A stretch of DNA of 60,863 bases, taken from Gemmatimonas sp. (GTDB taxonomy: Bacteria; Gemmatimonadota; Gemmatimonadetes; Gemmatimonadales; Gemmatimonadaceae). The notes under the pieces were generated by a model. It worked only from the letters and a program-made list of their open reading frames with translations. It did not search any database and was not told the origin of the DNA. Where the stretch lies: assembly GCF_021298855.1 (NCBI RefSeq), contig NZ_JAJTHI010000029.1, forward strand, positions 1 through 60,863. Reading direction: 5' to 3'. Position numbers and translations under genes: made by a program. Shown here piece after piece: positions 1-60,863 of the stretch; positions within the stretch are counted from its first letter, which is position 1; each line of letters starts with the position of its first letter.

Positions 1-84
1 CAGAGCCCTGATCAGCCCTGGGTCATAAACACCGCCCGCACATCCATCGATCTCTTCCTCGGTTGTCAAATAGCGTCCTGCCAT
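1..84 (-). CDS. Partial hypothetical protein at left edge (N-terminal 28 codons)
   Basis: An ATG at 84 reads leftward off the window. An in-frame TAG a few codons upstream makes this ATG the likely start. The visible peptide begins MAGRYLTTEEEID and contains a G-G-V-Y-D-P stretch. That stretch loosely resembles sequences seen in HD-GYP proteins, but 28 residues are too few to name a family. The ribosome binding site is weak. It could be a short broken gene instead. Confidence 0.35.
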   Translation of the reverse strand, partial: MAGRYLTTEEEIDGCAGGVYDPGLIRAL

Positions 85-500
85 CCTGCGCGTAACCGCT
101 TGCGGCTACACAAGTTCCTGCTTTTTCGTCAGCCGCCGTTTTGGCGGAAGATCTAACTAATAACCTGATGGAAGTTCGGCGTCAACCCCTGCGCGATCGC
201 CTTGCTGATCTTTTTTCGAAGATCGGGGATCGTCGGCAAGGACGCCCTCGCGCTCACACCGCTCCGTGAGCGACGGCCCGCGCAGCATTACCGCGGACCC
301 CCAGCCAGCGCATTTCCTCAGGTTGTGGACCCGGCGGGAGCAGGAACAGCTCGGCGGGTACGCAGCAACCGCGGCGCGTGCGGCGGGTCGGGGATATAAG
401 CACATCGGATCCCCAATGTCAACCGGGGCATTCGCTGCGCGCGAATGCCCCGGCCGGTTCCCGCTGCGCAGACGCGCCTCAGCGGCGCCGGTGCCACGGC
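85..500. other. Non-coding stretch between the left-edge gene and secA
   Basis: No open frame here has the look of a real protein: the candidates are low-complexity Arg/Ala/Pro translations. The stretch is locally less GC-rich (runs such as ctttttcg and ctaactaataac). It holds a small hairpin at 133-147 (CCGCC/GGCGG, loop GTTTT), an imperfect palindrome around 200-240 containing GATCTT/AAGATC, and the strong hairpin at 423-453 listed separately. I looked for SRP RNA, tmRNA and tRNA signatures and found none. Confidence 0.5.
423..453 (-). terminator. Hairpin terminator candidate downstream of secA
   Basis: Perfect 13-base inverted repeat, 423-435 with 441-453, with a 5-base loop (tgcgc). It lies about 50 bases beyond the secA stop on the minus strand. 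There is only a short T-poor tail (TTGACATT on the minus strand), so intrinsic termination may be weak. The position at the end of a long directon favours a terminator. Confidence 0.55.
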
Positions 501-3833
<3,333 letters not shown>

Positions 3834-3891
3834 ACGTCCCTCTGGACCTCATGGCGAGGACAGTGGTGCGCAGCATCCGGGCCGCCATGGC

Positions 3892-4506
3892 TCAGCTGTC
3901 TGCGCGATCCGCCGTCCGGGAATTCTCGTGATACAGCCCGGTGGATGCGATGTATGTCGCCACGGATTCCGGAACGAAGCCCTTGAGTGAGCGTCCATCG
4001 CGGACCCGCGCCCTGATTTCGGTTGACGACACATCCACCCGTCGCGTGCTCAGCCAGCGAACCGTCTGCGCGCCGTGAATCTCCTGCTCGAGCGGAGGGG
4101 CTCCGCCGGTGTCCCGATGCAGTACGACCAGCCGTACCATGCCGAGCAACCGTTGCGGATCCTTCCAGCGTGGCAACGTGGGGACCACGTCACTCCCGAC
4201 CAGCAGGTGGAGTTGTGCAACCGGCCATCGCCGCCGCACATCCTCCACGGTGTCAACCATGTAAGATAACCCACCCCGTGCAATTTCTACGGGGTCGACC
4301 TCAACCCGCGGTACGCCGTCGAAACAGGCCCGGACCATGGCCAGTCGGTGTTCTGGCGGCGTCTGCTCGTGGCCCTTCAGCGGCTGTCTGGCCGCGGGAA
4401 TGACCAGGAGGTGATCGAGCGCCAGGGCGTCCATGGCGTCCTGCGCGATGATCAGGTGGCCGATGTGCGGCGGGTCAAAGCTGCCGCCAAGAAGCCCCAG
4501 TTGCAC
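3892..4506 (-). CDS. nadD: Nicotinate-nucleotide adenylyltransferase
   Basis: NadD adenylates nicotinate mononucleotide to deamido-NAD in NAD synthesis. The 204-residue protein opens MQLGLLGGSFDPPHIGHL, the nucleotidyltransferase GSFDPxHxGH signature. It ends with the SSTEIRARVRDG (ISSTxIR-type) motif and a short C-terminal helix, both typical. Length is normal. It starts 15 bases after bamD and precedes secA by 58 bases, so it is probably co-transcribed with them. The pairing of NAD synthesis with envelope genes looks incidental. Confidence 0.95.
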   Translation of the reverse strand: MQLGLLGGSFDPPHIGHLIIAQDAMDALALDHLLVIPAARQPLKGHEQTPPEHRLAMVRACFDGVPRVEVDPVEIARGGLSYMVDTVEDVRRRWPVAQLHLLVGSDVVPTLPRWKDPQRLLGMVRLVVLHRDTGGAPPLEQEIHGAQTVRWLSTRRVDVSSTEIRARVRDGRSLKGFVPESVATYIASTGLYHENSRTADRADS

Positions 4507-4521
4507 CTGGCGTGGGGGAGG

Positions 4522-5370
4522 TCAGCGCCGCGCCGGCGGCGCCGGACGCGCGTAGGCGACGGGGGACGAGATGGCGCTGGGCGGAACGGCGCTCGGCTTG
4601 GCCGTATCCACGGGGGCCGCACCGCACGCGGTGCGGACTTCCGTATCCCCGGGATATGCCTTCCACATGGCGCTGCACGTTTCCGCCGCGTCTTCCTTCC
4701 AACGGATCTTCGTGTACAGCTCATGCAACCGCAGCCACGACAGCCGGGCGGCTTTCGTGGTGGGATACGTGGTGACGATGTCCTTGAGGTAGATGATCGC
4801 GCCGTCGACCACGGGGCGCACCTTGATGTAGTGCACCGCCGTCTGGTAATCCTTGAGCGCGAACCACTCCTCCAGCTGGGTGATGCGCTGCTTGGCCTCT
4901 TCGGTTTCCTTCGCGTCAGGATACGACGAGAGGAGCGCGCGCAGCACCGACGCCGCCTTCTGCCCTTGCTCAGGGTCGAGCGACGGGCGCCGCCAGATGC
5001 TCTGGTAGGCCCGCCCGGTCCCGAGCATGGCCATGGGCGCCAGCGTGTCGTCGGGAAATCCGTCCGTGACCCGCTCGAAGGCCTGCGCCGCCAGCAGGAA
5101 CTCCTTCTTCCGCTCGTGCGTGAGCGCCAGGTAGAAGTACGCCGGTGCCAGCAGCGGATCGCGCGACGACAGGTCGCTGGTGAGCCGCTCGAACCCCAGC
5201 TGGGCGTTGTCCCATTTCTTCTGCTGGAACTCGAGCAGGGTGGCCTGGAACAGCGCTTCGGGTGTCGCGAAATCGCGTGGCTGAAATCCGCGCCCGCAGC
5301 TGGCCAGCGCCGTGGCAACGGCGAGCAGGACCAGCAGGCGGAATTCGACGCGATTGGGGAAATGACTCAT
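4522..5370 (-). CDS. bamD: Outer membrane assembly lipoprotein BamD
   Basis: BamD is the essential lipoprotein partner of BamA in inserting beta-barrel proteins into the outer membrane. The start is set at MSHFPNRVEF because it gives a proper signal peptide: a basic start, a hydrophobic stretch LLVLLAVATALA, and lipobox LASC about 25 residues in. An upstream extension of the frame lacks any signal character. Five TPR-like helix pairs follow (ALFQATLLEFQQKKWDNAQ; FLLAAQAFERVTDGFPD). The tail is long and Pro/Ala-rich. Length is about 282 residues against about 245 in E. coli. It lies between the uronate dehydrogenase gene and nadD. Confidence 0.88.
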   Translation of the reverse strand: MSHFPNRVEFRLLVLLAVATALASCGRGFQPRDFATPEALFQATLLEFQQKKWDNAQLGFERLTSDLSSRDPLLAPAYFYLALTHERKKEFLLAAQAFERVTDGFPDDTLAPMAMLGTGRAYQSIWRRPSLDPEQGQKAASVLRALLSSYPDAKETEEAKQRITQLEEWFALKDYQTAVHYIKVRPVVDGAIIYLKDIVTTYPTTKAARLSWLRLHELYTKIRWKEDAAETCSAMWKAYPGDTEVRTACGAAPVDTAKPSAVPPSAISSPVAYARPAPPARR

Positions 5371-5419
5371 GCGACGGAAGATACCCGGGAAGTGCGGCGC
5401 AGGTTCGTGGACGGGGGCG

Positions 5420-6775
5420 TTATGGCAGGGCGGCCAACGTCGAGCCGGATGCCAGCGGCACGATACGCGCCCGACCGGGGGTGAGCCCCGCGGTGACGTT
5501 GCGCGTATCCACCACGAGGGTAGCGTGATCGACGACGCGCTGGTAGTCCACGGCCTTGTGGTCGGTGACCACGACCACGGCGTCGGCCCACCGCAGCATC
5601 TCATCGCTCAGCTCGACCCCCTTCCGGCTGTGGCCCTCCTCCCGGAACTCGCTGACGAACGGGTCGTGGAACTCGACATGCGCCCCGCGTTCCTCGAGAA
5701 GCCGGATCACGTCCAACGCCGGGCTTTCTCGCACATCGTCGATATCGCGCTTGTACGCCACGCCGAGCACGAGCAGTCGGCTGCCGTGCACCGCCTTCCG
5801 CACCTCGTTGAGGGCGTCGGCCACCTTCTGCACGACCCACTCCGGCATGTGGGAATTGATCTCGCTGGCCAGGTCGATGAAGCGCGTCTTGTAGTTGAGC
5901 GTGCGCATCTTCCAGGCAAGGTAGTGCGGATCGAGGGGAATGCAGTGCCCGCCGATACCTGGCCCCGGGGTGAACTTCATGAACCCGAACGGCTTGGTGG
6001 CGGCCGCATCGATGACCTCCCAGACGTTGACGCCCAGTTTGTCACAGACAATCGCCAATTCGTTGACCATGGCGATGTTCACGGCCCGGAACGTGTTCTC
6101 GAGGAGCTTCACCAGCTCCGCCGCCTCCGGCGAACTGACCGGCACCACGGTATCGATGCAGCTCTCGTACAAGGCCGTGGCCACCTCGACGCAGGCCGGA
6201 GTGATGCCGCCGACCACCTTCGGGGTGTTGCGGGTGTGATAGGTGGGATTGCCGGGGTCGACGCGCTCGGGGCTGAAGGCCACGAAGATGTCCTGCCCGA
6301 CGGTGAGCCCCTTGGCTTCGAGACGCGGCTGCAGCAGTTCGCGCGTGGTGCCGGGATAGGTGGTGCTCTCGAGCACCACGCAGAGTCCGGGGTGCGCCTG
6401 CCGGGCAATGGCATCGGCCGCACTCAACACATAGGCCATGTCCGGGTCGCGCGTCTTGGACAGCGGGGTGGGCACGGCGATGGAGATGGCGTCGCACTCG
6501 CCCAGGCGATCCTCGATGGCGGTGGCGACGAGCTTGCCACTGGCCACGGCAGCCTTCACGGCGTCGGCGGGGACATCCTGGATGTGCGACTCCCCAGCCA
6601 TGAGCAGGTCGACCACCCGGGTGCTCACGTCGTAGCCGATGACCCGGAAGCCGGCGTGCACGAACTCGATGGCCAAGGGGAGTCCGACGTAGCCGAGGCC
6701 GATCACGCCGATGACGGCGGTACGGTCGGCGATCTTTGCCAGCGCCTGGTCTTTCACGGCAGTCATCTCAGTCAT
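5420..6775 (-). CDS. wbpA: UDP-N-acetyl-D-glucosamine 6-dehydrogenase (WbpA/TviB type)
   Basis: An NAD-dependent dehydrogenase oxidising UDP-GlcNAc to UDP-GlcNAc uronate in two steps. The 451-residue protein has the N-terminal Rossmann motif GLGYVGLPLAIEF, VLESTTYPGTT, and the diagnostic segment GPGIGGHCIPLDPHYLAWK, which carries the catalytic Cys. A C-terminal UDP-binding domain contains RDIDDVRESPALDV. The assignment to UDP-GlcNAc rather than UDP-Glc or UDP-ManNAc rests on the neighbours, which supply the next three steps to UDP-2,3-diacetamido uronate. It starts 13 bases after the aminotransferase gene. UDP-ManNAc dehydrogenase (WecC) is the alternative. Confidence 0.88.
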   Translation of the reverse strand: MTEMTAVKDQALAKIADRTAVIGVIGLGYVGLPLAIEFVHAGFRVIGYDVSTRVVDLLMAGESHIQDVPADAVKAAVASGKLVATAIEDRLGECDAISIAVPTPLSKTRDPDMAYVLSAADAIARQAHPGLCVVLESTTYPGTTRELLQPRLEAKGLTVGQDIFVAFSPERVDPGNPTYHTRNTPKVVGGITPACVEVATALYESCIDTVVPVSSPEAAELVKLLENTFRAVNIAMVNELAIVCDKLGVNVWEVIDAAATKPFGFMKFTPGPGIGGHCIPLDPHYLAWKMRTLNYKTRFIDLASEINSHMPEWVVQKVADALNEVRKAVHGSRLLVLGVAYKRDIDDVRESPALDVIRLLEERGAHVEFHDPFVSEFREEGHSRKGVELSDEMLRWADAVVVVTDHKAVDYQRVVDHATLVVDTRNVTAGLTPGRARIVPLASGSTLAALP

Positions 6776-6788
6776 ACGGGAATGCGAC

Positions 6789-7901
6789 TCAGCGGCCGAA
6801 GTACGCGCGAACGGCCGCGATCACTTCGTCGAGCTGGGTCGTAGTGAGCTCGGGGTAGACGGGCAGGGACAGCACCTCGCGCGAGGCCTTCTCCGCCTCG
6901 GGGCACTGCCCTTCGCGGTAGCCGAGATAGGCGAAACAGGGCTGCAGGTGCAAGGGGAGCGGATAGTAGACGTTGGAGCCGATGCCGCGCTCCTTCAAGT
7001 GCGCCTGCACCGCCTCCCGCCGCGGCACGCGCACCGTGTACTGGTTGTAGATCGACGTATTGGCCGGATCGATCCAGGGCGTGACCAGCTCCGGCACGTC
7101 GGCAAAGGCCGCGTCGTAGTAGGCCGCGTTGCGACGTCGCGCTTCGCTCCATGCGCCGAGATGCGGCAGCTTGGCCCGCAAGACGGCAGCCTGCAGGGCG
7201 TCGAGACGACTGTTGTAGCCGACGATCTCGTGGTAGTAGGTCCGTCGGCTGCCGTGGGTGCGCAGTTTCATGAGCGCCTCGAAGAGCGCCTCGTCCTGCG
7301 TGACCATCATGCCGCCATCGCCGTACCCGCCGAGATTCTTGGAGGGGAAGAAGCTGTAGGTGCCGATGGCCGCGGCCTCCCCCGCCATGACCGTACGCCC
7401 CCCGATGCGCCGGCTGGCACCGATGGATTGCGCGGCGTCCTCGATGACGGGCCGCCCCTGGGCCGCCTCACTCACCTGTTCGATGGGGGCCATCTGGCCG
7501 AAGAGATCCACGGCGATGACCGCGCGCGTGCGCGGCGTGATGGCCGGGGTGATGGCGTCCGGGGCAATGTTGAACGAGCGCGGATCGATGTCGACGAACA
7601 CCGGGCGCGCGCCCACGTTGTGAATGGCGCCACCCGTAGCGAAGAACGTGAAGGGCGTGGTCACGACCTCGTCGCCGTGCCCCACGCCCAGCGCGCGCAG
7701 CGCGAGCAGAATGGCGTCGGTCCCGTTGGCGCAGCCGACGGCGTACTTCACCTGCGAGAGCCCGGCGACGCTGCATTCGAGCTGCGCCACGGGATCGCCG
7801 AGGATGAAGGCCTGCTGGTCGACGACCTCCATGAGCGCCGCCACGACCTCGTCGCGGATGGTGGCGTGCTGCGCCTTCAGGTCCAGAAGTGGAACAGCCA
7901 T
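6789..7901 (-). CDS. wbpE: PLP-dependent sugar aminotransferase (WbpE type, DegT/DnrJ/EryC1 family)
   Basis: Predicted to aminate the 3-keto group of UDP-2-acetamido-3-oxo-glucuronate, the step after the WbpB-type oxidation. The 370-residue protein has the DegT-family fold: CANGTDAILLALRALGVG (substrate and PLP phosphate region), TPFTFFATGGAI, DIDPRSFNI, IEDAAQSIGA, and the PLP lysine within FFPSKNLGGYGDGGM. The C-terminus has the family's SNVYYPLPLHLQP segment. It sits 14 bases after the dehydrogenase gene and 13 before wbpA. Substrate is inferred from context; the family is certain. Confidence 0.9.
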   Translation of the reverse strand: MAVPLLDLKAQHATIRDEVVAALMEVVDQQAFILGDPVAQLECSVAGLSQVKYAVGCANGTDAILLALRALGVGHGDEVVTTPFTFFATGGAIHNVGARPVFVDIDPRSFNIAPDAITPAITPRTRAVIAVDLFGQMAPIEQVSEAAQGRPVIEDAAQSIGASRRIGGRTVMAGEAAAIGTYSFFPSKNLGGYGDGGMMVTQDEALFEALMKLRTHGSRRTYYHEIVGYNSRLDALQAAVLRAKLPHLGAWSEARRRNAAYYDAAFADVPELVTPWIDPANTSIYNQYTVRVPRREAVQAHLKERGIGSNVYYPLPLHLQPCFAYLGYREGQCPEAEKASREVLSLPVYPELTTTQLDEVIAAVRAYFGR

Positions 7902-7915
7902 GTCTCTCCTGCCGA

Positions 7916-8977
7916 TCAGATGTTCACGCGCAGCGGAAGGGGGACATCGCGCCCCGTCTTCGCCGACTCGTAAATGCCGAGAATGAGTTCCAGCGACTTG
8001 CGTCCCGCCCGGCCGTCGGTGTCGGGCTTGGCCAGCCCGCGCAGCACCGAGACGACGTTCCGGTAGTACCCCTCGTGTCCGAAGCCGTACACGCTGGGCG
8101 GGTTGGTGTTGGCCTGCTCGACGAGCTTGTCGTCGTCGTCGTAGTCCGCGAACTGCCAGTGCTCAACCTTGTTGACGGCGGTCCCCCCGATCTTCACGGT
8201 GCCCTTCTCTCCGAGGATGGTGATGCTGCCCTCGAGGTTCTTGGGGAAGGTGAGCATGGTGACCTCGATGGTGCCAATGGCCCCGGACCGGAACTTCATG
8301 ATGGCCACCCCGCTGTCCTCGGCCTCGATGCGCCGCGCGAGCGTCGCGGTCTTGGCCATGACGCTCTCGACGGGCCCCACGAGCCACTGCACGAGATCGA
8401 CGTAATGCGACGCCTGGTTCATGAACGCCCCGCCGTCGAACTCCCACGTGCCACGCCACGGGGCCTGATCGTAGTACTCCTGCGGTCGTGTCCAGCGCAC
8501 CGTGCAGTTGGCCATGTAGATCCGGCCGAAGCGGCCGCGATCGATGGCCCGCTTGAGCAGCACGATGGGCGGATTGAGACGGTTCTGCTTGACCACGAAG
8601 AGATGCACGCGGTGGTCATCGCAGGCCTGCACGAGTGCGTCCGCCGCCGCCAGCGAGATGGCCATGGGCTTCTCGCTGATGACATGCCGCCCGGCGCGCG
8701 CGGCGGCGATGCCATGCTGCGGGTGGAGGCCACTGGGGGTGGCGATGACGACGGCGTCGCTGGGGACGCGCGCCAGCATCGTGTCGAGGTCGGTGAACCA
8801 GGGCACACCGGCCGCATCGCCGGCCTGCGCCGCCCGCTCCGGGACGATGTCGCACACGGCGACCAGGTGCAGGTCGGGGATCTTCGCGATGGCGTCGAAG
8901 TGATTGCGACTGATGCGGCCACACCCCACGAGGGCGATGCGAATGGGCCGGTCCGCCGGAATGCTCCCATCAGTCAT
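7916..8977 (-). CDS. wbpB: Gfo/Idh/MocA-family UDP-sugar 3-dehydrogenase (WbpB type)
   Basis: Predicted to oxidise C3 of UDP-GlcNAc uronate to the 3-keto sugar. The start is taken at [11 protein letters not shown] (8977). It gives a normal N-terminus just before the Rossmann motif [14 protein letters not shown] and overlaps the stop of wbpD as ATGA. The family motif SEKPMAIS follows, then the C-terminal alpha/beta substrate domain ([18 protein letters not shown]). At about 353 residues it is of normal family length. An upstream extension of the frame is Arg-rich shadow sequence. In Pseudomonas aeruginosa this enzyme works with WbpE; the same adjacency is kept here. Confidence 0.87.
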
Positions 8978-9654
8978 GCCTGCTCCTCCGTCCGCACGAC
9001 GGTATCCCCGCGCCGTTCGTACACCGTTCCGGTTCCCGGACAGCGCAACCGCTCCACGCCGTGCTCGACGGAGTCGGCGCCGGGGACGCGTTCCAGTCGG
9101 AACCCCGCCTCGGACATCCACCCGATCCGTCGCGCCGGCACGCCGGCGACGAGCGCATAATCGGGCACGTCGCGATTCACCACGGCGCCGGCGCCAATGA
9201 AGGCGTAGCGGCCGATGGTATGACCACACACGATGGTGGCGTTGGCGCCGATGCTGGCTCCCCGCTTCACCAGGGTGCTCCGGTATTCGTTCTTGCGGGA
9301 GATGGCACTGCGCGGGTTGTACACGTTGGTGAAGACCATGGACGGACCGCAGAACACGTCATCCTCCAACTCCACGCCTTCGTAGACCGACACATTGTTC
9401 TGGATGCGGACGTTTTCGCCGATGCGCACCCCCTTCATGACGACGACGTTCTGCCCGAGGGAACACCGCGAACCGATCACGGCCCCGCCGTTGACGTGAC
9501 AGAAGTGCCAGATGCGCGTGTGGGCGCCGATGACGGCGCCATCGTCGACATAGGCGGACGCGTGGACGAGGGCCCCCTCGCCGAGGGAGGCGCCGGCCGC
9601 CACATGCCCCACCCCGGGCTGCGCGATCATTTCCGGCACGGACGGCGCGTTCAC
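8974..9654 (-). CDS. wbpD: UDP-sugar N-acetyltransferase with left-handed beta-helix (WbpD type)
   Basis: Predicted to acetylate the 3-amino group made by WbpE, giving UDP-2,3-diacetamido-2,3-dideoxy-glucuronate. The sequence is a run of hexapeptide repeats ([28 protein letters not shown] and onward) with the [17 protein letters not shown] segment. It then has a short tail with a few beta-strand-like residues ([11 protein letters not shown]). I chose the GTG at 9654 because it overlaps the carB stop as GTGA, implying coupled translation. An ATG frame upstream reaches 9696 but lies inside carB. It overlaps wbpB by 4 bases. Confidence 0.85.
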
Positions 9655-12600
9655 GCGACCCCGGCGCCCTGATGCGCCGCCAGAATCTCGTGCCACTCCT
9701 GCAGCGAGCGCACCCCCGGCTCGCGCAACCGTCGGGCCGCAATGGCCTCGACGGCGGCGTTGGCGGCCGTGAGCGTGGTGGTGTACGGCACCCGATTGGC
9801 GATCGCGGCCTGGCGGAGCTTCTCGTCATCCACTTGCGCGTGCTTGCCCAACGGCGTGTTCACGAGCAGCTGGATCTCGCCGTTCAGGATGAGGTCCACG
9901 CCATGTGGCCGCCCCTCGTGCACCTTGAGCACGGCCGTGACCGGTACCCCCTGCGCCCGGAAGAACGCCGCCGTTCCGCTGGTGGCGCACACGGAGAAGC
10001 CAAGGGCATGGAAGCGCTGCGCCAGCGTGGCCGCCGTGGGCTTGTCCCCATCGTTCACGGTGAAGAACACGGCACCTTCGGACGGCAGGGCATTGTCGGC
10101 CGCGATCTGCGACTTGAGGAACGCGGTCCCGAAGTCCTCGTCGATGCCCATGACTTCGCCGGTGGAACGCATCTCCGGGCTGAGTACCGGATCGAACTCC
10201 CGGAACTTGTTGAACGGGAACACCGCTTCCTTGACGCTGATGTAGGGCGGCACGATCTCCTGCGTGAACCCGATCTCGGCCAGCGTCTCTCCCAGCATGA
10301 GGCGCGCGGCCACCGATGGCAGCGACACGCCGATGGCCTTCGACACGAACGGCGCGGTGCGTGACGCGCGCGGGTTCACCTCGATGACGTAGACCTGCCC
10401 ATCCTTGTAGGCATACTGCACGTTGATGAGTCCCACCACGCCAAGCCGTCGCGCAAAGGCCATGGTGTGCGCCTTCATCTGCTCCACGGCCGCCGGCGGA
10501 ATGAGATACGGGGGCAGGATGCAGGCGGAGTCGCCGGAGTGAATGCCGGCGCTCTCGATGTGCTCCATGACGGCGCCAATGACCACGTGTTCGCCGTCGG
10601 AGAGGGCGTCGACATCGGCCTCGAACGCATCCTCGAGGAAGCGATCGACGAGCACGGGGCGCTCTTCCGACACGCGTGCCGCCCGCTCGAAGTAATCGCG
10701 CAGCGACGGCTCGTCGTGCACGATCTCCATGGCGCGCCCCCCGAGCACGTAGGACGGGCGCACCAGCACGGGGAACCCGATCGTCTGCGCGATGGTGACG
10801 GCTTCCTCGACGCTGGTGGCCGTGCCATTGGCCGGCTGCTCGATACCCAGTTCCCGGGCAATTGCCTCGAACCGGCGACGGTCTTCCGCCGTGTCGATGG
10901 CATCGGGTGAGGTTCCCAGAATGCGCACGCCGGCCGCCTCGAGCGGCCGCGTGAGCTTGAGCGGCGTTTGCCCGCCAAGCTGGACGATGACCCCCTCCGG
11001 CTGTTCGCGCTCGACGATCTCGAGCACGTCTTCCAGCGTGAGCGGCTCGAAGTACAGCTTGTCGGATATGTCGAAGTCGGTGGAGACCGTTTCGGGATTC
11101 GAGTTCACCATGATGGTCTCGTATCCCTGCTGCCGCAGCGCGAGCACCGCGCGCACACAACAGTAATCGAACTCGACACCCTGCCCGATGCGATTGGGCC
11201 CCGACCCGAGGATGACCACCTTCTTGCGCCCGGCCGTCGCGGCTTCGCTTTCCTCGTCGTAGTTGCCGTACAGGTACGGGGTGCTGGACGGGAACTCGCC
11301 GGCGCAGGTGTCGATCATCTTGTACGACGGTCGCACGCCCAGCGACCAGCGCAGGGCCCGCGCCTCGAGCTCGGTCTGCGCGCGGAGCGCAGCGAGCTGC
11401 CGGTCGGAGAACCCGAGACGCTTCATGCGCCGCATGGCCTCGGCGTCCACTGCGGGCAGGGCCGCGTACGTCGCCTCGGCATCGAGCAACTCCCGCATCT
11501 GATCCAGGAACCATGGATCGATGCCCGAGATCTCGTGCAGTTCGGCGGTCTGCATGCCCAGCTGCATGGCCCGCTTGAGCTGGAAGATGCGCTCGGGAGT
11601 GGGGCGGCGCAGTGCGCCTCGCAGTTCCTCGCGGGAGCCTTCCACCAAGCGGTCGTCCTGCAGCCGCTCGCCGATGCTCCATCCCGTGCGCCCGGTTTCC
11701 AGGGCGCGCAGCGCCTTCTGGAAGGCCTCCTTGAAGGTGCGTCCGATGGCCATGGACTCGCCCACGGACTTCATCTGGGTGGTGAGCCCCGGGTCGGCCG
11801 CGGCGAACTTCTCGAAGGCGAACCGGGGGCACTTCACGATGACGTAGTCGAGCACCGGCTCGAAGCTGGCCGGCGTGGTCTTCGTGATGTCGTTGGGCAC
11901 CTCATCGAGGGTGTACCCCACGGCAAGCTTGGCGCCGATGCGCGCGATGGGGAACCCGGTGGCCTTCGATGCCAGGGCGGAGGAGCGCGACACGCGCGGG
12001 TTCATCTCGATGACGATGAGCTCGCCGTCGCGCGGATTGACGGCGAACTGCACGTTGCAGCCACCCGCATCGACGCCGATCTCGCGGATGATCGCCACGG
12101 CCGCGTCGCGCATGACCTGGTACTCACGGTCGGTGAGCGTCATGGCCGGCGCCACCGTGATGGAATCGCCGGTGTGCACGCCCATGGGATCGAGGTTCTC
12201 GATGGAGCAGACGATCACCACGTTGTCCGCGCAGTCGCGCATCACCTCCAGCTCGTACTCCTTCCAGCCCAGCAGCGAGCGTTCGATGAGCACCGAGTGC
12301 ACCGGCGACAGGTCGAGACCGCGCCGGACCATGGTCTCGAACTCCTCGCGGTTGTAGGCGATGCCTCCGCCGGTGCCGCCGAGGGTGAACGACGGGCGAA
12401 TGATGGCGGGGAAACCGGTGTTCTCGACCGCTGCGAGCGCCTCATCGAGGCTGGTGACGGTCGTGCCGGTCGGGCACTTGAGCCCGATCTTCTCCATGGC
12501 CTCGGCGAAGAGCTTGCGGTCTTCGGCCACGCGAATCGCGCGCGCGTTGGCACCGATGAGCTCGCAGCCGTAGCGGTCGAGCACGCCGTCGTCGTACAGC

Positions 12601-12902
12601 TTGAGCGCCACGTTGAGGGCCGTCTGTCCGCCCATGGTGGGGAGCACCGCATCGGGGCGCTCCTTGGCGATGATCTTCTCCACGAACTCGGCGGTGACCG
12701 GCTCGATGTACGTCCGATCGGCGAACTCCGGATCGGTCATGATCGTCGCCGGATTGGAATTCACCAGAATGACTTCGTAGCCCTCCTCGCGCAGCGCCTT
12801 GGTCGCCTGCGTTCCGGAGTAGTCGAATTCAGCAGCCTGCCCGATCACGATCGGGCCAGAGCCGATCACGAGAATCCGGTGCAGGTCAGAACGTCTCGGC
12901 AT
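9651..12902 (-). CDS. carB: Carbamoyl-phosphate synthase large subunit
   Basis: CarB makes carbamoyl phosphate from ammonia, bicarbonate and two ATP for arginine and pyrimidine synthesis. The 1,083-residue protein shows the internal duplication of the family. The first half begins [22 protein letters not shown] and contains [10 protein letters not shown]. The second repeats [21 protein letters not shown] and [10 protein letters not shown]. Each half has an ATP-grasp domain with a VIEVNPR-type or VIEMNPR-type motif. An MGS-like allosteric domain closes the C-terminus ([20 protein letters not shown]). carA is not nearby. The gene is inside a nucleotide-sugar operon, overlapping rmd by 17 bases and wbpD by 4. 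Confidence 0.98.
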
Positions 12903-13887
12903 GGAGGAGGTCTTCGATGATGTCGTCGAGTGAACGCTGCGCGCGCCATCCGGTGGCGCGCTGCAGCTTTCGCGGATCCCCGATCAGCACGGGGACGTCA
13001 ACTGGTCGGACCAGCGCGGGGTCCTCGGTGGGAACGGCACGCGTCCCCGTGCGTGCGATCACCAGATCGAGGAGTTGCTGCACCGACCATCCGGTACCGC
13101 TGGCCACGTTGTACGCCTCGCCGGGCGTGCCCCGCTGACAGAGGGAAATATACGCAGCCACGACGTCACTTACATGCAGGAAGTCGCGAACCGGCGAGCG
13201 ATTCCCCACCAGCATGGGCGTCCCTGCGGGCGCACTGGCCAACGCCCGGGCGCGCTGCACCAGCGCCGGCAGGACGAAGCGCGGGGGCTGGCCGGCCCCA
13301 CTGTGATTGAAACTGCGGGCCACGACCACGGGCAGTCGGGTGGCACGCCAGACCTGGAGCGCCAGCAACTCCTGCGCTGCCTTGGTGGCCGCGTACACCG
13401 TTCGCGGCGCCTGGACCGCCTCCTCGCGCAACGGCATCACGTGTGAGTCGTGCCGGCCATACTGTTCGGCGCTTCCCACGATGAGCACCAAGGGGTCGAC
13501 CCCGCTTCGCTCGCGCTGACGGTCGAGCTGGTGGAGGAGCCGCGCCGTGGCCGTCACGTTCACATCCCAGGCGGTGGCCGGATCGGCCGCGGCGGTGGGC
13601 ACGTGGGAGATGGCCGCCAGATGCAGCACCGTGTTGGGCCGGGCCGCGTCGACCACGCGTCGCACGTAGTCCTCGTGGCGCAGGTCGCCCACGAACCACG
13701 TGGCCCCGTGGTCGGGCAGCGCCGCGCCGCCGCCCGTGTCGCGGGAGTCCGACGGCATCGCCAGCGCGAACACCTCGGTGCCCTGGGCCCGCAGGGCGGG
13801 CAGCAGCCATTGCCCCACGAAGCCCGCGGCGCCGGTCACGAGGACACGCCCGAGGGGCCGATCACCCGGTGGCGTCACAGTCGGCAT
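12886..13887 (-). CDS. rmd: GDP-6-deoxy-D-mannose reductase (NAD-dependent epimerase family)
   Basis: Predicted to reduce GDP-4-keto-6-deoxy-mannose to GDP-D-rhamnose. The start at [11 protein letters not shown] (13887) precedes the glycine-rich [14 protein letters not shown] motif; a longer frame adds only low-complexity Arg/Ala sequence. The SDR YxxxK pair is present in [12 protein letters not shown], and [12 protein letters not shown] and [13 protein letters not shown] follow, as in Rmd. About 333 residues. It lies 35 bases downstream of gmd, whose product supplies the substrate. GDP-L-fucose synthase is less likely because its motifs differ; another 4-keto reductase is possible. Confidence 0.8.
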
Positions 13888-13922
13888 GCGGTCACCCTGA
13901 CGAGCATCCACGCGGGGGAGGG

Positions 13923-15044
<1,122 letters not shown>

Positions 15045-15266
15045 TTACGCGACGGCGACCTGACCGCGCGGGGCGCGCGGCACCTTGCCAGCGGCGAGGC
15101 AGCGCGTGCAGACCTTCACCTTGATGACTTTGCCCGCGTCGAGGGTGCGCACGACCTGGAGATTGGGCTTCCAGGTGCGGCGCGTCTTGTTGTTGGCGTG
15201 CGAGACGTTGTTGCCGTAGGCAACACCCTTGCCGCAGCTGTAGCAGCGATTGCGTTGAATGGCCAT
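15045..15266 (-). CDS. rpmB: Large ribosomal subunit protein bL28
   Basis: 73-residue ribosomal protein beginning [26 protein letters not shown], with the conserved [11 protein letters not shown] segment. Two Cys pairs, CYSC and CTRC, make it a zinc-binding (C+) form. It starts 10 bases after rplQ. In many bacteria rpmB pairs with rpmG elsewhere; its attachment to the end of the alpha operon is less usual. Confidence 0.95.
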
Positions 15267-15276
15267 GGGTGTGGTC

Positions 15277-15633
15277 TCAGCTGAGGATCAGTTCGATCCG
15301 CGCCATCTCCGCCCCGTCACCCTTGCGGTGCCCGGTCTTGAGAATGCGCGTGTAGCCGCCCGGGCGCGTGGCGAACGCGGGTCCGAGTTCCTGGAAGAGC
15401 TTGTCCGCGGCTTCCCGCTTCTGGACATGCTTGCCGGCGAGGCGGCGCGCATGGAGCGTGCCGGTGCGGGCCTTGGTGATGAGCTTTTCGACGAACGGGC
15501 GGAGCTCCTTGGCCTTGGCCTCGGTCGTCTCGATCGCGCCCTGCTCGATGAGCGAGGTCGCGAGATTGCGGAGCAGCGCGAGGCGCTGCTCACTGGTTCG
15601 CCGCAACTGGCGATTGGCCTTACGATGGCGCAT
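15277..15633 (-). CDS. rplQ: Large ribosomal subunit protein bL17
   Basis: 118-residue protein starting [29 protein letters not shown], the hallmark of bL17, with [12 protein letters not shown] following. It lies 5 bases after rpoA, the classical rpoA-rplQ order, and is certainly co-transcribed with it. Confidence 0.97.
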
Positions 15634-15638
15634 GGGCG

Positions 15639-16712
15639 TTAGTCCTCGTCGTCGTCGTCATCGGGCGCATTCTCGGCGGCGCGGCTGGGCGGGGTGCCCA
15701 TGTCGAGGATCCGGACACCGTCCGTGCTTTCCTCGTAGCGCATACCGAAGTTGAGCCCTTCCTTCTCGAGCAGCGCGGCGATTTCCTGCAGGGACTTCTT
15801 GCCGAAGTTCTTGACCTGAAGGATCTGCGCCTCGGTCTGGCGAACCAGATCGCCGAGCGAGCGGATGTTGGAGTTCTTGAGTGAATTGACGGAGCGCACC
15901 GACAATTCGAGGTCGTCGATGGGGGTACGGAACAGCTCGGCGAGCCGGATGGCGTCGGAGTTTGCGCCATCACCGGCGGTGCCGGGCTGCGCAGAGGCGG
16001 ACGAGCCGAACCCGACAAAGTACTGGAAGTGGGTTTGGGCCAGGGCCGCTGCGTAGCTCACCGCCTCCTCGGGCGACATGGTGCCGTTGGTTTCGACGGT
16101 CAGCGTGAGCCGGTCGTAGTCGGTGCGCTGACCGACGCGGGTTTCCGCGACGGTGAAGTTGGCACGACGAACCGGGTTGTAGATGGCATCGATCCGCACG
16201 ACATCGACCGGGAGGTTCTTGTCGGCCGGATGCTGGTCGCTCTCGACGTAGCCGCGTCCCTTGTTCACGTAGAGTTCGACGGTGAAGTCGCGCTCGTCGG
16301 TGATGGTGAAGAGATGATGCGACGGATCGACGACGCGGACGCCCCCCGTGGCGATGATGTCTGCCGCGGTGACGGTGCCGGGACCCGCCTTGCTGATGCG
16401 CAGCACCGCCTGCTCCACTTCGTCGGGAAGGGAGAGGGTGAGCGTCTTGAGGTTCCCGATGATCTGGTGCACGTCCTCGACGACGCCGGTGATGGTCTGG
16501 TGCTCGTGCACCACCCCGTCGATGCGGAACGCCCACACGGCCGAGCCGCGCAGCGACGACAGGAGCAGTCGGCGCATGGCGTTGCCCAGCGTGTGCCCGA
16601 AGCCGCGCTCGAGCGGCTGCAGGCGGAACTCGGCCAGATTGGGGGTGTCCTCGCGCTTGGTCGCTTCGACCAGCTGCGGACGCACCAGCCCGGAAAGATC
16701 GATGGTTGCCAT
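15639..16712 (-). CDS. rpoA: RNA polymerase alpha subunit
   Basis: Alpha subunit that nucleates RNA polymerase assembly and contacts UP elements and activators. The start at MATIDLSGLVRPQLV (16712) is preferred over an upstream frame extension. The N-terminal domain has the assembly motif ERGFGHTLGNAMRRLLLSSL. The C-terminal domain has LELSVRSVNSLKNSNIRSLGDLV and LQVKNFGKKSLQEI. An acidic tail (DDDDDED) ends it. About 357 residues, slightly longer than E. coli (329). It is 138 bases from rpsD and 5 bases from rplQ. Confidence 0.97.
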   Translation of the reverse strand: MATIDLSGLVRPQLVEATKREDTPNLAEFRLQPLERGFGHTLGNAMRRLLLSSLRGSAVWAFRIDGVVHEHQTITGVVEDVHQIIGNLKTLTLSLPDEVEQAVLRISKAGPGTVTAADIIATGGVRVVDPSHHLFTITDERDFTVELYVNKGRGYVESDQHPADKNLPVDVVRIDAIYNPVRRANFTVAETRVGQRTDYDRLTLTVETNGTMSPEEAVSYAAALAQTHFQYFVGFGSSASAQPGTAGDGANSDAIRLAELFRTPIDDLELSVRSVNSLKNSNIRSLGDLVRQTEAQILQVKNFGKKSLQEIAALLEKEGLNFGMRYEESTDGVRILDMGTPPSRAAENAPDDDDDED

Positions 16713-16817
16713 GAGAGGGTCTGGATCTGGAAGTGGTCTCACCACTCGCGAGAGTGGCGACGCTCTACCCCGCCCCGAACGCGCGGTAGACTCGTGAGGG
16801 GGTTCGGGCCCCGACCA

Positions 16818-16840
16818 GGGCGGGCGCAGCGCGCCCGCCC
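16818..16840 (-). promoter_or_regulatory. GC-rich hairpin between rpsD and rpoA
   Basis: Ten-base perfect arms, GGGCGGGCGC at 16818-16827 and GCGCCCGCCC at 16831-16840, with a 3-base loop. It sits just past the rpsD stop in an otherwise nearly gapless operon. It may be an attenuator, an RNA-processing site, or a place for ribosomal-protein feedback on rpoA. There is no T-tract. Confidence 0.4.
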
Positions 16841-16850
16841 TTGCAACGAT

Positions 16851-17486
16851 TTACTTGGAGTACAGTTCGACGACGAGCTGTTCCTGCGCGGCCAGCGGGA
16901 TGCTGGTGCGCGCGGGCTTCTCGAGCACGCGACCGCTGAACGACTCCTTGTCGACGGCGATCCACGAAAGCGAGCCGCCCTTCGACGCCTGCTCCATGGC
17001 ACTCATGACGAGCACGAGTTCGCGCGAGGACTGCTTCACGCGCACTTCCTCACCCGGCCGCACCTGGTACGACGGGATGTCGAGGAGGCGACCCTTCACC
17101 TCGATGTGCCGGTGACGGATGAGCTGACGCGCCGCCTTGCGGCTGGGCGCGAAACCCATGCGATACACGACATTGTCCAGACGGGTCTCGAGGGCGGCCA
17201 GCAGGTTGTGACCGGTGATGCCGGCCTGCGTGGACACCCGCTCGAACGTGTTGCGGAACTGCTTCTCGGAGATGCCGTAGATGCGCTTGATCTTCTGCTT
17301 CTCGCGCAGCTGCTTGGCGAACTCCGACATCTTCTTGCGGCGAGCCGTGGCCTGACCGTGCTGACCCGGGGCGTACGGACGACGCTCCACGGGGCACTTT
17401 TCGGTGAAGCACTTGGTGCCCTTCAGGAAGAGCTTGGCGCCCTCGCGACGGCACTGACGGCAGCTGGGACCAGTATAGCGAGCCAT
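16851..17486 (-). CDS. rpsD: Small ribosomal subunit protein uS4, zinc-binding form
   Basis: 211-residue uS4 starting MARYTGPSCRQCRREGAKLFLKG. Four Cys (SCRQC, KCFTEKC) near the N-terminus form the zinc site of C+ S4. The S4 RNA-binding domain follows (RLDNVVYRMGFAPSRKAARQLI and HIEVKGRLLDIPSYQVRPGE). It is 3 bases from rpsK. In E. coli S4 represses its own operon; the rpsD-rpoA gap hairpin could play a related role here. Confidence 0.98.
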   Translation of the reverse strand: MARYTGPSCRQCRREGAKLFLKGTKCFTEKCPVERRPYAPGQHGQATARRKKMSEFAKQLREKQKIKRIYGISEKQFRNTFERVSTQAGITGHNLLAALETRLDNVVYRMGFAPSRKAARQLIRHRHIEVKGRLLDIPSYQVRPGEEVRVKQSSRELVLVMSAMEQASKGGSLSWIAVDKESFSGRVLEKPARTSIPLAAQEQLVVELYSK

Positions 17487-17489
17487 GGA

Positions 17490-17867
17490 TCAGACCCTCC
17501 GGCGCTTGGGGGGACGGCAGCCGTTGTGCGGGATCGGGGTGACGTCGCGAATGGACTTCACCTGGAGACCCGCAGCGGCGAGCGCCTGGATGGCCGACTC
17601 GCGGCCGGAACCGGGACCCTGCACGCGCACGTGCACCCGGCGCACCCCGGCGGTGAGCGCTTCGCGCGCGCACTGCTCGGAGGCCACGGTGGCCGCGAAC
17701 GGCGTGGACTTCTTCGACCCCTTGAAGCCCGCCTTGCCGGCGGAGCCCCACGACACCGCGTTGCCATGCATGTCGGTGATCGTGATGGTCGTGTTGTTGA
17801 ACGTGGCGCTGACGTGGGCGATGCCTTCCGCCTCGACGACGCGCTTGGTCTTCTTCGCGGTAGCCAT
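17490..17867 (-). CDS. rpsK: Small ribosomal subunit protein uS11
   Basis: 125-residue uS11 with the conserved [20 protein letters not shown] start region and the C-terminal [20 protein letters not shown]. It lies 3 bases downstream of rpsM and 3 bases upstream of rpsD. Confidence 0.98.
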
Positions 17868-17870
17868 GGC

Positions 17871-18248
17871 TTACTTGGTCACCTTCTTCTTGCCCGCGAT
17901 GGCGCGGCGCGGCCCCTTCTTGGTGCGCGCGTTCGTGTGCGTGCGCTGCCCGCGCACGGGGAGGCCACGACGGTGGCGCGTGCCACGGTAGGAGCCGATA
18001 TCCATCAGGCGCTTGATGTTCATCGCGACTTCGGTGCGCAGGGCACCTTCGACGCGGAAGTTGCGCTCGATTTCCTGACGGAGCTTGTTCAGGTCGGAGT
18101 CGTTCAGGTCGCGAACGCGCTGCGCGCTCGACACACCCGCGGCCTCGAGGATCTTCTGGGCGGTCTTGCGACCGATGCCGAAGATGTAGGTGAGGCCGAT
18201 CTCGATCTTCTTTTCACGCGGAAGATCGACGCCAGCAATACGTGCCAT
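17871..18248 (-). CDS. rpsM: Small ribosomal subunit protein uS13
   Basis: 125-residue uS13 starting [26 protein letters not shown], with the helix-two-turn-helix segment and the C-terminal [19 protein letters not shown]. It follows rpmJ by 15 bases. Confidence 0.98.
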
Positions 18249-18263
18249 GTGTTATGCGCTCCC

Positions 18264-18380
18264 TTAGCCCTGACGCTGCTTGTGCTTCGGGTTGCGCTTG
18301 CAGATGATGCGAGTCACGCCCTGTCGCTTGACGACTTTGCAGTGCTCACAGATCGGCTTGACGCTGCTGCGAACTTTCAC
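18264..18380 (-). CDS. rpmJ: Large ribosomal subunit protein bL36
   Basis: A 38-residue protein read from a GTG start: [19 protein letters not shown], then [19 protein letters not shown]. The CEHC, the later Cys and the His form the zinc ribbon of C+ bL36. It precedes rpsM, as in most bacteria, but infA, map and secY are absent upstream; pyrF lies there instead, 205 bases away. A GAGGTGA stretch upstream of the GTG is a plausible ribosome binding site. Confidence 0.95.
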
Positions 18381-18549
18381 GGGTCACCTCGGCGCTCACG
18401 CGCCGACGGAGTCTCCCGCACCACCAGATGCTGGCGGCCGGCCGGACTCCCCATGCTGTTCATCGCTCATGAAGCATCGCGCCCCCCGGAGAGAGCACCG
18501 ATTCCGCGCACGAGCGAAGCGAAAGTGGCCAGCGGATTGGCCGGTGAAA

Positions 18550-18565
18550 TGCCCAAAAACGGGCA
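18550..18565 (-). terminator. Short hairpin with T-tail beyond pyrF
   Basis: On the minus strand TGCCC and GGGCA enclose a T-rich loop and are followed by TTTC. It lies about 20 bases after the pyrF stop and before rpmJ. It is a plausible terminator for the smpB-amidase-pyrD-pyrF unit, with the ribosomal promoter expected between 18,381 and 18,549. The stem has only 5 pairs. Confidence 0.4.
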
Positions 18566-18585
18566 AGACCCGAAGCCTAGCGGAC

Positions 18586-19314
18586 TTAGGCCATACCCGC
18601 AAGGGACCGATGGACCTCGGCCAGCGCCGCCACCGGATTGGCCGCCCCCGTCACCGCCCGGCCCAAGATGAGCCAGCGGGCCCCGGCTTCGGCTGCGGCG
18701 GCAGGGGTCATTACCCGGCGCTGATCGTGGGTCTCGCCGCCTGGCAGGCGAATGCCGGGAATGAGCAGTCCCAGGCGATCGCCGAAGGCGCTCCGCACCG
18801 CCGCCGCCTCATGGCCGGAGCACACGATCCCGGCGCCCTGCCCCTCGGCCACCAGCCCAGCCAACCGGAGCACCTCATCCTGCACCGTGACGCCCGTTCG
18901 CCCCCACGCGGACTCGACGCCGGCGGCATCCATGCTGGTGAGAATCGTGACACCAAGAATGCCACACCCCCCGTCGGGGCGGCCCGCCCGGGCGCCATCC
19001 ACGGCGGCGGCGATCATGTCGCGTCCCCCGCTCGCATGCACCGTGAGCAGGGACGCCCCATGCCGCGCCACGCTTCGCGCGGCCCCCTGAACCGTATTGG
19101 GGATGTCATGGAGCTTGAGGTCGACGAAGACCTCCTTCCCCAGCTCACGCAGCCACGACACGATGCCCGGCCCTTCGGCCGAGAAGAGCTCCAGCCCGAC
19201 CTTGTAGAAGCCGCAGGCCTCGCCCAGACCGCGCACGACTGCTTCCGCACCGGCGCGGTCGGGGACGTCGAGCGCAACGATGGGGATGACGGCAGGGGAG
19301 GTCACGTGGGCCAC
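18586..19314 (-). CDS. pyrF: Orotidine 5'-phosphate decarboxylase
   Basis: Last step of UMP synthesis. The 242-residue TIM-barrel protein has IVALDVPDRAGAEAVV at the N-terminus, the catalytic motif VFVDLKLHDIPNTV with its Asp-Lys-Asp network, LLTVHASGG, and a C-terminal phosphate-binding PGIRLPGG and LILGRAVTGA. It overlaps the end of pyrD by 13 bases, so expression should be coupled. Confidence 0.96.
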   Translation of the reverse strand: MAHVTSPAVIPIVALDVPDRAGAEAVVRGLGEACGFYKVGLELFSAEGPGIVSWLRELGKEVFVDLKLHDIPNTVQGAARSVARHGASLLTVHASGGRDMIAAAVDGARAGRPDGGCGILGVTILTSMDAAGVESAWGRTGVTVQDEVLRLAGLVAEGQGAGIVCSGHEAAAVRSAFGDRLGLLIPGIRLPGGETHDQRRVMTPAAAAEAGARWLILGRAVTGAANPVAALAEVHRSLAGMA

Positions 19315-20231
19315 TCCAAGGTCCCGATAATCGTGGTGAGGTCGCGGACGCCCTCGCGTGCGGCCCAGGCGGCCATTTGCCGCGCGATGCGTTCGGGGGC
19401 ACGGGGATCGCGGAGGGCCGCGGTGCCCACACCGACCAGTGACGCCCCGGCCAGCAGGTACTGAATGGCATCGTCTCCGGTGCTCACCCCACCCAGACCG
19501 ATGAGGGGAACCCCCGGCAGCGCCCGACTGACCCGCCAGGTGGCGAGCAACCCGATGGGAAGGACCGCCGGCCCGGACAGGCCGCCGCTGCCAAAGCTGA
19601 TCTTCGGTTTGCGCCGGTGCGTGTCGATGACGAGCCCTGGCATGGTATTCACCAGCGTGAGGCCGGTGGCGCCGCTGTCCACCGCCACCCGCGCGGTCTC
19701 GGTGATGGCGGCGCCGAGTGTGGGCGACAGCTTCACGAAGATCGGACGTGACGTCTTCGTACGCGCCGCCGACACGAGCGCGGCGAGTGCCTGCTGATCC
19801 GCACCGAACTCGAGACCGCCGGCCTTGACGTTGGGACAGCTCACATTGAGTTCGAACGCGTCGATGCCCGGCATTCCATCGATCGCGCCAACCACGGTGG
19901 CGAAGTCATCGATGCTGTTGCCGACCACGTTGACGAAGACCCGCGTGCCGGGGTGATGCCGCGGCAGCCACGGCAGATAGTCGCGCACGACGGCATCGAG
20001 CCCCGGGTTGGCCAGACCGATGGCGTTGATCATGCCGCCGGCGAATTCGCTGACGCGCAGTGCCGGATTCCCGGGGCGTGGCGCCACACTGACGGCCTTG
20101 GTGGCAATGGCCCCGACCGCATCGAGATCGACCACATCCTCGATCTCCATGCCGAAGCCGGCCGTCCCCGAGGCCAGAACGACGGGATTGCGAAAGGTCA
20201 GCCCGGCAACCTGCGTGGCGGGGAGGCTCAT
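19302..20231 (-). CDS. pyrD: Dihydroorotate dehydrogenase, class 1 (probably 1B)
   Basis: FMN enzyme oxidising dihydroorotate to orotate. The 309-residue protein has NPVVLASGTAGFG, the class 1 catalytic Cys in FELNVSCPNVKAGG, LTLVNTMPG and GLGGVSTGDDAIQYL. Cys in place of Ser marks class 1. Class 1B enzymes use a PyrK partner and NAD; pyrK is not in the window. It overlaps the amidase gene by 4 bases and pyrF by 13. Confidence 0.93.
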   Translation of the reverse strand: MSLPATQVAGLTFRNPVVLASGTAGFGMEIEDVVDLDAVGAIATKAVSVAPRPGNPALRVSEFAGGMINAIGLANPGLDAVVRDYLPWLPRHHPGTRVFVNVVGNSIDDFATVVGAIDGMPGIDAFELNVSCPNVKAGGLEFGADQQALAALVSAARTKTSRPIFVKLSPTLGAAITETARVAVDSGATGLTLVNTMPGLVIDTHRRKPKISFGSGGLSGPAVLPIGLLATWRVSRALPGVPLIGLGGVSTGDDAIQYLLAGASLVGVGTAALRDPRAPERIARQMAAWAAREGVRDLTTIIGTLEWPT

Positions 20232-21553
20232 CCACCCACCTTGCGCTCGTATTCGGCAAGGTACCGCACGACGGCATCGGCGATTCGCGAGGCAAGCTCC
20301 GCCTGCCGCTCCGACGCGGTCATGTAGGCCGCTTCGTTGCGATTCGTCCCGAAGCCGATTTCCACCAGTACGGCGGGCATGAAGGCCGTCACCAGCACCC
20401 GAAAACCGGCCTGCTTGACGCCGCGATTCGGACCGGGGTGCACGGTGCGCATGCCCGCCTGCACGAGCTGCGCGAGTCGCGCCGACTCCCGCAGGTGTTC
20501 ATTCTGCGCCATGTCCCGCATGATGAAGCCCAGCGGGTCATCGCGATTCACGTCGGCAGTGGTCTCGAAGCGGACGGCTTCGTTTTCCATCGCCTCCACT
20601 CGGCGCTCGTCTTCGGTCTTGGCTTCGGCGAGGAAGTAGGTCTCGAACCCTCGCGCGGCGCCGGGATTCTGCCAGCGGGGATTGGCGGCGTTCACGTGAA
20701 TGGAGACGAAGAGATCACCTTTGGCCTCGTTCGCGATCTTGCCGCGATCCGAGAGGGCAATGAGCGTGTCCGTCGTGCGGGTCATGACCACCTTCACGCC
20801 GCGCTCTTCGAGTGCGCGCCGCAAGTGTCTGGAGACGGCAAGAGTGATGTGCTTCTCGTACACCCGGGGCCCCCCGCCAATGGGTCCCGACATCCCGTTA
20901 TCGGGGCCGCCGTGTCCGGCATCGACCACCACCACACGTTGGCGTGCCCCTGGTCGGGACTCGGGCATCCGTACCGCCGTGCGGTCGGGCTCGGCGCGCA
21001 CGGACGCGTCCGCGGGCACGGACGCTGGGCGCCGGGTCGCGTCGTTGGCACGCCGACCGGCGGACACCGGAGCGAATCGCCGGATCTCCCGCTTCTCCGC
21101 GTCGAACAGCACCCCCGTACCGAGGCGCGGCAGCAGATCCGACGCGAGCGCGACCGGCACGTACAGCGCGCCGGCGGCCCGGAACACCTCGCGACCCAGC
21201 ACCAGCGTGTCGTCGCCGGCGATGACCAGCGACGTGCCCTGCTCGATACCCAACCCGACCGCCCCCACCTCGAACCGGAAGCGACCGGCGCGTACGGGAT
21301 CGCGCCGCAACCGCCCGCCCAGCGCCTCCGCGAGCGCATCGGCACGAAGGGCCAGCCCGCCATCCGGATGCAGCATGGCCGGCACGGGACGGGCGCGCTC
21401 GCCGAGTCGCGCCGTGAAGGGGGCCGGAGCTGACGGCGCCGTGGACGAGGCGGGCTGCGCCGACGCCGCCTGGGCGCCGAGCCCCAGCACGCCGAAAGCC
21501 CACGCGCCCCACCGCACGATCCGCCGCACCGCCCGCTGCACCCCGTACCTCAT
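20228..21553 (-). CDS. Secreted N-acetylmuramoyl-L-alanine amidase (Amidase_3)
   Basis: A zinc amidase that cleaves the bond between MurNAc and the stem peptide. A signal peptide (WGAWAFGVLGLGAQAASA) points to the periplasm. Residues about 55-160 resemble the copper-amine-oxidase N-terminal type wall-binding domain (LALRADALAEALGG; LYVPVALASDLLPRL). From about 210 the catalytic domain has VVVVDAGHGGPDNG, a Glu in VYEKHITLAVS, SIHVNAAN and VLVEIGFGTN, so the zinc ligands and catalytic Glu are all present. 441 residues. It overlaps smpB and pyrD by 4 bases each. Confidence 0.92.
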   Translation of the reverse strand: MRYGVQRAVRRIVRWGAWAFGVLGLGAQAASAQPASSTAPSAPAPFTARLGERARPVPAMLHPDGGLALRADALAEALGGRLRRDPVRAGRFRFEVGAVGLGIEQGTSLVIAGDDTLVLGREVFRAAGALYVPVALASDLLPRLGTGVLFDAEKREIRRFAPVSAGRRANDATRRPASVPADASVRAEPDRTAVRMPESRPGARQRVVVVDAGHGGPDNGMSGPIGGGPRVYEKHITLAVSRHLRRALEERGVKVVMTRTTDTLIALSDRGKIANEAKGDLFVSIHVNAANPRWQNPGAARGFETYFLAEAKTEDERRVEAMENEAVRFETTADVNRDDPLGFIMRDMAQNEHLRESARLAQLVQAGMRTVHPGPNRGVKQAGFRVLVTAFMPAVLVEIGFGTNRNEAAYMTASERQAELASRIADAVVRYLAEYERKVGG

Positions 21554-22020
21554 CGCTTGCGCAGTACCCGCGCGATTTCGCGTTCTGCATCGCGCTTCTT
21601 GAGGTCCTCGCGCTTGTCGTGCTGCTGCTTGCCGCGGGCGAGGGCAAGACGCGTCTTCACCTTGCCGCGCCGGAAATACAGGTCGAGCGGAACGAGCGTG
21701 AGCCCATGACGCTCGACCGATCCGATGAGTCGGCGAATCTCACGCTTGTGGAGCAGCAACTTGCGCGTGCGGGTGGCCTCGTGGTTGAACACGTTGCCGT
21801 GTCCGTAGGCCCCGATGTGCAAGTTCAGCAGGAACACCTCGCCATCCTTCACGTACCCGAAGGCGTCGGTGAGGTTGGCCCGGCCATCCCGCAACGCCTT
21901 CACCTCGGTCCCGGTGAGGACGAGACCGGCCTCCCACGTGTCGAGGATTTCGTACTCGTGGCGGGCGCGCTTGTTTCGCGCAATCAGTTCCGTCGGTTCT
22001 TCGGTGTCCGTGTTGGCCAT
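21550..22020 (-). CDS. smpB: SsrA-binding protein SmpB
   Basis: Partner of tmRNA in ribosome rescue. The 156-residue protein has YEILDTWEAGLVLTGTEVKALR, GRANLTDAFGYVKDGEVFL and the C-terminal helix with GKQQHDKREDLKKRDAEREI. It is the first gene of the unit with the amidase, pyrD and pyrF. ssrA itself was not found in the window. Confidence 0.97.
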   Translation of the reverse strand: MANTDTEEPTELIARNKRARHEYEILDTWEAGLVLTGTEVKALRDGRANLTDAFGYVKDGEVFLLNLHIGAYGHGNVFNHEATRTRKLLLHKREIRRLIGSVERHGLTLVPLDLYFRRGKVKTRLALARGKQQHDKREDLKKRDAEREIARVLRKR

Positions 22021-22186
22021 ACGTGCAGAAACGTAATCGTTTCGGCGACCATCCTGCGGCGGTCGCGGAAGCCCGGGTCACGGTTGTTGTCGTCGGCGTT
22101 GACTTTCGGCCCACTCCCGATCTATTCTTCCCGCCCTGCCGCTCCTGCGGGCAAACGGCGTTGCCGGTGCCTGCCGGACGGGTTCT

Positions 22187-22270
22187 GCCGGAGTGGTGGA
22201 ATTGGTAGACGCGCTGCGTTCAGGGCGCAGTGTCCGCAAGGACGTGCCGGTTCGAGTCCGGCCTTCGGCA
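22187..22270 (+). tRNA. tRNA-Leu (anticodon CAG)
   Basis: A complete cloverleaf. Acceptor GCCGGAG pairs with CTTCGGC (one G-U). The anticodon stem CTGCG/CGCAG surrounds TTCAGGG with anticodon CAG at 22221-22223. A long class II variable arm (TGTCCGCAAGGACG) and the T-arm GCCGGTTCGAGTCCGGC follow. The discriminator is A at 22270, followed by CC only, so the full CCA end is not encoded. It is the only intact tRNA in the window. Confidence 0.97.
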
Positions 22271-22281
22271 CCTGAGTACCC

Positions 22282-22320
22282 ATCACGGGCAGCGGTCGCT
22301 TCGGCGCCGCTGCCCGTGGT
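22282..22320 (+). terminator. Strong hairpin between tRNA-Leu and the convergent gene
   Basis: Fourteen paired positions (22282-22295 with 22307-22320, one G-U) around an 11-base loop. It sits 12 bases after the tRNA and just beyond the stop of the convergent minus-strand gene, so it could serve both directions. No T-run on either side. Confidence 0.5.
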
Positions 22321-22324
22321 GCGT

Positions 22325-22858
22325 TCAGCCCCGCAGTGCGCTGGGGCGTACGTCGTCCGGGAGAGAAGCGGCCCCGAATGCATGGCGCAGGGCTTCATTC
22401 ATGGCGGTGCGCGTTTCCTGCACGAACTGCGTCGCGCGCTGGAGTCCCGCGGTGTCCGGGTGCTCGACGCCGGCGGCGCTCAGCATGACACGGGCCAGCC
22501 GCGTCGCCGGCGAGTCCACTGTGCCGCGTACCGCAAGCGCCGCGCAGTAGGCGCGCCAGCGTTCGCTCCAGGCCAGACCGTCGGCTGGTGCCCGCCGCGC
22601 TTCCGCCGCCAGCACCGGCGCGAGCTGGTGGGTGACGTCGGCGTGTGTCCGGTCGTCGAGCGCGTCACGCTCGGCCACGATGAGGCCGATGGCCCGCCGC
22701 GCGAAGTGGAACTCGCGTCTCGCGGTGGGCGTGTCGGGTGCCAGCGCGAAGAGCCAGCCCATGGCCTCGTCGTCGGGTTCGCGCAGCAGGTAGTTGAGGT
22801 ACATCTCGACGCGGTGCCGCTGCGCACGCGCCGCCTGCCAATCGGCCCACAGCCCCAT
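22325..22858 (-). CDS. Hypothetical protein, all-helical
   Basis: 177 residues, start MGLWADWQAARAQRHRVEMYLNYLLREPDD. I do not recognise a family. The sequence looks wholly alpha-helical with many Arg and Ala and no signal peptide, membrane span or cysteine cluster. It lies 9 bases downstream of the Rrf2-type regulator gene and is probably translated from the same message, so it may be under that regulator. Base composition is like its neighbours. Confidence 0.65.
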   Translation of the reverse strand: MGLWADWQAARAQRHRVEMYLNYLLREPDDEAMGWLFALAPDTPTARREFHFARRAIGLIVAERDALDDRTHADVTHQLAPVLAAEARRAPADGLAWSERWRAYCAALAVRGTVDSPATRLARVMLSAAGVEHPDTAGLQRATQFVQETRTAMNEALRHAFGAASLPDDVRPSALRG

Positions 22859-22867
22859 ATTGGCCGA

Positions 22868-23362
22868 TCAGGACTGCAGAATGGGGAGACCGCCCGGCAC
22901 CTCGCCGGCCGCCTCGACGCCGACCAGGCCGACGCGATCACGCACGACGGATTCGTCGGCCAACAGATCACTCAGCCGCACGCTGTCGAGCACTTCGTCG
23001 ATGCGCTTCTGGAGCAGCATCCATACCGGTCGAATACTGCAGTTCTCCGCCTCAGCACACCGCTCGGCGTCCACTGGATGCGATACGCAGTGCAGGTCGA
23101 ACGTGGTGAGTTCGGAAGCCTTGATGACATCACGCACGGTGATTTCCTCGGCCGCGCGCGCCAGCGAGTACCCGCCGCGGGCCCCACGCGTACTGGCGAC
23201 GATGCCGGCGCGCCGCATCCGCAGCAGAATCTGCTCGACGTAATCGCCAGGCAGCTTTTCGCGTGCCGCCACATCCCGGCCCGTTACCGGCCCATCGCCG
23301 GCGCGACGGGCAAGGTGGAGGGCGCAAATCAGCCCGTACTCAGCCCACGTTGTTATGCGCAT
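22868..23362 (-). CDS. Rrf2-family transcriptional regulator with three cysteines
   Basis: 164-residue winged-helix regulator. The start MRITTWAEYGLICALHLARR is the Rrf2 signature, followed by VAAREKLPGDYVEQILLRMRRAGIV and the wing RGARGGYSLAR. In the dimerisation helix region three Cys occur as C-x9-C-x5-C (LHC, ERC, ENC, about residues 92-108), the position where IscR, NsrR and RsrR bind an iron-sulfur cluster. The C-terminal tail is long. It may therefore sense redox state, nitric oxide or cluster supply. Its target is unknown; no isc or suf genes adjoin it. Confidence 0.88.
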   Translation of the reverse strand: MRITTWAEYGLICALHLARRAGDGPVTGRDVAAREKLPGDYVEQILLRMRRAGIVASTRGARGGYSLARAAEEITVRDVIKASELTTFDLHCVSHPVDAERCAEAENCSIRPVWMLLQKRIDEVLDSVRLSDLLADESVVRDRVGLVGVEAAGEVPGGLPILQS

Positions 23363-23459
23363 ACCCGAGAGTCTAGATCGGACTCACGGTCCAGACAAGC
23401 TGCGGCGGATTTCACGCCTACGGTTGAGGCCGCCGATGTACCGCCTGCTGTCCCGGCTG

Positions 23460-24908
23460 TCACGACGCCGGCTGACTTCCCGGCATGCCGATTTCGGTGA
23501 GGCGACGGAGATCGAGCAGGGCCTCCACCTCGGCGGCCGGGACGATCTGCTCCCGGGTGATGAGATCGCGGATGAGCACCCCCTCCCGCACGCTCCGCTT
23601 GGAGAGCTCGGCGGCGGCCGCGTACCCGAGGGTGGGGAGGAGGGCGGTGGCAAGGGCCGCCGAGCGTTCCACCCAGTAGGCGCACATGTCCGGATTGGCT
23701 TCGATCCCGGCGACGCAGCGTGTGGTGAGCGTCGTGACCGCCGTCGTGAGGATGTGCATGGACAGCAGCACGTTGTGGGCAATGACCGGCATCATGACGT
23801 TGAGCTCCAGCTGCCCGTGCTCGGCGGCCATCGCCACGGTGACATCGCAGCCGATGACCTGATAGCAGACCTGATTCACCATCTCCGGAATGGAGGGGTT
23901 GACCTTTCCGGGCATGATGCTGGACCCAGGCTGCACGGCGGGAAGGACGATTTCGTCGAGTCCCGTGCGGGGGCCGGACACCATGAGTCGCAGGTCGCTC
24001 ACGATTTTCGAGAGATCGACGGCCACGCCGCGCATGGCTGCGCTGAACGCCGCTACGTCCCCCATGCTCTGCATCAGCTGCACCCGATCGGTGCCCTCGC
24101 GCAGGGTGTGGATCCCGGTGATGTCGCGCAGCGCCGCAACCATCAGCGACGGGTACTGGGGTTCGACGGTGACCCCGGTGCCGACCGCACTCCCCCCGAT
24201 GCCCAGATCGTTCAGGTAGTCTGCCGCTTCATGGAGACGCTTGCGGGCGCGGGCGAGGGATCCCGCGTAGGCGGCGAACTCCTGTCCCAGGCGGATGGGC
24301 ATGGCGTCCTGCAGGTGCGTCCGGCCCGCCTTGACGATGTGATCGAACGCACGCGCCCGATCGTCCAGCGCCTCCTCGAGCGCCTCGAGTGCGCCCGCCA
24401 GCAGCGGCAATTCCCCCAGAACGGCGAGGCGGATGTTGGTGGGAATCGTGTCGTTGGTGCTCTGCGCCATGTTGACATGGTCATTCGGATGCACCGGGAC
24501 ATAGCGGCCGCGCGGCGCTCCCAGCAGCTCATTGGCGCGATTGGCCAGCACCTCGTTCACGTTCATGTTGTGCGACGTGCCGGCACCAGCCTGGTAGGGA
24601 TCGACCACAAACTGGTCGCGGTGGCGTCCGGCGAGCACTTCATCGGCGGCGGCGACGATCGCGTCGGCGAGGGGAGCCTCGAGGCGGCCGGTGTGTCGAT
24701 GCACCATGGCCGCGGCCTTCTTGATCCAGACCTGCGCCACGACGAAGGGCCGCAGCGGGCGCAGGCCACTGATGGCGAAGTTCTGGAGCGCCCGCGCGGT
24801 CTGAACGCCGTAGAGCGCCGACTGGGGCACCTCCAGTGCGCCGAGCGGGTCGGTCTCGACGCGCGTGAGGTCCGGCGGCAGCGACGACGAGCCTGCAGTG
24901 GCGCTCAT
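23460..24908 (-). CDS. aspA: Aspartate ammonia-lyase
   Basis: Deaminates L-aspartate to fumarate. The 482-residue protein belongs to the fumarase/aspartase superfamily: GTSHNMNVNEVLANRANELL, NMAQSTNDTIPTNIRLA, GRTHLQDAMPIRLGQEF, and the catalytic loop GSSIMPGKVNPSIPEMVNQV. LGAPRGRYVPVHPNDHVNMAQS, EHGQLELNVMMPVI and an aspartase-like C-terminus favour aspartase over class II fumarase. A fumarase role cannot be excluded by eye. It starts 10 bases after a lipoprotein gene. Confidence 0.85.
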   Translation of the reverse strand: MSATAGSSSLPPDLTRVETDPLGALEVPQSALYGVQTARALQNFAISGLRPLRPFVVAQVWIKKAAAMVHRHTGRLEAPLADAIVAAADEVLAGRHRDQFVVDPYQAGAGTSHNMNVNEVLANRANELLGAPRGRYVPVHPNDHVNMAQSTNDTIPTNIRLAVLGELPLLAGALEALEEALDDRARAFDHIVKAGRTHLQDAMPIRLGQEFAAYAGSLARARKRLHEAADYLNDLGIGGSAVGTGVTVEPQYPSLMVAALRDITGIHTLREGTDRVQLMQSMGDVAAFSAAMRGVAVDLSKIVSDLRLMVSGPRTGLDEIVLPAVQPGSSIMPGKVNPSIPEMVNQVCYQVIGCDVTVAMAAEHGQLELNVMMPVIAHNVLLSMHILTTAVTTLTTRCVAGIEANPDMCAYWVERSAALATALLPTLGYAAAAELSKRSVREGVLIRDLITREQIVPAAEVEALLDLRRLTEIGMPGSQPAS

Positions 24909-24918
24909 GAAGCCTCGG

Positions 24919-25728
24919 TCAGGGGAAGGTGATGGTGGTATCGATGGAGGAGGTCAGATGCAGGGTGGCGCCGTTGGCCGTGACGAGATTGGTCCGCCAG
25001 CGAATGAGCGTAAGGGAGCGCCGGGCGGTGGCAATCTGGAACGGGTTGAGCAGGCCCCCGGGAATCACCGCCGAACCGTCGTCGCGCAGGGCGCAGTACA
25101 CCTGCTCGTTGGCGAAGGTGGAGCTCGCCGGGTTGGGGTACTTGAGCTGCAGGATGATGGCCGCGGTGGGATCGTTGGTGCCGTTCCAGGTGACGGTGAG
25201 GCTCTCGCCGATGGGGGGCAGGGACAGCGGAGTCAGGAGGAGCGGTTCGGCGAGCTTGAGTGAACCGGCGATGGCGGGGAACGCCGAGCCATTGCCGGGA
25301 AGGGTCACCTGCGCAACGTCGCCGGCGTTGTAGGTAATGGGCGCTCCCGCCGCCGTGGCATAGCGCCGATCGGTGCTCGAGTACGCCAGCTGACGGGTTG
25401 CGCCGCCCACCACGATGGCGACGGCGTCTCCGGCACTGCGATCACCGCGCGCCACGGGGGTCACGGTATCGACGGCCGAGTACACGCACTGCTCGTTCTG
25501 CTGCAAGCGGCTGTTGGGGACCTGCAGGCTGACCGACTCAAAGGCCACCACGGTGGCGGCGGCCGCTCCCTGCCCTGCCGCGTTGCGCCTGCCCACGAAA
25601 TTCACGGCCCCGTACTTCTCGAGGGTGGGCGCGCTGTCGGTGATGCTCGAGCAGGCGCCGGCCGCGACGCTGCCGATGACCAGGAGCAGGGCGCCTCGCA
25701 GGGTGGCGCGACGACGATGTGTGGGCAT
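24919..25728 (-). CDS. Predicted lipoprotein of unknown function
   Basis: About 269 residues from MPTHRRRATLRGALLLVIGSVA. The signal ends in a lipobox AGAC, then SSITDS, so it is probably lipidated. The rest is beta-rich with many Thr/Ser and Ala, and includes LTVTWNGTNDPTAAI and QVYCALRDDGSAVIPGG. Two further Cys (QCVYSAVDT, YCALRDD) could pair. I recognise no family. It lies between a metallo-hydrolase gene (43 bases) and aspA (10 bases), with no clear functional link. Confidence 0.7.
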   Translation of the reverse strand: MPTHRRRATLRGALLLVIGSVAAGACSSITDSAPTLEKYGAVNFVGRRNAAGQGAAAATVVAFESVSLQVPNSRLQQNEQCVYSAVDTVTPVARGDRSAGDAVAIVVGGATRQLAYSSTDRRYATAAGAPITYNAGDVAQVTLPGNGSAFPAIAGSLKLAEPLLLTPLSLPPIGESLTVTWNGTNDPTAAIILQLKYPNPASSTFANEQVYCALRDDGSAVIPGGLLNPFQIATARRSLTLIRWRTNLVTANGATLHLTSSIDTTITFP

Positions 25729-25771
25729 GCGAATGAGGGCTGAGGAAGGACGAAACGGCGCGCGGGAGCGC

Positions 25772-26428
25772 TCAGGCGCCAATGGGCCGCGCGGCGCCAC
25801 GCAGGAACGGATTGGACGCCAATTCCTGGCCGATGGTGGTTGTAACACCGTGCCCGGGCAGTACCCGAGTCTCGGGCGGCAATGTGGCCAGCCGCAGGAG
25901 TGACGTCTGCATGGCGCGCGGATCGCAGAGCGGCAGATCGGTCCGTCCGATGGAGCCCGCAAAGAGCACATCACCCGATATGCAGAGACCGTGCCCCACG
26001 AAGGCCACGTGGCCGGGGGCGTGTCCCGGCACATGCCAGATATCGAATCGATGTTCGCCCAGCTGCATGGAACCGCCTTCCATCACGTCATGCGTGGCCG
26101 GGGGTGGGTTGTCGAGACGAATGCCCCAGCGGGCCGCATTGTCGGCCGCGGCCTCGTAGAAGGGGGTGTCGGCGATATGCCGGTGGATGGGCACCGGCCG
26201 CGCGCGCACGACACCGGCAATGCCGCCCACGTGATCGAAGTGGCAGTGGGTCAGCCAGATGGCATCGAGTACGCACCCCGAGGCGTCTACGGCCGCGAGC
26301 AGCCGATCGGCTTCGTCACCCGGATCGACGAGCACGGCCCGCCGCGAGGCGGGGTCTGCCAACAGCCAGCAGTTCTCCTCGAGCGGCCCCACGGTCAGCT
26401 GTTGCACGCGCAGTTCGGACACGCTCAC
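25772..26428 (-). CDS. Metallo-beta-lactamase fold hydrolase (glyoxalase II-like)
   Basis: About 218 residues. The GTG at 26428 overlaps the trxB stop as GTGA, so translation is coupled; a longer frame runs inside trxB. The dinuclear metal motif is [10 protein letters not shown], with later ligands [29 protein letters not shown] and [11 protein letters not shown]. That set matches the small MBL hydrolases related to hydroxyacylglutathione hydrolase and YcbL. Substrate unknown; the link to thioredoxin reductase suggests thiol-ester or persulfide metabolism, which is inference. Confidence 0.85.
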
Positions 26429-27453
26429 CCCTCGGCCGTCGCGGCCGCGATCGAACTCTCTCCCGTTTCGAGCACGGGCGTCTCGCCGATGCCATGATGC
26501 GCGAGCCACCGCTCGGCCTCGAGCGCCGCCATGCATCCGGTGCCAGCCGACGTGATGGCCTGCCGATAGTAGTCATCGATCACATCACCCGCAGCGAAGA
26601 CCCCGTCCACCGAGGTGGCCGTGCGCCAGGGCGACACCTTGATGTAGCCGTGTTCGGTGACGTCGAGTTGCCCTTGGAGAAAGCGCGTATTGGGGGTGTG
26701 ACCGATGGCCACGAACAATCCTCCCACCTCGATTTCGCGCACGGCCCCGGTTACGGTGTCGGCCAGCTTGAGCCCGGTGATGAACTCATCGCCGACCACT
26801 TCGGTGACCTGGGAGTTCCAGAGGACGCGCACCTTGGGATGTGCGAGTACCCGGTTGGCCATCACCTTGGAGGCCCGGAAGCTGTCACGACGGTGGATGA
26901 TGACCACTTCGCTTGCGAACTTCGTGAGGTACATGGCCTCTTCCATGGCGGTATCGCCGCCGCCAACGACCGCCAGACGCTTGTTGCGGTAGAAGGGCAT
27001 GGCCCCGTCGCACACCGCGCACGCCGATACGCCGCCCCCGTGCTGCGCCAGCCGGAGTTCGCTGTCGAGCCCGATCCACTTGGCGGCGGCCCCGGTGGCC
27101 ACGATGACGGTGTGCGCTTGCAGCGGCGAGGAGTAATTGGGGGTGACCGTGAAGGGACGCTGCGAGAAATCGACCTCCCGGACCAGCTCGCTCACCACCC
27201 GTGTCCCGTGGTGCACGGCCTGCGCCTTCACGCGCTCCATGAGCTCGGGCCCGCTGATGGGCTCGGGGAAGCCGGGAAAGTTCTCGATGTCAGTGGTCAG
27301 CATGAGCTGCCCGCCGGGCAATTCAGTGCCCACGGGTTCTCCCTCGAACACCAGCGGGTTCAGGTTCGCGCGCGCGGCATAAATGGCAGCAGTCCAGGCG
27401 GCGGGGCCCGACCCGATGATGACGATGTTTTCGGTTGACAGTGGCATGTCCAC
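26425..27453 (-). CDS. trxB: Thioredoxin reductase
   Basis: NADPH-dependent flavoprotein that reduces thioredoxin. The 342-residue sequence has the FAD motif [20 protein letters not shown], the redox-active CxxC as [12 protein letters not shown], the NADPH motif [15 protein letters not shown], and the C-terminal FAD segment [34 protein letters not shown]. The active site is CAVC rather than the commoner CATC. Either MDMPLS or MPLS may be the start. Confidence 0.95.
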
Positions 27454-27520
27454 GCGAGGAGAAACGGTGAAGCCCTGGTGTGGAACCGGGGGAGGATCGA
27501 GGGCGGTCGGCGAAGCGCGT

Positions 27521-28249
27521 TCAGTCTACGGCAAGGAGGCCGAGAGCGCCGTGGCAGTGCGACACGGTACCCACGAGCACTCGACAGGCACCCGCGTTCC
27601 CGCGTTCAGCGACCAGGCGGTCGGCATGGGCAATCGCGTCGGCGTCGATCATGCCGACACCGTACGTTCGATGTGTACAATGAAAGATAGCGGCCTCCCC
27701 CAATCGTGGCTCCCCATGGGCGAGGCGCCGGATCGTGACGGGCAGGCTCCAGTCGCGCGTATCCCGGGTGGCGGGGCACTTGGCCGGCTCGATGCAATTG
27801 ACGGGGCAGGTCCAGGTGGCAAAGCTCACGTAATGGCGCCCATCGGGTGCGGCCCGTTCCCACGGGGTGGGGGGCACCGCCGGCATGGGGAGCACGGTGA
27901 CGGCACGGCTGGGCCAGCGGTGTTTCGCCCGCGCCACGAGCCAGTCGAGGCACAGATGCGGCATGAGCGGCGAGGGGACCATGGCGTGTCCAGCGAGCGC
28001 CTCGGGACCCGCCGCCAACCACTCGGCGAGGTAGGCATCCCAGTGCCGGAGCGCCAACCGCAGGGGGACGCCGGCATAGGCACCGTCCTGCAGCCGCGCG
28101 GCAACGCGACAGGCGGGATCCCGATCCACCACCACGATGTCATCGGCCCACAGCGCCTTCCGCTGGATGGCGCGCGTGAGTTGCTGCGCGTACCAGCTGC
28201 CGTAGCACCCCCCGCCGATGATGACGATGCGCGAGAATCGCAGTGCCAT
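27521..28249 (-). CDS. Rossmann-fold protein with a Cys-rich CPxxC motif, function unknown
   Basis: 242 residues. The N-terminus [20 protein letters not shown] is a dinucleotide-binding motif, followed by an acidic end of the second strand ([12 protein letters not shown]). About residues 163-190 hold [22 protein letters not shown], a C-x3-C-x5-C cluster that could bind a metal or an iron-sulfur cluster, and a further Cys-His cluster ([14 protein letters not shown]) follows. I do not recall a named function. It is the last of eleven tightly packed genes, 3 bases after the SDR gene, and 68 bases from trxB. A redox role is an inference. Confidence 0.7.
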
Positions 28250-28252
28250 GCG

Positions 28253-28981
28253 TCAGCGACGCAGTTGTCGGCCGCCGTCGACCGGGAGGACGATGCCTGT
28301 GATGTACGGCGCGTCCACGAGGAAGTGCACGGCCTGCACCACATCGGCGGGTGTACCACTTCGCGACAGCGGTACGTCGCGCAAGAAGCGTTGCCTGGCC
28401 TCGTCGGTCAGGTCGTCGGGGGCCAGCACCAGCCCCGGAGCGATCGCGTTCACGCGGATGGCCGGTGCGAGATGATCGGCGACGGCGCGCACCAGCTGGG
28501 TGAGCGCTGCCTTGGTGACCTGGTGGGGAATCAGGCGCGGGAAGCCGGTCTCACCGGCCAGATGATCGGCGATCTGCACGATGACGCCGCCCGTGGTCAT
28601 GACCCGGGCTGCCGCCTGCATGAGAAAGAACGGCGCGCGCAGGTTGATCGCTTCCGCCCGTGTCCAATCCTGCGGCGTGACGCGCTCGAAGTCCCGCCAC
28701 TCCATGACGGACGCGGAACTGACCACGACGTCGAGACGCCCCAGGGCTTCGACGGCGCACGCGACGATCCTGGCGGGCGCGGCGGGATCGAGCAGGTCCT
28801 CCTGCACCACGTGCACGCGCCCGCCGTGCTGCTGCTCGAGCGACTGGGCAAGGGCGGCCGCCTCCTCGGGAGAGCTGCCGTGGTGCAGCAGGACATCGTA
28901 CTCGCGTTCCGCGAAGCTCCGCACCAGGGCCGCGCCCAGACGCCGCGCTCCGCCGGTGACCAGAGCCACGCGGCGCGACAT
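28253..28981 (-). CDS. Short-chain dehydrogenase/reductase, pteridine reductase-like, atypical active site
   Basis: 242 residues with the SDR cofactor motif VALVTGGARRLGAALV and the NAG-like segment VVSSASVMEW. The TGxxxRxG-type start (Arg after the glycines) is seen in FolM/PTR1-like pteridine reductases using NADPH. The active site reads IADHLAGETGFPRLIPHQVTKAAL. The Lys is present, but the position four before it, normally the catalytic Tyr, is His. Substrate unknown. It sits 3 bases after the PHP gene and 3 bases before the Cys-rich Rossmann gene. Confidence 0.82.
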   Translation of the reverse strand: MSRRVALVTGGARRLGAALVRSFAEREYDVLLHHGSSPEEAAALAQSLEQQHGGRVHVVQEDLLDPAAPARIVACAVEALGRLDVVVSSASVMEWRDFERVTPQDWTRAEAINLRAPFFLMQAAARVMTTGGVIVQIADHLAGETGFPRLIPHQVTKAALTQLVRAVADHLAPAIRVNAIAPGLVLAPDDLTDEARQRFLRDVPLSRSGTPADVVQAVHFLVDAPYITGIVLPVDGGRQLRR

Positions 28982-28984
28982 GGC

Positions 28985-29842
28985 CTACGCCGTGGTGGTG
29001 CCGCGGGTGGCCACCCGGGCATCCTGCCAGTCCAGCCACACCTTGGGCACGAGTTGGCCGCCCAGCTTGCGGGGGCCGTCCTGCGTGCCGTGCCAGTCGG
29101 AGCCGCCGCTGGGGAGGAGTCCGGCCTTCTCCGTGTGCTCGACCAGTCGCTGCACGAGATACGGGGGGTGGCTCGGATGCAGCACTTCCACGGCATCGAG
29201 CCCACGGTCGGCGAGGCGACCGATGCGGGCCGGCGTGGCGAGTTCCCCCGGATGCGCCCACACGGCGAGTCCACCGGCCCGATGGACCAGGGCAATGGCA
29301 TCGGCCACGTCGAACTGTTCCTTGGCCATGTACGCGGGACGTCCCCAGCCTATCCACTTGTCGAACGCCTCGCGGAACTCACGCACCCAGCCGCCGGCCA
29401 GCATGGCGCGGGCGATATGGGGGCGGCCCACGGCGCCGTCGGCCGCTTCGGCGAGCACGGCCTCCATGGTGATCGGGATGCCGTGCGCATTGAGCGTCTC
29501 GACGATGCGTGCGGCGCGCTGCACGCGCTGTACGCGGAATTCGGCGAGCGCATCCGTCATGGCGTGGAGGTCGGCAAGGTGCAGCCCGAGGAGATGCAGT
29601 TCCTCCCCATCGGCGTACGTGCTGAGTTCGACCCCCGGCACGATACGCACACCGAGCCGCTCCCCCGCGGCGCGCGCCTCGGGGAGGCCGTCGACCGTGT
29701 CATGATCGGTGATGGCAATGGCGTGCAGCCCCGCATCGGCCGCCGCCTGCACGACCGCAGCCGGCGGCAAGGCGCCGTCCGAGGCGGTGGTATGCACCTG
29801 CAGATCCACGAACGCCGCTGGCGCCGTGGCGTCGCTGCTCAC
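28985..29842 (-). CDS. PHP-domain phosphoesterase (RNase AM/YciV type)
   Basis: 285 residues. The metal-binding PHP motifs are DLQVHTTASDG, ITDHDTVDGL, VPGVELSTY and WAHPGE, with a C-terminal GGSDWHG. This arrangement is typical of the family that includes the 5'-to-3' exoribonuclease RNase AM (YciV) and 3',5'-nucleoside bisphosphate phosphatases. The insert after the first motifs is as usual. It overlaps the small upstream gene by 4 bases. Confidence 0.85.
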   Translation of the reverse strand: MSSDATAPAAFVDLQVHTTASDGALPPAAVVQAAADAGLHAIAITDHDTVDGLPEARAAGERLGVRIVPGVELSTYADGEELHLLGLHLADLHAMTDALAEFRVQRVQRAARIVETLNAHGIPITMEAVLAEAADGAVGRPHIARAMLAGGWVREFREAFDKWIGWGRPAYMAKEQFDVADAIALVHRAGGLAVWAHPGELATPARIGRLADRGLDAVEVLHPSHPPYLVQRLVEHTEKAGLLPSGGSDWHGTQDGPRKLGGQLVPKVWLDWQDARVATRGTTTA

Positions 29843-30105
29843 GAGCGGTAGCCGGCTTCAGGGGAGCGCGCCCCCGGCTGCGACGCCCGGAAGAGCGCCA
29901 CGAGCTGGGCGTCATCGCACTCGGCCAGCGACTGCTCGCGCGAGCGCACCCCCATGGGAGAGTAGCGGGTCACGCGCACTTCGCGCCCGTCACCCGCGCC
30001 CGTCACGAAGATCAGTCCGAATTCGTCCCCGACGTATTGCGTGAGGAAGCCGGACGGGTACACCTGCCATTCGCGGCCGTCGATGTTGATACGTCGCGTG
30101 GGCAT
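29839..30105 (-). CDS. Small hypothetical protein (88 residues)
   Basis: Start MPTRRINIDGREWQVYPSGFLTQYVGDEFGL at 30105, with a GAGGT ribosome binding sequence just upstream on the minus strand. Probably a small beta domain; the phrase FGLIFVTGAGDGREVRVTRYSP and a C-terminal LVALFRASQPG are the main features. I recognise no family. It overlaps the PHP gene by 4 bases and follows the next small gene by 1 base, so it belongs to that operon. Confidence 0.65.
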   Translation of the reverse strand: MPTRRINIDGREWQVYPSGFLTQYVGDEFGLIFVTGAGDGREVRVTRYSPMGVRSREQSLAECDDAQLVALFRASQPGARSPEAGYRS

Positions 30106-30106
30106 C

Positions 30107-30352
30107 TCAACCTCCCTGTACTTCACGCCACAGCTGGCCGGGCAGGTCATGGCCGTGGAGCGACGCGATGGATGCATCGTTCGCCGCCTCGGTGAACTCC
30201 ACGAAACGCCCGCGTTCTGTTGCGTGCTCAAAGACCCAGAAGTGAGCGCGCATGGCCGCAGCGCGTGATTTGCGCTCGGCCAGTGCCGCCAGATAGTCTG
30301 CCCGCTCGTCGTCGCCGACATGCCGTTCCACGATGGCAAGGGAGCGGGCCAT
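30107..30352 (-). CDS. Small hypothetical protein (81 residues)
   Basis: Start MARSLAIVERHVGDDERADYLAALAERKSRAAAM at 30352. Helical, charged, no signal or membrane segment. The middle reads HFWVFEHATERGRFVEFTEA, which recalls small cofactor-free monooxygenase-like or antibody-like ferredoxin-fold proteins, but the similarity is weak. It starts 7 bases after the E2 gene and ends one base before the next gene. Confidence 0.6.
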   Translation of the reverse strand: MARSLAIVERHVGDDERADYLAALAERKSRAAAMRAHFWVFEHATERGRFVEFTEAANDASIASLHGHDLPGQLWREVQGG

Positions 30353-30359
30353 GCGCTGT

Positions 30360-31700
30360 TCAGACCGTGGATTCGGAGACCGACTCGAGCGCCTTCTTGA
30401 GATCGCCCATGAAGCGATCGGCGTCGGCGCCATCGACGACCTTGTGATCAAACGACAGCGAGAAGTAGCAGCAGGTGCGAATCGCGATCGTGTCCTCGCC
30501 GTCGGGACCGGTCACCACCTTGGGGCGCTTCTCGATGGCACCGAGGCAGAGGATGGCCGTCGTGCCCACGGGAATGATGGGCGTGCCGGTGATGGAGCCG
30601 AACGTTCCCGGGTTGGTAATCGTGAAGGTCGCATCCTGCACGTCGGCGGGGCTCAGCTTCTTGCCGCGTGCGCGCGCCGCCAGGTCATTCACGCCGCGCG
30701 TGAGTCCCGTCAGGGAGAGTTCATCGGCCCGCTTGAGCACCGGCACGATGAGCCCCGTGGGTTCGAGCGCCACGGCGACGCCGAGGTTGACCTGCTTGCG
30801 ATAGATGATGTCATTGCCGGCGACGGCGGCATTGAGCACCGGGTGCCGCTTGAGCTGCGCACTGACCGCCTGCAGGATGAACGGCATATAGGTGAGCTTC
30901 TGTCCCGACTGCGCTTCGAAATCACGGCGCATGGCGTTGCGGAGGCGCGCCACGCGGGTGAGGTCGATCTCCCAGAACGTGGTGACGTGCGCCGCCACCC
31001 GGCGCGCCGTCGCCATGTGGTCGGAGGTCAACTTGCGGATCTTCGACATGGGCTCGACCACGTCACCAGGCCACGGCGTGGGCAACGGGCCGTGGGTGTC
31101 GGTTCCTGCCGGCGCGTACATGGACACGCCAGCGGGCGCGGCTGCGGCCGCGGCGGGGCGGTTGGCGAGGAAGGCGTCGAGATCCCGGCGGGTCACGCGA
31201 CCGGCAATGCCGGTGCCGGAGAGACTGGCAATCTCCACGCCGTGCTCGGCGGCGATCTTGCGCACGAGCGGCGACGACTTGGTCCGCAGGCGCTCTTCCA
31301 GCGAACCCGGTTCCGTGGCGGGCACCGCAGGCCTTGCCGCCGGCGGTGCCGCCGAGGCCGCGACCGGGGCGGGCGTCGCCACCGACGTGGCAGCGATTGC
31401 CGTGGCGGTTTCGGCGGGGACCGGCGCGCTGGGGGCCGGCGCGGCGGCCGCGGCCGCGGCATCGGTTTCGAGCCGCGCCACCACCGTATTCACCGCCACC
31501 GTCATCCCTTCGCCAACGAGGATTTCCATGAGCACGCCGGCGGACGGTGACGGGATTTCCGCGTCGACCTTGTCCGTGGAGATCTCGAAAATGGGCTCAT
31601 CGCGCTTGACGCTGTCGCCCACCTTCTTGAGCCACCGCGATACCGTCCCTTCCGCGATGGATTCGCCCATCTGCGGCATGATCACGTCTACACGAGCCAC
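30360..31700 (-). CDS. 2-oxoacid dehydrogenase complex E2 (dihydrolipoamide acyltransferase)
   Basis: About 446 residues from a GTG at 31700 (VARVDVIMPQMGESIAEGTV). Domain order: a lipoyl domain with the lipoylated Lys in FEISTDKVDAEIPSP (residue about 45), an Ala/Pro linker, a peripheral-subunit binding domain (SSPLVRKIAAEHGVEI), and the catalytic acyltransferase domain ending SFDHKVVDGADADRF, which carries the HxxxDG active site. No E1 or E3 gene lies nearby, so the substrate (pyruvate, branched-chain or 2-oxoglutarate) is undecided. The order of small genes around it is unusual for an E2. A longer upstream frame is Arg-rich and rejected. Confidence 0.92.
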   Translation of the reverse strand: MARVDVIMPQMGESIAEGTVSRWLKKVGDSVKRDEPIFEISTDKVDAEIPSPSAGVLMEILVGEGMTVAVNTVVARLETDAAAAAAAPAPSAPVPAETATAIAATSVATPAPVAASAAPPAARPAVPATEPGSLEERLRTKSSPLVRKIAAEHGVEIASLSGTGIAGRVTRRDLDAFLANRPAAAAAAPAGVSMYAPAGTDTHGPLPTPWPGDVVEPMSKIRKLTSDHMATARRVAAHVTTFWEIDLTRVARLRNAMRRDFEAQSGQKLTYMPFILQAVSAQLKRHPVLNAAVAGNDIIYRKQVNLGVAVALEPTGLIVPVLKRADELSLTGLTRGVNDLAARARGKKLSPADVQDATFTITNPGTFGSITGTPIIPVGTTAILCLGAIEKRPKVVTGPDGEDTIAIRTCCYFSLSFDHKVVDGADADRFMGDLKKALESVSESTV

Positions 31701-31704
31701 TCGG

Positions 31705-32001
31705 TCATCCTCGATATGTGGAAACTGCGTCTTCGGCCTGGTCGCGGCGCTTGAGGCGCCAGAGCGAGAATACCGGGAGCGTGAGGGCGCCAATGGCGGC
31801 GCCCCACCCGGCGTACACCCACCATTCGCACGCAGGCAAGCCGGGCTCCGGGGTGCAGCGATTGAAGAAGCCCATGAGCTTGCCGATGCCGACCCCCGAC
31901 ATGGCCCCGCTGACGGCTCCGATGAAGCACGTAAAGCATCCGACGCCGATGTTCCGCCCCGTGCGATCCTCACCGGGCGCCGGCGTTCCCGCCGTGGCCA
32001 T
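31705..32001 (-). CDS. Small two-pass membrane protein, function unknown
   Basis: About 98 residues from MATAGTPAPGEDRTGRNIGVG. Two hydrophobic segments, GCFTCFIGAVSGAMSGVGIGKLMGFF and WWVYAGWGAAIGALTLPVFSLW, flank a loop with two Cys (NRCTPEPGLPACEWW). The ATG shares its A with the preceding stop (TGATG). A longer frame runs back into the upstream gene and is rejected. No family recognised. Confidence 0.65.
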   Translation of the reverse strand: MATAGTPAPGEDRTGRNIGVGCFTCFIGAVSGAMSGVGIGKLMGFFNRCTPEPGLPACEWWVYAGWGAAIGALTLPVFSLWRLKRRDQAEDAVSTYRG

Positions 32002-32294
32002 CAGTATCCGGCCTCGATCAGGTGACGGGGATCGGCGGCGCGATGCAGCGCATTGAAGTAGCGCTTGACGTTCTTGTCGAGCCGGCTTTCCCCCACCTGG
32101 TCGGTGTGCACCTCGACGAAGGTGTAGTGGCCGCCCTCCATCCTGACCGAGAGGGTCATGGTTCCCAGCGCGCCGACATAGGCGCGCGCGCGCGCGTCGG
32201 CGCCGCTGCGGGAGAGGCCCAGTGCGCCGAAGTAGCGATCGGCCTGCTCGAGCACCACGTCGGGCGTAAGCGAACAGCGATGGAAATGCCGCAT
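32001..32294 (-). CDS. Small hypothetical protein (97 residues)
   Basis: Start MRHFHRCSLTPDVVLEQADRYFGALGLS. A compact alpha/beta domain, with GTMTLSVRMEGGHYTFVEVHTDQVGES and KRYFNALHRAADPRHLIEAGY. I recognise no named family. It lies 22 bases after a lipoprotein gene and abuts the membrane protein gene. A run of alternating CG dinucleotides at about 32181-32197 encodes DARARAYV. Confidence 0.65.
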   Translation of the reverse strand: MRHFHRCSLTPDVVLEQADRYFGALGLSRSGADARARAYVGALGTMTLSVRMEGGHYTFVEVHTDQVGESRLDKNVKRYFNALHRAADPRHLIEAGY

Positions 32295-32316
32295 GCAAAG
32301 TCTCCAGAGGCGCCCG

Positions 32317-32859
32317 TCAGGGCGCCCGCTTCCGGGCGGAATCCGTCGCGGCCGGCGCCGCGGCCGGTGCCTTGGCCGAATCCTTGACGCGCGTGGAGAT
32401 GGGCGTCCGGATGTTCATGCCGGGTTCATCGGCCTCCAGGATATCCTGGGTCCAGTCCTGCGTCTTCTGCAACTCCTTCGTGGAGTCACGCCGGAACTGG
32501 ATGGCCATGGCCCACATGCCCGCCGTGACGAACATGAGGTTGCTGCGATAGGTGCCAAGCTCGCCGGTTTCCTCGAACCCGTTGGACACGGTCTTCATAT
32601 CCTTGTTGGTGGCGAAGATGCGGCCTTCGCCCCCCTGGATGGGCACGCCGGTTTCGCGGTCGTGCACGATGACCCGCCAGTAGATGGGCTCGAGCGCGCG
32701 CGTCGGAATGGTTTCCGGAGCGACTCGGATGACGAACGAGTCGGTACGAAACCGCAGCTCCCGAATGTTCTTGCGGCCGGCGTCACAGCCAGCGCTGAAA
32801 GCGCCGGCCGTGATCGCGAAAGCCGCGCCGGCGATCCAGCGCGCGCGCGTGTATGTCAT
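32317..32859 (-). CDS. Predicted lipoprotein
   Basis: 180 residues. Signal peptide ending in the lipobox FSAGC. The mature part has beta-rich segments (FRTDSFVIRVAPETIPTRALEPIYWRVIVHDRETGVPIQGGEGRIFATN and LGTYRSNLMFVTAGMWAMAIQF), reminiscent of an immunoglobulin-like YtkA/FixH-type domain, then an Ala/Pro tail. No function is claimed. Its start overlaps the end of the inositol phosphate synthase gene by 4 bases. Confidence 0.7.
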   Translation of the reverse strand: MTYTRARWIAGAAFAITAGAFSAGCDAGRKNIRELRFRTDSFVIRVAPETIPTRALEPIYWRVIVHDRETGVPIQGGEGRIFATNKDMKTVSNGFEETGELGTYRSNLMFVTAGMWAMAIQFRRDSTKELQKTQDWTQDILEADEPGMNIRTPISTRVKDSAKAPAAAPAATDSARKRAP

Positions 32860-34187
32860 TGATAGTATTCCAGCCCGAGGTGCGTGATCTGGTCCTCACC
32901 CATGAGGTGACGGAGCGTGTTCTTCAGCTTCGTCTGCTGGATGAAAAGGTCGTGCTCGGGCTGCAATCCCGCAGCCACCGTGGGCGCCTTGTAATAGAAG
33001 CTTAACCATTCCTGAATGCCCTTCATCCCGGCACGCTGGGCGAAGTCGCTGAACAGGGCGAGGTCGAGCACGAGCGGCGCGGCCAGGATGGAGTCGCGGC
33101 AGAGGAAGTTGACCTTGATCTGCATCGGGTAGCCGAGCCACCCCTTGATGTCGATGTTGTCCCAGCCTTCCTTGTTGTCGCCGCGCGGCGGGTAGTAGTT
33201 GATGCGCACGACGTGCGAGAAATCCTTGTACAGCTCGGGGTACTTCTCGGGCTGCAGAATGGTGTGCAGCACGGAGAGCTTCGACTCCTCCTTGGTCTTG
33301 AACGACGCCGGATCATCGAGCACTTCGCCGTCGCGGTTGCCGAGGATGTTGGTGGAGTACCAGCCCTCGAGGCCCAGCATGCGCGCCTTCATGCCCGGCG
33401 CGATGACGGTCTTCATCCACGTCTGGCCGGTCTTGAAGTCCTTGCCCGAAATGGGGACGCCCTGACGGTTCGCCAGGTCGACCATCGCCGGGAAATCGGC
33501 CGAGAGGTTCGGCGCGCCGTTGCAGTAGGCAACACCTTCCATGATGGCCGCGTACGCGTAGAGCATCGACGGCGCGATGGCGTCGTCGTTCTCCTCCATG
33601 GCCTTCTCGAAGGCTTCGATAGTCTGATGCTGCGGGCCGGGCTTGATGTAGGTCTCGGTGGAGCCGCACCAGACCATGGCGCCCCGCGTGGCGCCGTTGG
33701 CCGCCATGAAGCTGCGGATGTCGGCGCGCAGCTGCTCGGCAAGATCCTTCTTCGTCTTGCCGGACTTCACGTTGGTCGCACCGGTGATGCGCGTGACGTA
33801 GCGGCTTTCGAACACCGCCGGCATGGGCTTGATGCTCTTGAGGAAGTCGGCGATGGGTTCGATGTCGTCCTTGACGAGCACTCCGGCCTTGGTGGCCGCG
33901 GTGTACGCGTCATCGGGGATCGGATCCCAGGCCCCGAAGACGATGTCCTCGAGCGAGGCGAGGGGTACGAAGTCCTTGATGAGCGGGCTGCGGTTGTCCG
34001 TACGCTTGCCGAGGCGGATGGTGGCCATCTGGGTGAGCGAACCGATGGGCACCGACAGGCCGCGGCGCACGCGCTCGACGCCGGCAATGAAGGTGGTCGC
34101 CACGGCGCCGAGTCCCGGCGTGAAGATGGCGAGCTTCCCCGTGGCCGGGGCGATGTTCGCGGGAGTCCCGCGGGTCGAGTCGGACAC
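32856..34187 (-). CDS. ino1: Inositol-3-phosphate synthase (myo-inositol-1-phosphate synthase)
   Basis: Isomerises glucose 6-phosphate to inositol 3-phosphate through an NAD-bound intermediate. The 443-residue protein has the nucleotide-binding start LAIFTPGLGAVATTFIAGVE, VWCGSTETYIKPGP, YCNGAPNLSADFPAM, GKDFKTGQTWMKTVIAPG, and the catalytic region LEGWYSTNILGNRDG and QIKVNFLCRDSILAAPL. It lies 5 bases after the CDP-alcohol phosphatidyltransferase gene, giving the two key steps toward phosphatidylinositol. Length and motifs are those of the prokaryotic type. Confidence 0.95.
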   Translation of the reverse strand: MSDSTRGTPANIAPATGKLAIFTPGLGAVATTFIAGVERVRRGLSVPIGSLTQMATIRLGKRTDNRSPLIKDFVPLASLEDIVFGAWDPIPDDAYTAATKAGVLVKDDIEPIADFLKSIKPMPAVFESRYVTRITGATNVKSGKTKKDLAEQLRADIRSFMAANGATRGAMVWCGSTETYIKPGPQHQTIEAFEKAMEENDDAIAPSMLYAYAAIMEGVAYCNGAPNLSADFPAMVDLANRQGVPISGKDFKTGQTWMKTVIAPGMKARMLGLEGWYSTNILGNRDGEVLDDPASFKTKEESKLSVLHTILQPEKYPELYKDFSHVVRINYYPPRGDNKEGWDNIDIKGWLGYPMQIKVNFLCRDSILAAPLVLDLALFSDFAQRAGMKGIQEWLSFYYKAPTVAAGLQPEHDLFIQQTKLKNTLRHLMGEDQITHLGLEYYQ

Positions 34188-34192
34188 TGCGT

Positions 34193-34834
34193 TTATTCTC
34201 CAGGAGAAGTAGGTGTCGGAGCAGCCGTGGCGGTGCGATGGACATACGCCATGCGCTGGAAGAACGTGACCCAGGCCGTGACCATGAGGAGCGTCACGAT
34301 ACCGGCCAGCACCAAGCCGTGCAGCGCAAGGCCGAAGAACGCCTGCGGCGCGGCCAGCAGCGTGATGCGCTCAGGGCGCTGCAGCACGCCCACACGCGCC
34401 GAGAAGCCGAGCCCTTCGGCGCGCGCGTTGGTGTATGACGTAAGGAACGTGGCGATGAGCGCCAGAGTTGCCACGATGACCATGCCCTGATTGGCGTGCT
34501 GCCCATGCGTGGCGTAGAACACCACGAGCCCGCCGAGCAGGAAGCCGTCTGCCACCCGGTCGAGGGTGGAATCATAGAACGCGCCGAACAGACTGGTGGT
34601 CCCCGTCCGTCGCGCGACCGTGCCATCGAGCACATCGAAGAGTGCCGTGAGTCCGAGGAACCAGCCCCCGGTTCGAATGTGGCCGGTCGCGAAGATCACC
34701 CCCGCCGTACAGGTGCAGAGCGTCCCGACAGTGGTGATGGTATTGGGACGCACACGCTTCGCGACCAGCCAGTCTGCCACGGGGGCGATGACTTTCAGGT
34801 ATCCGCTTACGATGGCGTTCCAGATGGCTTTCAT
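34193..34834 (-). CDS. CDP-alcohol phosphatidyltransferase, probable phosphatidylinositol(-phosphate) synthase
   Basis: Transfers a phosphatidyl group from CDP-diacylglycerol to an alcohol. The 213-residue membrane protein has the family motif in DVLDGTVARRTGTTSLFGAFYDSTLDRVADG, which contains D-G-x2-A-R-x8-G-x3-D-x3-D, and five or six hydrophobic helices. The acceptor is inferred to be inositol or inositol phosphate because the next gene, 5 bases on, is inositol-3-phosphate synthase; PgsA-type glycerophosphate specificity is the alternative. It is the first gene of the eleven-gene unit. Confidence 0.88.
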   Translation of the reverse strand: MKAIWNAIVSGYLKVIAPVADWLVAKRVRPNTITTVGTLCTCTAGVIFATGHIRTGGWFLGLTALFDVLDGTVARRTGTTSLFGAFYDSTLDRVADGFLLGGLVVFYATHGQHANQGMVIVATLALIATFLTSYTNARAEGLGFSARVGVLQRPERITLLAAPQAFFGLALHGLVLAGIVTLLMVTAWVTFFQRMAYVHRTATAAPTPTSPGE

Positions 34835-34950
34835 CAGGGCAACAGTGACTGGACCGGGCGCGGTGGAGCGATCTCGACTGGCGCGACCGGGCGCTGGCCC
34901 GAGGACGTTGGGCTCGGGGGCAGCCCGGGAAAGCTAGAACTCCCCCCTCG

Positions 34951-36321
34951 TCAACGGTAGAGATGGTAGCGACGGGCGTCCTTTTCGAAGGCCACGACCT
35001 GCGGCAGCAGCCGATCGAGCACGGCGTCGGGATCGCGCCCGGCCAGCAAGGCCTCGCGCACCCGCGCGGAGCCCATGCGGAGGTCGAAGCCGGGGAGCGT
35101 GAGGCGAAGGGAATCGCCATGCACACGATTGAGTGCCCAGAGCAGGGCCGCCCCGATGCGCGCCGGCTGTACGCGTTCCCGATCGGTCACTTCGAGCCGA
35201 ATGCCGGGAATGTTTCGCCCGGGATACTTGTTGTCCCCCGGCTGATCGGGGGTGAAGCGTTCCGCGCGGAACCTCACGCCGGTGAGCGTCAAGTCCTCGA
35301 GCAGGCGCGCCAGGGTATCGGCGCGCAGCCAGGGGGCGCCAATGCGCTGGAAGGGCTGCTCGGTGCCGCGACCCACCGACACGTTGCTCGCCTCGAACGG
35401 CACCAGCGCCGGGTAGAGGAGCGCCGAGGTGAGATTGGGCATGTTGGGGGATGGACGGACCCAGGGAAGCTCCGTGTCGTCGAACCACATGCGCCGTCGC
35501 CAGTTGCGCATGGGGATGACGGAGAGTCGCGTGCCCATCTTGAGATTGGCCTGAAACAGCCGCGCGAGTTCGCCCATGGTGAGGCCGTGTCGCAGGGGCG
35601 AGGGGTAGACGGCGAACCCGTTGGTGCGGTTGGTGCCCGTGGGATACTCGGCGTTGGCCAGGCTCGAATCGAGGAGGGCCCCCTCGGTGAACGCGCCGGA
35701 GAGGGGATTCGGGCGGTCGAGCACGAGCACGGGGATCCCGCGCCGTTCGCCGGCTTGCATGGCGTACAGCACGACGCCCACATACGTCCAGGTCCGTGTC
35801 CCAATGTCCTGCAGGTCGACGACGAGCACGTCCACGTCGTGCAGGAGGCTGTCGGGGGGAGCCATGGTGGTGCGCTGATACAGGGAATGCACCGTGAGGC
35901 CCGTGCGCGCGTCCCGTTCGTCCCCCAGCCCTTCGCGATCCTCGGTGCCCAGCGCGCCGTGCTCGGGGGCAAAGAGGCGCACGAGCTTGACCGAAGCCTG
36001 CTCGGCTCGCGGGTCGGAAAAGAGCAGATCCACCGTTCGCCGTCCGCGTTCGTCGACACCCGTCTGGTTGGTGACGAGCGCGACGCGCTTGCCGGCAATG
36101 AGCTTCACGCTGTCGTCCAGAAGCACCGTGATGCCGGGGCGAACTTTGCGATCGAGGGTCCGCATGCGCAGCCCTGGTGGGAGGTCGGCCCCGTCGTCGG
36201 TAGCCGGGCCTGCCCCGCCCTGCCGTCCGGCGCAAGCGGCCATCCCGGCGGCCAGCGCAAGCAGCGACCAGCGTCGCAGCCTGCCGTGCACTCCAGCCCA
36301 TGTCGCGTTCACGCGCTTCAT
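34951..36321 (-). CDS. namZ: Exo-beta-N-acetylmuramidase NamZ family lipoprotein (DUF1343)
   Basis: NamZ cleaves terminal MurNAc from muropeptide-derived glycans. About 456 residues from MKRVNATWAGVH, with a hydrophobic segment LLALAAGMAAC giving a lipobox-like end. The DUF1343 core has KLIAGKRVALVTNQTGVDERGRRTVDLLF, FAPEHGALG, GLTVHSLY, VDLQDIGTRTWTYV, LDRPNPLSG and RNWRRRMWFDDTELPWVRPSPNMPN, which match the family. The ATG at 36321 sits close to a GGAG, so a start slightly upstream (GTG at 36327, or farther) is possible. It is divergent from the serine hydrolase gene. Confidence 0.88.
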   Translation of the reverse strand: MKRVNATWAGVHGRLRRWSLLALAAGMAACAGRQGGAGPATDDGADLPPGLRMRTLDRKVRPGITVLLDDSVKLIAGKRVALVTNQTGVDERGRRTVDLLFSDPRAEQASVKLVRLFAPEHGALGTEDREGLGDERDARTGLTVHSLYQRTTMAPPDSLLHDVDVLVVDLQDIGTRTWTYVGVVLYAMQAGERRGIPVLVLDRPNPLSGAFTEGALLDSSLANAEYPTGTNRTNGFAVYPSPLRHGLTMGELARLFQANLKMGTRLSVIPMRNWRRRMWFDDTELPWVRPSPNMPNLTSALLYPALVPFEASNVSVGRGTEQPFQRIGAPWLRADTLARLLEDLTLTGVRFRAERFTPDQPGDNKYPGRNIPGIRLEVTDRERVQPARIGAALLWALNRVHGDSLRLTLPGFDLRMGSARVREALLAGRDPDAVLDRLLPQVVAFEKDARRYHLYR

Positions 36322-36396
36322 CTCCACAGTAAGTTCCGAGTGCGTCGACGCGGCCACCCGCGCCACGGCCCCGGTGCGCCCCTTTCCCGCCAACAC

Positions 36397-37665
36397 ATGA
36401 CCGGTACGAATCCCCATCTCCGGCTTCCGCTTCGGTCGGTCCCCGCTAGGAACCTATCATGTCCCCGCACGCGGTGGGCCTGTGCGGCGGCCGCGTCCCT
36501 GCTGCTTGCGGCGTGCCAGTCTGCAGCGCGCCCCCCTGCGCGGCCGGCCGCCGCGGGGGCCGCGGTCTCCGCCGCCGTGCAGCGCGCGGTGGCGGACAGT
36601 CTGCGGACGGTGCTCGAGCGCGCCGTGGCGGAGGGGGCCTTCCCTGGCGGTTACGCCGTGGTGGGTACGCGCGAGGGCATAGTGGCCGAGTATGGCGCGG
36701 GCCGTCTCGACAGTGCCGATGCCGCGAGGCCCACCGCGCAGACGGTATGGGATCTCGCCTCGTTGACCAAGGTGGTCGGGACCACGAGTGCGGTGATGCA
36801 GTTGGTGGCGAACGGCGCGATTGCTCTGGATGAGCCGGTCGTGCGCTACCTGCCCGAGTGGACAGCCCCGGGGGCGACGGGGGTCACGGTGCGTCACCTG
36901 CTGTCCCACCATGCGGGGCTTCCGGCGTGGCGCGCGCTGTACAAGGAAGCCGAGTCCCCCGAGGAGGCGTGGCGGCTGGTACTGGCCACGCCGCTGGATA
37001 CCGTGCCGGGGGTGCGCTTCGTGTACAGCGATCTTGGCTTCATCCTCCTGGGCCGGTTGGTGGAACGGCTCAGTGGCGAACGGCTGGCCGCGTACGGCCC
37101 GCGTCATGTCTTTGGTCCGGCGGGGATGCCCGACACCCGCTACCTGCCCCCCGCATCCTGGCGGGCGCGCACGGCGCCCACGGAGCAGGATCCATGGCGG
37201 CAACGGAAATTGCGGGGCGAGGTACACGACGAGAATGCCGCGCGGCTGGGTGGTGCCTCCGGCCATGCCGGGCTGTTCTCCACGGCCACCGATCTGGCGC
37301 GCTTCGCCCGCCTGTACCTGAACGGCGGGCGACTGGATGGGCGGCAGGTGCTGGATTCTACCGCGATCCGGCAGTTCACCACCGTGCAGAACCCTTCGGT
37401 CTCGCTGCGGGCGCTGGGGTGGGAAACGCCCACGGGGCGCAATTCCGCGGGACGGCGGATGTCGGCACGCGCCTTCGGACACACCGGGTTCACGGGGACG
37501 TCACTCTGGGTGGACCCTGAGCGCAACCTGTTCGTGATCCTGCTCACCAACCGGGTGAATCCCACGCGCCAGAACACCCGCATCGGTGCGGTGCGCAGCC
37601 AACTGGCCGATGCCGTGAACGCGGCCATGAGCGGCGCGCGCTCCGACGCCTCCCCTGGACAGTGA
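36397..37665 (+). CDS. Serine hydrolase of the beta-lactamase/DD-peptidase (class C-like) family, lipoprotein
   Basis: About 422 residues from MTGTNPHLRLPLRSVPA, with signal and lipobox LLLAAC. The penicillin-binding fold has the catalytic SxxK in LASLTKVVGT, YSDLGFILLGRL in place of the Tyr-x-Asn motif, and HTGFTGTSLWVDPERN (HTG in place of KTG). This set is characteristic of family VIII esterase or AmpH-like enzymes rather than resistance beta-lactamases. It lies 75 bases from the divergent namZ, so it may act on cell-wall fragments. A much longer upstream frame is antisense to namZ and not used. Confidence 0.88.
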   Translation: MTGTNPHLRLPLRSVPARNLSCPRTRWACAAAASLLLAACQSAARPPARPAAAGAAVSAAVQRAVADSLRTVLERAVAEGAFPGGYAVVGTREGIVAEYGAGRLDSADAARPTAQTVWDLASLTKVVGTTSAVMQLVANGAIALDEPVVRYLPEWTAPGATGVTVRHLLSHHAGLPAWRALYKEAESPEEAWRLVLATPLDTVPGVRFVYSDLGFILLGRLVERLSGERLAAYGPRHVFGPAGMPDTRYLPPASWRARTAPTEQDPWRQRKLRGEVHDENAARLGGASGHAGLFSTATDLARFARLYLNGGRLDGRQVLDSTAIRQFTTVQNPSVSLRALGWETPTGRNSAGRRMSARAFGHTGFTGTSLWVDPERNLFVILLTNRVNPTRQNTRIGAVRSQLADAVNAAMSGARSDASPGQ

Positions 37666-37762
37666 CGGCAGCCCTGGCGGTGGCGGCGCGGCAGAGCTCT
37701 GGCCGGTGTCGCGCCCCCCAGAGTGACCTGCAGACGGATCCCCGTTCCGTCTCGAGTGTTTC

Positions 37763-37792
37763 TTGCAAGGGGAGTGATCCTCTCGCTATTTT
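37763..37792 (+). promoter_or_regulatory. Sigma-70-like promoter candidate upstream of the IscA-type gene
   Basis: TTGCAA at 37763-37768 and TATTTT at 37787-37792, 18 bases apart, in a 237-base gap. It lies 110 bases before the start codon. Only a consensus-like match; similar matches by chance are possible. Confidence 0.3.
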
Positions 37793-37902
37793 CCGCACAG
37801 CACGAACTGACGCCCACGAGGGGGCGGCTCGCGAGGGCGAGCAGACCACGTGGGTGCAGTCCATCGGGTCGGCAACCGAGCCGGCCGTATCGGAGGACGA
37901 GT

Positions 37903-38259
37903 ATGAGCACGATGCAGCAGCCGGACGTCATGGTGATCATTACGCCTGTGGCCGTGGCCGAAGTGCGCAAGTTCATGGACGCCGAGGGTGTGACCGTCGA
38001 GCAGGGCGGCCTGCGTGTTTCGGTGATGCCCGGCGGATGCAGCGGCTTCAAGTACGGGCTCGTGATCGAGGACAAGTCGGCGGACGACGACATCACGGTC
38101 GAGATCGAGGGGATCAAGGTGTTCGTCGATCCGTTCTCGGCGCAGTACCTCAGCGGCACCACGATCGACTACGTGTCGTCGATGCAGGGGTCGGGCTTCA
38201 CCTTCAAGAATCCGAACAGCACCGGCGGCTGCGGCTGCGGCAGTTCGTTCTCGGCGTGA
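37903..38259 (+). CDS. Iron-sulfur cluster carrier, IscA/ErpA family
   Basis: A-type carrier of 118 residues from MSTMQQPDVMVIITPVAV, with GGAGGA 7-12 bases upstream. Conserved core: VAVAEVRKFMDAEG, GGLRVSVMPGGCSGFKYGL with the first Cys, VDPFSAQYLSGTTIDYV, and the C-terminal NSTGGCGCGSSFSA with the CGC pair. All three cluster-binding Cys are present. Its neighbours concern amino-sugar salvage, not cluster assembly, so the position looks incidental. Confidence 0.93.
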   Translation: MSTMQQPDVMVIITPVAVAEVRKFMDAEGVTVEQGGLRVSVMPGGCSGFKYGLVIEDKSADDDITVEIEGIKVFVDPFSAQYLSGTTIDYVSSMQGSGFTFKNPNSTGGCGCGSSFSA

Positions 38260-38265
38260 CCCGCC

Positions 38266-38300
38266 CGGTCGCCCGACGGGCGATCGTCCCTTCCATTTTT
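38266..38300 (+). terminator. Hairpin with T-run after the IscA-type gene
   Basis: Nine pairs (38266-38274 with 38278-38286, one G-T) around a 3-base loop, then a pyrimidine-rich stretch ending in TTTTT at 38296-38300. It starts 6 bases after the stop. The T-run is not immediately adjacent, so efficiency is uncertain. Confidence 0.45.
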
Positions 38301-38313
38301 CGATCATTTGCTC

Positions 38314-40272
38314 ATGGCCTCCGGATCCACGGCGGCCCGTGACCAGTCGCAGGCCCGCGCGCTCGACGTGAGCGGCGGGCCTGTGCGCGTTGCGGGTACG
38401 CCCTTTGTTCATGCCGGTGTCACCGGTACGGCGCGCGAGCGCATCCCCACCGTCATCATCGACGAACACGGCGCCATGGCGCGAGCGGTGGCGGGGCGCA
38501 TTGCGACGCTCATCCGCGAGCGCGCCAGTGCCGCTCGCCCTCTCGTGCTCGGGCTGGCGACCGGCAGCACGCCGATCGGGGTGTACCGTGAGTTGATCCG
38601 GTTGCACCGCGAAGACGGGGTGAGCTTCCGCCATGTGATCACGTTCAACCTGGACGAGTACTACCCGATGCGGCGGGACAGCATCCACTCGTACCATCGC
38701 TTCATGTGGGAGAATCTCTTCTCGCACGTGGACATCGATCCGGCGCACGTGCACATCCCCGACGGGTCGCTGCCGCGCGCCGACGTGGAGGCCGCGTGTG
38801 CCGCGTACGAACAGCGCATCGCCGACGTGGGCGGCATCGACTTTCAGCTGCTCGGCATCGGCAAGACCGGGCACATCGGCTTCAATGAGCCGGGCTCCGG
38901 CGAGCAGAGCCACACGCGCCTCGTGCACCTCGACAGCATCACGCGCCGTGATGCGGCCGCCGACTTCTTCGGCGAGGAGAATGTGCCGCGCGAGGCGATC
39001 ACGATGGGCATTGCCACCATCATGGGGGCGCGCGAGATCGCGATCCTCGCGACCGGTGAGCACAAGGCCGGTATCGTGCGCCGTGCCGTGGAAGGCGAGA
39101 TCGACCGGGCGGTGGCGGCGACGTTCCTGCAGCGCCATCCGAATACGACCTTCTACGTGGACGACTCGGCGGCGGCTGATCTGACGCGGGTGGCCACCCC
39201 CTGGCTGTTGGACGAAGTGCACTGGGGCGACGCCCTGATGTTGCGCGCCGTGACGTGGCTCGCGGCGAAGTGCGGCAAGGCCATCCTGAAGCTCACGCAG
39301 CAGGACTATGCCGACAATCACCTCACGTCCCTGGTGGCGCGGCACGGCTCACCGGGCGCCGTGAACGGCCTCGTGTTCAACATGCTGGGCGCCAAGATTC
39401 GCGGCAAAAGCAAGCTGCCGCGTGGCTTGCGGACGATCTGCTTCTCGCCGCATCCGGACGACGACGTGATCTCCATGGGGGGCATCCTCCGCAAGTTCGT
39501 GGAGAACGGCAACGACATGACGGTGGCGTACATGACGAGCGGCAACATCGCCGTGTTCGACCATGATGTCCGCCGGTATCTCGACTTCCTCGTGCGCCTC
39601 GACGCCGAGCGCATCGGCGGCGGTTCCTCGGTGCGGGCGCTGGCGGACACGGTGCACGCCTTTCTCGATCGCAAGCAGCCCGGTGAAGTGGACATTGCCG
39701 AGGTGCAGGACATCAAGCGCATCATCCGTGAGTCGGAGGCGGTGAGCGGCATCGAGGTGATGGGCCTGTCCAAGGCGCACGCGCGATTCCTCAACCTGCC
39801 GTTCTACCAGACCGGCAAGGTACGCAAGGACCCGATCGGGCCGGCCGACGTGGCGATCGTGGCCCAGCTGCTGCGCGAGATCCAGCCCGACCTCATTTTC
39901 GTGGCCGGTGACCTGTCGGACCCGCACGGGACGCATCGCATGTGCAAGGAAGCGATCGACCGCGCTGTGGCGGAGGTGTACACGGGCGCGCAAGCGGCTG
40001 CACGCCCGGAGATCTGGCTCTACCGAGGTGCCTGGCAGGAGTGGCCGGTGACGGAAGCCACGGTGCTGGTGCCGTTGTCGCAGGAGGAGCTGACGCTGAA
40101 GATTCAGGCGATCTTCAAGCATCAGTCGCAGAAGGACTCGGCGCCCTTCCCCGGGCAGGACGAGCGGGAGTTCTGGCAGCGCGTGGAACAGCGCAACAAG
40201 ACGACGGCACGCCAGCTCGACCAACTCGGTCTGGCGGAGTACTTCGCCATGGAGGCGTATGTCATCGCGTAA
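38314..40272 (+). CDS. nagB: Fusion of glucosamine-6-phosphate deaminase (NagB) with a PIG-L/LmbE-type deacetylase
   Basis: About 652 residues (ATG 38314; a TTG two codons earlier is possible). N-terminal NagB domain (about 45-310) has LGLATGSTPIGVYRELIRLH, FNLDEYYPM, and GIGKTGHIGFNEPGSG. After a linker, the C-terminal domain (about 370-650) begins ICFSPHPDDDVISMGGI and contains SDPHGTHRMC, as in zinc-dependent LmbE/PIG-L deacetylases. NagB deaminates glucosamine 6-phosphate to fructose 6-phosphate. The LmbE half may remove the acetyl group from an N-acetylated sugar. No nagA is seen, which makes the fusion a candidate replacement. Similar fusions are known in Bacteroidota. Confidence 0.92.
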   Translation: MASGSTAARDQSQARALDVSGGPVRVAGTPFVHAGVTGTARERIPTVIIDEHGAMARAVAGRIATLIRERASAARPLVLGLATGSTPIGVYRELIRLHREDGVSFRHVITFNLDEYYPMRRDSIHSYHRFMWENLFSHVDIDPAHVHIPDGSLPRADVEAACAAYEQRIADVGGIDFQLLGIGKTGHIGFNEPGSGEQSHTRLVHLDSITRRDAAADFFGEENVPREAITMGIATIMGAREIAILATGEHKAGIVRRAVEGEIDRAVAATFLQRHPNTTFYVDDSAAADLTRVATPWLLDEVHWGDALMLRAVTWLAAKCGKAILKLTQQDYADNHLTSLVARHGSPGAVNGLVFNMLGAKIRGKSKLPRGLRTICFSPHPDDDVISMGGILRKFVENGNDMTVAYMTSGNIAVFDHDVRRYLDFLVRLDAERIGGGSSVRALADTVHAFLDRKQPGEVDIAEVQDIKRIIRESEAVSGIEVMGLSKAHARFLNLPFYQTGKVRKDPIGPADVAIVAQLLREIQPDLIFVAGDLSDPHGTHRMCKEAIDRAVAEVYTGAQAAARPEIWLYRGAWQEWPVTEATVLVPLSQEELTLKIQAIFKHQSQKDSAPFPGQDEREFWQRVEQRNKTTARQLDQLGLAEYFAMEAYVIA

Positions 40273-40311
40273 CGGCGCGATCGCTCGCCGTGCGTCCGGT
40301 ACGGTGCGCGC

Positions 40312-41853
40312 ATGAGCGGCGGCTTCACGCTCCTCGACTGGACGGTGCTGGTGGTGTATCTGCTGGGTACCACGGCGCTGGGCATGTGGCTGGGGCGCGA
40401 CCAGAAGGATGCCCGCGACTATTTCGTGGCGAGCCAGCGCATTCCGTGGTGGGCGATCCTCTTCTCGGTCGTGGCCACCGAAACGAGTGCGCTGACGTTC
40501 ATTTCGATTCCGGGACTCGCGTACGTGGGGAACCTGTCGTTCCTGCAGGTGGCCGCCGGCTACATCCTGGGGCGCATCGTCATCTCGTACACGCTGCTGC
40601 CGCGCTACTACCAGGGCGAGCTGGTCACGGCATATGCGCTGCTGGAGAAGCGGTTTGGTCTGGCGACGCGGCGATTCGCGTCGGTGGTGTTCATGGTGAC
40701 CCGGTCGTTTGGCGACAGTGTCCGGGTGTTCGCCACGGCCATCCCGGTTGCCCTCATCATCGGCCCGGTCGTGCCGGCGCAGTATGTGGGGCCGTTGTCG
40801 ATCCTCATTCTTGGCGCCTTCACGGTGCTGTACACCTACCACGGCGGGATGCGTGCCGTGGTCTGGACCGACGTGCTGCAGACCGGCGTGTATCTCATTG
40901 GCGGCGTGGCCGCCATGTGGTTGCTGGGGAACGGCGTGGACGGCGGATGGAGCGCCATTCTCGACGGCGCGGCGGCGCAGGGCAAGTTGCAGATCATCGA
41001 CCGCTACACGGGCATCGACCGTCCGCACACCCTCTGGGCCGGGCTCATTGGCGGTGCGTTCCTGAGCATGGCATCGCACGGTGCCGATCAGATGATCGTC
41101 CAGCGACTGATGGCTTCCGGGAGCCTTTCCGACGCCCGCCGTTCGCTGATTGGCAGCGGCGTGGTGGTGCTGGGGCAGTTTCTCATGTTCCTGCTCATCG
41201 GCATCGGCCTGCACGCGTACTACGCGGGCGAAGTCTTCCCGCGCCCCGACGCCATCTTTCCGCGGTTCATCGTGGAGGTCATGCCGCCGGGGCTGACCGG
41301 GCTGGTGATTGCCGCCATTCTGGCGGCGGCCATGAGTACGGTCTCGGGCGCGCTCAATTCGCTGGCGGCCGCCACGTTGCATGATCTCTACCTGCCCCTC
41401 ACCGGCAAGCGGCAGGACGACCCGGGGGTTCTGCGCACCAGCAAGCTGTTCACGCTGATCTGGGCGGCCGTGCTCATCGGCGGCGCCATGCTGTACCGCA
41501 ACGAAGGCACCCCGGTGGTGACCATCGCGCTCTCCATCGCCTCGTTCACCTATGGCGGACTGCTCGGGGCGTTCTTCCTGGCGATGCTGGTGGCACGGGC
41601 CACCCAGCGTGACGCGATCGCCGGGATGGCCACGGGAATCGGCATCATGACCTTCGTGGTGTTCGCGAAGGCGATTTCGGGATGGGTCCCGGCCTTGGCA
41701 CCGACGCTGGCGCCGTTCGTTCGCATCGCGTGGCCCTGGTACGTCCTGATCGGGACCTCGCTTACTTTCGTCACGGGTTGGTTGTTGTCGTTCACCCACG
41801 CGGCGCCCGCCGACTCGGCCGGAGCGTCGCTCGCCTCGAGGAGTGCAAGATGA
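40312..41853 (+). CDS. Sodium:solute symporter (SSS family)
   Basis: 513-residue protein with about 13 hydrophobic helices. Start MSGGFTLLDWTVLVVYLLGTTALG; signature stretches SVVATETSALTFISIPGLAYV and MASHGADQMIVQRLMAS, with VIAAILAAAMSTVSGALNSLAA. It sits 39 bases after the NagB fusion and overlaps the kinase gene by 4 bases. Substrate is inferred from neighbours to be an amino sugar or anhydro-sugar (GlcNAc, MurNAc). Confidence 0.9.
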   Translation: MSGGFTLLDWTVLVVYLLGTTALGMWLGRDQKDARDYFVASQRIPWWAILFSVVATETSALTFISIPGLAYVGNLSFLQVAAGYILGRIVISYTLLPRYYQGELVTAYALLEKRFGLATRRFASVVFMVTRSFGDSVRVFATAIPVALIIGPVVPAQYVGPLSILILGAFTVLYTYHGGMRAVVWTDVLQTGVYLIGGVAAMWLLGNGVDGGWSAILDGAAAQGKLQIIDRYTGIDRPHTLWAGLIGGAFLSMASHGADQMIVQRLMASGSLSDARRSLIGSGVVVLGQFLMFLLIGIGLHAYYAGEVFPRPDAIFPRFIVEVMPPGLTGLVIAAILAAAMSTVSGALNSLAAATLHDLYLPLTGKRQDDPGVLRTSKLFTLIWAAVLIGGAMLYRNEGTPVVTIALSIASFTYGGLLGAFFLAMLVARATQRDAIAGMATGIGIMTFVVFAKAISGWVPALAPTLAPFVRIAWPWYVLIGTSLTFVTGWLLSFTHAAPADSAGASLASRSAR

Positions 41854-42800
41854 GCGCCGGACCTCTTGACCCGACGCCATTGGTGGTGGGCGTGGATGGT
41901 GGTGGAAGCCACACGCGCGTGCTTCTGGCCGACGCCGCAGGCAGTGTGCTCGCCCGCGTGGAAGGCCCCGGGAGCGCGCTGCGCCCCGGTGCGGAGGGGG
42001 CGGCGGCGGACATCATCAAGGCGCTCATTCACGACGCGCTCGCCAAGGCGGAGCGTACGGAGACGCGACCGGCCGTGTGCGTGGTTGGCGTGGCGGGCGC
42101 CGGGCAGGAACGGGCAGCGCAGGCGCTCTGGTCGGTGCTCGCCAAGCATCGCGTCGCTGACGATGTGTCCGTGCAGGCGGACGCGGTGATTGCCATGGAC
42201 GACGCGTTTGGCGATTCGGCCGGTGTGCTGCTGGTTGCGGGCACCGGTTCGGTGGCGTACTCCAAGGCGCCGGACGGGCGTCTCGAGCGCTGCGGGGGGT
42301 GGGGACCGAACGTCGGCGATGAGGGGAGCGCGCATTGGCTCGGGCGCCGTGCCCTGAGCGTCGTGACGGCCGCGTACGATGGCCGCGAGCCGGAAACGGC
42401 GTTGGGAGGCGCGGTGCTCACGGCCCTGGAGCTCGAAACGCTGGACGACCTGATTCCGTGGGCGGCGCACGCAACACCGGCCATGCTGGCGCAGTTGGCG
42501 CCGGTGGTGGCGCAGGTGGCGGGCACCGGAGACTTGCGGGCCAACGCGCTGATCTCGTTCTGTGTGGAGGAGTTGGCGTTGCATGTGCGCACCCTCGCCC
42601 GACGCTGCTTCACCGACGAGCGGGCCGCCATTCCGGTCGCTCTGGCGGGCGGGCTGCTCTCCCGCGGCTCGCTGGTGCGCAAGCGACTCGAGCAGCGTCT
42701 CAAGAGTGCGGTACCGGGCGCGACCGTGCGCAGCGACGACGTGGACGCCGCGCGCGGTGCGGTGCGTCGTGCGCGGCGCCTGCTGGGAGTCGAGGTCTAG
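41850..42800 (+). CDS. BadF/BadG/BcrA/BcrD-type ATPase, probable N-acetylglucosamine or MurNAc kinase
   Basis: About 316 residues. The ATG at 41850 overlaps the symporter stop (ATGA). The actin-like fold shows VVGVDGGGSHTRVLLADAAG (phosphate 1), CVVGVAGAGQERAAQAL, DAVIAMDDAFGDSAGVLLVAGTGSVAYS (phosphate 2) and VALAGGLLSRGSL. The family includes GlcNAc kinases and MurNAc/GlcNAc kinase MurK. With the symporter and NagB it would phosphorylate the imported sugar. Last gene before the terminator. Confidence 0.88.
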   Translation: MSAGPLDPTPLVVGVDGGGSHTRVLLADAAGSVLARVEGPGSALRPGAEGAAADIIKALIHDALAKAERTETRPAVCVVGVAGAGQERAAQALWSVLAKHRVADDVSVQADAVIAMDDAFGDSAGVLLVAGTGSVAYSKAPDGRLERCGGWGPNVGDEGSAHWLGRRALSVVTAAYDGREPETALGGAVLTALELETLDDLIPWAAHATPAMLAQLAPVVAQVAGTGDLRANALISFCVEELALHVRTLARRCFTDERAAIPVALAGGLLSRGSLVRKRLEQRLKSAVPGATVRSDDVDAARGAVRRARRLLGVEV

Positions 42801-42883
42801 CCACACGCCGCGCCTGGTGCGCGCGGGGCCCCCGTCCCGCGTGCATCGTGGCGCGTGACGCGTGACGCGTGGCGACGAAACGC

Positions 42884-42914
42884 AAACGGGCCGATCATGA
42901 TGATCGGCCCGTTT
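42884..42914. terminator. Bidirectional intrinsic terminator between convergent units
   Basis: AAACGGGCCGATCAT at 42884-42898 is a perfect inverted repeat of ATGATCGGCCCGTTT at 42900-42914. It ends in TTT on the plus strand and TTTGCGTTT on the minus strand. It separates the kinase gene (plus) from the dicarboxylate symporter gene (minus). The strongest terminator in the window. Confidence 0.8.
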
Positions 42915-42934
42915 CCCATGGTGGCCACCGGCAA

Positions 42935-44221
42935 TCAGGCGGGCACGGGCTCGGTGACCGGGCCGTCCTTCAACTCGCCTTCCCACCGGGCCATCACGGC
43001 AGTGGCGAGGCAATTCCCGAGCAGGTTCACCGAGGTGCGCGCCATGTCCATGATGGCGTCAACCCCGAGAATGATGGCAATGCCTTCGAGCGGCAGGCCA
43101 AACTGCGCGAGCGCGCCGGAGAGGATCACGAGGCTTGCCCGCGGGACGGCGGCGACGCCCTTGGAGGTGAGCATGAGCGTGAGCATCATGAGCAGCTGGG
43201 TCCCGAGGGGCATGTCGATGCCGGCGGCCTGCGCCACGAACACCGAGGCGATGGCGAGATACAGCGTGCTGCCGTCGAGATTGAACGAGTAGCCGGTGGG
43301 GAGCACGAACGACACGATGCGCCGCGGCACGCCGAACTTCTCCATGGCCTGCATGGCCTGCGGGAAGGCGGCTTCGGACGAGGCCGTGGAGAACGCGATG
43401 AGCCAGGGTTCCTTGACCAGCGCCCAGAAGCGCTTGATGTCGATGCGGGCGAGCAGTGCGACCGGCAGCAGCACGAGGACGACGAACACGATGAGCGACA
43501 CGTACAGCGTGCCCACGAGCTTCGCGAGGTTGAGCATGACGTCGAGGCCGCTCTTGCCCACCGTCACCCCGATGGCGGCCCCGATCCCGATGGGGGCGTA
43601 GGCCATGACGATGCCGACGAACTTGAACATGATGTCGCTGAGCGACTGCAGCCAATCGATCATGAACTTCTTCGACGGCCCCTCCACCTTGGCGAGCGCG
43701 ACGGCGAAGATGATGGCGAAGAAGACGATCTGCAGCACCTCATTCTGCGCGGCCGCCTCGAAGAAGCTCTGCGGCACCGTGTGCTCGAGCACCGACGCAA
43801 AGGTGGGCGTCTTGGCGGCGAGTGCCTTGAACTCCTCGCTGTCGCCGGCCGCCGAGATGGCGAGACCGACGCCTGGTTTCGCCAGATTGACGGCGATCAG
43901 GCCGATCGCGAGGGCCAGCGTGGTCACCACCTCGAAGTAGATGATCGAGCGCAGCGCCAGCTTGCCGACCTTCTTCATGTCGTCGCCGTGACCGGCGATG
44001 CCCACCACCAGGGTGCTGAACAGCAGCGGCACGATCAGCGACTTGATCATGCGCAGGAAGATGTTGGCCAGCGGCTTGAGGTTCTGCGAGAAATCCGGGG
44101 CCAGCCACCCAATGAGGATGCCGACGATCATCGAGATGATGATCCAGCCGGTGAAGCCGATGCCAAGGAATCCCTTCTTGCCGGGGGCGGTGGCGGGTGT
44201 GTCGGCGGACAGATGTGCCAT
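42935..44221 (-). CDS. Dicarboxylate/amino acid:cation symporter (DAACS family)
   Basis: About 428 residues from MAHLSADTPATAPGKKGF. Glutamate-transporter fold with eight helices and two hairpins: LIVPLLFSTLVVGIAGHGD, the serine-rich loop STASSEAAFPQAM (family SSSxA), GYSFNLDGSTLYLAIASVFVAQA with the conserved N-x-D-G segment, and the C-terminal LEGIAIILGVDAIMDMARTSVNLLGNCLATAVM containing the D-x-x-x-D-M-x-R-T-x-x-N motif. Transports glutamate, aspartate or C4 dicarboxylates with Na+ or H+. The start follows the first reasonable ATG after a basic upstream extension. Confidence 0.92.
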   Translation of the reverse strand: MAHLSADTPATAPGKKGFLGIGFTGWIIISMIVGILIGWLAPDFSQNLKPLANIFLRMIKSLIVPLLFSTLVVGIAGHGDDMKKVGKLALRSIIYFEVVTTLALAIGLIAVNLAKPGVGLAISAAGDSEEFKALAAKTPTFASVLEHTVPQSFFEAAAQNEVLQIVFFAIIFAVALAKVEGPSKKFMIDWLQSLSDIMFKFVGIVMAYAPIGIGAAIGVTVGKSGLDVMLNLAKLVGTLYVSLIVFVVLVLLPVALLARIDIKRFWALVKEPWLIAFSTASSEAAFPQAMQAMEKFGVPRRIVSFVLPTGYSFNLDGSTLYLAIASVFVAQAAGIDMPLGTQLLMMLTLMLTSKGVAAVPRASLVILSGALAQFGLPLEGIAIILGVDAIMDMARTSVNLLGNCLATAVMARWEGELKDGPVTEPVPA

Positions 44222-44247
44222 GGGACGGGAAGAAGGTGAGCCGGCGC

Positions 44248-45732
44248 TCAGCGATCCGTGGCGCCGGTGCGCAGCACGGAGTGGCGATAGCCGTAGACGA
44301 AGTACAGCCCGAGACCGACTGCCATCCATACGCCGAACGCGATCCACGCGCTGACGGGCAGTCCCTTCATGACGAAGACGCAGGCGCCGGCGCCGATGAG
44401 CGTGACGGCCCAGACGAACGGGACACGGAAGGGGCGCGGACGGTCGGGTTCGCGGATGCGCAGCACCAGCACGCCGATGCAGACCACCGCAAAGGCTGCC
44501 AGCGTGCCGATGTTGGTGAGGTCATAGGTCGCGGCATCGTCGGCCAGCAGCGCCCCCAGCGACACGAGCCCGCCGGTGATGAGGGTGGTGACCTTGGGGG
44601 TGCGCGTCTTGGGATCGAGCTTGGCGGCAAAGCGTGGCAGCAGGCCATCGCGCGCCATGGCGTAGAAGATGCGCGGCTGGCCGTACTGGAACACCAGCAG
44701 CACCGCGGACATGGACACCACGGCCCCGGCGGCCACGATCCAGCTGGCGGTCTCCAGGCCGGCGAGCGAAAGCGCCTTGGCCAGCGGGTCGGAGCTGCGG
44801 AGCTGATCGTACGGCACGAGGCCGGTGGCCACGAAGCCGACGATCACGTAGATGAGCGTGCAGATGGCGAGCCCGCCCAGGATGCCGCGCGGCAGGTTCC
44901 GCTGCGGGTCTTTGGTTTCCTCGGCGGCCGTGGAGATGGCGTCGAACCCGATGTACGCGAAGAAGACGATGGCGGCACCCTGATGGATGCCGGTGAATCC
45001 GTTGGGGGCGAAGGGCTTGTAGTTGGCCGGATCGATGTGCAACGCCCCCACGATGACGAACAGCCCCAGCACGATGAGCTTGATGATCACCATGATGTTG
45101 TTCGCCCGGGTGCTCTCCTTGACGCCGCGCATGAGCAGGGCGGTGATGGCGGCGACGATGCTGAAGGCGGGAAGGTTGATCAGGACGGGCACGCCGGCCA
45201 CGCGCGGCGCGCTGTCGAGCAGTGCGCGAACGGCGGGATCGCTACTGGCCTTCACGTTCCAGTAGCCGTGGGTGAGCCACGCGGGGAGTTCGATGCCGAA
45301 CCCGCTGAGCAAGGCGTTGAAGTACCCCCCCCAGCCGATCGCGACCGCCACGTTGCCGACGGCATACTCGAGAATGAGCGCCCAGCCTACGATCCAGGCG
45401 ACGATTTCGCCGAGGGTGGCATACGAGTAGGCATAGGCGCTGCCGGCCTGGGGAATCATGGCGGCCAGCTCGGCGTAGCAGAGAGCCGCGAGTCCGCAGA
45501 CGGCGCCGAGCAGCACAAAGGACAGCACCAGCGCGGGTCCTGCCCCGTAGCGCACGACCGTGCCATCGGCGAGGGTCTCGCCGGCGGCGGCCGTACCGAG
45601 GGAGGAGAAGATACCGGCCCCGATCACGGCGCCAATGGCCAGCATGACGAGATCGCCTGCGCCAAGCGTGCGGCGCATGCCGTGTTCACCGTCGTCGGCA
45701 GCGACGATCGGCTTACGAGCGAACAGCCCCAT
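44248..45732 (-). CDS. APC-family amino-acid permease (cationic amino-acid transporter type)
   Basis: 494 residues, about 12-13 hydrophobic segments. Start MGLFARKPIVAADDGEHGMRRTLGAGDLVMLAIGAVIGAGIFS; the GAVIGAGIF motif marks APC transporters. FIAYIGFDAISTAAEETKDPQRNLPRGI is the consensus loop of the CAT-type subfamily. It lies just upstream of the DAACS gene (26 bases between the coding regions), so both may be co-expressed for amino-acid uptake. Confidence 0.92.
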   Translation of the reverse strand: MGLFARKPIVAADDGEHGMRRTLGAGDLVMLAIGAVIGAGIFSSLGTAAAGETLADGTVVRYGAGPALVLSFVLLGAVCGLAALCYAELAAMIPQAGSAYAYSYATLGEIVAWIVGWALILEYAVGNVAVAIGWGGYFNALLSGFGIELPAWLTHGYWNVKASSDPAVRALLDSAPRVAGVPVLINLPAFSIVAAITALLMRGVKESTRANNIMVIIKLIVLGLFVIVGALHIDPANYKPFAPNGFTGIHQGAAIVFFAYIGFDAISTAAEETKDPQRNLPRGILGGLAICTLIYVIVGFVATGLVPYDQLRSSDPLAKALSLAGLETASWIVAAGAVVSMSAVLLVFQYGQPRIFYAMARDGLLPRFAAKLDPKTRTPKVTTLITGGLVSLGALLADDAATYDLTNIGTLAAFAVVCIGVLVLRIREPDRPRPFRVPFVWAVTLIGAGACVFVMKGLPVSAWIAFGVWMAVGLGLYFVYGYRHSVLRTGATDR

Positions 45733-45845
45733 GACGTATCTGGGAGGTGGGGGGAGGCGAGCGCCTCGGGAGGGGAGTGTACGCGCGGTGCCGGCGAACT
45801 CACGCGCGGCCTGGAGCGCTAGCGCAAACTAGTACGCGGTACGGG

Positions 45846-46715
45846 TCACAGCGAGTAGGTAATCTCGGCGCGCGCGCGGACCGGGACGCCCTGTGCATTG
45901 ACCGCCGGGCGGAAGCGGATGGCGACGAGTGCCTCACGCAATTTGCGATTGTAGGCCCCATCCTTGGTGGGGCTGAACTGCAGGTCGAGCACCTTTCCGG
46001 TGGAGTCGACGTCGAAGACCACGACGATCGTGCCCTTCGCCTTGTTGGGTACGGGGAGCGGCGGCAGGAAGAGCTCCGTGGGCGCCGGCGGATAGACCGT
46101 GCCAGGCCCGCCGCCGGTGCCGGCGCCGACTCCGCTGCCACGCCCGGTACCAACGCCCGAGCCCACGCCGCCTCCGCTGCCGGGCCCGGTGCCGCCACTG
46201 CCGTCATTCCCCGTGCCCACCCCCGTGCCTGCCCCGGTGGCGGATGTTGTGGCCGCCGCCGGCGCCGCGGCGGCGGCCGGCACCGTAGTCGACTGGGGTG
46301 GCGGCGTCTCCGGAGGCGTGACCTTGGGTTTTTCCACCGGCGGCGGCGTAATGGGAGGCAGCACCTGCGGCCGCGGCGGTAGCGGCACGGGTGGCGCCGG
46401 CGCCGGCGTGGGGGCAATGCGCACATACTGCAGCCGCTCCTCGATCATGCGGCCACCGGCGCCCTTGTTACCGCCGCCACCTCCCCCCGCCGGACCGAGC
46501 CCCCCGGCGCCCATGACGGTGCGGAGGAGTTCCGGCGACGTGAATGGGACGATGAGCAGCAGGACGATGGCCACATGCAGGAGCACGGCCAACACCAGAC
46601 TGCGCGTGCGCCGCGGCGAGTCGACAGGGATCCCGATGGGCGGCCGATACTTGGGCCTCGCCGGGGGATCGGGGGGCGTGAGGGTGAACGGTTCGATTGG
46701 CGGACGTCCGGCCAT
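45846..46715 (-). CDS. TonB-family energy transducer with a glycine-rich linker
   Basis: About 289 residues from MAGRPPIEPFTLTPPDPPARP. One N-terminal membrane helix (RSLVLAVLLHVAIVLLLIVPF), a Pro-rich stretch (APPVPLPPRPQVLPPITPPP), then a Gly/Thr-rich low-complexity linker of over 45 residues (GAGTGVGTGNDGSGGTGPGS and onward), and a C-terminal TonB domain (TIVVVFDVDSTGKVLDLQFSPTKDG, ALVAIRFRPAVNAQGVPV). The protein should span the periplasm to couple the proton motive force to TonB-dependent receptors. Second TonB of the cluster; a hairpin separates it from the exbD genes. Confidence 0.87.
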   Translation of the reverse strand: MAGRPPIEPFTLTPPDPPARPKYRPPIGIPVDSPRRTRSLVLAVLLHVAIVLLLIVPFTSPELLRTVMGAGGLGPAGGGGGGNKGAGGRMIEERLQYVRIAPTPAPAPPVPLPPRPQVLPPITPPPVEKPKVTPPETPPPQSTTVPAAAAAPAAATTSATGAGTGVGTGNDGSGGTGPGSGGGVGSGVGTGRGSGVGAGTGGGPGTVYPPAPTELFLPPLPVPNKAKGTIVVVFDVDSTGKVLDLQFSPTKDGAYNRKLREALVAIRFRPAVNAQGVPVRARAEITYSL

Positions 46716-46790
46716 GCGGCAGAGGCGAAGGTACGACGCAACGACGGGGTGGCCGGCCGGGTTGCCGACCACGGGCTCGTCGAATGTACT

Positions 46791-46824
46791 ACGGCGGGCG
46801 ACCCCGAATGGGTTCGCCCGCCGT
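46791..46824 (-). terminator. Hairpin between the second exbD and the second tonB
   Basis: Eleven perfect pairs, ACGGCGGGCGA at 46791-46801 and TCGCCCGCCGT at 46814-46824, with additional C/G pairs inside the loop. It lies 44 bases beyond the exbD stop. It may end most transcripts of the exbBD unit and leave partial read-through into the tonB gene. No T-run. Confidence 0.5.
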
Positions 46825-46867
46825 ATTGAACACCGGAGCACCGTGCGAGGTGCCCTTGGCCCGCCCC

Positions 46868-47278
46868 TTACTTGGGTGCCACGCCGATGACCTTGACCCC
46901 GGCGCCACGCGCCTGGTCCATGGCCCACACCACATTGGCGTAGGTGGTCATGGTGTCACCCTTGACGAAGATGATCTTATCCGGGCGCGGATCATAGATC
47001 GACTTGAGGCGCTCGAACAGCTTGGCCTTGTCGACCGGTTCCTTGTTGATCGCGTACTTGTCGTCCGGCAGCACCTCGAGCACGATCTGATCCGGGTTCG
47101 CATTCGGCTGCGCCTGCTGCGGGTTCGGGTCAGGGAGCTGCGTATCGATGGCCTTGCGGCTCATCGGCACGATGATCATGAAGATCACGAGGAGCACGAG
47201 GAGCACGTCGATCATGGGCGTCACGTTGATCTCGTTGGTGAGACCGCCGCCGCCGCCACCACCTGCGGACATGCCCAT
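46868..47278 (-). CDS. exbD: ExbD/TolR-family biopolymer transporter (second copy)
   Basis: 136 residues from MGMSAGGGGGGG. One transmembrane helix with the conserved Asp in INVTPMIDVLLVLLVIFMIIVPMS, then a periplasmic domain ending GAGVKVIGVAPK. The N-terminus is nearly identical to the upstream copy, pointing to duplication. It lies 2 bases after the first copy. Confidence 0.92.
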   Translation of the reverse strand: MGMSAGGGGGGGLTNEINVTPMIDVLLVLLVIFMIIVPMSRKAIDTQLPDPNPQQAQPNANPDQIVLEVLPDDKYAINKEPVDKAKLFERLKSIYDPRPDKIIFVKGDTMTTYANVVWAMDQARGAGVKVIGVAPK

Positions 47279-47280
47279 CG

Positions 47281-47745
47281 TCAGTTGCCTCCCGGCCGCA
47301 GGCGGTCGCTCTCCACGAGCGACTCGGTGCCCGGTGCCTGTTCAGTGATGAGCGCCGCCACCCGCACCCCATTGCGCGAGAGCTTGTCCATGGCGTCGAT
47401 GACCTTGAGGTACTGGAGGTCCTTGTGGGCCTTCACGTACATGATGTAGTCATCACGCCCTTCCACCCCGTAGATCTCACGCACGAGCGTTTCGAGATCT
47501 TCGTTGCGGACCGGCTTCTTGTTCAGGTAATACTGACCCTGATCGTCGATGCCGAGCACCTGGTCTCCGTCTTCCTCGGGGTGCGGCTTGAGGTTCTGGC
47601 CCTCGGGCGGCACCGCGGTAAAGCCCGCATTGATCTGCGGAATGGTGATCATGAAGATGATCAGGAGCACCAGCATCACGTCGATCATGGGAGTGACGTT
47701 CGGATCGGCCTTGACGCTGCCGCCGCCACCAGCACTCATGCCCAT
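47281..47745 (-). CDS. exbD: ExbD/TolR-family biopolymer transporter (first copy)
   Basis: 154 residues from MGMSAGGGGSVKADPNVTPMIDVMLVLLIIFMITIP with the membrane Asp. The periplasmic domain is longer than in the second copy (GQYYLNKKPVRNEDLETLVREIYG). ExbD uses the Asp to move protons with ExbB and energise TonB. The start is 71 bases after the exbB stop, with a hairpin in between. Confidence 0.92.
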   Translation of the reverse strand: MGMSAGGGGSVKADPNVTPMIDVMLVLLIIFMITIPQINAGFTAVPPEGQNLKPHPEEDGDQVLGIDDQGQYYLNKKPVRNEDLETLVREIYGVEGRDDYIMYVKAHKDLQYLKVIDAMDKLSRNGVRVAALITEQAPGTESLVESDRLRPGGN

Positions 47746-47775
47746 GCGTTACTCCTTGCGTGGAGCCCGGCTGAC

Positions 47776-47799
47776 GCGCGCCCCGCTCTGGGGGCGCGC
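47776..47799 (-). promoter_or_regulatory. GC hairpin between exbB and exbD
   Basis: Nine perfect pairs (GCGCGCCCC at 47776-47784 with GGGGCGCGC at 47791-47799) around a 6-base loop in the 71-base gap. No T-run. It might tune the exbB to exbD ratio by stabilising the upstream message or by partial termination. Confidence 0.4.
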
Positions 47800-47816
47800 C
47801 ACCGGACCGACGGTGA

Positions 47817-48548
47817 TTAGTGCGAGATCGGGGTCTGGCCGGCCGTGTTGAACTCACGCGTGAAGCGCGAGCGGCCGAACTCACCCGACACCCCCTTGAT
47901 GAGGTAGTCGATCATTTCCTTCGACGTGTACGTCATCTCGGCCGTGAGATTGTCGATCTTCGTCTGGAAGTAGTTGAACGCCCACACCGCCGGAATGGCC
48001 ACGCCGATACCGATGGCCGTGGTGATGAGGGCTTCGGCGATACCGGCCGCCATGGAGGAGATACCGCCGGCACCCGACGTGGACATGGCCGTGAACGAGT
48101 TCACGATACCCATGGTCGTACCGACGAGACCGACGAACGGCGCCGTGGCACCGACCGTGGCGAGCACGCCGAGGCCGCGCTTGAGGTCGACGACCGTCAT
48201 GAGCATTTCACGCTCGACGGCACGCTCGGCCGAGTTGATATCGGCCACGGTGACCGAGCCGTCCTGGATGAGGGGACGGATTTCGCCGAGGGCTCCACCG
48301 AGCACGCGCGCCACGTGCGACTTCTTGTAGCCTTCCGCCAGCTTGATGGCCTCGTTGAGGTTGTCCTCTTCGAGGAACTGCGAGAACTCCGGGGCGAACT
48401 TGCGGGTCTCGCCCTGCGCCTTCCGCATCTGCCACCACTTCTGGATGATGATACCGGTCGAGTAGGCCGACATGATCAGCAGCGTCCAAACGATACCCTT
48501 GGCAAACCAACCCATCTCGTGCCAAAGGTCCATGATATCCATACCCAT
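47817..48548 (-). CDS. exbB: MotA/TolQ/ExbB proton-channel family protein
   Basis: 243 residues, three membrane helices: WFAKGIVWTLLIMSAYSTGIIIQ, a pair near GVLATVGATAPFVGLVGTTMGIVNSF, and GIAEALITTAIGIGVAIPAVWAFNYF. The GLVGTTMGI and ALITTAIGI motifs are diagnostic. It forms the proton-conducting pentamer with the ExbD copies. It starts 29 bases after the first tonB gene. Confidence 0.94.
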   Translation of the reverse strand: MGMDIMDLWHEMGWFAKGIVWTLLIMSAYSTGIIIQKWWQMRKAQGETRKFAPEFSQFLEEDNLNEAIKLAEGYKKSHVARVLGGALGEIRPLIQDGSVTVADINSAERAVEREMLMTVVDLKRGLGVLATVGATAPFVGLVGTTMGIVNSFTAMSTSGAGGISSMAAGIAEALITTAIGIGVAIPAVWAFNYFQTKIDNLTAEMTYTSKEMIDYLIKGVSGEFGRSRFTREFNTAGQTPISH

Positions 48549-48577
48549 CGTGCTTTCTCCTGGGAAACGGTGGTGGC

Positions 48578-49294
48578 TTAGCGATTGAGCGAGAACTGGA
48601 ACGGCTGCTGCACGAGCTGCTTGACCTTGCGTCCGCCCACTTCAGCAGGCAGGAAGCGCATACGCTGCAGCGCGTTCCGGACGGCGGTCGTGAAGAGGTC
48701 GTTGTCGGACTTGAGCGCCTTGAAGGTGTTCATTTCCGCGCGGCCGGTCGTATCGACCACGAACTGGGCGAGCACCTGGCCCTCGATGCCCGCGCTGCGG
48801 AGCATGTCGGGATAGGCCGGTCCCTGCGCGCCGGGCGCCATGACGACCGGCTTTTCGACCTGGAAGTCGAAGTAGGGCTGATCGCCCTGTGGCACCACGG
48901 CCTTCCCGCCCTCGACGCCCTTGGCGATACCACCAGCGACGCCCTTGCCGGAGAAGTCGGCCTCGTCCGTCACCTTCTTGGACAGGTCGATCTCGGGGAT
49001 GACGTTGGGGATTTCGACTGGAGCCGAAAGCAACTGGAAGCCCTTCGGTGGCGGCGGTGCGGCGACCACGTCAGGCGGTGGCGGTGGCTTTTCCGGCTCG
49101 GGCGGCTTGGGCTCGTCTTTCTTGACCTCGACGAAGTCCAACTTCTCGACCTTCTCTTCCTCGATGGCCGCACCGGCACCCTTCGTCACCGCAATGAGCG
49201 CGGCCACGATGGCGGTGTGAACGACCAAGGACATGAAGGACCCGCCGGCGCGTTTCTGCTTCTTTGCCTGAGACTCGATCAGGTTATTGAACAT
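48578..49294 (-). CDS. tonB: TonB-family energy transducer
   Basis: About 238 residues from MFNNLIESQAKKQKRAGGSF. One membrane helix (FMSLVVHTAIVAALIAVTK), an acidic and Pro-rich linker (KDEPKPPEPEKPPPPPDVV) and a C-terminal TonB domain (AYPDMLRSAGIEGQVLAQFVVDTTGRAEM, ALQRMRFLPAEVGGRKVKQLVQQPFQFSL). The Pro/Glu linker is classical, unlike the Gly-rich second TonB. First gene of the unit; the promoter should lie in 49,295-49,407. Confidence 0.92.
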   Translation of the reverse strand: MFNNLIESQAKKQKRAGGSFMSLVVHTAIVAALIAVTKGAGAAIEEEKVEKLDFVEVKKDEPKPPEPEKPPPPPDVVAAPPPPKGFQLLSAPVEIPNVIPEIDLSKKVTDEADFSGKGVAGGIAKGVEGGKAVVPQGDQPYFDFQVEKPVVMAPGAQGPAYPDMLRSAGIEGQVLAQFVVDTTGRAEMNTFKALKSDNDLFTTAVRNALQRMRFLPAEVGGRKVKQLVQQPFQFSLNR

Positions 49295-49328
49295 CTCGCT
49301 GGTCCGGGGTACGGGCTGCCAACGTCGG

Positions 49329-49347
49329 CCCACGGAGCGCCCGTGGG
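49329..49347 (-). terminator. Hairpin between the two-component operon and tonB
   Basis: CCCACGG at 49329-49335 and CCGTGGG at 49341-49347 with a 5-base loop. It lies 60 bases beyond the kinase stop and 35 bases before the tonB start on the minus strand. It could be the end of the two-component unit or part of the tonB leader. Confidence 0.35.
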
Positions 49348-49407
49348 TGACTGGCCGATTCTACCGCCCGGAGATGATCCGGCAATGATTGCCAGATTAG
49401 GATCCGA

Positions 49408-50943
49408 TTAATCCGCAGTTAGCATTCCGTTCATGTCGATCGGCCCCTCGGTGCTATTGACAATGGACTGGTACTCCCCCGTCATGCCGGAGCCGGGAGC
49501 GCCCGCGAGCGGCAGGGTCACGGTGAAGGTGCTCCCCCGCCCCAGACGCGACTGCACCTCGAGCGAGCCGCCGTGCGCCTGCGCAATCCACTGTGAAATG
49601 GCGAGTCCGAGACCGAAGCCGCCGCGTTCGCTGGCGCGTGACCGGACGCGATCGGCGCGCCAGAAGCGCTCGAACACATACGGCAGGTCGGCGGCGGCGA
49701 TGCCGATGCCGGTATCGCGCACCGCAAAGCGCACCACTTCCTCGTCCCGCTGCAGGGAAATCTCCACGGTCCCCCCGCGCGGCGTGTACTTGATGGCGTT
49801 CGTCACCAGATTCAGGAAGAGCTGCCGCAGTCGCGTGAGGTCGCCCAACACTTCGGCATTCTCGAAATGCTCCGCCAGAATGACCAGCCCGGCGTCTTCG
49901 CCGAGCAGTCGCGCCGTTTCCACCACCTCGCGAGCCAGCGGGGCCAGCTCCACCGGTTCGCGATACAGGTCGAACCGCCCCTCGTCGGCGCGCGCCAGCG
50001 TGAGCAGCGAGTCAACGAGGTCGGCCATGCGGGTCACCTGCTGCAGCGCCTCCTCCAGGGCCACGGCCTGATCGGTCTCGCTGGAGCTGGGCGACATGGC
50101 GCGCTCCACGTCGGCGCGCATGACGGCCAGTGGCGTCTTGAGCTCATGGCTGGCGTCGGCGGTGAAGCGCCGCAGTGCGCCGAACGAGGTTTCGATGCGC
50201 TCGATGAAGGCGTTGAGCGTGGCGGACAGTCGCGCGAGCTCCTCGCCGGCCGCGCCGATGGCCAGGCGGCGGTGCAACGACCGCCCGTCGGTGATGGCCT
50301 CGACCTGGTCGATGATGCGATCGATGGGACGGAAGGCCCGTCCGGCAATGACCCACGCGAAGAGCATGGACACGATGACGAGGATGGGGGACACCACGAA
50401 CATCGTGTTGGCGATGCTGTCGAGCGACTCGTCGATCTCCCGCGTGCTGAGCGCGGCGTACACCCGGTACTTCGCATCGTCGCTGAGCGGGACGTCGCGC
50501 GCCGCCAGCAGCACTTCGTCGTTGAACAGACGCACGCGCTGCATGCCGTTGCCCACCCGGGACTCGCGGGCCGAACGGCTGAACCGGTCACGATCGGACA
50601 CCGACAGCGTGCTCACCTGCGGCGAGGCATAGATGTCGTAGCCGGTGCTGTCCTGCACCAGCACGTAGCCGTCGAGCAAGGACAGGAAGGCGCCCATGCG
50701 CTGCCCGACCGAGCGGGCCGCCAGCGGGTCTTCCTTGACGAGCATGGGCTCGGTGCCCGTGGTGCGCGCGAGCTCGATGGCCTTGACGATGTGCTGGGCC
50801 TCGTTCTGGACGCGCTCCTCGAGCTGTTGAAAGAGGATCTCGCGACGGACGGCCAGCAACGCCACCGAAAACACGAGCAGCGACCCGATGGAGGCCGCCG
50901 TCCACGCCCACGTCAGGCGCGCGCGGATGGAGCGCATGGCCAT
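49408..50943 (-). CDS. Transmembrane sensor histidine kinase
   Basis: 511 residues. Two membrane helices (about 12-32 and 185-207) enclose a periplasmic sensor of about 150 residues. A HAMP linker follows, then the H-box [17 protein letters not shown] with the phosphorylated His, the N-box [14 protein letters not shown], and G-boxes [20 protein letters not shown] and [16 protein letters not shown]. The OmpR-type regulator is 10 bases upstream and is the likely partner. Last gene of a four-gene signalling operon. The signal is not evident. Confidence 0.94.
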
Positions 50944-50953
50944 GCCGACGGCG

Positions 50954-51622
50954 CTACGCGCGAATCATGTAACCGACCCCGCGGACGGTCGTGATGAGCT
51001 TCTTCTCGTGTTTCGCGTCGATCTTCTTGCGCAGGTGATTGATGACCACGTCGACGATGTTCGTCCCGGGATCGAAGTGATACCCCCAGGCGTACTCGGT
51101 AATGAGCGTGCGGCTCATGACCCGGCCGGCGTGGCGCATGAGGTACTCGAGCACGGCGAACTCCTTGGGGGTGAGTTCGATCAGCTCCCCACCGCGGCGC
51201 ACCTCGCGTGTCCCCTGATCGAGGTCGAGATCGCCGACGGCCAGCTGCGGACTCGCCAGGGCCCGAGGCCGACGCAGCAGCGCCTCGGCACGCGCCAGCA
51301 ATTCCTCGAAGGCGAAGGGCTTGGTGACGTAGTCGTCGGCTCCGGCGCGCAAGGTCTCGACCTTGGCGTCCACCGCGTCCTGGGCCGTGAGCACCAACAC
51401 CGGACGCTCGAACCCCTTCGCGCGCAGCGAGCGCAGCACGTCGAGCCCGTTCCGTCCCGGGAGGCGCATGTCGAGGATGATGAGATCATACGGCTGCGCG
51501 GTGGCGAGCCGCTCGCCCTCGAGGCCGTTGCTGCACAAGTCCGCGTGCCAGCGTTGTTCCTCGAGGCCACGACGCACGAACTCGCCCACGGTGGGATCGT
51601 CTTCGATGACCAGGATCTTCAT
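50954..51622 (-). CDS. OmpR/PhoB-family response regulator
   Basis: 222 residues from [20 protein letters not shown]. Receiver domain with acidic pocket (EDD), phospho-acceptor Asp in [13 protein letters not shown], Thr in VLVLTAQD and Lys in [14 protein letters not shown]-terminal winged helix with [25 protein letters not shown] and [13 protein letters not shown]. All functional residues are present. The start overlaps the NtrC-like gene by 4 bases. Confidence 0.95.
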
Positions 51623-53028
51623 GGGTTGCGCCCCGATGGCCGCTTGAAGCCGTACTCGCGAATCTTCCGGTAGAGCGTCTTGGGAGAGATGCCCAGCTGC
51701 TCCGCGGCGCGTCCCTGATGCCATCCCGTACGCTCGAGCGCCTCGGCAATGTGCCGGCGTTCGAGTTCGTCGAGCGACGCTCCGGCCCCGGCGGACACGT
51801 CCGACCCGGCGCTGGCGCTCGCCCCCGCCAACGCCAGATCGCTGACCTGCACCACGGCGCCGGTTGCCACCAGCGCCGCGCGCTGCATGGTGAGTTGCAG
51901 CTCGCGCACATTGCCCGGCCACGAGTGTCGCTCCAGGGCCGCCGCAGCGTCGTCGCTGATCCGCACCCCACGCCCGCGAGACGCCGTCGCAAGGAAGTGC
52001 TGGGCCAGCAGCAGCACATCAACCGGTCGGTCGCGCAAGGCCGGCAGGACGACCCGCATGCTGGCCACACGATGCAGGAAGCCTTCGTGCACCGTCCCCC
52101 TGGCCACCCCTTCCGACAGCTCGTGCGCGGTGGACGCCACCAGCCGTGCCGCGAGGGGGACGCGCCGCTCGCCCCGACGCGGCACGAACGCACCGTCGTC
52201 GAGGATGTCACACAGCGCCACCTGCGCCGCCATGGGCAGGGCGTGCACATGCTCGAGATAGAGCGTGCCTCCGGCCGCCAGCTCGAGGGCGCCCACGGCA
52301 CGGTCGGCGGTCTCGTCCGCCGTGGCCTGCGCGTCGGACGGGGTCCCGAGCAGTTCATCGAAGACCGTGGCCGCCGTAAGGGCCGCGCAGTCCACGCGAA
52401 TGAACGGGGCGTGCGGGCGCCCGCCCTCGTCGTGCAGCACCCGGGCGAGCAGCCGCTTGCCGGTGCCCGCTTCGCCGGTCACGAGCACGGGAAGCAGACT
52501 GGCGGCGAACTGGTGCACCATGGCCAGCACGGCCCGCAACGGGGCGTACTGCGTAAGGAACACGGCGGGCTCCTCCGCCCGGTGCAGTCGGGCCACCAGA
52601 TGCCGATTGCGTCGTACCAGCAGGCGCTTCTCCCAGGCTCGCCGCACCAACGCCTCGATTTCGGCCATGCGATACGGCTTGGACAGGCAATCGTACGCCC
52701 CCATCTTGAGCGCGGCCATGGCCGTCTCGATGGTCCCGTTGCCGGTGATGACGATGACCTCGGGGGGCATGAGCTCTTCGCGCACGAGACGCAGGACCTC
52801 GAGCCCGTCGAGCTCCGGCATGACCACGTCGAGCAGGGCCACGTCGAAGAGTTCGCGGCGCAGCAGCTCGAGCGCCGAGCGACCGTCACGCACCATGCGC
52901 ACCTGAAATCCCCGGGCCGTCATGAACTGCTCGAGGATGGCCCCCAGGTGCGCCTCATCCTCGGCGATGAGCACCCGAATGGGTGACTCGCCCGCCAGCA
53001 CCGCGCTCCCCGTTACCGGCGTGGTCAT
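51619..53028 (-). CDS. NtrC-family response regulator with degenerate AAA+ domain
   Basis: 469 residues. Receiver (about 16-130) is complete: VALLDVVMPELDG with the Asp, ITGNGTIETAMAALKMGAYDCLSKPY with the Lys. The AAA+ domain (about 155-390) keeps Walker A VTGEAGTGKRLLARVL. But the GAFTGA loop that contacts sigma-54 is absent: the region reads LLGTPSDAQATADETADRAVGALELAAGGTLYLEHVHAL. Walker B is LYLEH instead of LFLDE. A Fis-type helix-turn-helix ends it (ALERTGWHQGRAAEQLGISPKTLYRKIREYG). It may act without sigma-54. It overlaps the PAS-kinase gene by 4 bases. Confidence 0.9.
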   Translation of the reverse strand: MTTPVTGSAVLAGESPIRVLIAEDEAHLGAILEQFMTARGFQVRMVRDGRSALELLRRELFDVALLDVVMPELDGLEVLRLVREELMPPEVIVITGNGTIETAMAALKMGAYDCLSKPYRMAEIEALVRRAWEKRLLVRRNRHLVARLHRAEEPAVFLTQYAPLRAVLAMVHQFAASLLPVLVTGEAGTGKRLLARVLHDEGGRPHAPFIRVDCAALTAATVFDELLGTPSDAQATADETADRAVGALELAAGGTLYLEHVHALPMAAQVALCDILDDGAFVPRRGERRVPLAARLVASTAHELSEGVARGTVHEGFLHRVASMRVVLPALRDRPVDVLLLAQHFLATASRGRGVRISDDAAAALERHSWPGNVRELQLTMQRAALVATGAVVQVSDLALAGASASAGSDVSAGAGASLDELERRHIAEALERTGWHQGRAAEQLGISPKTLYRKIREYGFKRPSGRNP

Positions 53029-54554
53029 GGCTGCTCCGCCGCGTTGAGCGCCGCGAGGGTACCGAGCGCATCACGGGCCGCGTTGCCGGCGGCACCGAGC
53101 ACGGGCAGGGACACGCGGAAGTTGGCGCCCGGCCCGCCTGGGGACACGAGCTCCAACGTGCCGCCGTGGTCTGCCACGATGCCGTAGCAGATGGCCAGTC
53201 CGAGGCCGGTTCCCTGCCCCGGGGCCTTGGTGGTGAAGAACGGCTCGAACACCTTGGCCTGCAGCGTGCGCGGAATCCCGGGCCCGTTGTCTTCCACTTC
53301 GAACACCGCCGGCAGCAGTCCGTCGGCGGGGGCGAACCGCGTGCGGATGACGACACGCCCTTGCTCGGGGGATGCGTCGAACGCGTTCATCGCGAGGGCA
53401 ATGAGTACCTGCACCAGCTGGTCGGCGTCGCCCTCCACCATGAGCAGGCCGTTGGCTTCGAGTTCGGTGTCGACCTTGACCCGCTTGAAGCGCGGATGGT
53501 GCTGCAGCAGAAAGAGCCCCTGTTGCACCACGGTGTTCAAATCGAACGCGTCACGGCCCTGCGCCTTGGGTCGCGAGAAATCGAGCAGGCCGTTCACGAT
53601 CTTCTTGCAGCGCTGCACCTCGAGGTCGATGATGTGCAGCAGCTCGGCCGGTGGAGCGCCCGTTCCGGTCTCCGCCTGCATCGCCATGGACTCCGCGCAG
53701 GCGGCGATCGTGGCCAGCGGATTGTTGATCTCGTGCATGACACCCGCGGCCAGTTGCCCCAGCGCCGCCAGCTTCTCGGCCTGGGCGGTGCGGTCGAGCG
53801 CCGCCCGCCAGTCGGTGATGTCCTCCCCAATGGTGATGACGTGGGTGACGTCGCGCCCGCCCATGCGCATGGGGATCTTGGAGATGCGGAAGGTCCGCGT
53901 AGTGCCGAACGCGTTGCTCTCCATCTGAAACTGCTGCAGGCGGCCGGAGGCGAACACCTCGTCGAACTCCTTCTTGAGCAGGGCCGCGGGTTGCCGGTTC
54001 AGCACCTCGAAGATGGATCGCCCCACGGCATCGGCGCGCGCCACGCCCTGGAGGCCGGTTTCGCGCTTGTGATTCCAGGCCTGAATGCGGTATTGCCGGT
54101 CCACCACGTACAGGCCGAGGGGGAGCGAATCGACGATGCACTCGATGAACGCGCGCTGATCGGCGACCTCGCGTACGCGGGCGGTGAGCTCCTGCTCGAG
54201 GTCATGCAGGTAGGCGTCACGGCTGATGGCCACCGCGAGTAGTGCGGCCACATCCCCCACGAGGGCCGCGGCGTGGGGCAGCAGCGCCGTCGTGCCATGC
54301 ACGACGAGGGTACCGACCCGGGTTTCGCCCGCCATGACGGGTACGCGCACGGGCCGGGCATCAGCGCGCTCGCCCGTCCCCGGTGCCGCACCGGAGGCGG
54401 CGTCGCCGTTCTCCGTCTCGAGCGTGAGCCGTGCGACGCCGAGCGCCGGGGCGAGTTGCTCGAGCACGGTGGCGATCCCGTGCGCCGCGTCGTCGGCCGC
54501 CGCCAGCAGGCGCACGAAATCCGGGAGGGTCGCTGACGAAGGTGTGGAAGTCAC
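53025..54554 (-). CDS. Cytosolic PAS sensor histidine kinase (NtrB-like)
   Basis: About 509 residues from a GTG at 54554 (VTSTPSSATLPDFVRLLA); the frame is open a further 42 Arg-rich codons upstream, so the start is uncertain. No membrane segment. A GAF-like N-terminal region (VLEQLAPALGVARLTLE; LLAVAISRDAYLHDLE) leads through a coiled coil to a PAS domain (VDSLPLGLYVVDRQYRIQAWNHKRE). The His is in GVMHEINNPLATIAACAES, then VQVLIALAMNAFDASP, VEDNGPGIP and GLGLAICYGIVADHGG. The H-box type and the adjacent NtrC-like regulator fit an NtrB-type pair. Confidence 0.88.
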   Translation of the reverse strand: MTSTPSSATLPDFVRLLAAADDAAHGIATVLEQLAPALGVARLTLETENGDAASGAAPGTGERADARPVRVPVMAGETRVGTLVVHGTTALLPHAAALVGDVAALLAVAISRDAYLHDLEQELTARVREVADQRAFIECIVDSLPLGLYVVDRQYRIQAWNHKRETGLQGVARADAVGRSIFEVLNRQPAALLKKEFDEVFASGRLQQFQMESNAFGTTRTFRISKIPMRMGGRDVTHVITIGEDITDWRAALDRTAQAEKLAALGQLAAGVMHEINNPLATIAACAESMAMQAETGTGAPPAELLHIIDLEVQRCKKIVNGLLDFSRPKAQGRDAFDLNTVVQQGLFLLQHHPRFKRVKVDTELEANGLLMVEGDADQLVQVLIALAMNAFDASPEQGRVVIRTRFAPADGLLPAVFEVEDNGPGIPRTLQAKVFEPFFTTKAPGQGTGLGLAICYGIVADHGGTLELVSPGGPGANFRVSLPVLGAAGNAARDALGTLAALNAAEQP

Positions 54555-54676
54555 GGCATCGGGCGCGGGGGAGGCGCGGCCCCGCCGCCCGCGCCGCTTC
54601 GCGCGGGAGGCCAGGGACCACCTCCGCAAGGTAGGCCTGCCCGGAACGTCGGACAAGCTGACCGAACCGATCCGCC

Positions 54677-55153
54677 TCAAATCACAGACTTGATCTTTTC
54701 AAGGATTTCCTCATTCTCGCGGCGCAGGCCGGGGTGCTGCTCGATGTGCGCCCACTGCACCACGCCAGCCCGGTCGATCAGGAAGTACGCCCGATTGGCA
54801 ATGAGACCGTCGGTCCACATGGCCCCGAACTGCCGGGCAACGGCACCACCGACGTCGGAGAGGAGCTGCACGCGCATACCGTGCGCATCGCGAAATTGCT
54901 GCAGCACTTCAACCGTATCCACCGAAATGGGAAGGACTTCCACATCCAGCTCCGCAAATGCGTCGAAGTCGTCGCTGAAGGCACACAATTCGCTGGTGCA
55001 TACGCTGGTGAATGCCTTGGGGAAAAAGGCCAGCAGGACCGATTTGTGTGATCGGACGGTGGACAGAGAGACGATCGTGTTGTTCGTGGACGGCAGGGAG
55101 AAATCAGGCGCCTGCGTTCCCGCGGTCACTGCGGACGGGGCTTCGGAAGACAT
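54677..55153 (-). CDS. Peroxiredoxin (AhpE/BCP type)
   Basis: Thiol peroxidase of 158 residues from MSSEAPSAVTAGTQAPDFSLPS. A GAGGAG at 55160-55165 precedes the ATG. The active site is FFPKAFTSVCTSELCAFSDDF: peroxidatic Cys in TSVC and a second Cys five residues on, as in BCP-like 2-Cys enzymes. QFGAMW and ANRAYFLIDRAGVVQWAHIEQ follow. It is separated by 37 bases from the divergent GGDEF gene. Confidence 0.93.
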   Translation of the reverse strand: MSSEAPSAVTAGTQAPDFSLPSTNNTIVSLSTVRSHKSVLLAFFPKAFTSVCTSELCAFSDDFDAFAELDVEVLPISVDTVEVLQQFRDAHGMRVQLLSDVGGAVARQFGAMWTDGLIANRAYFLIDRAGVVQWAHIEQHPGLRRENEEILEKIKSVI

Positions 55154-55190
55154 GTACAACTCCTCAAGAGGATTTTGTGATGAGGCGAGC

Positions 55191-56153
55191 ATGACCGCGC
55201 CGGTACCGTCTTTGGCAGGCCGGCTGGCGGGGCGCGCCCCCCTGCGCGTACTCCTGGTGGAGAACGACCCGGCCGCCGCCCGACGTTCCGAAGCGTCGCT
55301 CGTGCTGCATCGGGAGTTCGCGGTGCGTGTTGAGTGTGTCCCGTCGCTCTCCGGTGCCATCCGGCAGTTGCTGGAGCACCCGTACGACGCGGTGGTGCTG
55401 GAGCTCGACGTGGATGATGCGTCGGGACTGGCCACCCTGGCGGGGATCCGCGGCGCCGCCCCCACCGTGCCCGTGGTCGTGTATGCCCGGTCGCTCGATG
55501 ACGTGCTGGCCGTGCGCGCCCTCCGGGCAGGAGCGCACGAGTGTCACGACAAGCAGCACCTGCCACCGGTCCACCTCGGGCGGTCGCTGAGCTTTGCCAT
55601 CGAGCGGCAGCGGCGGCTGGCCGCGCTTGAAGCGGCGCGTGTGGACGCGTCCCACCGCGCCACGCACGATCCCCTGACCGGCCTCGCCAACCGGGCGCTC
55701 TTCCTCGATCAGTTGGAACGTGCACTGGCTTTCGGTGCGCGATACCACCGCAAGACGGGGGTGCTCTTCATCGACCTCGACAACTTCAAGGAAGTGAACG
55801 ACCGGCACGGACATGCATTGGGCGATCGGCTGCTGTGCGAGGTGGCAGATCGGTTGATCGAGTGCGTGCGACGCTCCGATGCGGTCGCCCGTCTGGGGGG
55901 CGACGAGTTCGTGGTGCTGCTCCCCAATGTCCGGAGCCGGCGCGACCTCGCCCACGTCAAGGAGTCCATCGAGGCGTCGCTCCACCGTCCGTTTGAGCAC
56001 GAGGGGCGCGCCGTGGTGCCGATTGCCGCCAGCATCGGCGGCGCAATGTCTCCGGTGGACGGGGTCAGTGCTCCCGAACTGCTGGCCATGGCCGACGCCG
56101 ACATGTACCGCGAGAAGGTGCAGCGCGCGGATTGCAGCGCCGTCCAGGCGTAG
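55191..56153 (+). CDS. GGDEF diguanylate cyclase with receiver-like N-terminal domain
   Basis: 320 residues from [18 protein letters not shown]. Receiver-like domain (about 19-135): VLLVENDPAAAR, but the phospho-acceptor region reads YDAVVLELDVDDASGLATLAG, with Glu where Asp is expected, and VVVYARSLDD lacks the usual Thr/Ser. The Lys remains (CHDKQHL). The GGDEF domain (about 155-320) has THDPLTGLANRALF, FIDLDNFKEVNDRHGHALGDRLL and RLGGDEFVVLLPNV; GGDEF is intact and an RxxD inhibitory site (RRSD) precedes it. It should make cyclic di-GMP. Phosphorylation control is unlikely. Confidence 0.93.
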   Translation: MTAPVPSLAGRLAGRAPLRVLLVENDPAAARRSEASLVLHREFAVRVECVPSLSGAIRQLLEHPYDAVVLELDVDDASGLATLAGIRGAAPTVPVVVYARSLDDVLAVRALRAGAHECHDKQHLPPVHLGRSLSFAIERQRRLAALEAARVDASHRATHDPLTGLANRALFLDQLERALAFGARYHRKTGVLFIDLDNFKEVNDRHGHALGDRLLCEVADRLIECVRRSDAVARLGGDEFVVLLPNVRSRRDLAHVKESIEASLHRPFEHEGRAVVPIAASIGGAMSPVDGVSAPELLAMADADMYREKVQRADCSAVQA

Positions 56154-56207
56154 CGGCGGGCCGCCCCGCTGCTTCAGTCAGTCTGACCGCGTGCCGACAC
56201 TTCCGGC

Positions 56208-56753
56208 ATGCACCGTTTGGCCATGTCTTCCGACCCTGAGCAGGACCTCGGTCCGGGCGACGTCGTACAGTTCGAGTTTGCTGGTGCACCGGTGCGCGGC
56301 ACCATCCGTCGAGTGGACGAAAAGGCGCTGGTCCCGTCGCCTTTCGGCCTGCCGTACCTCGTGACCGTCACGAACGCCCACCCGGCCAGCGGGTATCGGG
56401 CCGGCCGCGACTACACCCTGCGCGCGGCGAGCCTCGTCCGCATTGGCGAACCGGCCCCGCGAGCGGCGCACTCGGTGCCTCGCCGTCCGGGGAGCGCCCC
56501 TGCCCATCCCTGTTTCCTCGTCGGCTACCGGCGGGAGGGGGGGCAATTGCCCGTGCAGGGGACGCTGCTGGTGCAGGCCCCCTCGCTCGATGCCGCGAAT
56601 GCGCTGGCGACTGACACGCTGCGGGCCGCACTGGCCACGGATATTGCGGAGGGGCGGGAAACCGAGGGCGCATCCGTGATGCTGGTCAATGCCGCCGAGG
56701 TCAGCACGACGGCGAGCGCGGGTGCCGCCGTGCTGGCCCAGGTGAGCTGGTAG
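56208..56753 (+). CDS. Hypothetical protein (181 residues)
   Basis: Start MHRLAMSSDPEQDLGPGDVVQFEFAGAPVRGTIRRVDEKALV; MSSDPEQ at 56223 is an alternative start. The first half looks like a small beta-barrel (DVVQFEFAGAPVRGTIRRV). The second half (PAHPCFLVGYRREGGQLPVQGTLLVQAP; DTLRAALATDIAEGRETEGASVML) is an alpha/beta domain. No family recognised. It ends 7 bases from the convergent M20 hydrolase gene. Confidence 0.6.
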   Translation: MHRLAMSSDPEQDLGPGDVVQFEFAGAPVRGTIRRVDEKALVPSPFGLPYLVTVTNAHPASGYRAGRDYTLRAASLVRIGEPAPRAAHSVPRRPGSAPAHPCFLVGYRREGGQLPVQGTLLVQAPSLDAANALATDTLRAALATDIAEGRETEGASVMLVNAAEVSTTASAGAAVLAQVSW

Positions 56754-56760
56754 TCGGCGA

Positions 56761-57978
56761 CTACCTCGGCGCCGCAAACACCGCCGACGCGACGCGCGCG
56801 GTTTCGGCGAGGACCGCCGCTCCCACGAACACACTGCCGTCGGCGGCAAAGAACTGCGGAGTGTGCGCCGGTGTGGGGTCGCCGTGCGGCTCGCGTGCCC
56901 CGATGCGCAGAAAGGCCCCGGGGATGCGCTCCATGTAGTAGGCGAAGTCCTCGCCCCCCATGTTGGTGATGCCCAGTGGCACCACCGCGTCGTGCCCCAG
57001 CAGCCGCACCGCCGCCTCGCGAGCCCACCCGGCCGCCTGTTCGGGATTCACGATGGGCGGAGGTCCGAGTTCGACGTGCACGTCTGCCGTGAGGTTGTGA
57101 GCCGCCGCGATCCCATGCGCCACCCGCCGGAGTTCGTCGGCGAGCAGGGCCCGCGTCACCGGGTCGGTGGCGCGCAGGGTGCCTCCTATGGACGCGCTTT
57201 CCGGAATGATGTTCGGGGCGGTGCCCGCCTGCATCGTGGCAACGGTGAGCACGGCCGGCACCGAGGGGTTCACGCGGCGCGCGACCACGCCCTGCAGGGC
57301 CGCGATGAGCATGCCGGCGCCCAGCACCGGGTCGGCCGACTCGTGGGGGCGGGCGCCATGCGCCCCCCGTCCGTGCAGGACAATGGAGAAGGTGTCGGCG
57401 GCAGCAGCGAGCGAGCCGGCCTGGGCGACCACCTGTCCCACGGGAAACCGCCGATCCACATGCGCCCCGAAGATGGCGACCACCTCGTCGAGCACGCCGG
57501 CGGCCAGGATGGCGGCGGCTCCCTCTCCGGTTTCCTCGGCAGGCTGCAGCACGACGAGGACGTCGCCCGCGGCCGGTTGCTGCGCCAGCAACCACGCCGC
57601 GCCGATGGCCCAGGTCGCGTGCACATCGTGCCCACAGGCGTGCATCACCCCGGCATGCTGCGATGCATAGGGCAGCCCGGTGGCCTCGTGAATGGGCAAG
57701 GCGTCGATATCGCCACGCACGGCCACCACCGGGGCCCGGGGATCGCGCCCGCGGATGCGGGCCACCAGCCCCGTGCCGGCAACGTGCTGCACACGGACCG
57801 GATTGGCCTGGGCGAGCGCCCGCTCGAGCACGGCACTCGTGCGGGACTCCTGAAACGCGAGTTCCGGGTGCGCGTGCAGATCACGGCGCAGGTCGAGCAA
57901 TCCGTTGCGCTGCGCCTCGGAGAACAGGGCCAGCACGCTGGCCGGGACGGTGGTGAGGTCGGAGATGTCGCAGGTCAT
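56761..57978 (-). CDS. M20-family amidohydrolase (N-acyl-amino-acid hydrolase type)
   Basis: About 405 residues from MTCDISDLTTVPASVLALFSEAQRNGLLDLRRDLHAHPELAF. Metal-binding motifs typical of the IAA-amino-acid/hippurate hydrolase subfamily: GDIDALPIHEATGLP, MHACGHDVHATWAIGAAWLL, LQPAEETGEGA with the catalytic Glu, HGRGAHGARPHESADPV in the dimerisation domain, and GGEDFAYYMERIPG near the end. It is divergent from the GNAT and menC-like genes. In Geobacillus an M20 enzyme removes the succinyl group from N-succinyl-L-amino acids in that context. Confidence 0.92.
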   Translation of the reverse strand: MTCDISDLTTVPASVLALFSEAQRNGLLDLRRDLHAHPELAFQESRTSAVLERALAQANPVRVQHVAGTGLVARIRGRDPRAPVVAVRGDIDALPIHEATGLPYASQHAGVMHACGHDVHATWAIGAAWLLAQQPAAGDVLVVLQPAEETGEGAAAILAAGVLDEVVAIFGAHVDRRFPVGQVVAQAGSLAAAADTFSIVLHGRGAHGARPHESADPVLGAGMLIAALQGVVARRVNPSVPAVLTVATMQAGTAPNIIPESASIGGTLRATDPVTRALLADELRRVAHGIAAAHNLTADVHVELGPPPIVNPEQAAGWAREAAVRLLGHDAVVPLGITNMGGEDFAYYMERIPGAFLRIGAREPHGDPTPAHTPQFFAADGSVFVGAAVLAETARVASAVFAAPR

Positions 57979-58244
57979 AAGGGAGTGCGGGAATGGGACG
58001 CGCCGGGGCCGCGCAGCAGCTGACCAGGGGTTACCTCGGTGTGTCGCCCCTGGTCGATGACGTCTCGAGTCATCGTCATGGTGGACACGCTCGTGCTGGC
58101 GATGTATACCACACGGTGCCGAGACCATCGGCATCGCCTCTCCCGGCCGTGCTGCGCCAACGTATCCATCGTTCGCACGGACGGCCAGCGGAGTGCCGCG
58201 GGGCCATCCCCATGCGGGTCCGCGCACGCTTACCCCTTTCCTTC

Positions 58245-59081
58245 ATGTCCGATTCTCCCCGCGCCCTCCCCCACCCGGCCGACTCCGTGGTTGCCTTCGC
58301 CGACGGTGTGTCGATCCGCGAACTGACTACCCAGGACGACTACCGCGAGTGTGTGGCCATCCAGGACGAGATCTGGGGGCCGGGTTTCGCCGAAGTGGTT
58401 CCGCCGGCCATTCTCATGGTCAGCCAGAAGATGGGGGGCGTGTGTGCGGGGGCGTTCGACCCGAGCAGCCGCCTGCTGGGGTTCGTGTTCGGCGTGACCG
58501 GAGTGCGGCACGGTGCGATAGCGCACTGGTCGGACATGCTGGCCGTCCGCCCGGAGGCGCGTGGCGGGCGGGTGGGCGAACGGCTCAAGCAGTACCAGCG
58601 CGAGCGCTGCCTGCAGGTGGGGGCGCGCACGATGTACTGGACCTTCGACCCGCTGGTGGCGCGCAATGCCCACCTGAATCTCATGCGTCTGGGGGCGCGC
58701 GCGGCCGAGTACGCGGTGAATCTGTACGGCAGCAATACCGGGAGCCCGTTGCACGGGGCGTTGGAGACGGACCGCTGGATTGCCGCGTGGGACCTCACCA
58801 CGGCCGCCCCGTCGGTACCGGCCGTGCGGACCTCGGGGACGTTCGTGCTGCGCGTAGCGGCCGACGGAGTGCTTCCCGAAACGCCGGGGTTCCCGGATGC
58901 GGAGGTCGTGCGCGTGGCCGTGCCGGTGGATCATACCCGCCTCACGCACGAGCAGCGCGTGGCGTGGCGGATGGCCACGCGGGCGGCGTTTCTTCACTAC
59001 CTCGACCGTGGATACACCGTGCAGGCGTTCCAGCGGGGCGACGGTGACGCCCCGCCCTTTTACGAGCTGGCCCGCAGCTGA
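58245..59081 (+). CDS. GNAT-superfamily acyltransferase (COG3375-like)
   Basis: 278 residues from MSDSPRALPHPADSVVAFADG. An acetyltransferase-like fold with EIWGPGFAEVVPPAILMVSQKMGGVCAGAF and, around the CoA site, HWSDMLAVRPEARGGRVGERLKQYQRERCLQVGARTMYWTFDPLVARNAHLNLMRLGA. The family is commonly located beside menC/N-acylamino-acid racemase genes and has been shown in Geobacillus to be a succinyl-CoA:D-amino-acid N-succinyltransferase. It lies 53 bases before the menC-like gene. The donor and acceptor here are inferred. Confidence 0.85.
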   Translation: MSDSPRALPHPADSVVAFADGVSIRELTTQDDYRECVAIQDEIWGPGFAEVVPPAILMVSQKMGGVCAGAFDPSSRLLGFVFGVTGVRHGAIAHWSDMLAVRPEARGGRVGERLKQYQRERCLQVGARTMYWTFDPLVARNAHLNLMRLGARAAEYAVNLYGSNTGSPLHGALETDRWIAAWDLTTAAPSVPAVRTSGTFVLRVAADGVLPETPGFPDAEVVRVAVPVDHTRLTHEQRVAWRMATRAAFLHYLDRGYTVQAFQRGDGDAPPFYELARS

Positions 59082-59134
59082 GCGTCGGCCGGTGCTGCCC
59101 GCTTCCCTTCCCTCTCCTTCCGAATCCCGTGCTC

Positions 59135-60256
59135 ATGGCTCCGCTTGAACAGATCACCCTGCGTGAAATCCGCCTGCCCTTGCGCGAACCTTTTCGCATT
59201 TCGTCGGGGGCGACGTCGGAACGTCGCATCACGCTGCTGGAACTGCGTGATGGCGACGGCGTGAGCGCCTGGGGTGAATGCGTCGCCCCCGAGGAACCCA
59301 ACTATCGCGAAGAGGCCATCGATACGGCGTGGATTGCCATTGCACAGTGGGTCGCCCCGCGGGTGCTCGGACGCCTGTTCGCCCATCCACGCGACATCCA
59401 CGCGGCGCTCGAGCAGGACTTCCGCGGCAACTTCATGGCCAAGGCGGCGGTGGAAATGGGCATGTGGGTGCTGGAAGCCACGCGTCAGGGGGTGCCGCTG
59501 GCGCAGCTGCTGGGGGGCACGCGACGGGAAATCGCGACGGGGATCTCGTTGGGCATTCAGTCGTCGCCCGAGGCACTGGTGGAGAAGGCGCGGGCCGCCA
59601 TCGCGGAGGGTTACCGCAAGGTGAAGATCAAGATCGCCCCCGGTCAGGATGTGGCGTACGTGCGCGCCGTGCGCGAGGCGCTTGGCCCTGACGCCCCACT
59701 CATGGCCGACGCGAACAATGCCTATCAGCTGTCGGACGCCGACCTGCTGGCGCAGCTCGACGATCTCGACCTCATGATGATCGAGCAGCCGTTGGCGTGG
59801 GATGACATCGTGCAGCATGCCACGCTGCAGCGGCGGCTGCGCACGCCGTTGTGCCTCGACGAGTCGATCACGTCGGTGGACCGTGCGCGCGACATGGTCA
59901 CGCTCGACTCGGGGCGCATCATCAACATCAAGCCGGGGCGGGTGGGGGGCTTCACCAGTTCACTGGCCATTCACGACTACTGCGTGAGTGCGGGGATCCC
60001 GGTGTGGTGCGGCGGGATGCTGGAGAGCGGCATCGGGCGCGCGTGCAACGTGGCGCTGGCGTCGCTGCCGGGGTTCACGAAGCCGGGCGACCTGTCGCCG
60101 AGTGCGCGCTACTGGGCGCGCGACATCGTCACGCCGGAGTGGACCATGAGCGCCGACGGCATGGTGCCCGTGCCGTGGGATACGCCGGGGCTCGGGGTCG
60201 AGGTTGACGTGGACCGGATTGACGATCTCACGGTGCGGCAGGTGGTGCTGCGCTGA
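59135..60256 (+). CDS. menC: MenC-family enolase: o-succinylbenzoate synthase or N-succinylamino-acid racemase
   Basis: About 373 residues (ATG 59135; a GTG two codons earlier is possible). Enolase-superfamily barrel with all catalytic residues: KVKIKIAPGQD (KxK), ADANNAYQLSDA (Asp), MIEQPL (Glu), LCLDESITS (Asp) and INIKPGRVGGF (Lys). N-terminal lid starts LREIRLPLREPFRISSG. OSBS makes o-succinylbenzoate for menaquinone; NSAR racemises N-succinyl amino acids. No other men gene is present, while GNAT and M20 genes are adjacent. That favours NSAR or a bifunctional enzyme. A strong terminator follows. Confidence 0.88.
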   Translation: MAPLEQITLREIRLPLREPFRISSGATSERRITLLELRDGDGVSAWGECVAPEEPNYREEAIDTAWIAIAQWVAPRVLGRLFAHPRDIHAALEQDFRGNFMAKAAVEMGMWVLEATRQGVPLAQLLGGTRREIATGISLGIQSSPEALVEKARAAIAEGYRKVKIKIAPGQDVAYVRAVREALGPDAPLMADANNAYQLSDADLLAQLDDLDLMMIEQPLAWDDIVQHATLQRRLRTPLCLDESITSVDRARDMVTLDSGRIINIKPGRVGGFTSSLAIHDYCVSAGIPVWCGGMLESGIGRACNVALASLPGFTKPGDLSPSARYWARDIVTPEWTMSADGMVPVPWDTPGLGVEVDVDRIDDLTVRQVVLR

Positions 60257-60289
60257 TGTGGGCCGCGGCGACCGCGCCGCCGCGACGCG

Positions 60290-60325
60290 CGAAGGGCCGC
60301 GACCTGAGGAGGTGGCGGCCCTTCG
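60290..60325 (+). terminator. Strong hairpin terminator after the menC-like gene
   Basis: Eleven perfect pairs, 60290-60300 with 60315-60325, plus four more pairs (ACCT/AGGT) in the loop after one mismatch, around a GAGG tetraloop. It begins 33 bases after the stop codon and ends 13 bases before the tRNA-Ala remnant. Confidence 0.7.
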
Positions 60326-60337
60326 TCTGTACGGCAG

Positions 60338-60383
60338 TGGAGCGTATCGGGATCGAACCGATGACCCCCTGCTTGCAAAGCAC
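60338..60383 (-). pseudogene. 3' part of a tRNA-Ala(TGC) gene; probable attachment site
   Basis: Read on the minus strand, the sequence contains the anticodon loop TTTGCAA with anticodon TGC, the stem half GCAGG, the variable region, the T-arm ATCGG-TTCGATC-CCGAT, and the acceptor strand ACGCTCC with discriminator A. Upstream, where the 5' half (acceptor GGAGCGT, D-arm and CCTGC stem) should be, is unrelated sequence; the anticodon stem breaks after three pairs (GGTGC instead of CCTGC). A remnant of this kind is what integrase-mediated insertion at the 3' end of a tRNA gene leaves at the far end of the element. Confidence 0.75.
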
Positions 60384-60551
60384 CCTGTCCGCAGGCCATC
60401 AGCGCAAGGCGCGATAGGCTTCAGAGGGAGAACGGCGATCTGCAGGTAAGCGGCGCAAGCCGCGGTTCGCGCGGCGGCAGCGGAGCAAAGCCAGCGCGGC
60501 GCGGCCTTGTTGACCGACGTCGGCCGTAGCCCACAGATAGAGGCGCCGGAG

Positions 60552-60863
60552 ATGACTACGGCCGCCGCTGACACGTTGGCGCCCGGCGAGCGTGCGGTGT
60601 CCACGAAGTACGTGCCGCCCGCCGTTGGTACGGTGATCGCCGTGATTTCACGCGGGTATTGGGCCCTGCTCGCCCCCGTTCGCGGCATCAAGCGCGCGGT
60701 GCTTCGTGCGGCAGATGAGGGCGGTCTCGACGGGATCGCCGAGTGCATCGCTCCCGTGATCTGGACGCGCTTCACCGGGGAGCACGCGAGCAACAGTGCT
60801 CCCGATCTCGTCAGCGTCGTCCGGAAGGCGATTCAGCCGAAGCCTGTCGTCGAGGAAGTCGCG
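60552..60863 (+). CDS. Partial hypothetical protein at the right edge (first 104 codons)
   Basis: An ATG at 60552 opens a frame that runs to the window end: MTTAAADTLAPGERAVSTKY, then VPPAVGTVIAVISRGYWALLAPVRGIKRAVL, ending RKAIQPKPVVEEVA. It has a GAGG 8 bases upstream. No family is recognised. It lies on the element side of the tRNA-Ala remnant, so it may belong to an integrated element. The 160 bases before it hold nothing I can identify. Confidence 0.5.
   Translation, partial: MTTAAADTLAPGERAVSTKYVPPAVGTVIAVISRGYWALLAPVRGIKRAVLRAADEGGLDGIAECIAPVIWTRFTGEHASNSAPDLVSVVRKAIQPKPVVEEVA

Follow-up and report, generated by a model that had tools for sequence, protein, structure and literature searches.

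A NagB-LmbE fusion as a candidate deacetylase-deaminase in a Gemmatimonas amino-sugar salvage cluster without NagA

How could GlcNAc-6-phosphate be deacetylated in a bacterium that carries genes for peptidoglycan amino-sugar salvage and no NagA? The question is raised by a cluster at positions 34951-42800 of the window, that is, the whole 60,863-nt stretch of DNA analysed here (Gemmatimonas sp., assembly GCF_021298855.1, contig NZ_JAJTHI010000029.1). A sequence-only reading of this DNA had described a cell-wall sugar salvage cluster of five genes, and had proposed that the LmbE half of a NagB-LmbE fusion performs the NagA step. The five genes, encoding NamZ, a serine hydrolase, the fusion, an SSS symporter and a BadF kinase, are all present with intact frames, and their assignment to cell-wall sugar salvage is supported. 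An Fe-S carrier gene, absent from that reading, sits between the serine hydrolase gene and the fusion.

Gene content and order of the cluster

The features of the cluster are as follows.

34951..36321, minus strand: NamZ exo-beta-N-acetylmuramidase, predicted lipoprotein (PF07075, 219.7 bits, and PF20732, 137 bits, both above cut-off)
36397..37665, plus strand: beta-lactamase-fold serine hydrolase, predicted lipoprotein (PF00144, 225.7 bits)
37903..38259, plus strand: A-type Fe-S carrier, ErpA/SufA-like (TIGR00049, 118 bits, above cut-off)
38314..40272, plus strand: NagB-LmbE fusion (NF002557, 915.7 bits; PF01182 and PF02585 above cut-off)
40312..41853, plus strand: SSS sodium:solute symporter (PF00474 and TIGR00813, the latter 213 bits, both above cut-off)
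41850..42800, plus strand: BadF/NAGK-type kinase (PF01869, 129.6 bits)

The NamZ reading frame is open to 36417, and by inspection its likely start is 36321, 76 bp from the start of the divergent serine hydrolase gene at 36397; the best PDB match of the protein is 4k05 (E 3e-53). The serine hydrolase, which carries a lipobox and an SxxK motif (SLTK), scores 146 bits against the PBP4B profile NF002968, below that profile's cut-off, and has esterases as its PDB matches; its role may be amidase- or esterase-like. The Fe-S carrier reaches 115.1 bits against the ErpA profile NF010147 (cut-off 117). The symporter, best matched in the PDB by the putative sodium:solute symporter 5nv9, is proposed to be an amino-sugar importer. 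The kinase, whose ATG overlaps the symporter stop codon, has the MurNAc/GlcNAc kinase 8zo3 as its best PDB match (E 2.5e-30) and scores 101 bits against the NagK equivalog NF046058 (cut-off 370); we propose that it is a MurNAc/GlcNAc kinase.

This gene order is conserved far beyond chance. Of the related loci, 58 extend 3 kb or more beyond the fusion, and in 39 of these it is directly followed by the SSS and then the BadF gene; among the 39 loci with at least 7.5 kb upstream, the hydrolase is found in 29, the Fe-S carrier in 27 and the divergent NamZ in 25. Some loci contain the fusion alone.

Absence of NagA and properties of the fusion

The Gemmatimonas genome is 99.5% complete, and no NagA was detected in it: the best score of TIGR00221 is 22.5 bits, from fragments only, against a cut-off of 225.65, and an E. 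coli NagA query gave short matches only. A NagA hidden as a diverged amidohydrolase was considered and rejected, as both queries match large amidohydrolases in fragments only. Used alone, the profile search can miss NagA, since B. subtilis, a known NagA carrier, was absent from its control at E 1e-20; this risk is offset by the E. coli query and by the NagA finds in the sister class and in Parabacteroides distasonis described below. The missing NagA of the sequence-only reading is thus true of the whole genome. The missing murQ is true of the cluster but false for the genome, in which murQ lies with anmK and a GH3 gene in a separate operon on contig C73. That GH3 is NagZ-like. BshB1 is also encoded by a separate gene, so bacillithiol does not require the LmbE half, and the assignment of this half as BshB was rejected.

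The fusion is not unusual. It scores 915.7 bits against NF002557/PRK02122 (cut-off 384) over profile positions 21-648 of 653, and belongs to a subfamily already known, of putative function and with members also in Bacteroidota. No biochemical characterisation of any NagB-LmbE fusion was found in the literature searched, and a review of LmbE proteins makes no mention of NagB. The nagB of the Flavobacterium johnsoniae ChiUL, not necessarily a fusion, had no phenotype, and attempts to express it were unsuccessful (PMC5127042). Numbered from the TTG at 38308, the Gemmatimonas NagB half spans approximately residues 46-300 and the LmbE/PIG-L half approximately 370-654; the AlphaFold2 model of the protein has a pLDDT of 89.

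The LmbE half matches PF02585 with 66.1 bits (cut-off 28.2), and its zinc motifs, HPDDD and DPHGTH, are invariant in all 57 copies. As modelled, it is nearest in structure to amino-sugar deacetylases, with a Z score of 21.6 to BshB, and with BshB and the archaeal diacetylchitobiose deacetylase at Z 20-22. The NagB half scores 259.3 bits against TIGR00502 (cut-off 236.9), and its modelled fold superimposes on B. subtilis NagB (2bkv) with a Z score of 37.9 and an rmsd of 1.1 over 242 residues. In E. coli numbering, the catalytic residues D72, H143 and E148 and the phosphate-site K208 are conserved throughout the Gemmatimonadota copies (57 of 57); D72 corresponds to D116 of the fusion. Two E. coli residues are lost, D141 (T/S in Gemmatimonadota) and R172, the latter a substrate-phosphate ligand in E. 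coli NagB and kept in 11 of 12 stand-alone NagBs. Since the D141 position is N in B. subtilis NagB, this residue is not universal, and the two losses make membership in NagB less likely without excluding it.

In Bacteroidota, fusions lie in chitin/GlcNAc clusters with no nagA on the same record; those of Hymenobacter and Fibrella are found among GH18/GH20, MFS and ROK genes. In four Bacteroidales fusions, an intact LmbE zinc site accompanies a NagB half that is dead by sequence (D72 to Y, H143 to N); the highest-scoring Bacteroidales members of NF002557 have a dead NagB half. In two of the four copies, from Prevotella and Phocaeicola, a stand-alone live nagB ends 2-3 bp upstream of the fusion, supporting an LmbE-type GlcNAc-6-phosphate deacetylase that works with NagB. 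Outside Gemmatimonadota, the evolution of the fusion points to the deacetylase head as its most important part. In P. distasonis, two nagA genes directly precede a fusion with an intact LmbE motif.

Distribution in Gemmatimonadota and alternative explanations

An alternative that we consider unlikely places deacetylation by the LmbE half before the kinase, as with archaeal Dac, on an unphosphorylated amino sugar or a different one (GlcNAc, chitobiose or a MurNAc derivative), with NagB acting after phosphorylation. Among LmbE structures, sequence search found diacetylchitobiose deacetylases only, the NagB half is without R172, and P. distasonis keeps nagA beside its fusion, all of which fit such a role. 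However, LmbE is fused to NagB, whose substrate is GlcN-6-P, and in two genomes stands in an operon with a live NagB.

The distribution of these genes was analysed in 150 Gemmatimonadota genomes, each at least 90% complete, of which 146 are from the class of Gemmatimonas and four from a sister class. NagA above the cut-off was found in none of the 150. Full-length NagA-like matches occur only in the four sister-class genomes, which have stand-alone NagB and no fusion. Within the class, the fusion is present in 97 of 146 genomes and NagA in none. All 97 fusion genomes contain murQ (Fisher p 0.004, with genomes counted as independent and kinship uncorrected). In another 44 of the 146, murQ is present while NagA and the fusion are both absent, and several of these carry the murQ-anmK-GH3 operon; GlcNAc-6-P can thus be made in this class where both are lacking. 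The idea that murQ creates the need for a deacetylase is weakened by these 44 genomes. Co-occurrence of NamZ is uninformative, as it is nearly universal (Fisher p 0.06). No relatives were found in viral contigs.

The 44 genomes also favor another unrecognised deacetylase or mutase route for GlcNAc-6-P in the class, with the LmbE half in a side role. The co-occurrence of murQ with the fusion and the nagA-less GlcNAc clusters of Bacteroidota argue against this route, which we rate slightly lower than deacetylation before the kinase. It is improbable that the NagB half has changed, or serves mainly in regulation, and does not deaminate GlcN-6-P here: the change of D141 to T/S, the loss of R172 and the dead Bacteroidales halves point that way, but the four invariant residues and the fold match to B. 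subtilis NagB argue against it. Deacetylation of GlcNAc-inositol or GlcNAc-phosphatidylinositol, in the service of the inositol-phosphate synthase and CDP-alcohol transferase encoded next to the cluster, is very improbable. In its favor, PIG-L and MshB act on such compounds, and INO1 and a PI-phosphate-synthase-like gene come after NamZ in 30 of 84 loci. Against it, these genes are on the opposite strand behind NamZ and are not annotated at the Bacteroidota fusion loci examined, and MshB is a more distant structural match (Z 16) than BshB and Dac.

Proposed pathway and comparison with known systems

We favor, as somewhat the likelier reading, that the fusion is a bifunctional deacetylase-deaminase in peptidoglycan amino-sugar salvage, with the LmbE half in place of NagA. 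NamZ, as a periplasmic lipoprotein, would free MurNAc, and the serine hydrolase would probably trim muropeptides. The symporter would import the sugar and the BadF kinase would make MurNAc-6-P or GlcNAc-6-P; MurQ, encoded elsewhere with AnmK and the NagZ-like GH3, would convert MurNAc-6-P to GlcNAc-6-P. The LmbE half would then remove the acetyl group from GlcNAc-6-P, and the NagB half would deaminate GlcN-6-P to fructose-6-P. We infer GlcNAc-6-phosphate as the LmbE substrate, as well as the kinase and transporter specificities and any channelling. The broader claim, that the LmbE half is a non-orthologous GlcNAc-6-phosphate deacetylase replacing NagA class-wide and in part of Bacteroidota, and that this activity rather than the deaminase is the conserved function of the family, stands at about an even chance. 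The NagA step assigned to the LmbE half by the sequence-only reading is favored by the absence of NagA, the intact zinc motif, the deacetylase-like structure and the retention of LmbE where NagB is dead beside a live nagB. Counted against it are the 44 murQ-only genomes, the nagA pair of P. distasonis, the loss of D141 and R172, and the solitary fusion loci.

If the proposal is true, NagA-free genomes seemingly unable to use GlcNAc or MurNAc can do so, with pathway tools overlooking the deacetylase step, and the Bacteroidales "glucosamine-6-phosphate deaminase" proteins are misnamed deacetylases with a dead deaminase half. The family offers one clear biochemical question, with natural dead-half controls.

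The Gemmatimonas fusion has the same two-domain architecture as the "glucosamine-6-phosphate deaminase-like protein" of NF002557/PRK02122, but its NagB half keeps the main catalytic residues, whereas that of the top-scoring Bacteroidales members is dead. E. coli nagBA likewise provides GlcNAc-6-P deacetylation followed by deamination; its NagA is an amidohydrolase, whereas the enzyme proposed here is an LmbE-type metalloenzyme fused to NagB. Archaeal Dac and BshB, the nearest structures to the LmbE half, share its LmbE/PIG-L fold, zinc motif and amino-sugar N-deacetylation; they are only 17-21% identical to it, over the aligned core only, act on other substrates and are not fused to NagB. In Bacillus subtilis, a NamZ/NagZ/amidase/MurQ cluster serves MurNAc salvage. 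In the murTKQ system of Tannerella forsythia, NamZ, a MurK-like BadF kinase and MurQ serve the same purpose (PMC10465942, PMC7670621). Compared with both systems, Gemmatimonas has murQ in another operon with anmK and GH3, and the NagB-LmbE fusion is part of its cluster; its transporter is an SSS symporter, not necessarily a MurT.

Organization and conservation of the gene cluster

The NamZ, serine hydrolase, NagB-LmbE fusion, SSS symporter and BadF kinase genes claimed by the sequence-only reading were all found intact, together with an overlooked Fe-S carrier gene inside the cluster.

34951-36321, minus strand: NamZ, lipoprotein-like N-terminus, divergent from the serine hydrolase
36397-37665: beta-lactamase-fold serine hydrolase, lipoprotein-like N-terminus
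37903-38259: A-type Fe-S carrier, ErpA/SufA-like
38314-40272: NagB-LmbE fusion
40312-41853: SSS symporter
41850-42800: BadF kinase, its start overlapping the symporter stop

The divergent starts of NamZ and the hydrolase are separated by 76 bp. The source genome (4.09 Mb, 91 contigs, 99.5% complete) has Gemmatimonas and Gemmatimonadaceae assemblies as its closest relatives in the genome collection. Among 84 related loci, the symporter and then the kinase directly follow the fusion in 39 of the 58 with enough downstream sequence, and the Fe-S carrier (27), hydrolase (29) and NamZ (25) lie upstream in the 39 with enough upstream sequence, an order kept well beyond chance. A GH3 relative of NagZ occurs in 16 of the 84, mostly between NamZ and the hydrolase, and some relatives carry the fusion without these neighbours. 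The Fe-S carrier adjoins the fusion, with no evident reason for its presence in amino-sugar salvage. Two flanking units are each kept in 30 of the 84 loci: inositol-phosphate synthase and phosphatidylinositol-phosphate-synthase-like genes after NamZ on its strand (32856-34834), and an SDF (dicarboxylate/glutamate-type) symporter gene after the kinase on the opposite strand (42935-44347).

Proposed salvage route and the fusion protein

The proposed lack of nagA was borne out genome-wide: the best TIGR00221 match scored 22.5 bits (cut-off 225.65), the sub-cut-off matches being pieces of large amidohydrolases, and the E. coli NagA query gave only short matches. The lack of murQ holds for the cluster but not for the genome, where contig C73 carries murQ (366 bits) in an operon (locus L016:7500-11110) in which murQ overlaps anmK and anmK overlaps a GH3 gene. 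Because murQ, anmK, GH3 and other genes are present, the full route from MurNAc through MurNAc-6-P, GlcNAc-6-P and GlcN-6-P to fructose-6-P can be written on paper, with deacetylation the sole step lacking its usual enzyme. By inspection, glmS-like and phosphohexomutase-like genes lie together on contig C45. Two further PIG-L genes are present, one being BshB1 (over cut-off), and a second NamZ gene lies on contig C31 (L140:6032-7381, 252.9 bits).

The best-supported mechanism, somewhat more probable than its opposite, is that the fusion acts at the end of MurNAc/GlcNAc salvage as a bifunctional enzyme, deacetylating GlcNAc-6-P and deaminating GlcN-6-P. The LmbE half would remove the acetyl group from GlcNAc-6-P and the NagB half would deaminate GlcN-6-P to fructose-6-P, possibly with channelling between the halves, while the symporter (nearest structure 5nv9) and kinase (nearest structure 8zo3, a MurNAc/GlcNAc kinase) would take the salvaged sugar.

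The fusion belongs to the NF002557/PRK02122 family. In its AlphaFold2 model (57 homologues; pLDDT 89, pTM 0.79), the NagB half superposes on B. subtilis NagB at Z 37.9 with an rmsd of 1.1. The LmbE half resembles two deacetylases, BshB at Z 21.6 and the archaeal diacetylchitobiose enzyme at Z 20.4. Across 57 sequences, the LmbE zinc motifs HPDDD and DPHGTH do not vary, and neither do the equivalents of D72, H143, E148 and K208 (E. coli NagB numbering), with T or S at D141 and V or I at the allosteric K160; R172 has no equivalent. Its loss is the main biochemical worry: in the E. coli enzyme this arginine contacts the phosphate of the substrate, and the fusion must either hold the phosphate in another way or take a different substrate.

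Distribution in Gemmatimonadota and Bacteroidota

Across 150 Gemmatimonadota genomes (146 of the same class, Gemmatimonadetes, and four of a sister class), the fusion exceeds its cut-off in 97 of the 146 and in none of the four. NagA exceeds its profile cut-off in none of the 150; at an E-value of 1e-20 or lower, matches are confined to the four sister-class genomes, in agreement with the E. coli NagA query. All four encode a stand-alone NagB (canonical residues in the three inspected), and murQ was found in none of them. Within Gemmatimonadetes, murQ is present in 97/97 fusion genomes versus 44/49 fusion-less ones (p 0.004, kinship ignored). The latter count cuts against a simple replacement of NagA by the fusion, and many fusion-less genomes would make GlcNAc-6-P with no recognised exit. 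The murQ-anmK(-GH3) operon also occurs in genomes with neither NagA nor fusion. Overall, murQ spans nearly the entire class, such genomes included.

The Bacteroidota fusions came from PLSDB records classed as plasmids, several of which resemble chromosome pieces. Those of Hymenobacter and Fibrella sit among GH18 or GH20 hydrolases and MFS sugar transporters, in some cases with ROK kinases, and no nagA was found on these records. The NagB half carries Y in place of D72 and N in place of H143 in Bacteroides finegoldii, Parabacteroides distasonis, Prevotella and Phocaeicola, and these dead-NagB fusions form one clade (support 0.999). The LmbE motif is intact in 27 of the 28 fusions compared, the exception being DPNGTH in a single Hymenobacter copy. 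In Prevotella and Phocaeicola only 2-3 bp separate the end of an upstream, live stand-alone nagB from the fusion (L131:5992-8771 and L141:6013-8796), and a stand-alone nagB is also found in B. finegoldii, on a separate record. Since dead NagB halves keep an intact LmbE, in two genera with a live nagB adjoining, we read LmbE activity as probably the part under selection, acting together with NagB. P. distasonis is a counter-example, with two nagA genes immediately upstream of its fusion. Related copies of the Prevotella and Phocaeicola fusions are still publicly annotated as glucosamine-6-phosphate deaminase. The NagB halves of fusions and the stand-alone NagBs fall into separate groups (support 1.0), consistent with a single origin of the fusion.

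Relation to described systems

No published characterization of a NagB-LmbE fusion was found in a literature search, and NagB goes unmentioned in a review of LmbE. In F. johnsoniae, expression of the chitin-locus gene named nagB, which may or may not be a fusion, did not succeed and deleting the gene gave no phenotype, and NagA was assigned to Fjoh_3974 (PMC5127042). The closest described salvage system is murTKQ of T. forsythia (PMC10465942, PMC7670621).

Follow-up and report, generated by a model that had tools for sequence, protein, structure and literature searches.

A tRNA-Ala(TGC) 3′ fragment at a Gemmatimonas contig end very probably marks a decayed element inserted at a tRNA gene

In the available part of the Islander report (PMC4383910), tRNA-integrated islands consist of an intact tRNA gene and a displaced 3′ fragment with the island lying between them. 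The term CIME is used, in the accessible text of PMC5704250, for an element that is without integration and transfer genes but keeps attL and attR. The AICEs of actinobacteria, such as pSAM2, combine a rolling-circle Rep with integration into tRNA 3′ ends, according to the portion of PMC3218068 available. Among the papers listed by full-text searches of an open PMC library, none describes such an element in Gemmatimonadota in its title or opening abstract.

The locus reported here is like the islands of Islander, as far as the available text of PMC4383910 describes them, in fragment orientation and in the anticodon-side attachment block; it differs in that Islander requires an integrase inside the island, while the complete copy of the element in the congener G008 has none and none was found on the two contigs that border the element in the genome studied here, G000. 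The best fit is the CIME, since the G008 copy keeps both attachment copies and has neither an integrase nor a recognized transfer gene, although CIMEs are described, in the accessible text of PMC5704250, as decayed ICEs or IMEs, which for the G008 copy is a putative origin. AICEs, to judge from the same available portion of PMC3218068, are the closest described combination of Rep and tRNA integration, and int and HTH genes lie near rep in two genomes of other genera (G257 and G324). Unlike AICEs as presented there, the element, in its complete G008 copy, has no recognized FtsK-type transfer gene, its Rep is Rep_1-like rather than RepSA, and its host belongs to the Gemmatimonadaceae; we do not file it as an AICE. 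The pC194/Rep_1-type plasmid Reps (PF01446) have the HPHxH motif in common with the G008 Rep, which differs in that it scores below the family cut-off and is encoded on a chromosome.

The window, that is, the whole stretch of 60,863 nucleotides analyzed, is contig C80 of G000, a 4.09-Mb Gemmatimonas assembly in 91 contigs. The tRNA 3′ half near its right end is identical at 46 of 46 nucleotides to C11:229-274, which belongs to an intact tRNA-Ala(TGC) called by ARAGORN at C11:229-302. Such an exact match to a tRNA is not due to chance. Base 60336 is also common to the stub and the tRNA copy, and divergence from the tRNA 5′ half begins at 60383. Neither ARAGORN nor Rfam reports a whole tRNA at the window end, as expected if only a stub remains. 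A preliminary description of this DNA had placed the stub from 60338 to about 60383, right to within one base, and had correctly seen that unrelated sequence replaces the 5′ half of the tRNA; the complete tRNA-Ala(TGC) that it called for, identical in its 3′ half and in direct orientation, is the gene on C11. Table 1 lists the features of the window end.

Table 1. Features around the junction in the window, with strand and basis of assignment
Feature	Coordinates	Strand	Basis
MR_MLE (mandelate-racemase/muconate-lactonizing-family) gene, chromosomal flank	59129..60256	+	ORF; Pfam MR_MLE_N and MR_MLE_C; G015 homologue 98% aa
tRNA-Ala(TGC) 3′ half, displaced stub, attR-like distal attachment site	60337..60382	-	46/46 identity to C11:229-274; duplicated block versus G015
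Segment of 78 nt at the left terminus of the element	60383..60460	+	conserved, 96% identical in G008 and G012
Deletion scar; missing from the window here are ~115 nt that carry the AAGTAGTAC repeat pair, present in G008 and G012, and most of rep, present in G008	60461..60506	+	alignment; repeat search
Open frame running off the contig end, C-terminal remnant of a Rep_1-like replication gene	60507..60863	+	ORF (119 aa); tblastn to G008 Rep; alignment

An uninterrupted site was found in G015, the closest relative of G000 as judged by the neighboring MR_MLE gene (98% amino acid identity), in which an intact tRNA-Ala directly follows that gene. Within 15 kb of G015, the window flank aligns to positions 1-3069 (91% identity, up to window position 60381) and the C11 flank, which holds an SDR-like gene, to positions 3024-15001 (94% identity), the two meeting end to end with an overlap of 46 nt. 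Flanks that overlap in this way mark an insertion with a 46-nt direct repeat at its two ends, and the element of G000 is thereby placed between C80:60383 and C11:227. Comparison with close relatives lacking the insertion had been recommended in the preliminary description, and its prediction of an element above 60,383 holds in geometry, given the partner tRNA on C11 and the empty site in G015. The site is also uninterrupted in G017, which is near G008. We infer the linkage of C80 to C11 through the element from synteny with G015, the two being separate contigs with the middle of the element unassembled. In a comparison that took in as much as 20 kb from each of the other contigs of G000, no piece continued C80 or C11 (C22 and C51 were represented by a stretch from inside the contig, five contigs read as N, and contigs of 3 to 9.7 kb were additionally scanned by eye). 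A 50-amino-acid C-terminal frame at C11:1-152 has no recognized identity. As a separate observation, the anticodon stem of tRNA-Ala(TGC) has two alleles in the genus (L038, L133, L134, and L146 versus L003, L077, and L140), and G015 carries the other allele than G000.

A whole element is contained in a single contig of G008 (G008:C2), where the two 46-nt tRNA copies, one in an intact tRNA and one in a stub, lie 4001 bp apart. Both G000 and G008 thus retain attL and attR, as CIMEs do, and both present an intact tRNA with a direct 3′ fragment downstream, an arrangement read from G015 synteny in G000 and directly from one contig in G008. The G008 element encodes a 395-amino-acid Rep and a 491-amino-acid protein with a Trypsin_2 domain (trypsin-like protease). 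Among its open frames of at least 90 amino acids, the two large ones of which were scanned with Pfam, no integration or transfer gene was seen; no FtsK/SpoIIIE-type transfer protein was recognized in the complete element, and its contig has no PF00589 match, so that the integrase filter of Islander would not pass it.

The G008 Rep is identical to a Rep in CANGXD010000002.1 (MAG Gemmatimonadaceae bacterium RE-15aug16-119). Against PF01446 (Rep_1) it scores 23.5 bits, under the cut-off of 33.2; its homologues in G257 (36.8), G373 (33.9), and G122 (44.3) exceed that cut-off and the one in G324 (32.1) falls just short of it. The HUH metal-binding motif HPHxH is aligned in the G008 Rep and these four homologues, and the window remnant is without that part of rep. 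The best database relatives are plasmid proteins annotated as "protein rep", with 28 to 30% identity among the best matches listed; none of the plasmid records matched (93 at an E-value of 1e-3 or better, the best listed being 4e-13) covers 80% of the query. The Rep has no match among solved structures. Six loci with Rep relatives were fetched from other genera. In two of them, a tRNA, a PF00589 integrase, and an HTH-like gene are found in the neighborhood of rep: G257, with tRNA-Lys and an HTH_17 domain above the cut-off, and G324, with tRNA-Gly and tRNA-Leu and an HTH_17 domain below it. No tRNA was found at the other four loci, two of which are contigs under 5 kb. In G324 (L128, 5911-6675), a CAP12/Pycsar-type TIR gene, possibly a defense cargo, lies between integrase and rep.

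In the window, rep has been reduced to a tail. The preliminary description had noticed a new, unrecognized frame beyond the stub; the frame is real and open from 60507 to 60863, but by tblastn and alignment it is what remains of the 3′ part of a deleted rep, not a gene in its own right. Compared with the G008 Rep, the window remnant is 84% identical over 25 residues, and reading from 60435 meets one internal stop. The frame matches nothing in Pfam or PHROGs, and a plasmid search with the window end gave, in the best 8 of 306 records, matches in the tRNA part only. The window and G012 have an internal rep deletion in common, and the window is without a further ~115 nt. Over 177 nt of the rep tail, the window differs from G012 at 5 positions and from G008 at 51, the latter distributed 12/11/28 over the three codon positions, as would be expected if this stretch had stopped coding only a short time ago. 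Downstream of an amber codon, the tail resembles other Reps no more than suggestively (E = 0.014 in a set of 24 sequences that includes 20 shuffles). The frame is open to either side of window positions 60657-60662 and their homologous positions, where G008 and G012 read TAG and the window reads TGG.

The junction is sporadic. Stub and left terminal segment together, over 124 to 126 nt, are present in 3 of 30 genomes of the genus (G000, G008, and G012); in a class-wide sample of 394 genomes, the full junction was recovered from G000 itself and G012 (G008 was not among the matches), and three further matches are short look-alikes in three other genera with no tRNA in the locus. Conservation of the arrangement across distant relatives, which would have spoken against an insertion according to the preliminary description, is therefore not what we observe. 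The same junction in the assemblies of two other species also means that it is not an assembly chimera in G000. In G005 (G005:C23, 8137-18000), the tRNA-Ala stub is cut at the same nucleotide and followed by a different element end; the frames of this element, one of them transposase-like, were named by eye. The G005 genome is 84% complete, and a search of it gave no match to an intact tRNA-Ala(TGC). The other tRNA-Ala loci lie in related chromosomal neighborhoods by synteny, and tRNA-Ala(TGC) accordingly seems to be an insertion site that is both shared and variable.

An integrase gene beside the tRNA-Ala, as originally predicted, was not found. PF00589 has four matches in G000, on C22, C47, C65, and C52; none is on C80 or C11, and no candidate for the tRNA-Ala site was found. 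Those on C22, C47, and C65 look like host XerC/XerD genes, by eye from their neighbors and by general resemblance. C65 (L050) resembles a partial second copy of the C47 region (L048), with near-identical XerC-like ends, perhaps because of strain variation or contamination in the assembly. On C52 (L049, 978-2622), an integrase with an Arm-DNA-bind_3 domain lies beside a sequence read as a tRNA-Asn 3′ fragment, which the tRNA-Asn on C51 (L158, 1470-1543) matches over 78 nt at 92%; the C52 integrase thus probably serves another site, and C52 and C51 may well represent a second tRNA-integrated element in G000. Host XerCD as the recombinase was tentatively set aside on the basis of the dif sequence.

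Possible traces of the recombinase are short repeats. The G008 element has four copies of AAGTMGTACC in one orientation, in two pairs 12 bp apart that lie ~100 to 140 bp from the two tRNA copies (4 observed, whereas 2000 shuffles averaged 0.002 and never gave more than 1); the left pair is kept in G012 and gone from the window. These repeats may be integrase arm sites, a reading weakened somewhat by G009 (L164, about 9740-9790), in which an intergenic five-unit array of 12-bp repeats resembling AAGTAGYACACC, like those of the element, has no integrase beside it. A paired-repeat search of the 30 genus genomes returned G008, G012, the one G009 array, and a one-mismatch match in G004.

Taken together, the partner tRNA on C11, the empty site in G015, and the sporadic junction support the original reading of integration at a tRNA 3′ end. 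The stub is very probably the attR-like distal end of an element that entered a Gemmatimonadaceae chromosome at its tRNA-Ala(TGC) gene by site-specific insertion and has decayed in this copy; the element is best read as a CIME-like remnant of a tRNA-Ala-integrating element, and the insertion is an ordinary kind of genomic island. Most likely, a tyrosine integrase would have recombined attP of the element with an attB located between the anticodon and the 3′ end of tRNA-Ala. The crossover would fall in the 46-nt stretch that begins in the anticodon stem and closes with the tRNA 3′ end; it would restore a full tRNA at the opposite end of the element, on what is now C11, and leave the old 3′ half in the window. 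The integrase would have been supplied in trans or by a since-deleted gene. The core of the family, common to three congeners, would be the rolling-circle-type (Rep_1/HUH-like) rep gene, mostly deleted from the window copy, which has apparently lost its left repeat pair as well. Integration is favored by the ends contained in one G008 contig, the identical junction in G008 and G012, the different element at the same cut in G005, the repeat pairs close to the two ends of the G008 element, and the two Rep relatives of other genera with a tRNA, an integrase, and an HTH gene nearby. Against it count the search for an integrase for the tRNA-Ala site, which found none in G000 or in the G008 element, the separate state of C80 and C11, with no continuation of either in the contig stretches compared, and the four of six outside Rep loci at which no tRNA was found.

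The ends of C80 and C11 both fall within the putative element, and a contig edge invites the suspicion that not site-specific integration but local duplication, homologous recombination, or an assembly join made the stub. This origin is hardly credible, as the cut recurs in three species that differ in their chromosomal left flanks and one of which has the two ends on the same contig, G005 has the same cut with a different element, and the G015 empty site is clean. That the element is not an integrating plasmid-like element but what is left of a prophage, such as a filamentous one, is improbable. The appeal of this reading lies in the Rep, which resembles Rep proteins in 15 phage records, Bifilivirus among them, at less than 60% identity in every case and matches PHROG 11698 (unknown function) at an E-value of 7e-23. 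The plasmid records match it with equal or better E-values, however, and no phage structural gene was recognized in the complete G008 element. Neither the Rep nor the window frame has a relative in viral contigs, the 22-nt left-end pattern has no exact match there, and the frame has no relative in phage records; a viral origin was rejected on the viral contigs and on the absence of a recognized phage gene in the complete element.

A less distant competitor, still unlikely on balance, is a family that is non-autonomous by nature: it would never have had an integrase and would rely on that of other elements inserting at this tRNA-Ala. It would account for a G008 element that has a repeat pair near each end and the two attachment copies but no integrase, for the few rep-tail differences between the window and G012, which belong to different species and may thus have exchanged the element recently, and for the presence of another element in the same site in G005. 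Yet no helper element with the same repeat pair was found in the 30 genus genomes, and the two Rep relatives of other genera with an integrase nearby make integrase loss simpler than never having had one. We therefore retain a decayed tRNA-Ala-integrating element as the preferred reading.

A half-tRNA at a contig edge has become a mapped insertion site with an empty site, a complete relative, and decayed relatives. A finder that needs an integrase inside the island, as Islander does in the available text of PMC4383910, would miss the G008 copy. It is tempting, if rather doubtful, to imagine in the Gemmatimonadaceae a family of small non-autonomous rolling-circle-rep elements, equipped with arm-like repeats and attachment sites but lacking an integrase, that spread between species by the borrowed integrase of unrelated elements at the tRNA-Ala(TGC) site, such as that of G005. 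If the integrase is truly borrowed, the element family would offer a simple natural test of trans-mobilization at a tRNA site.
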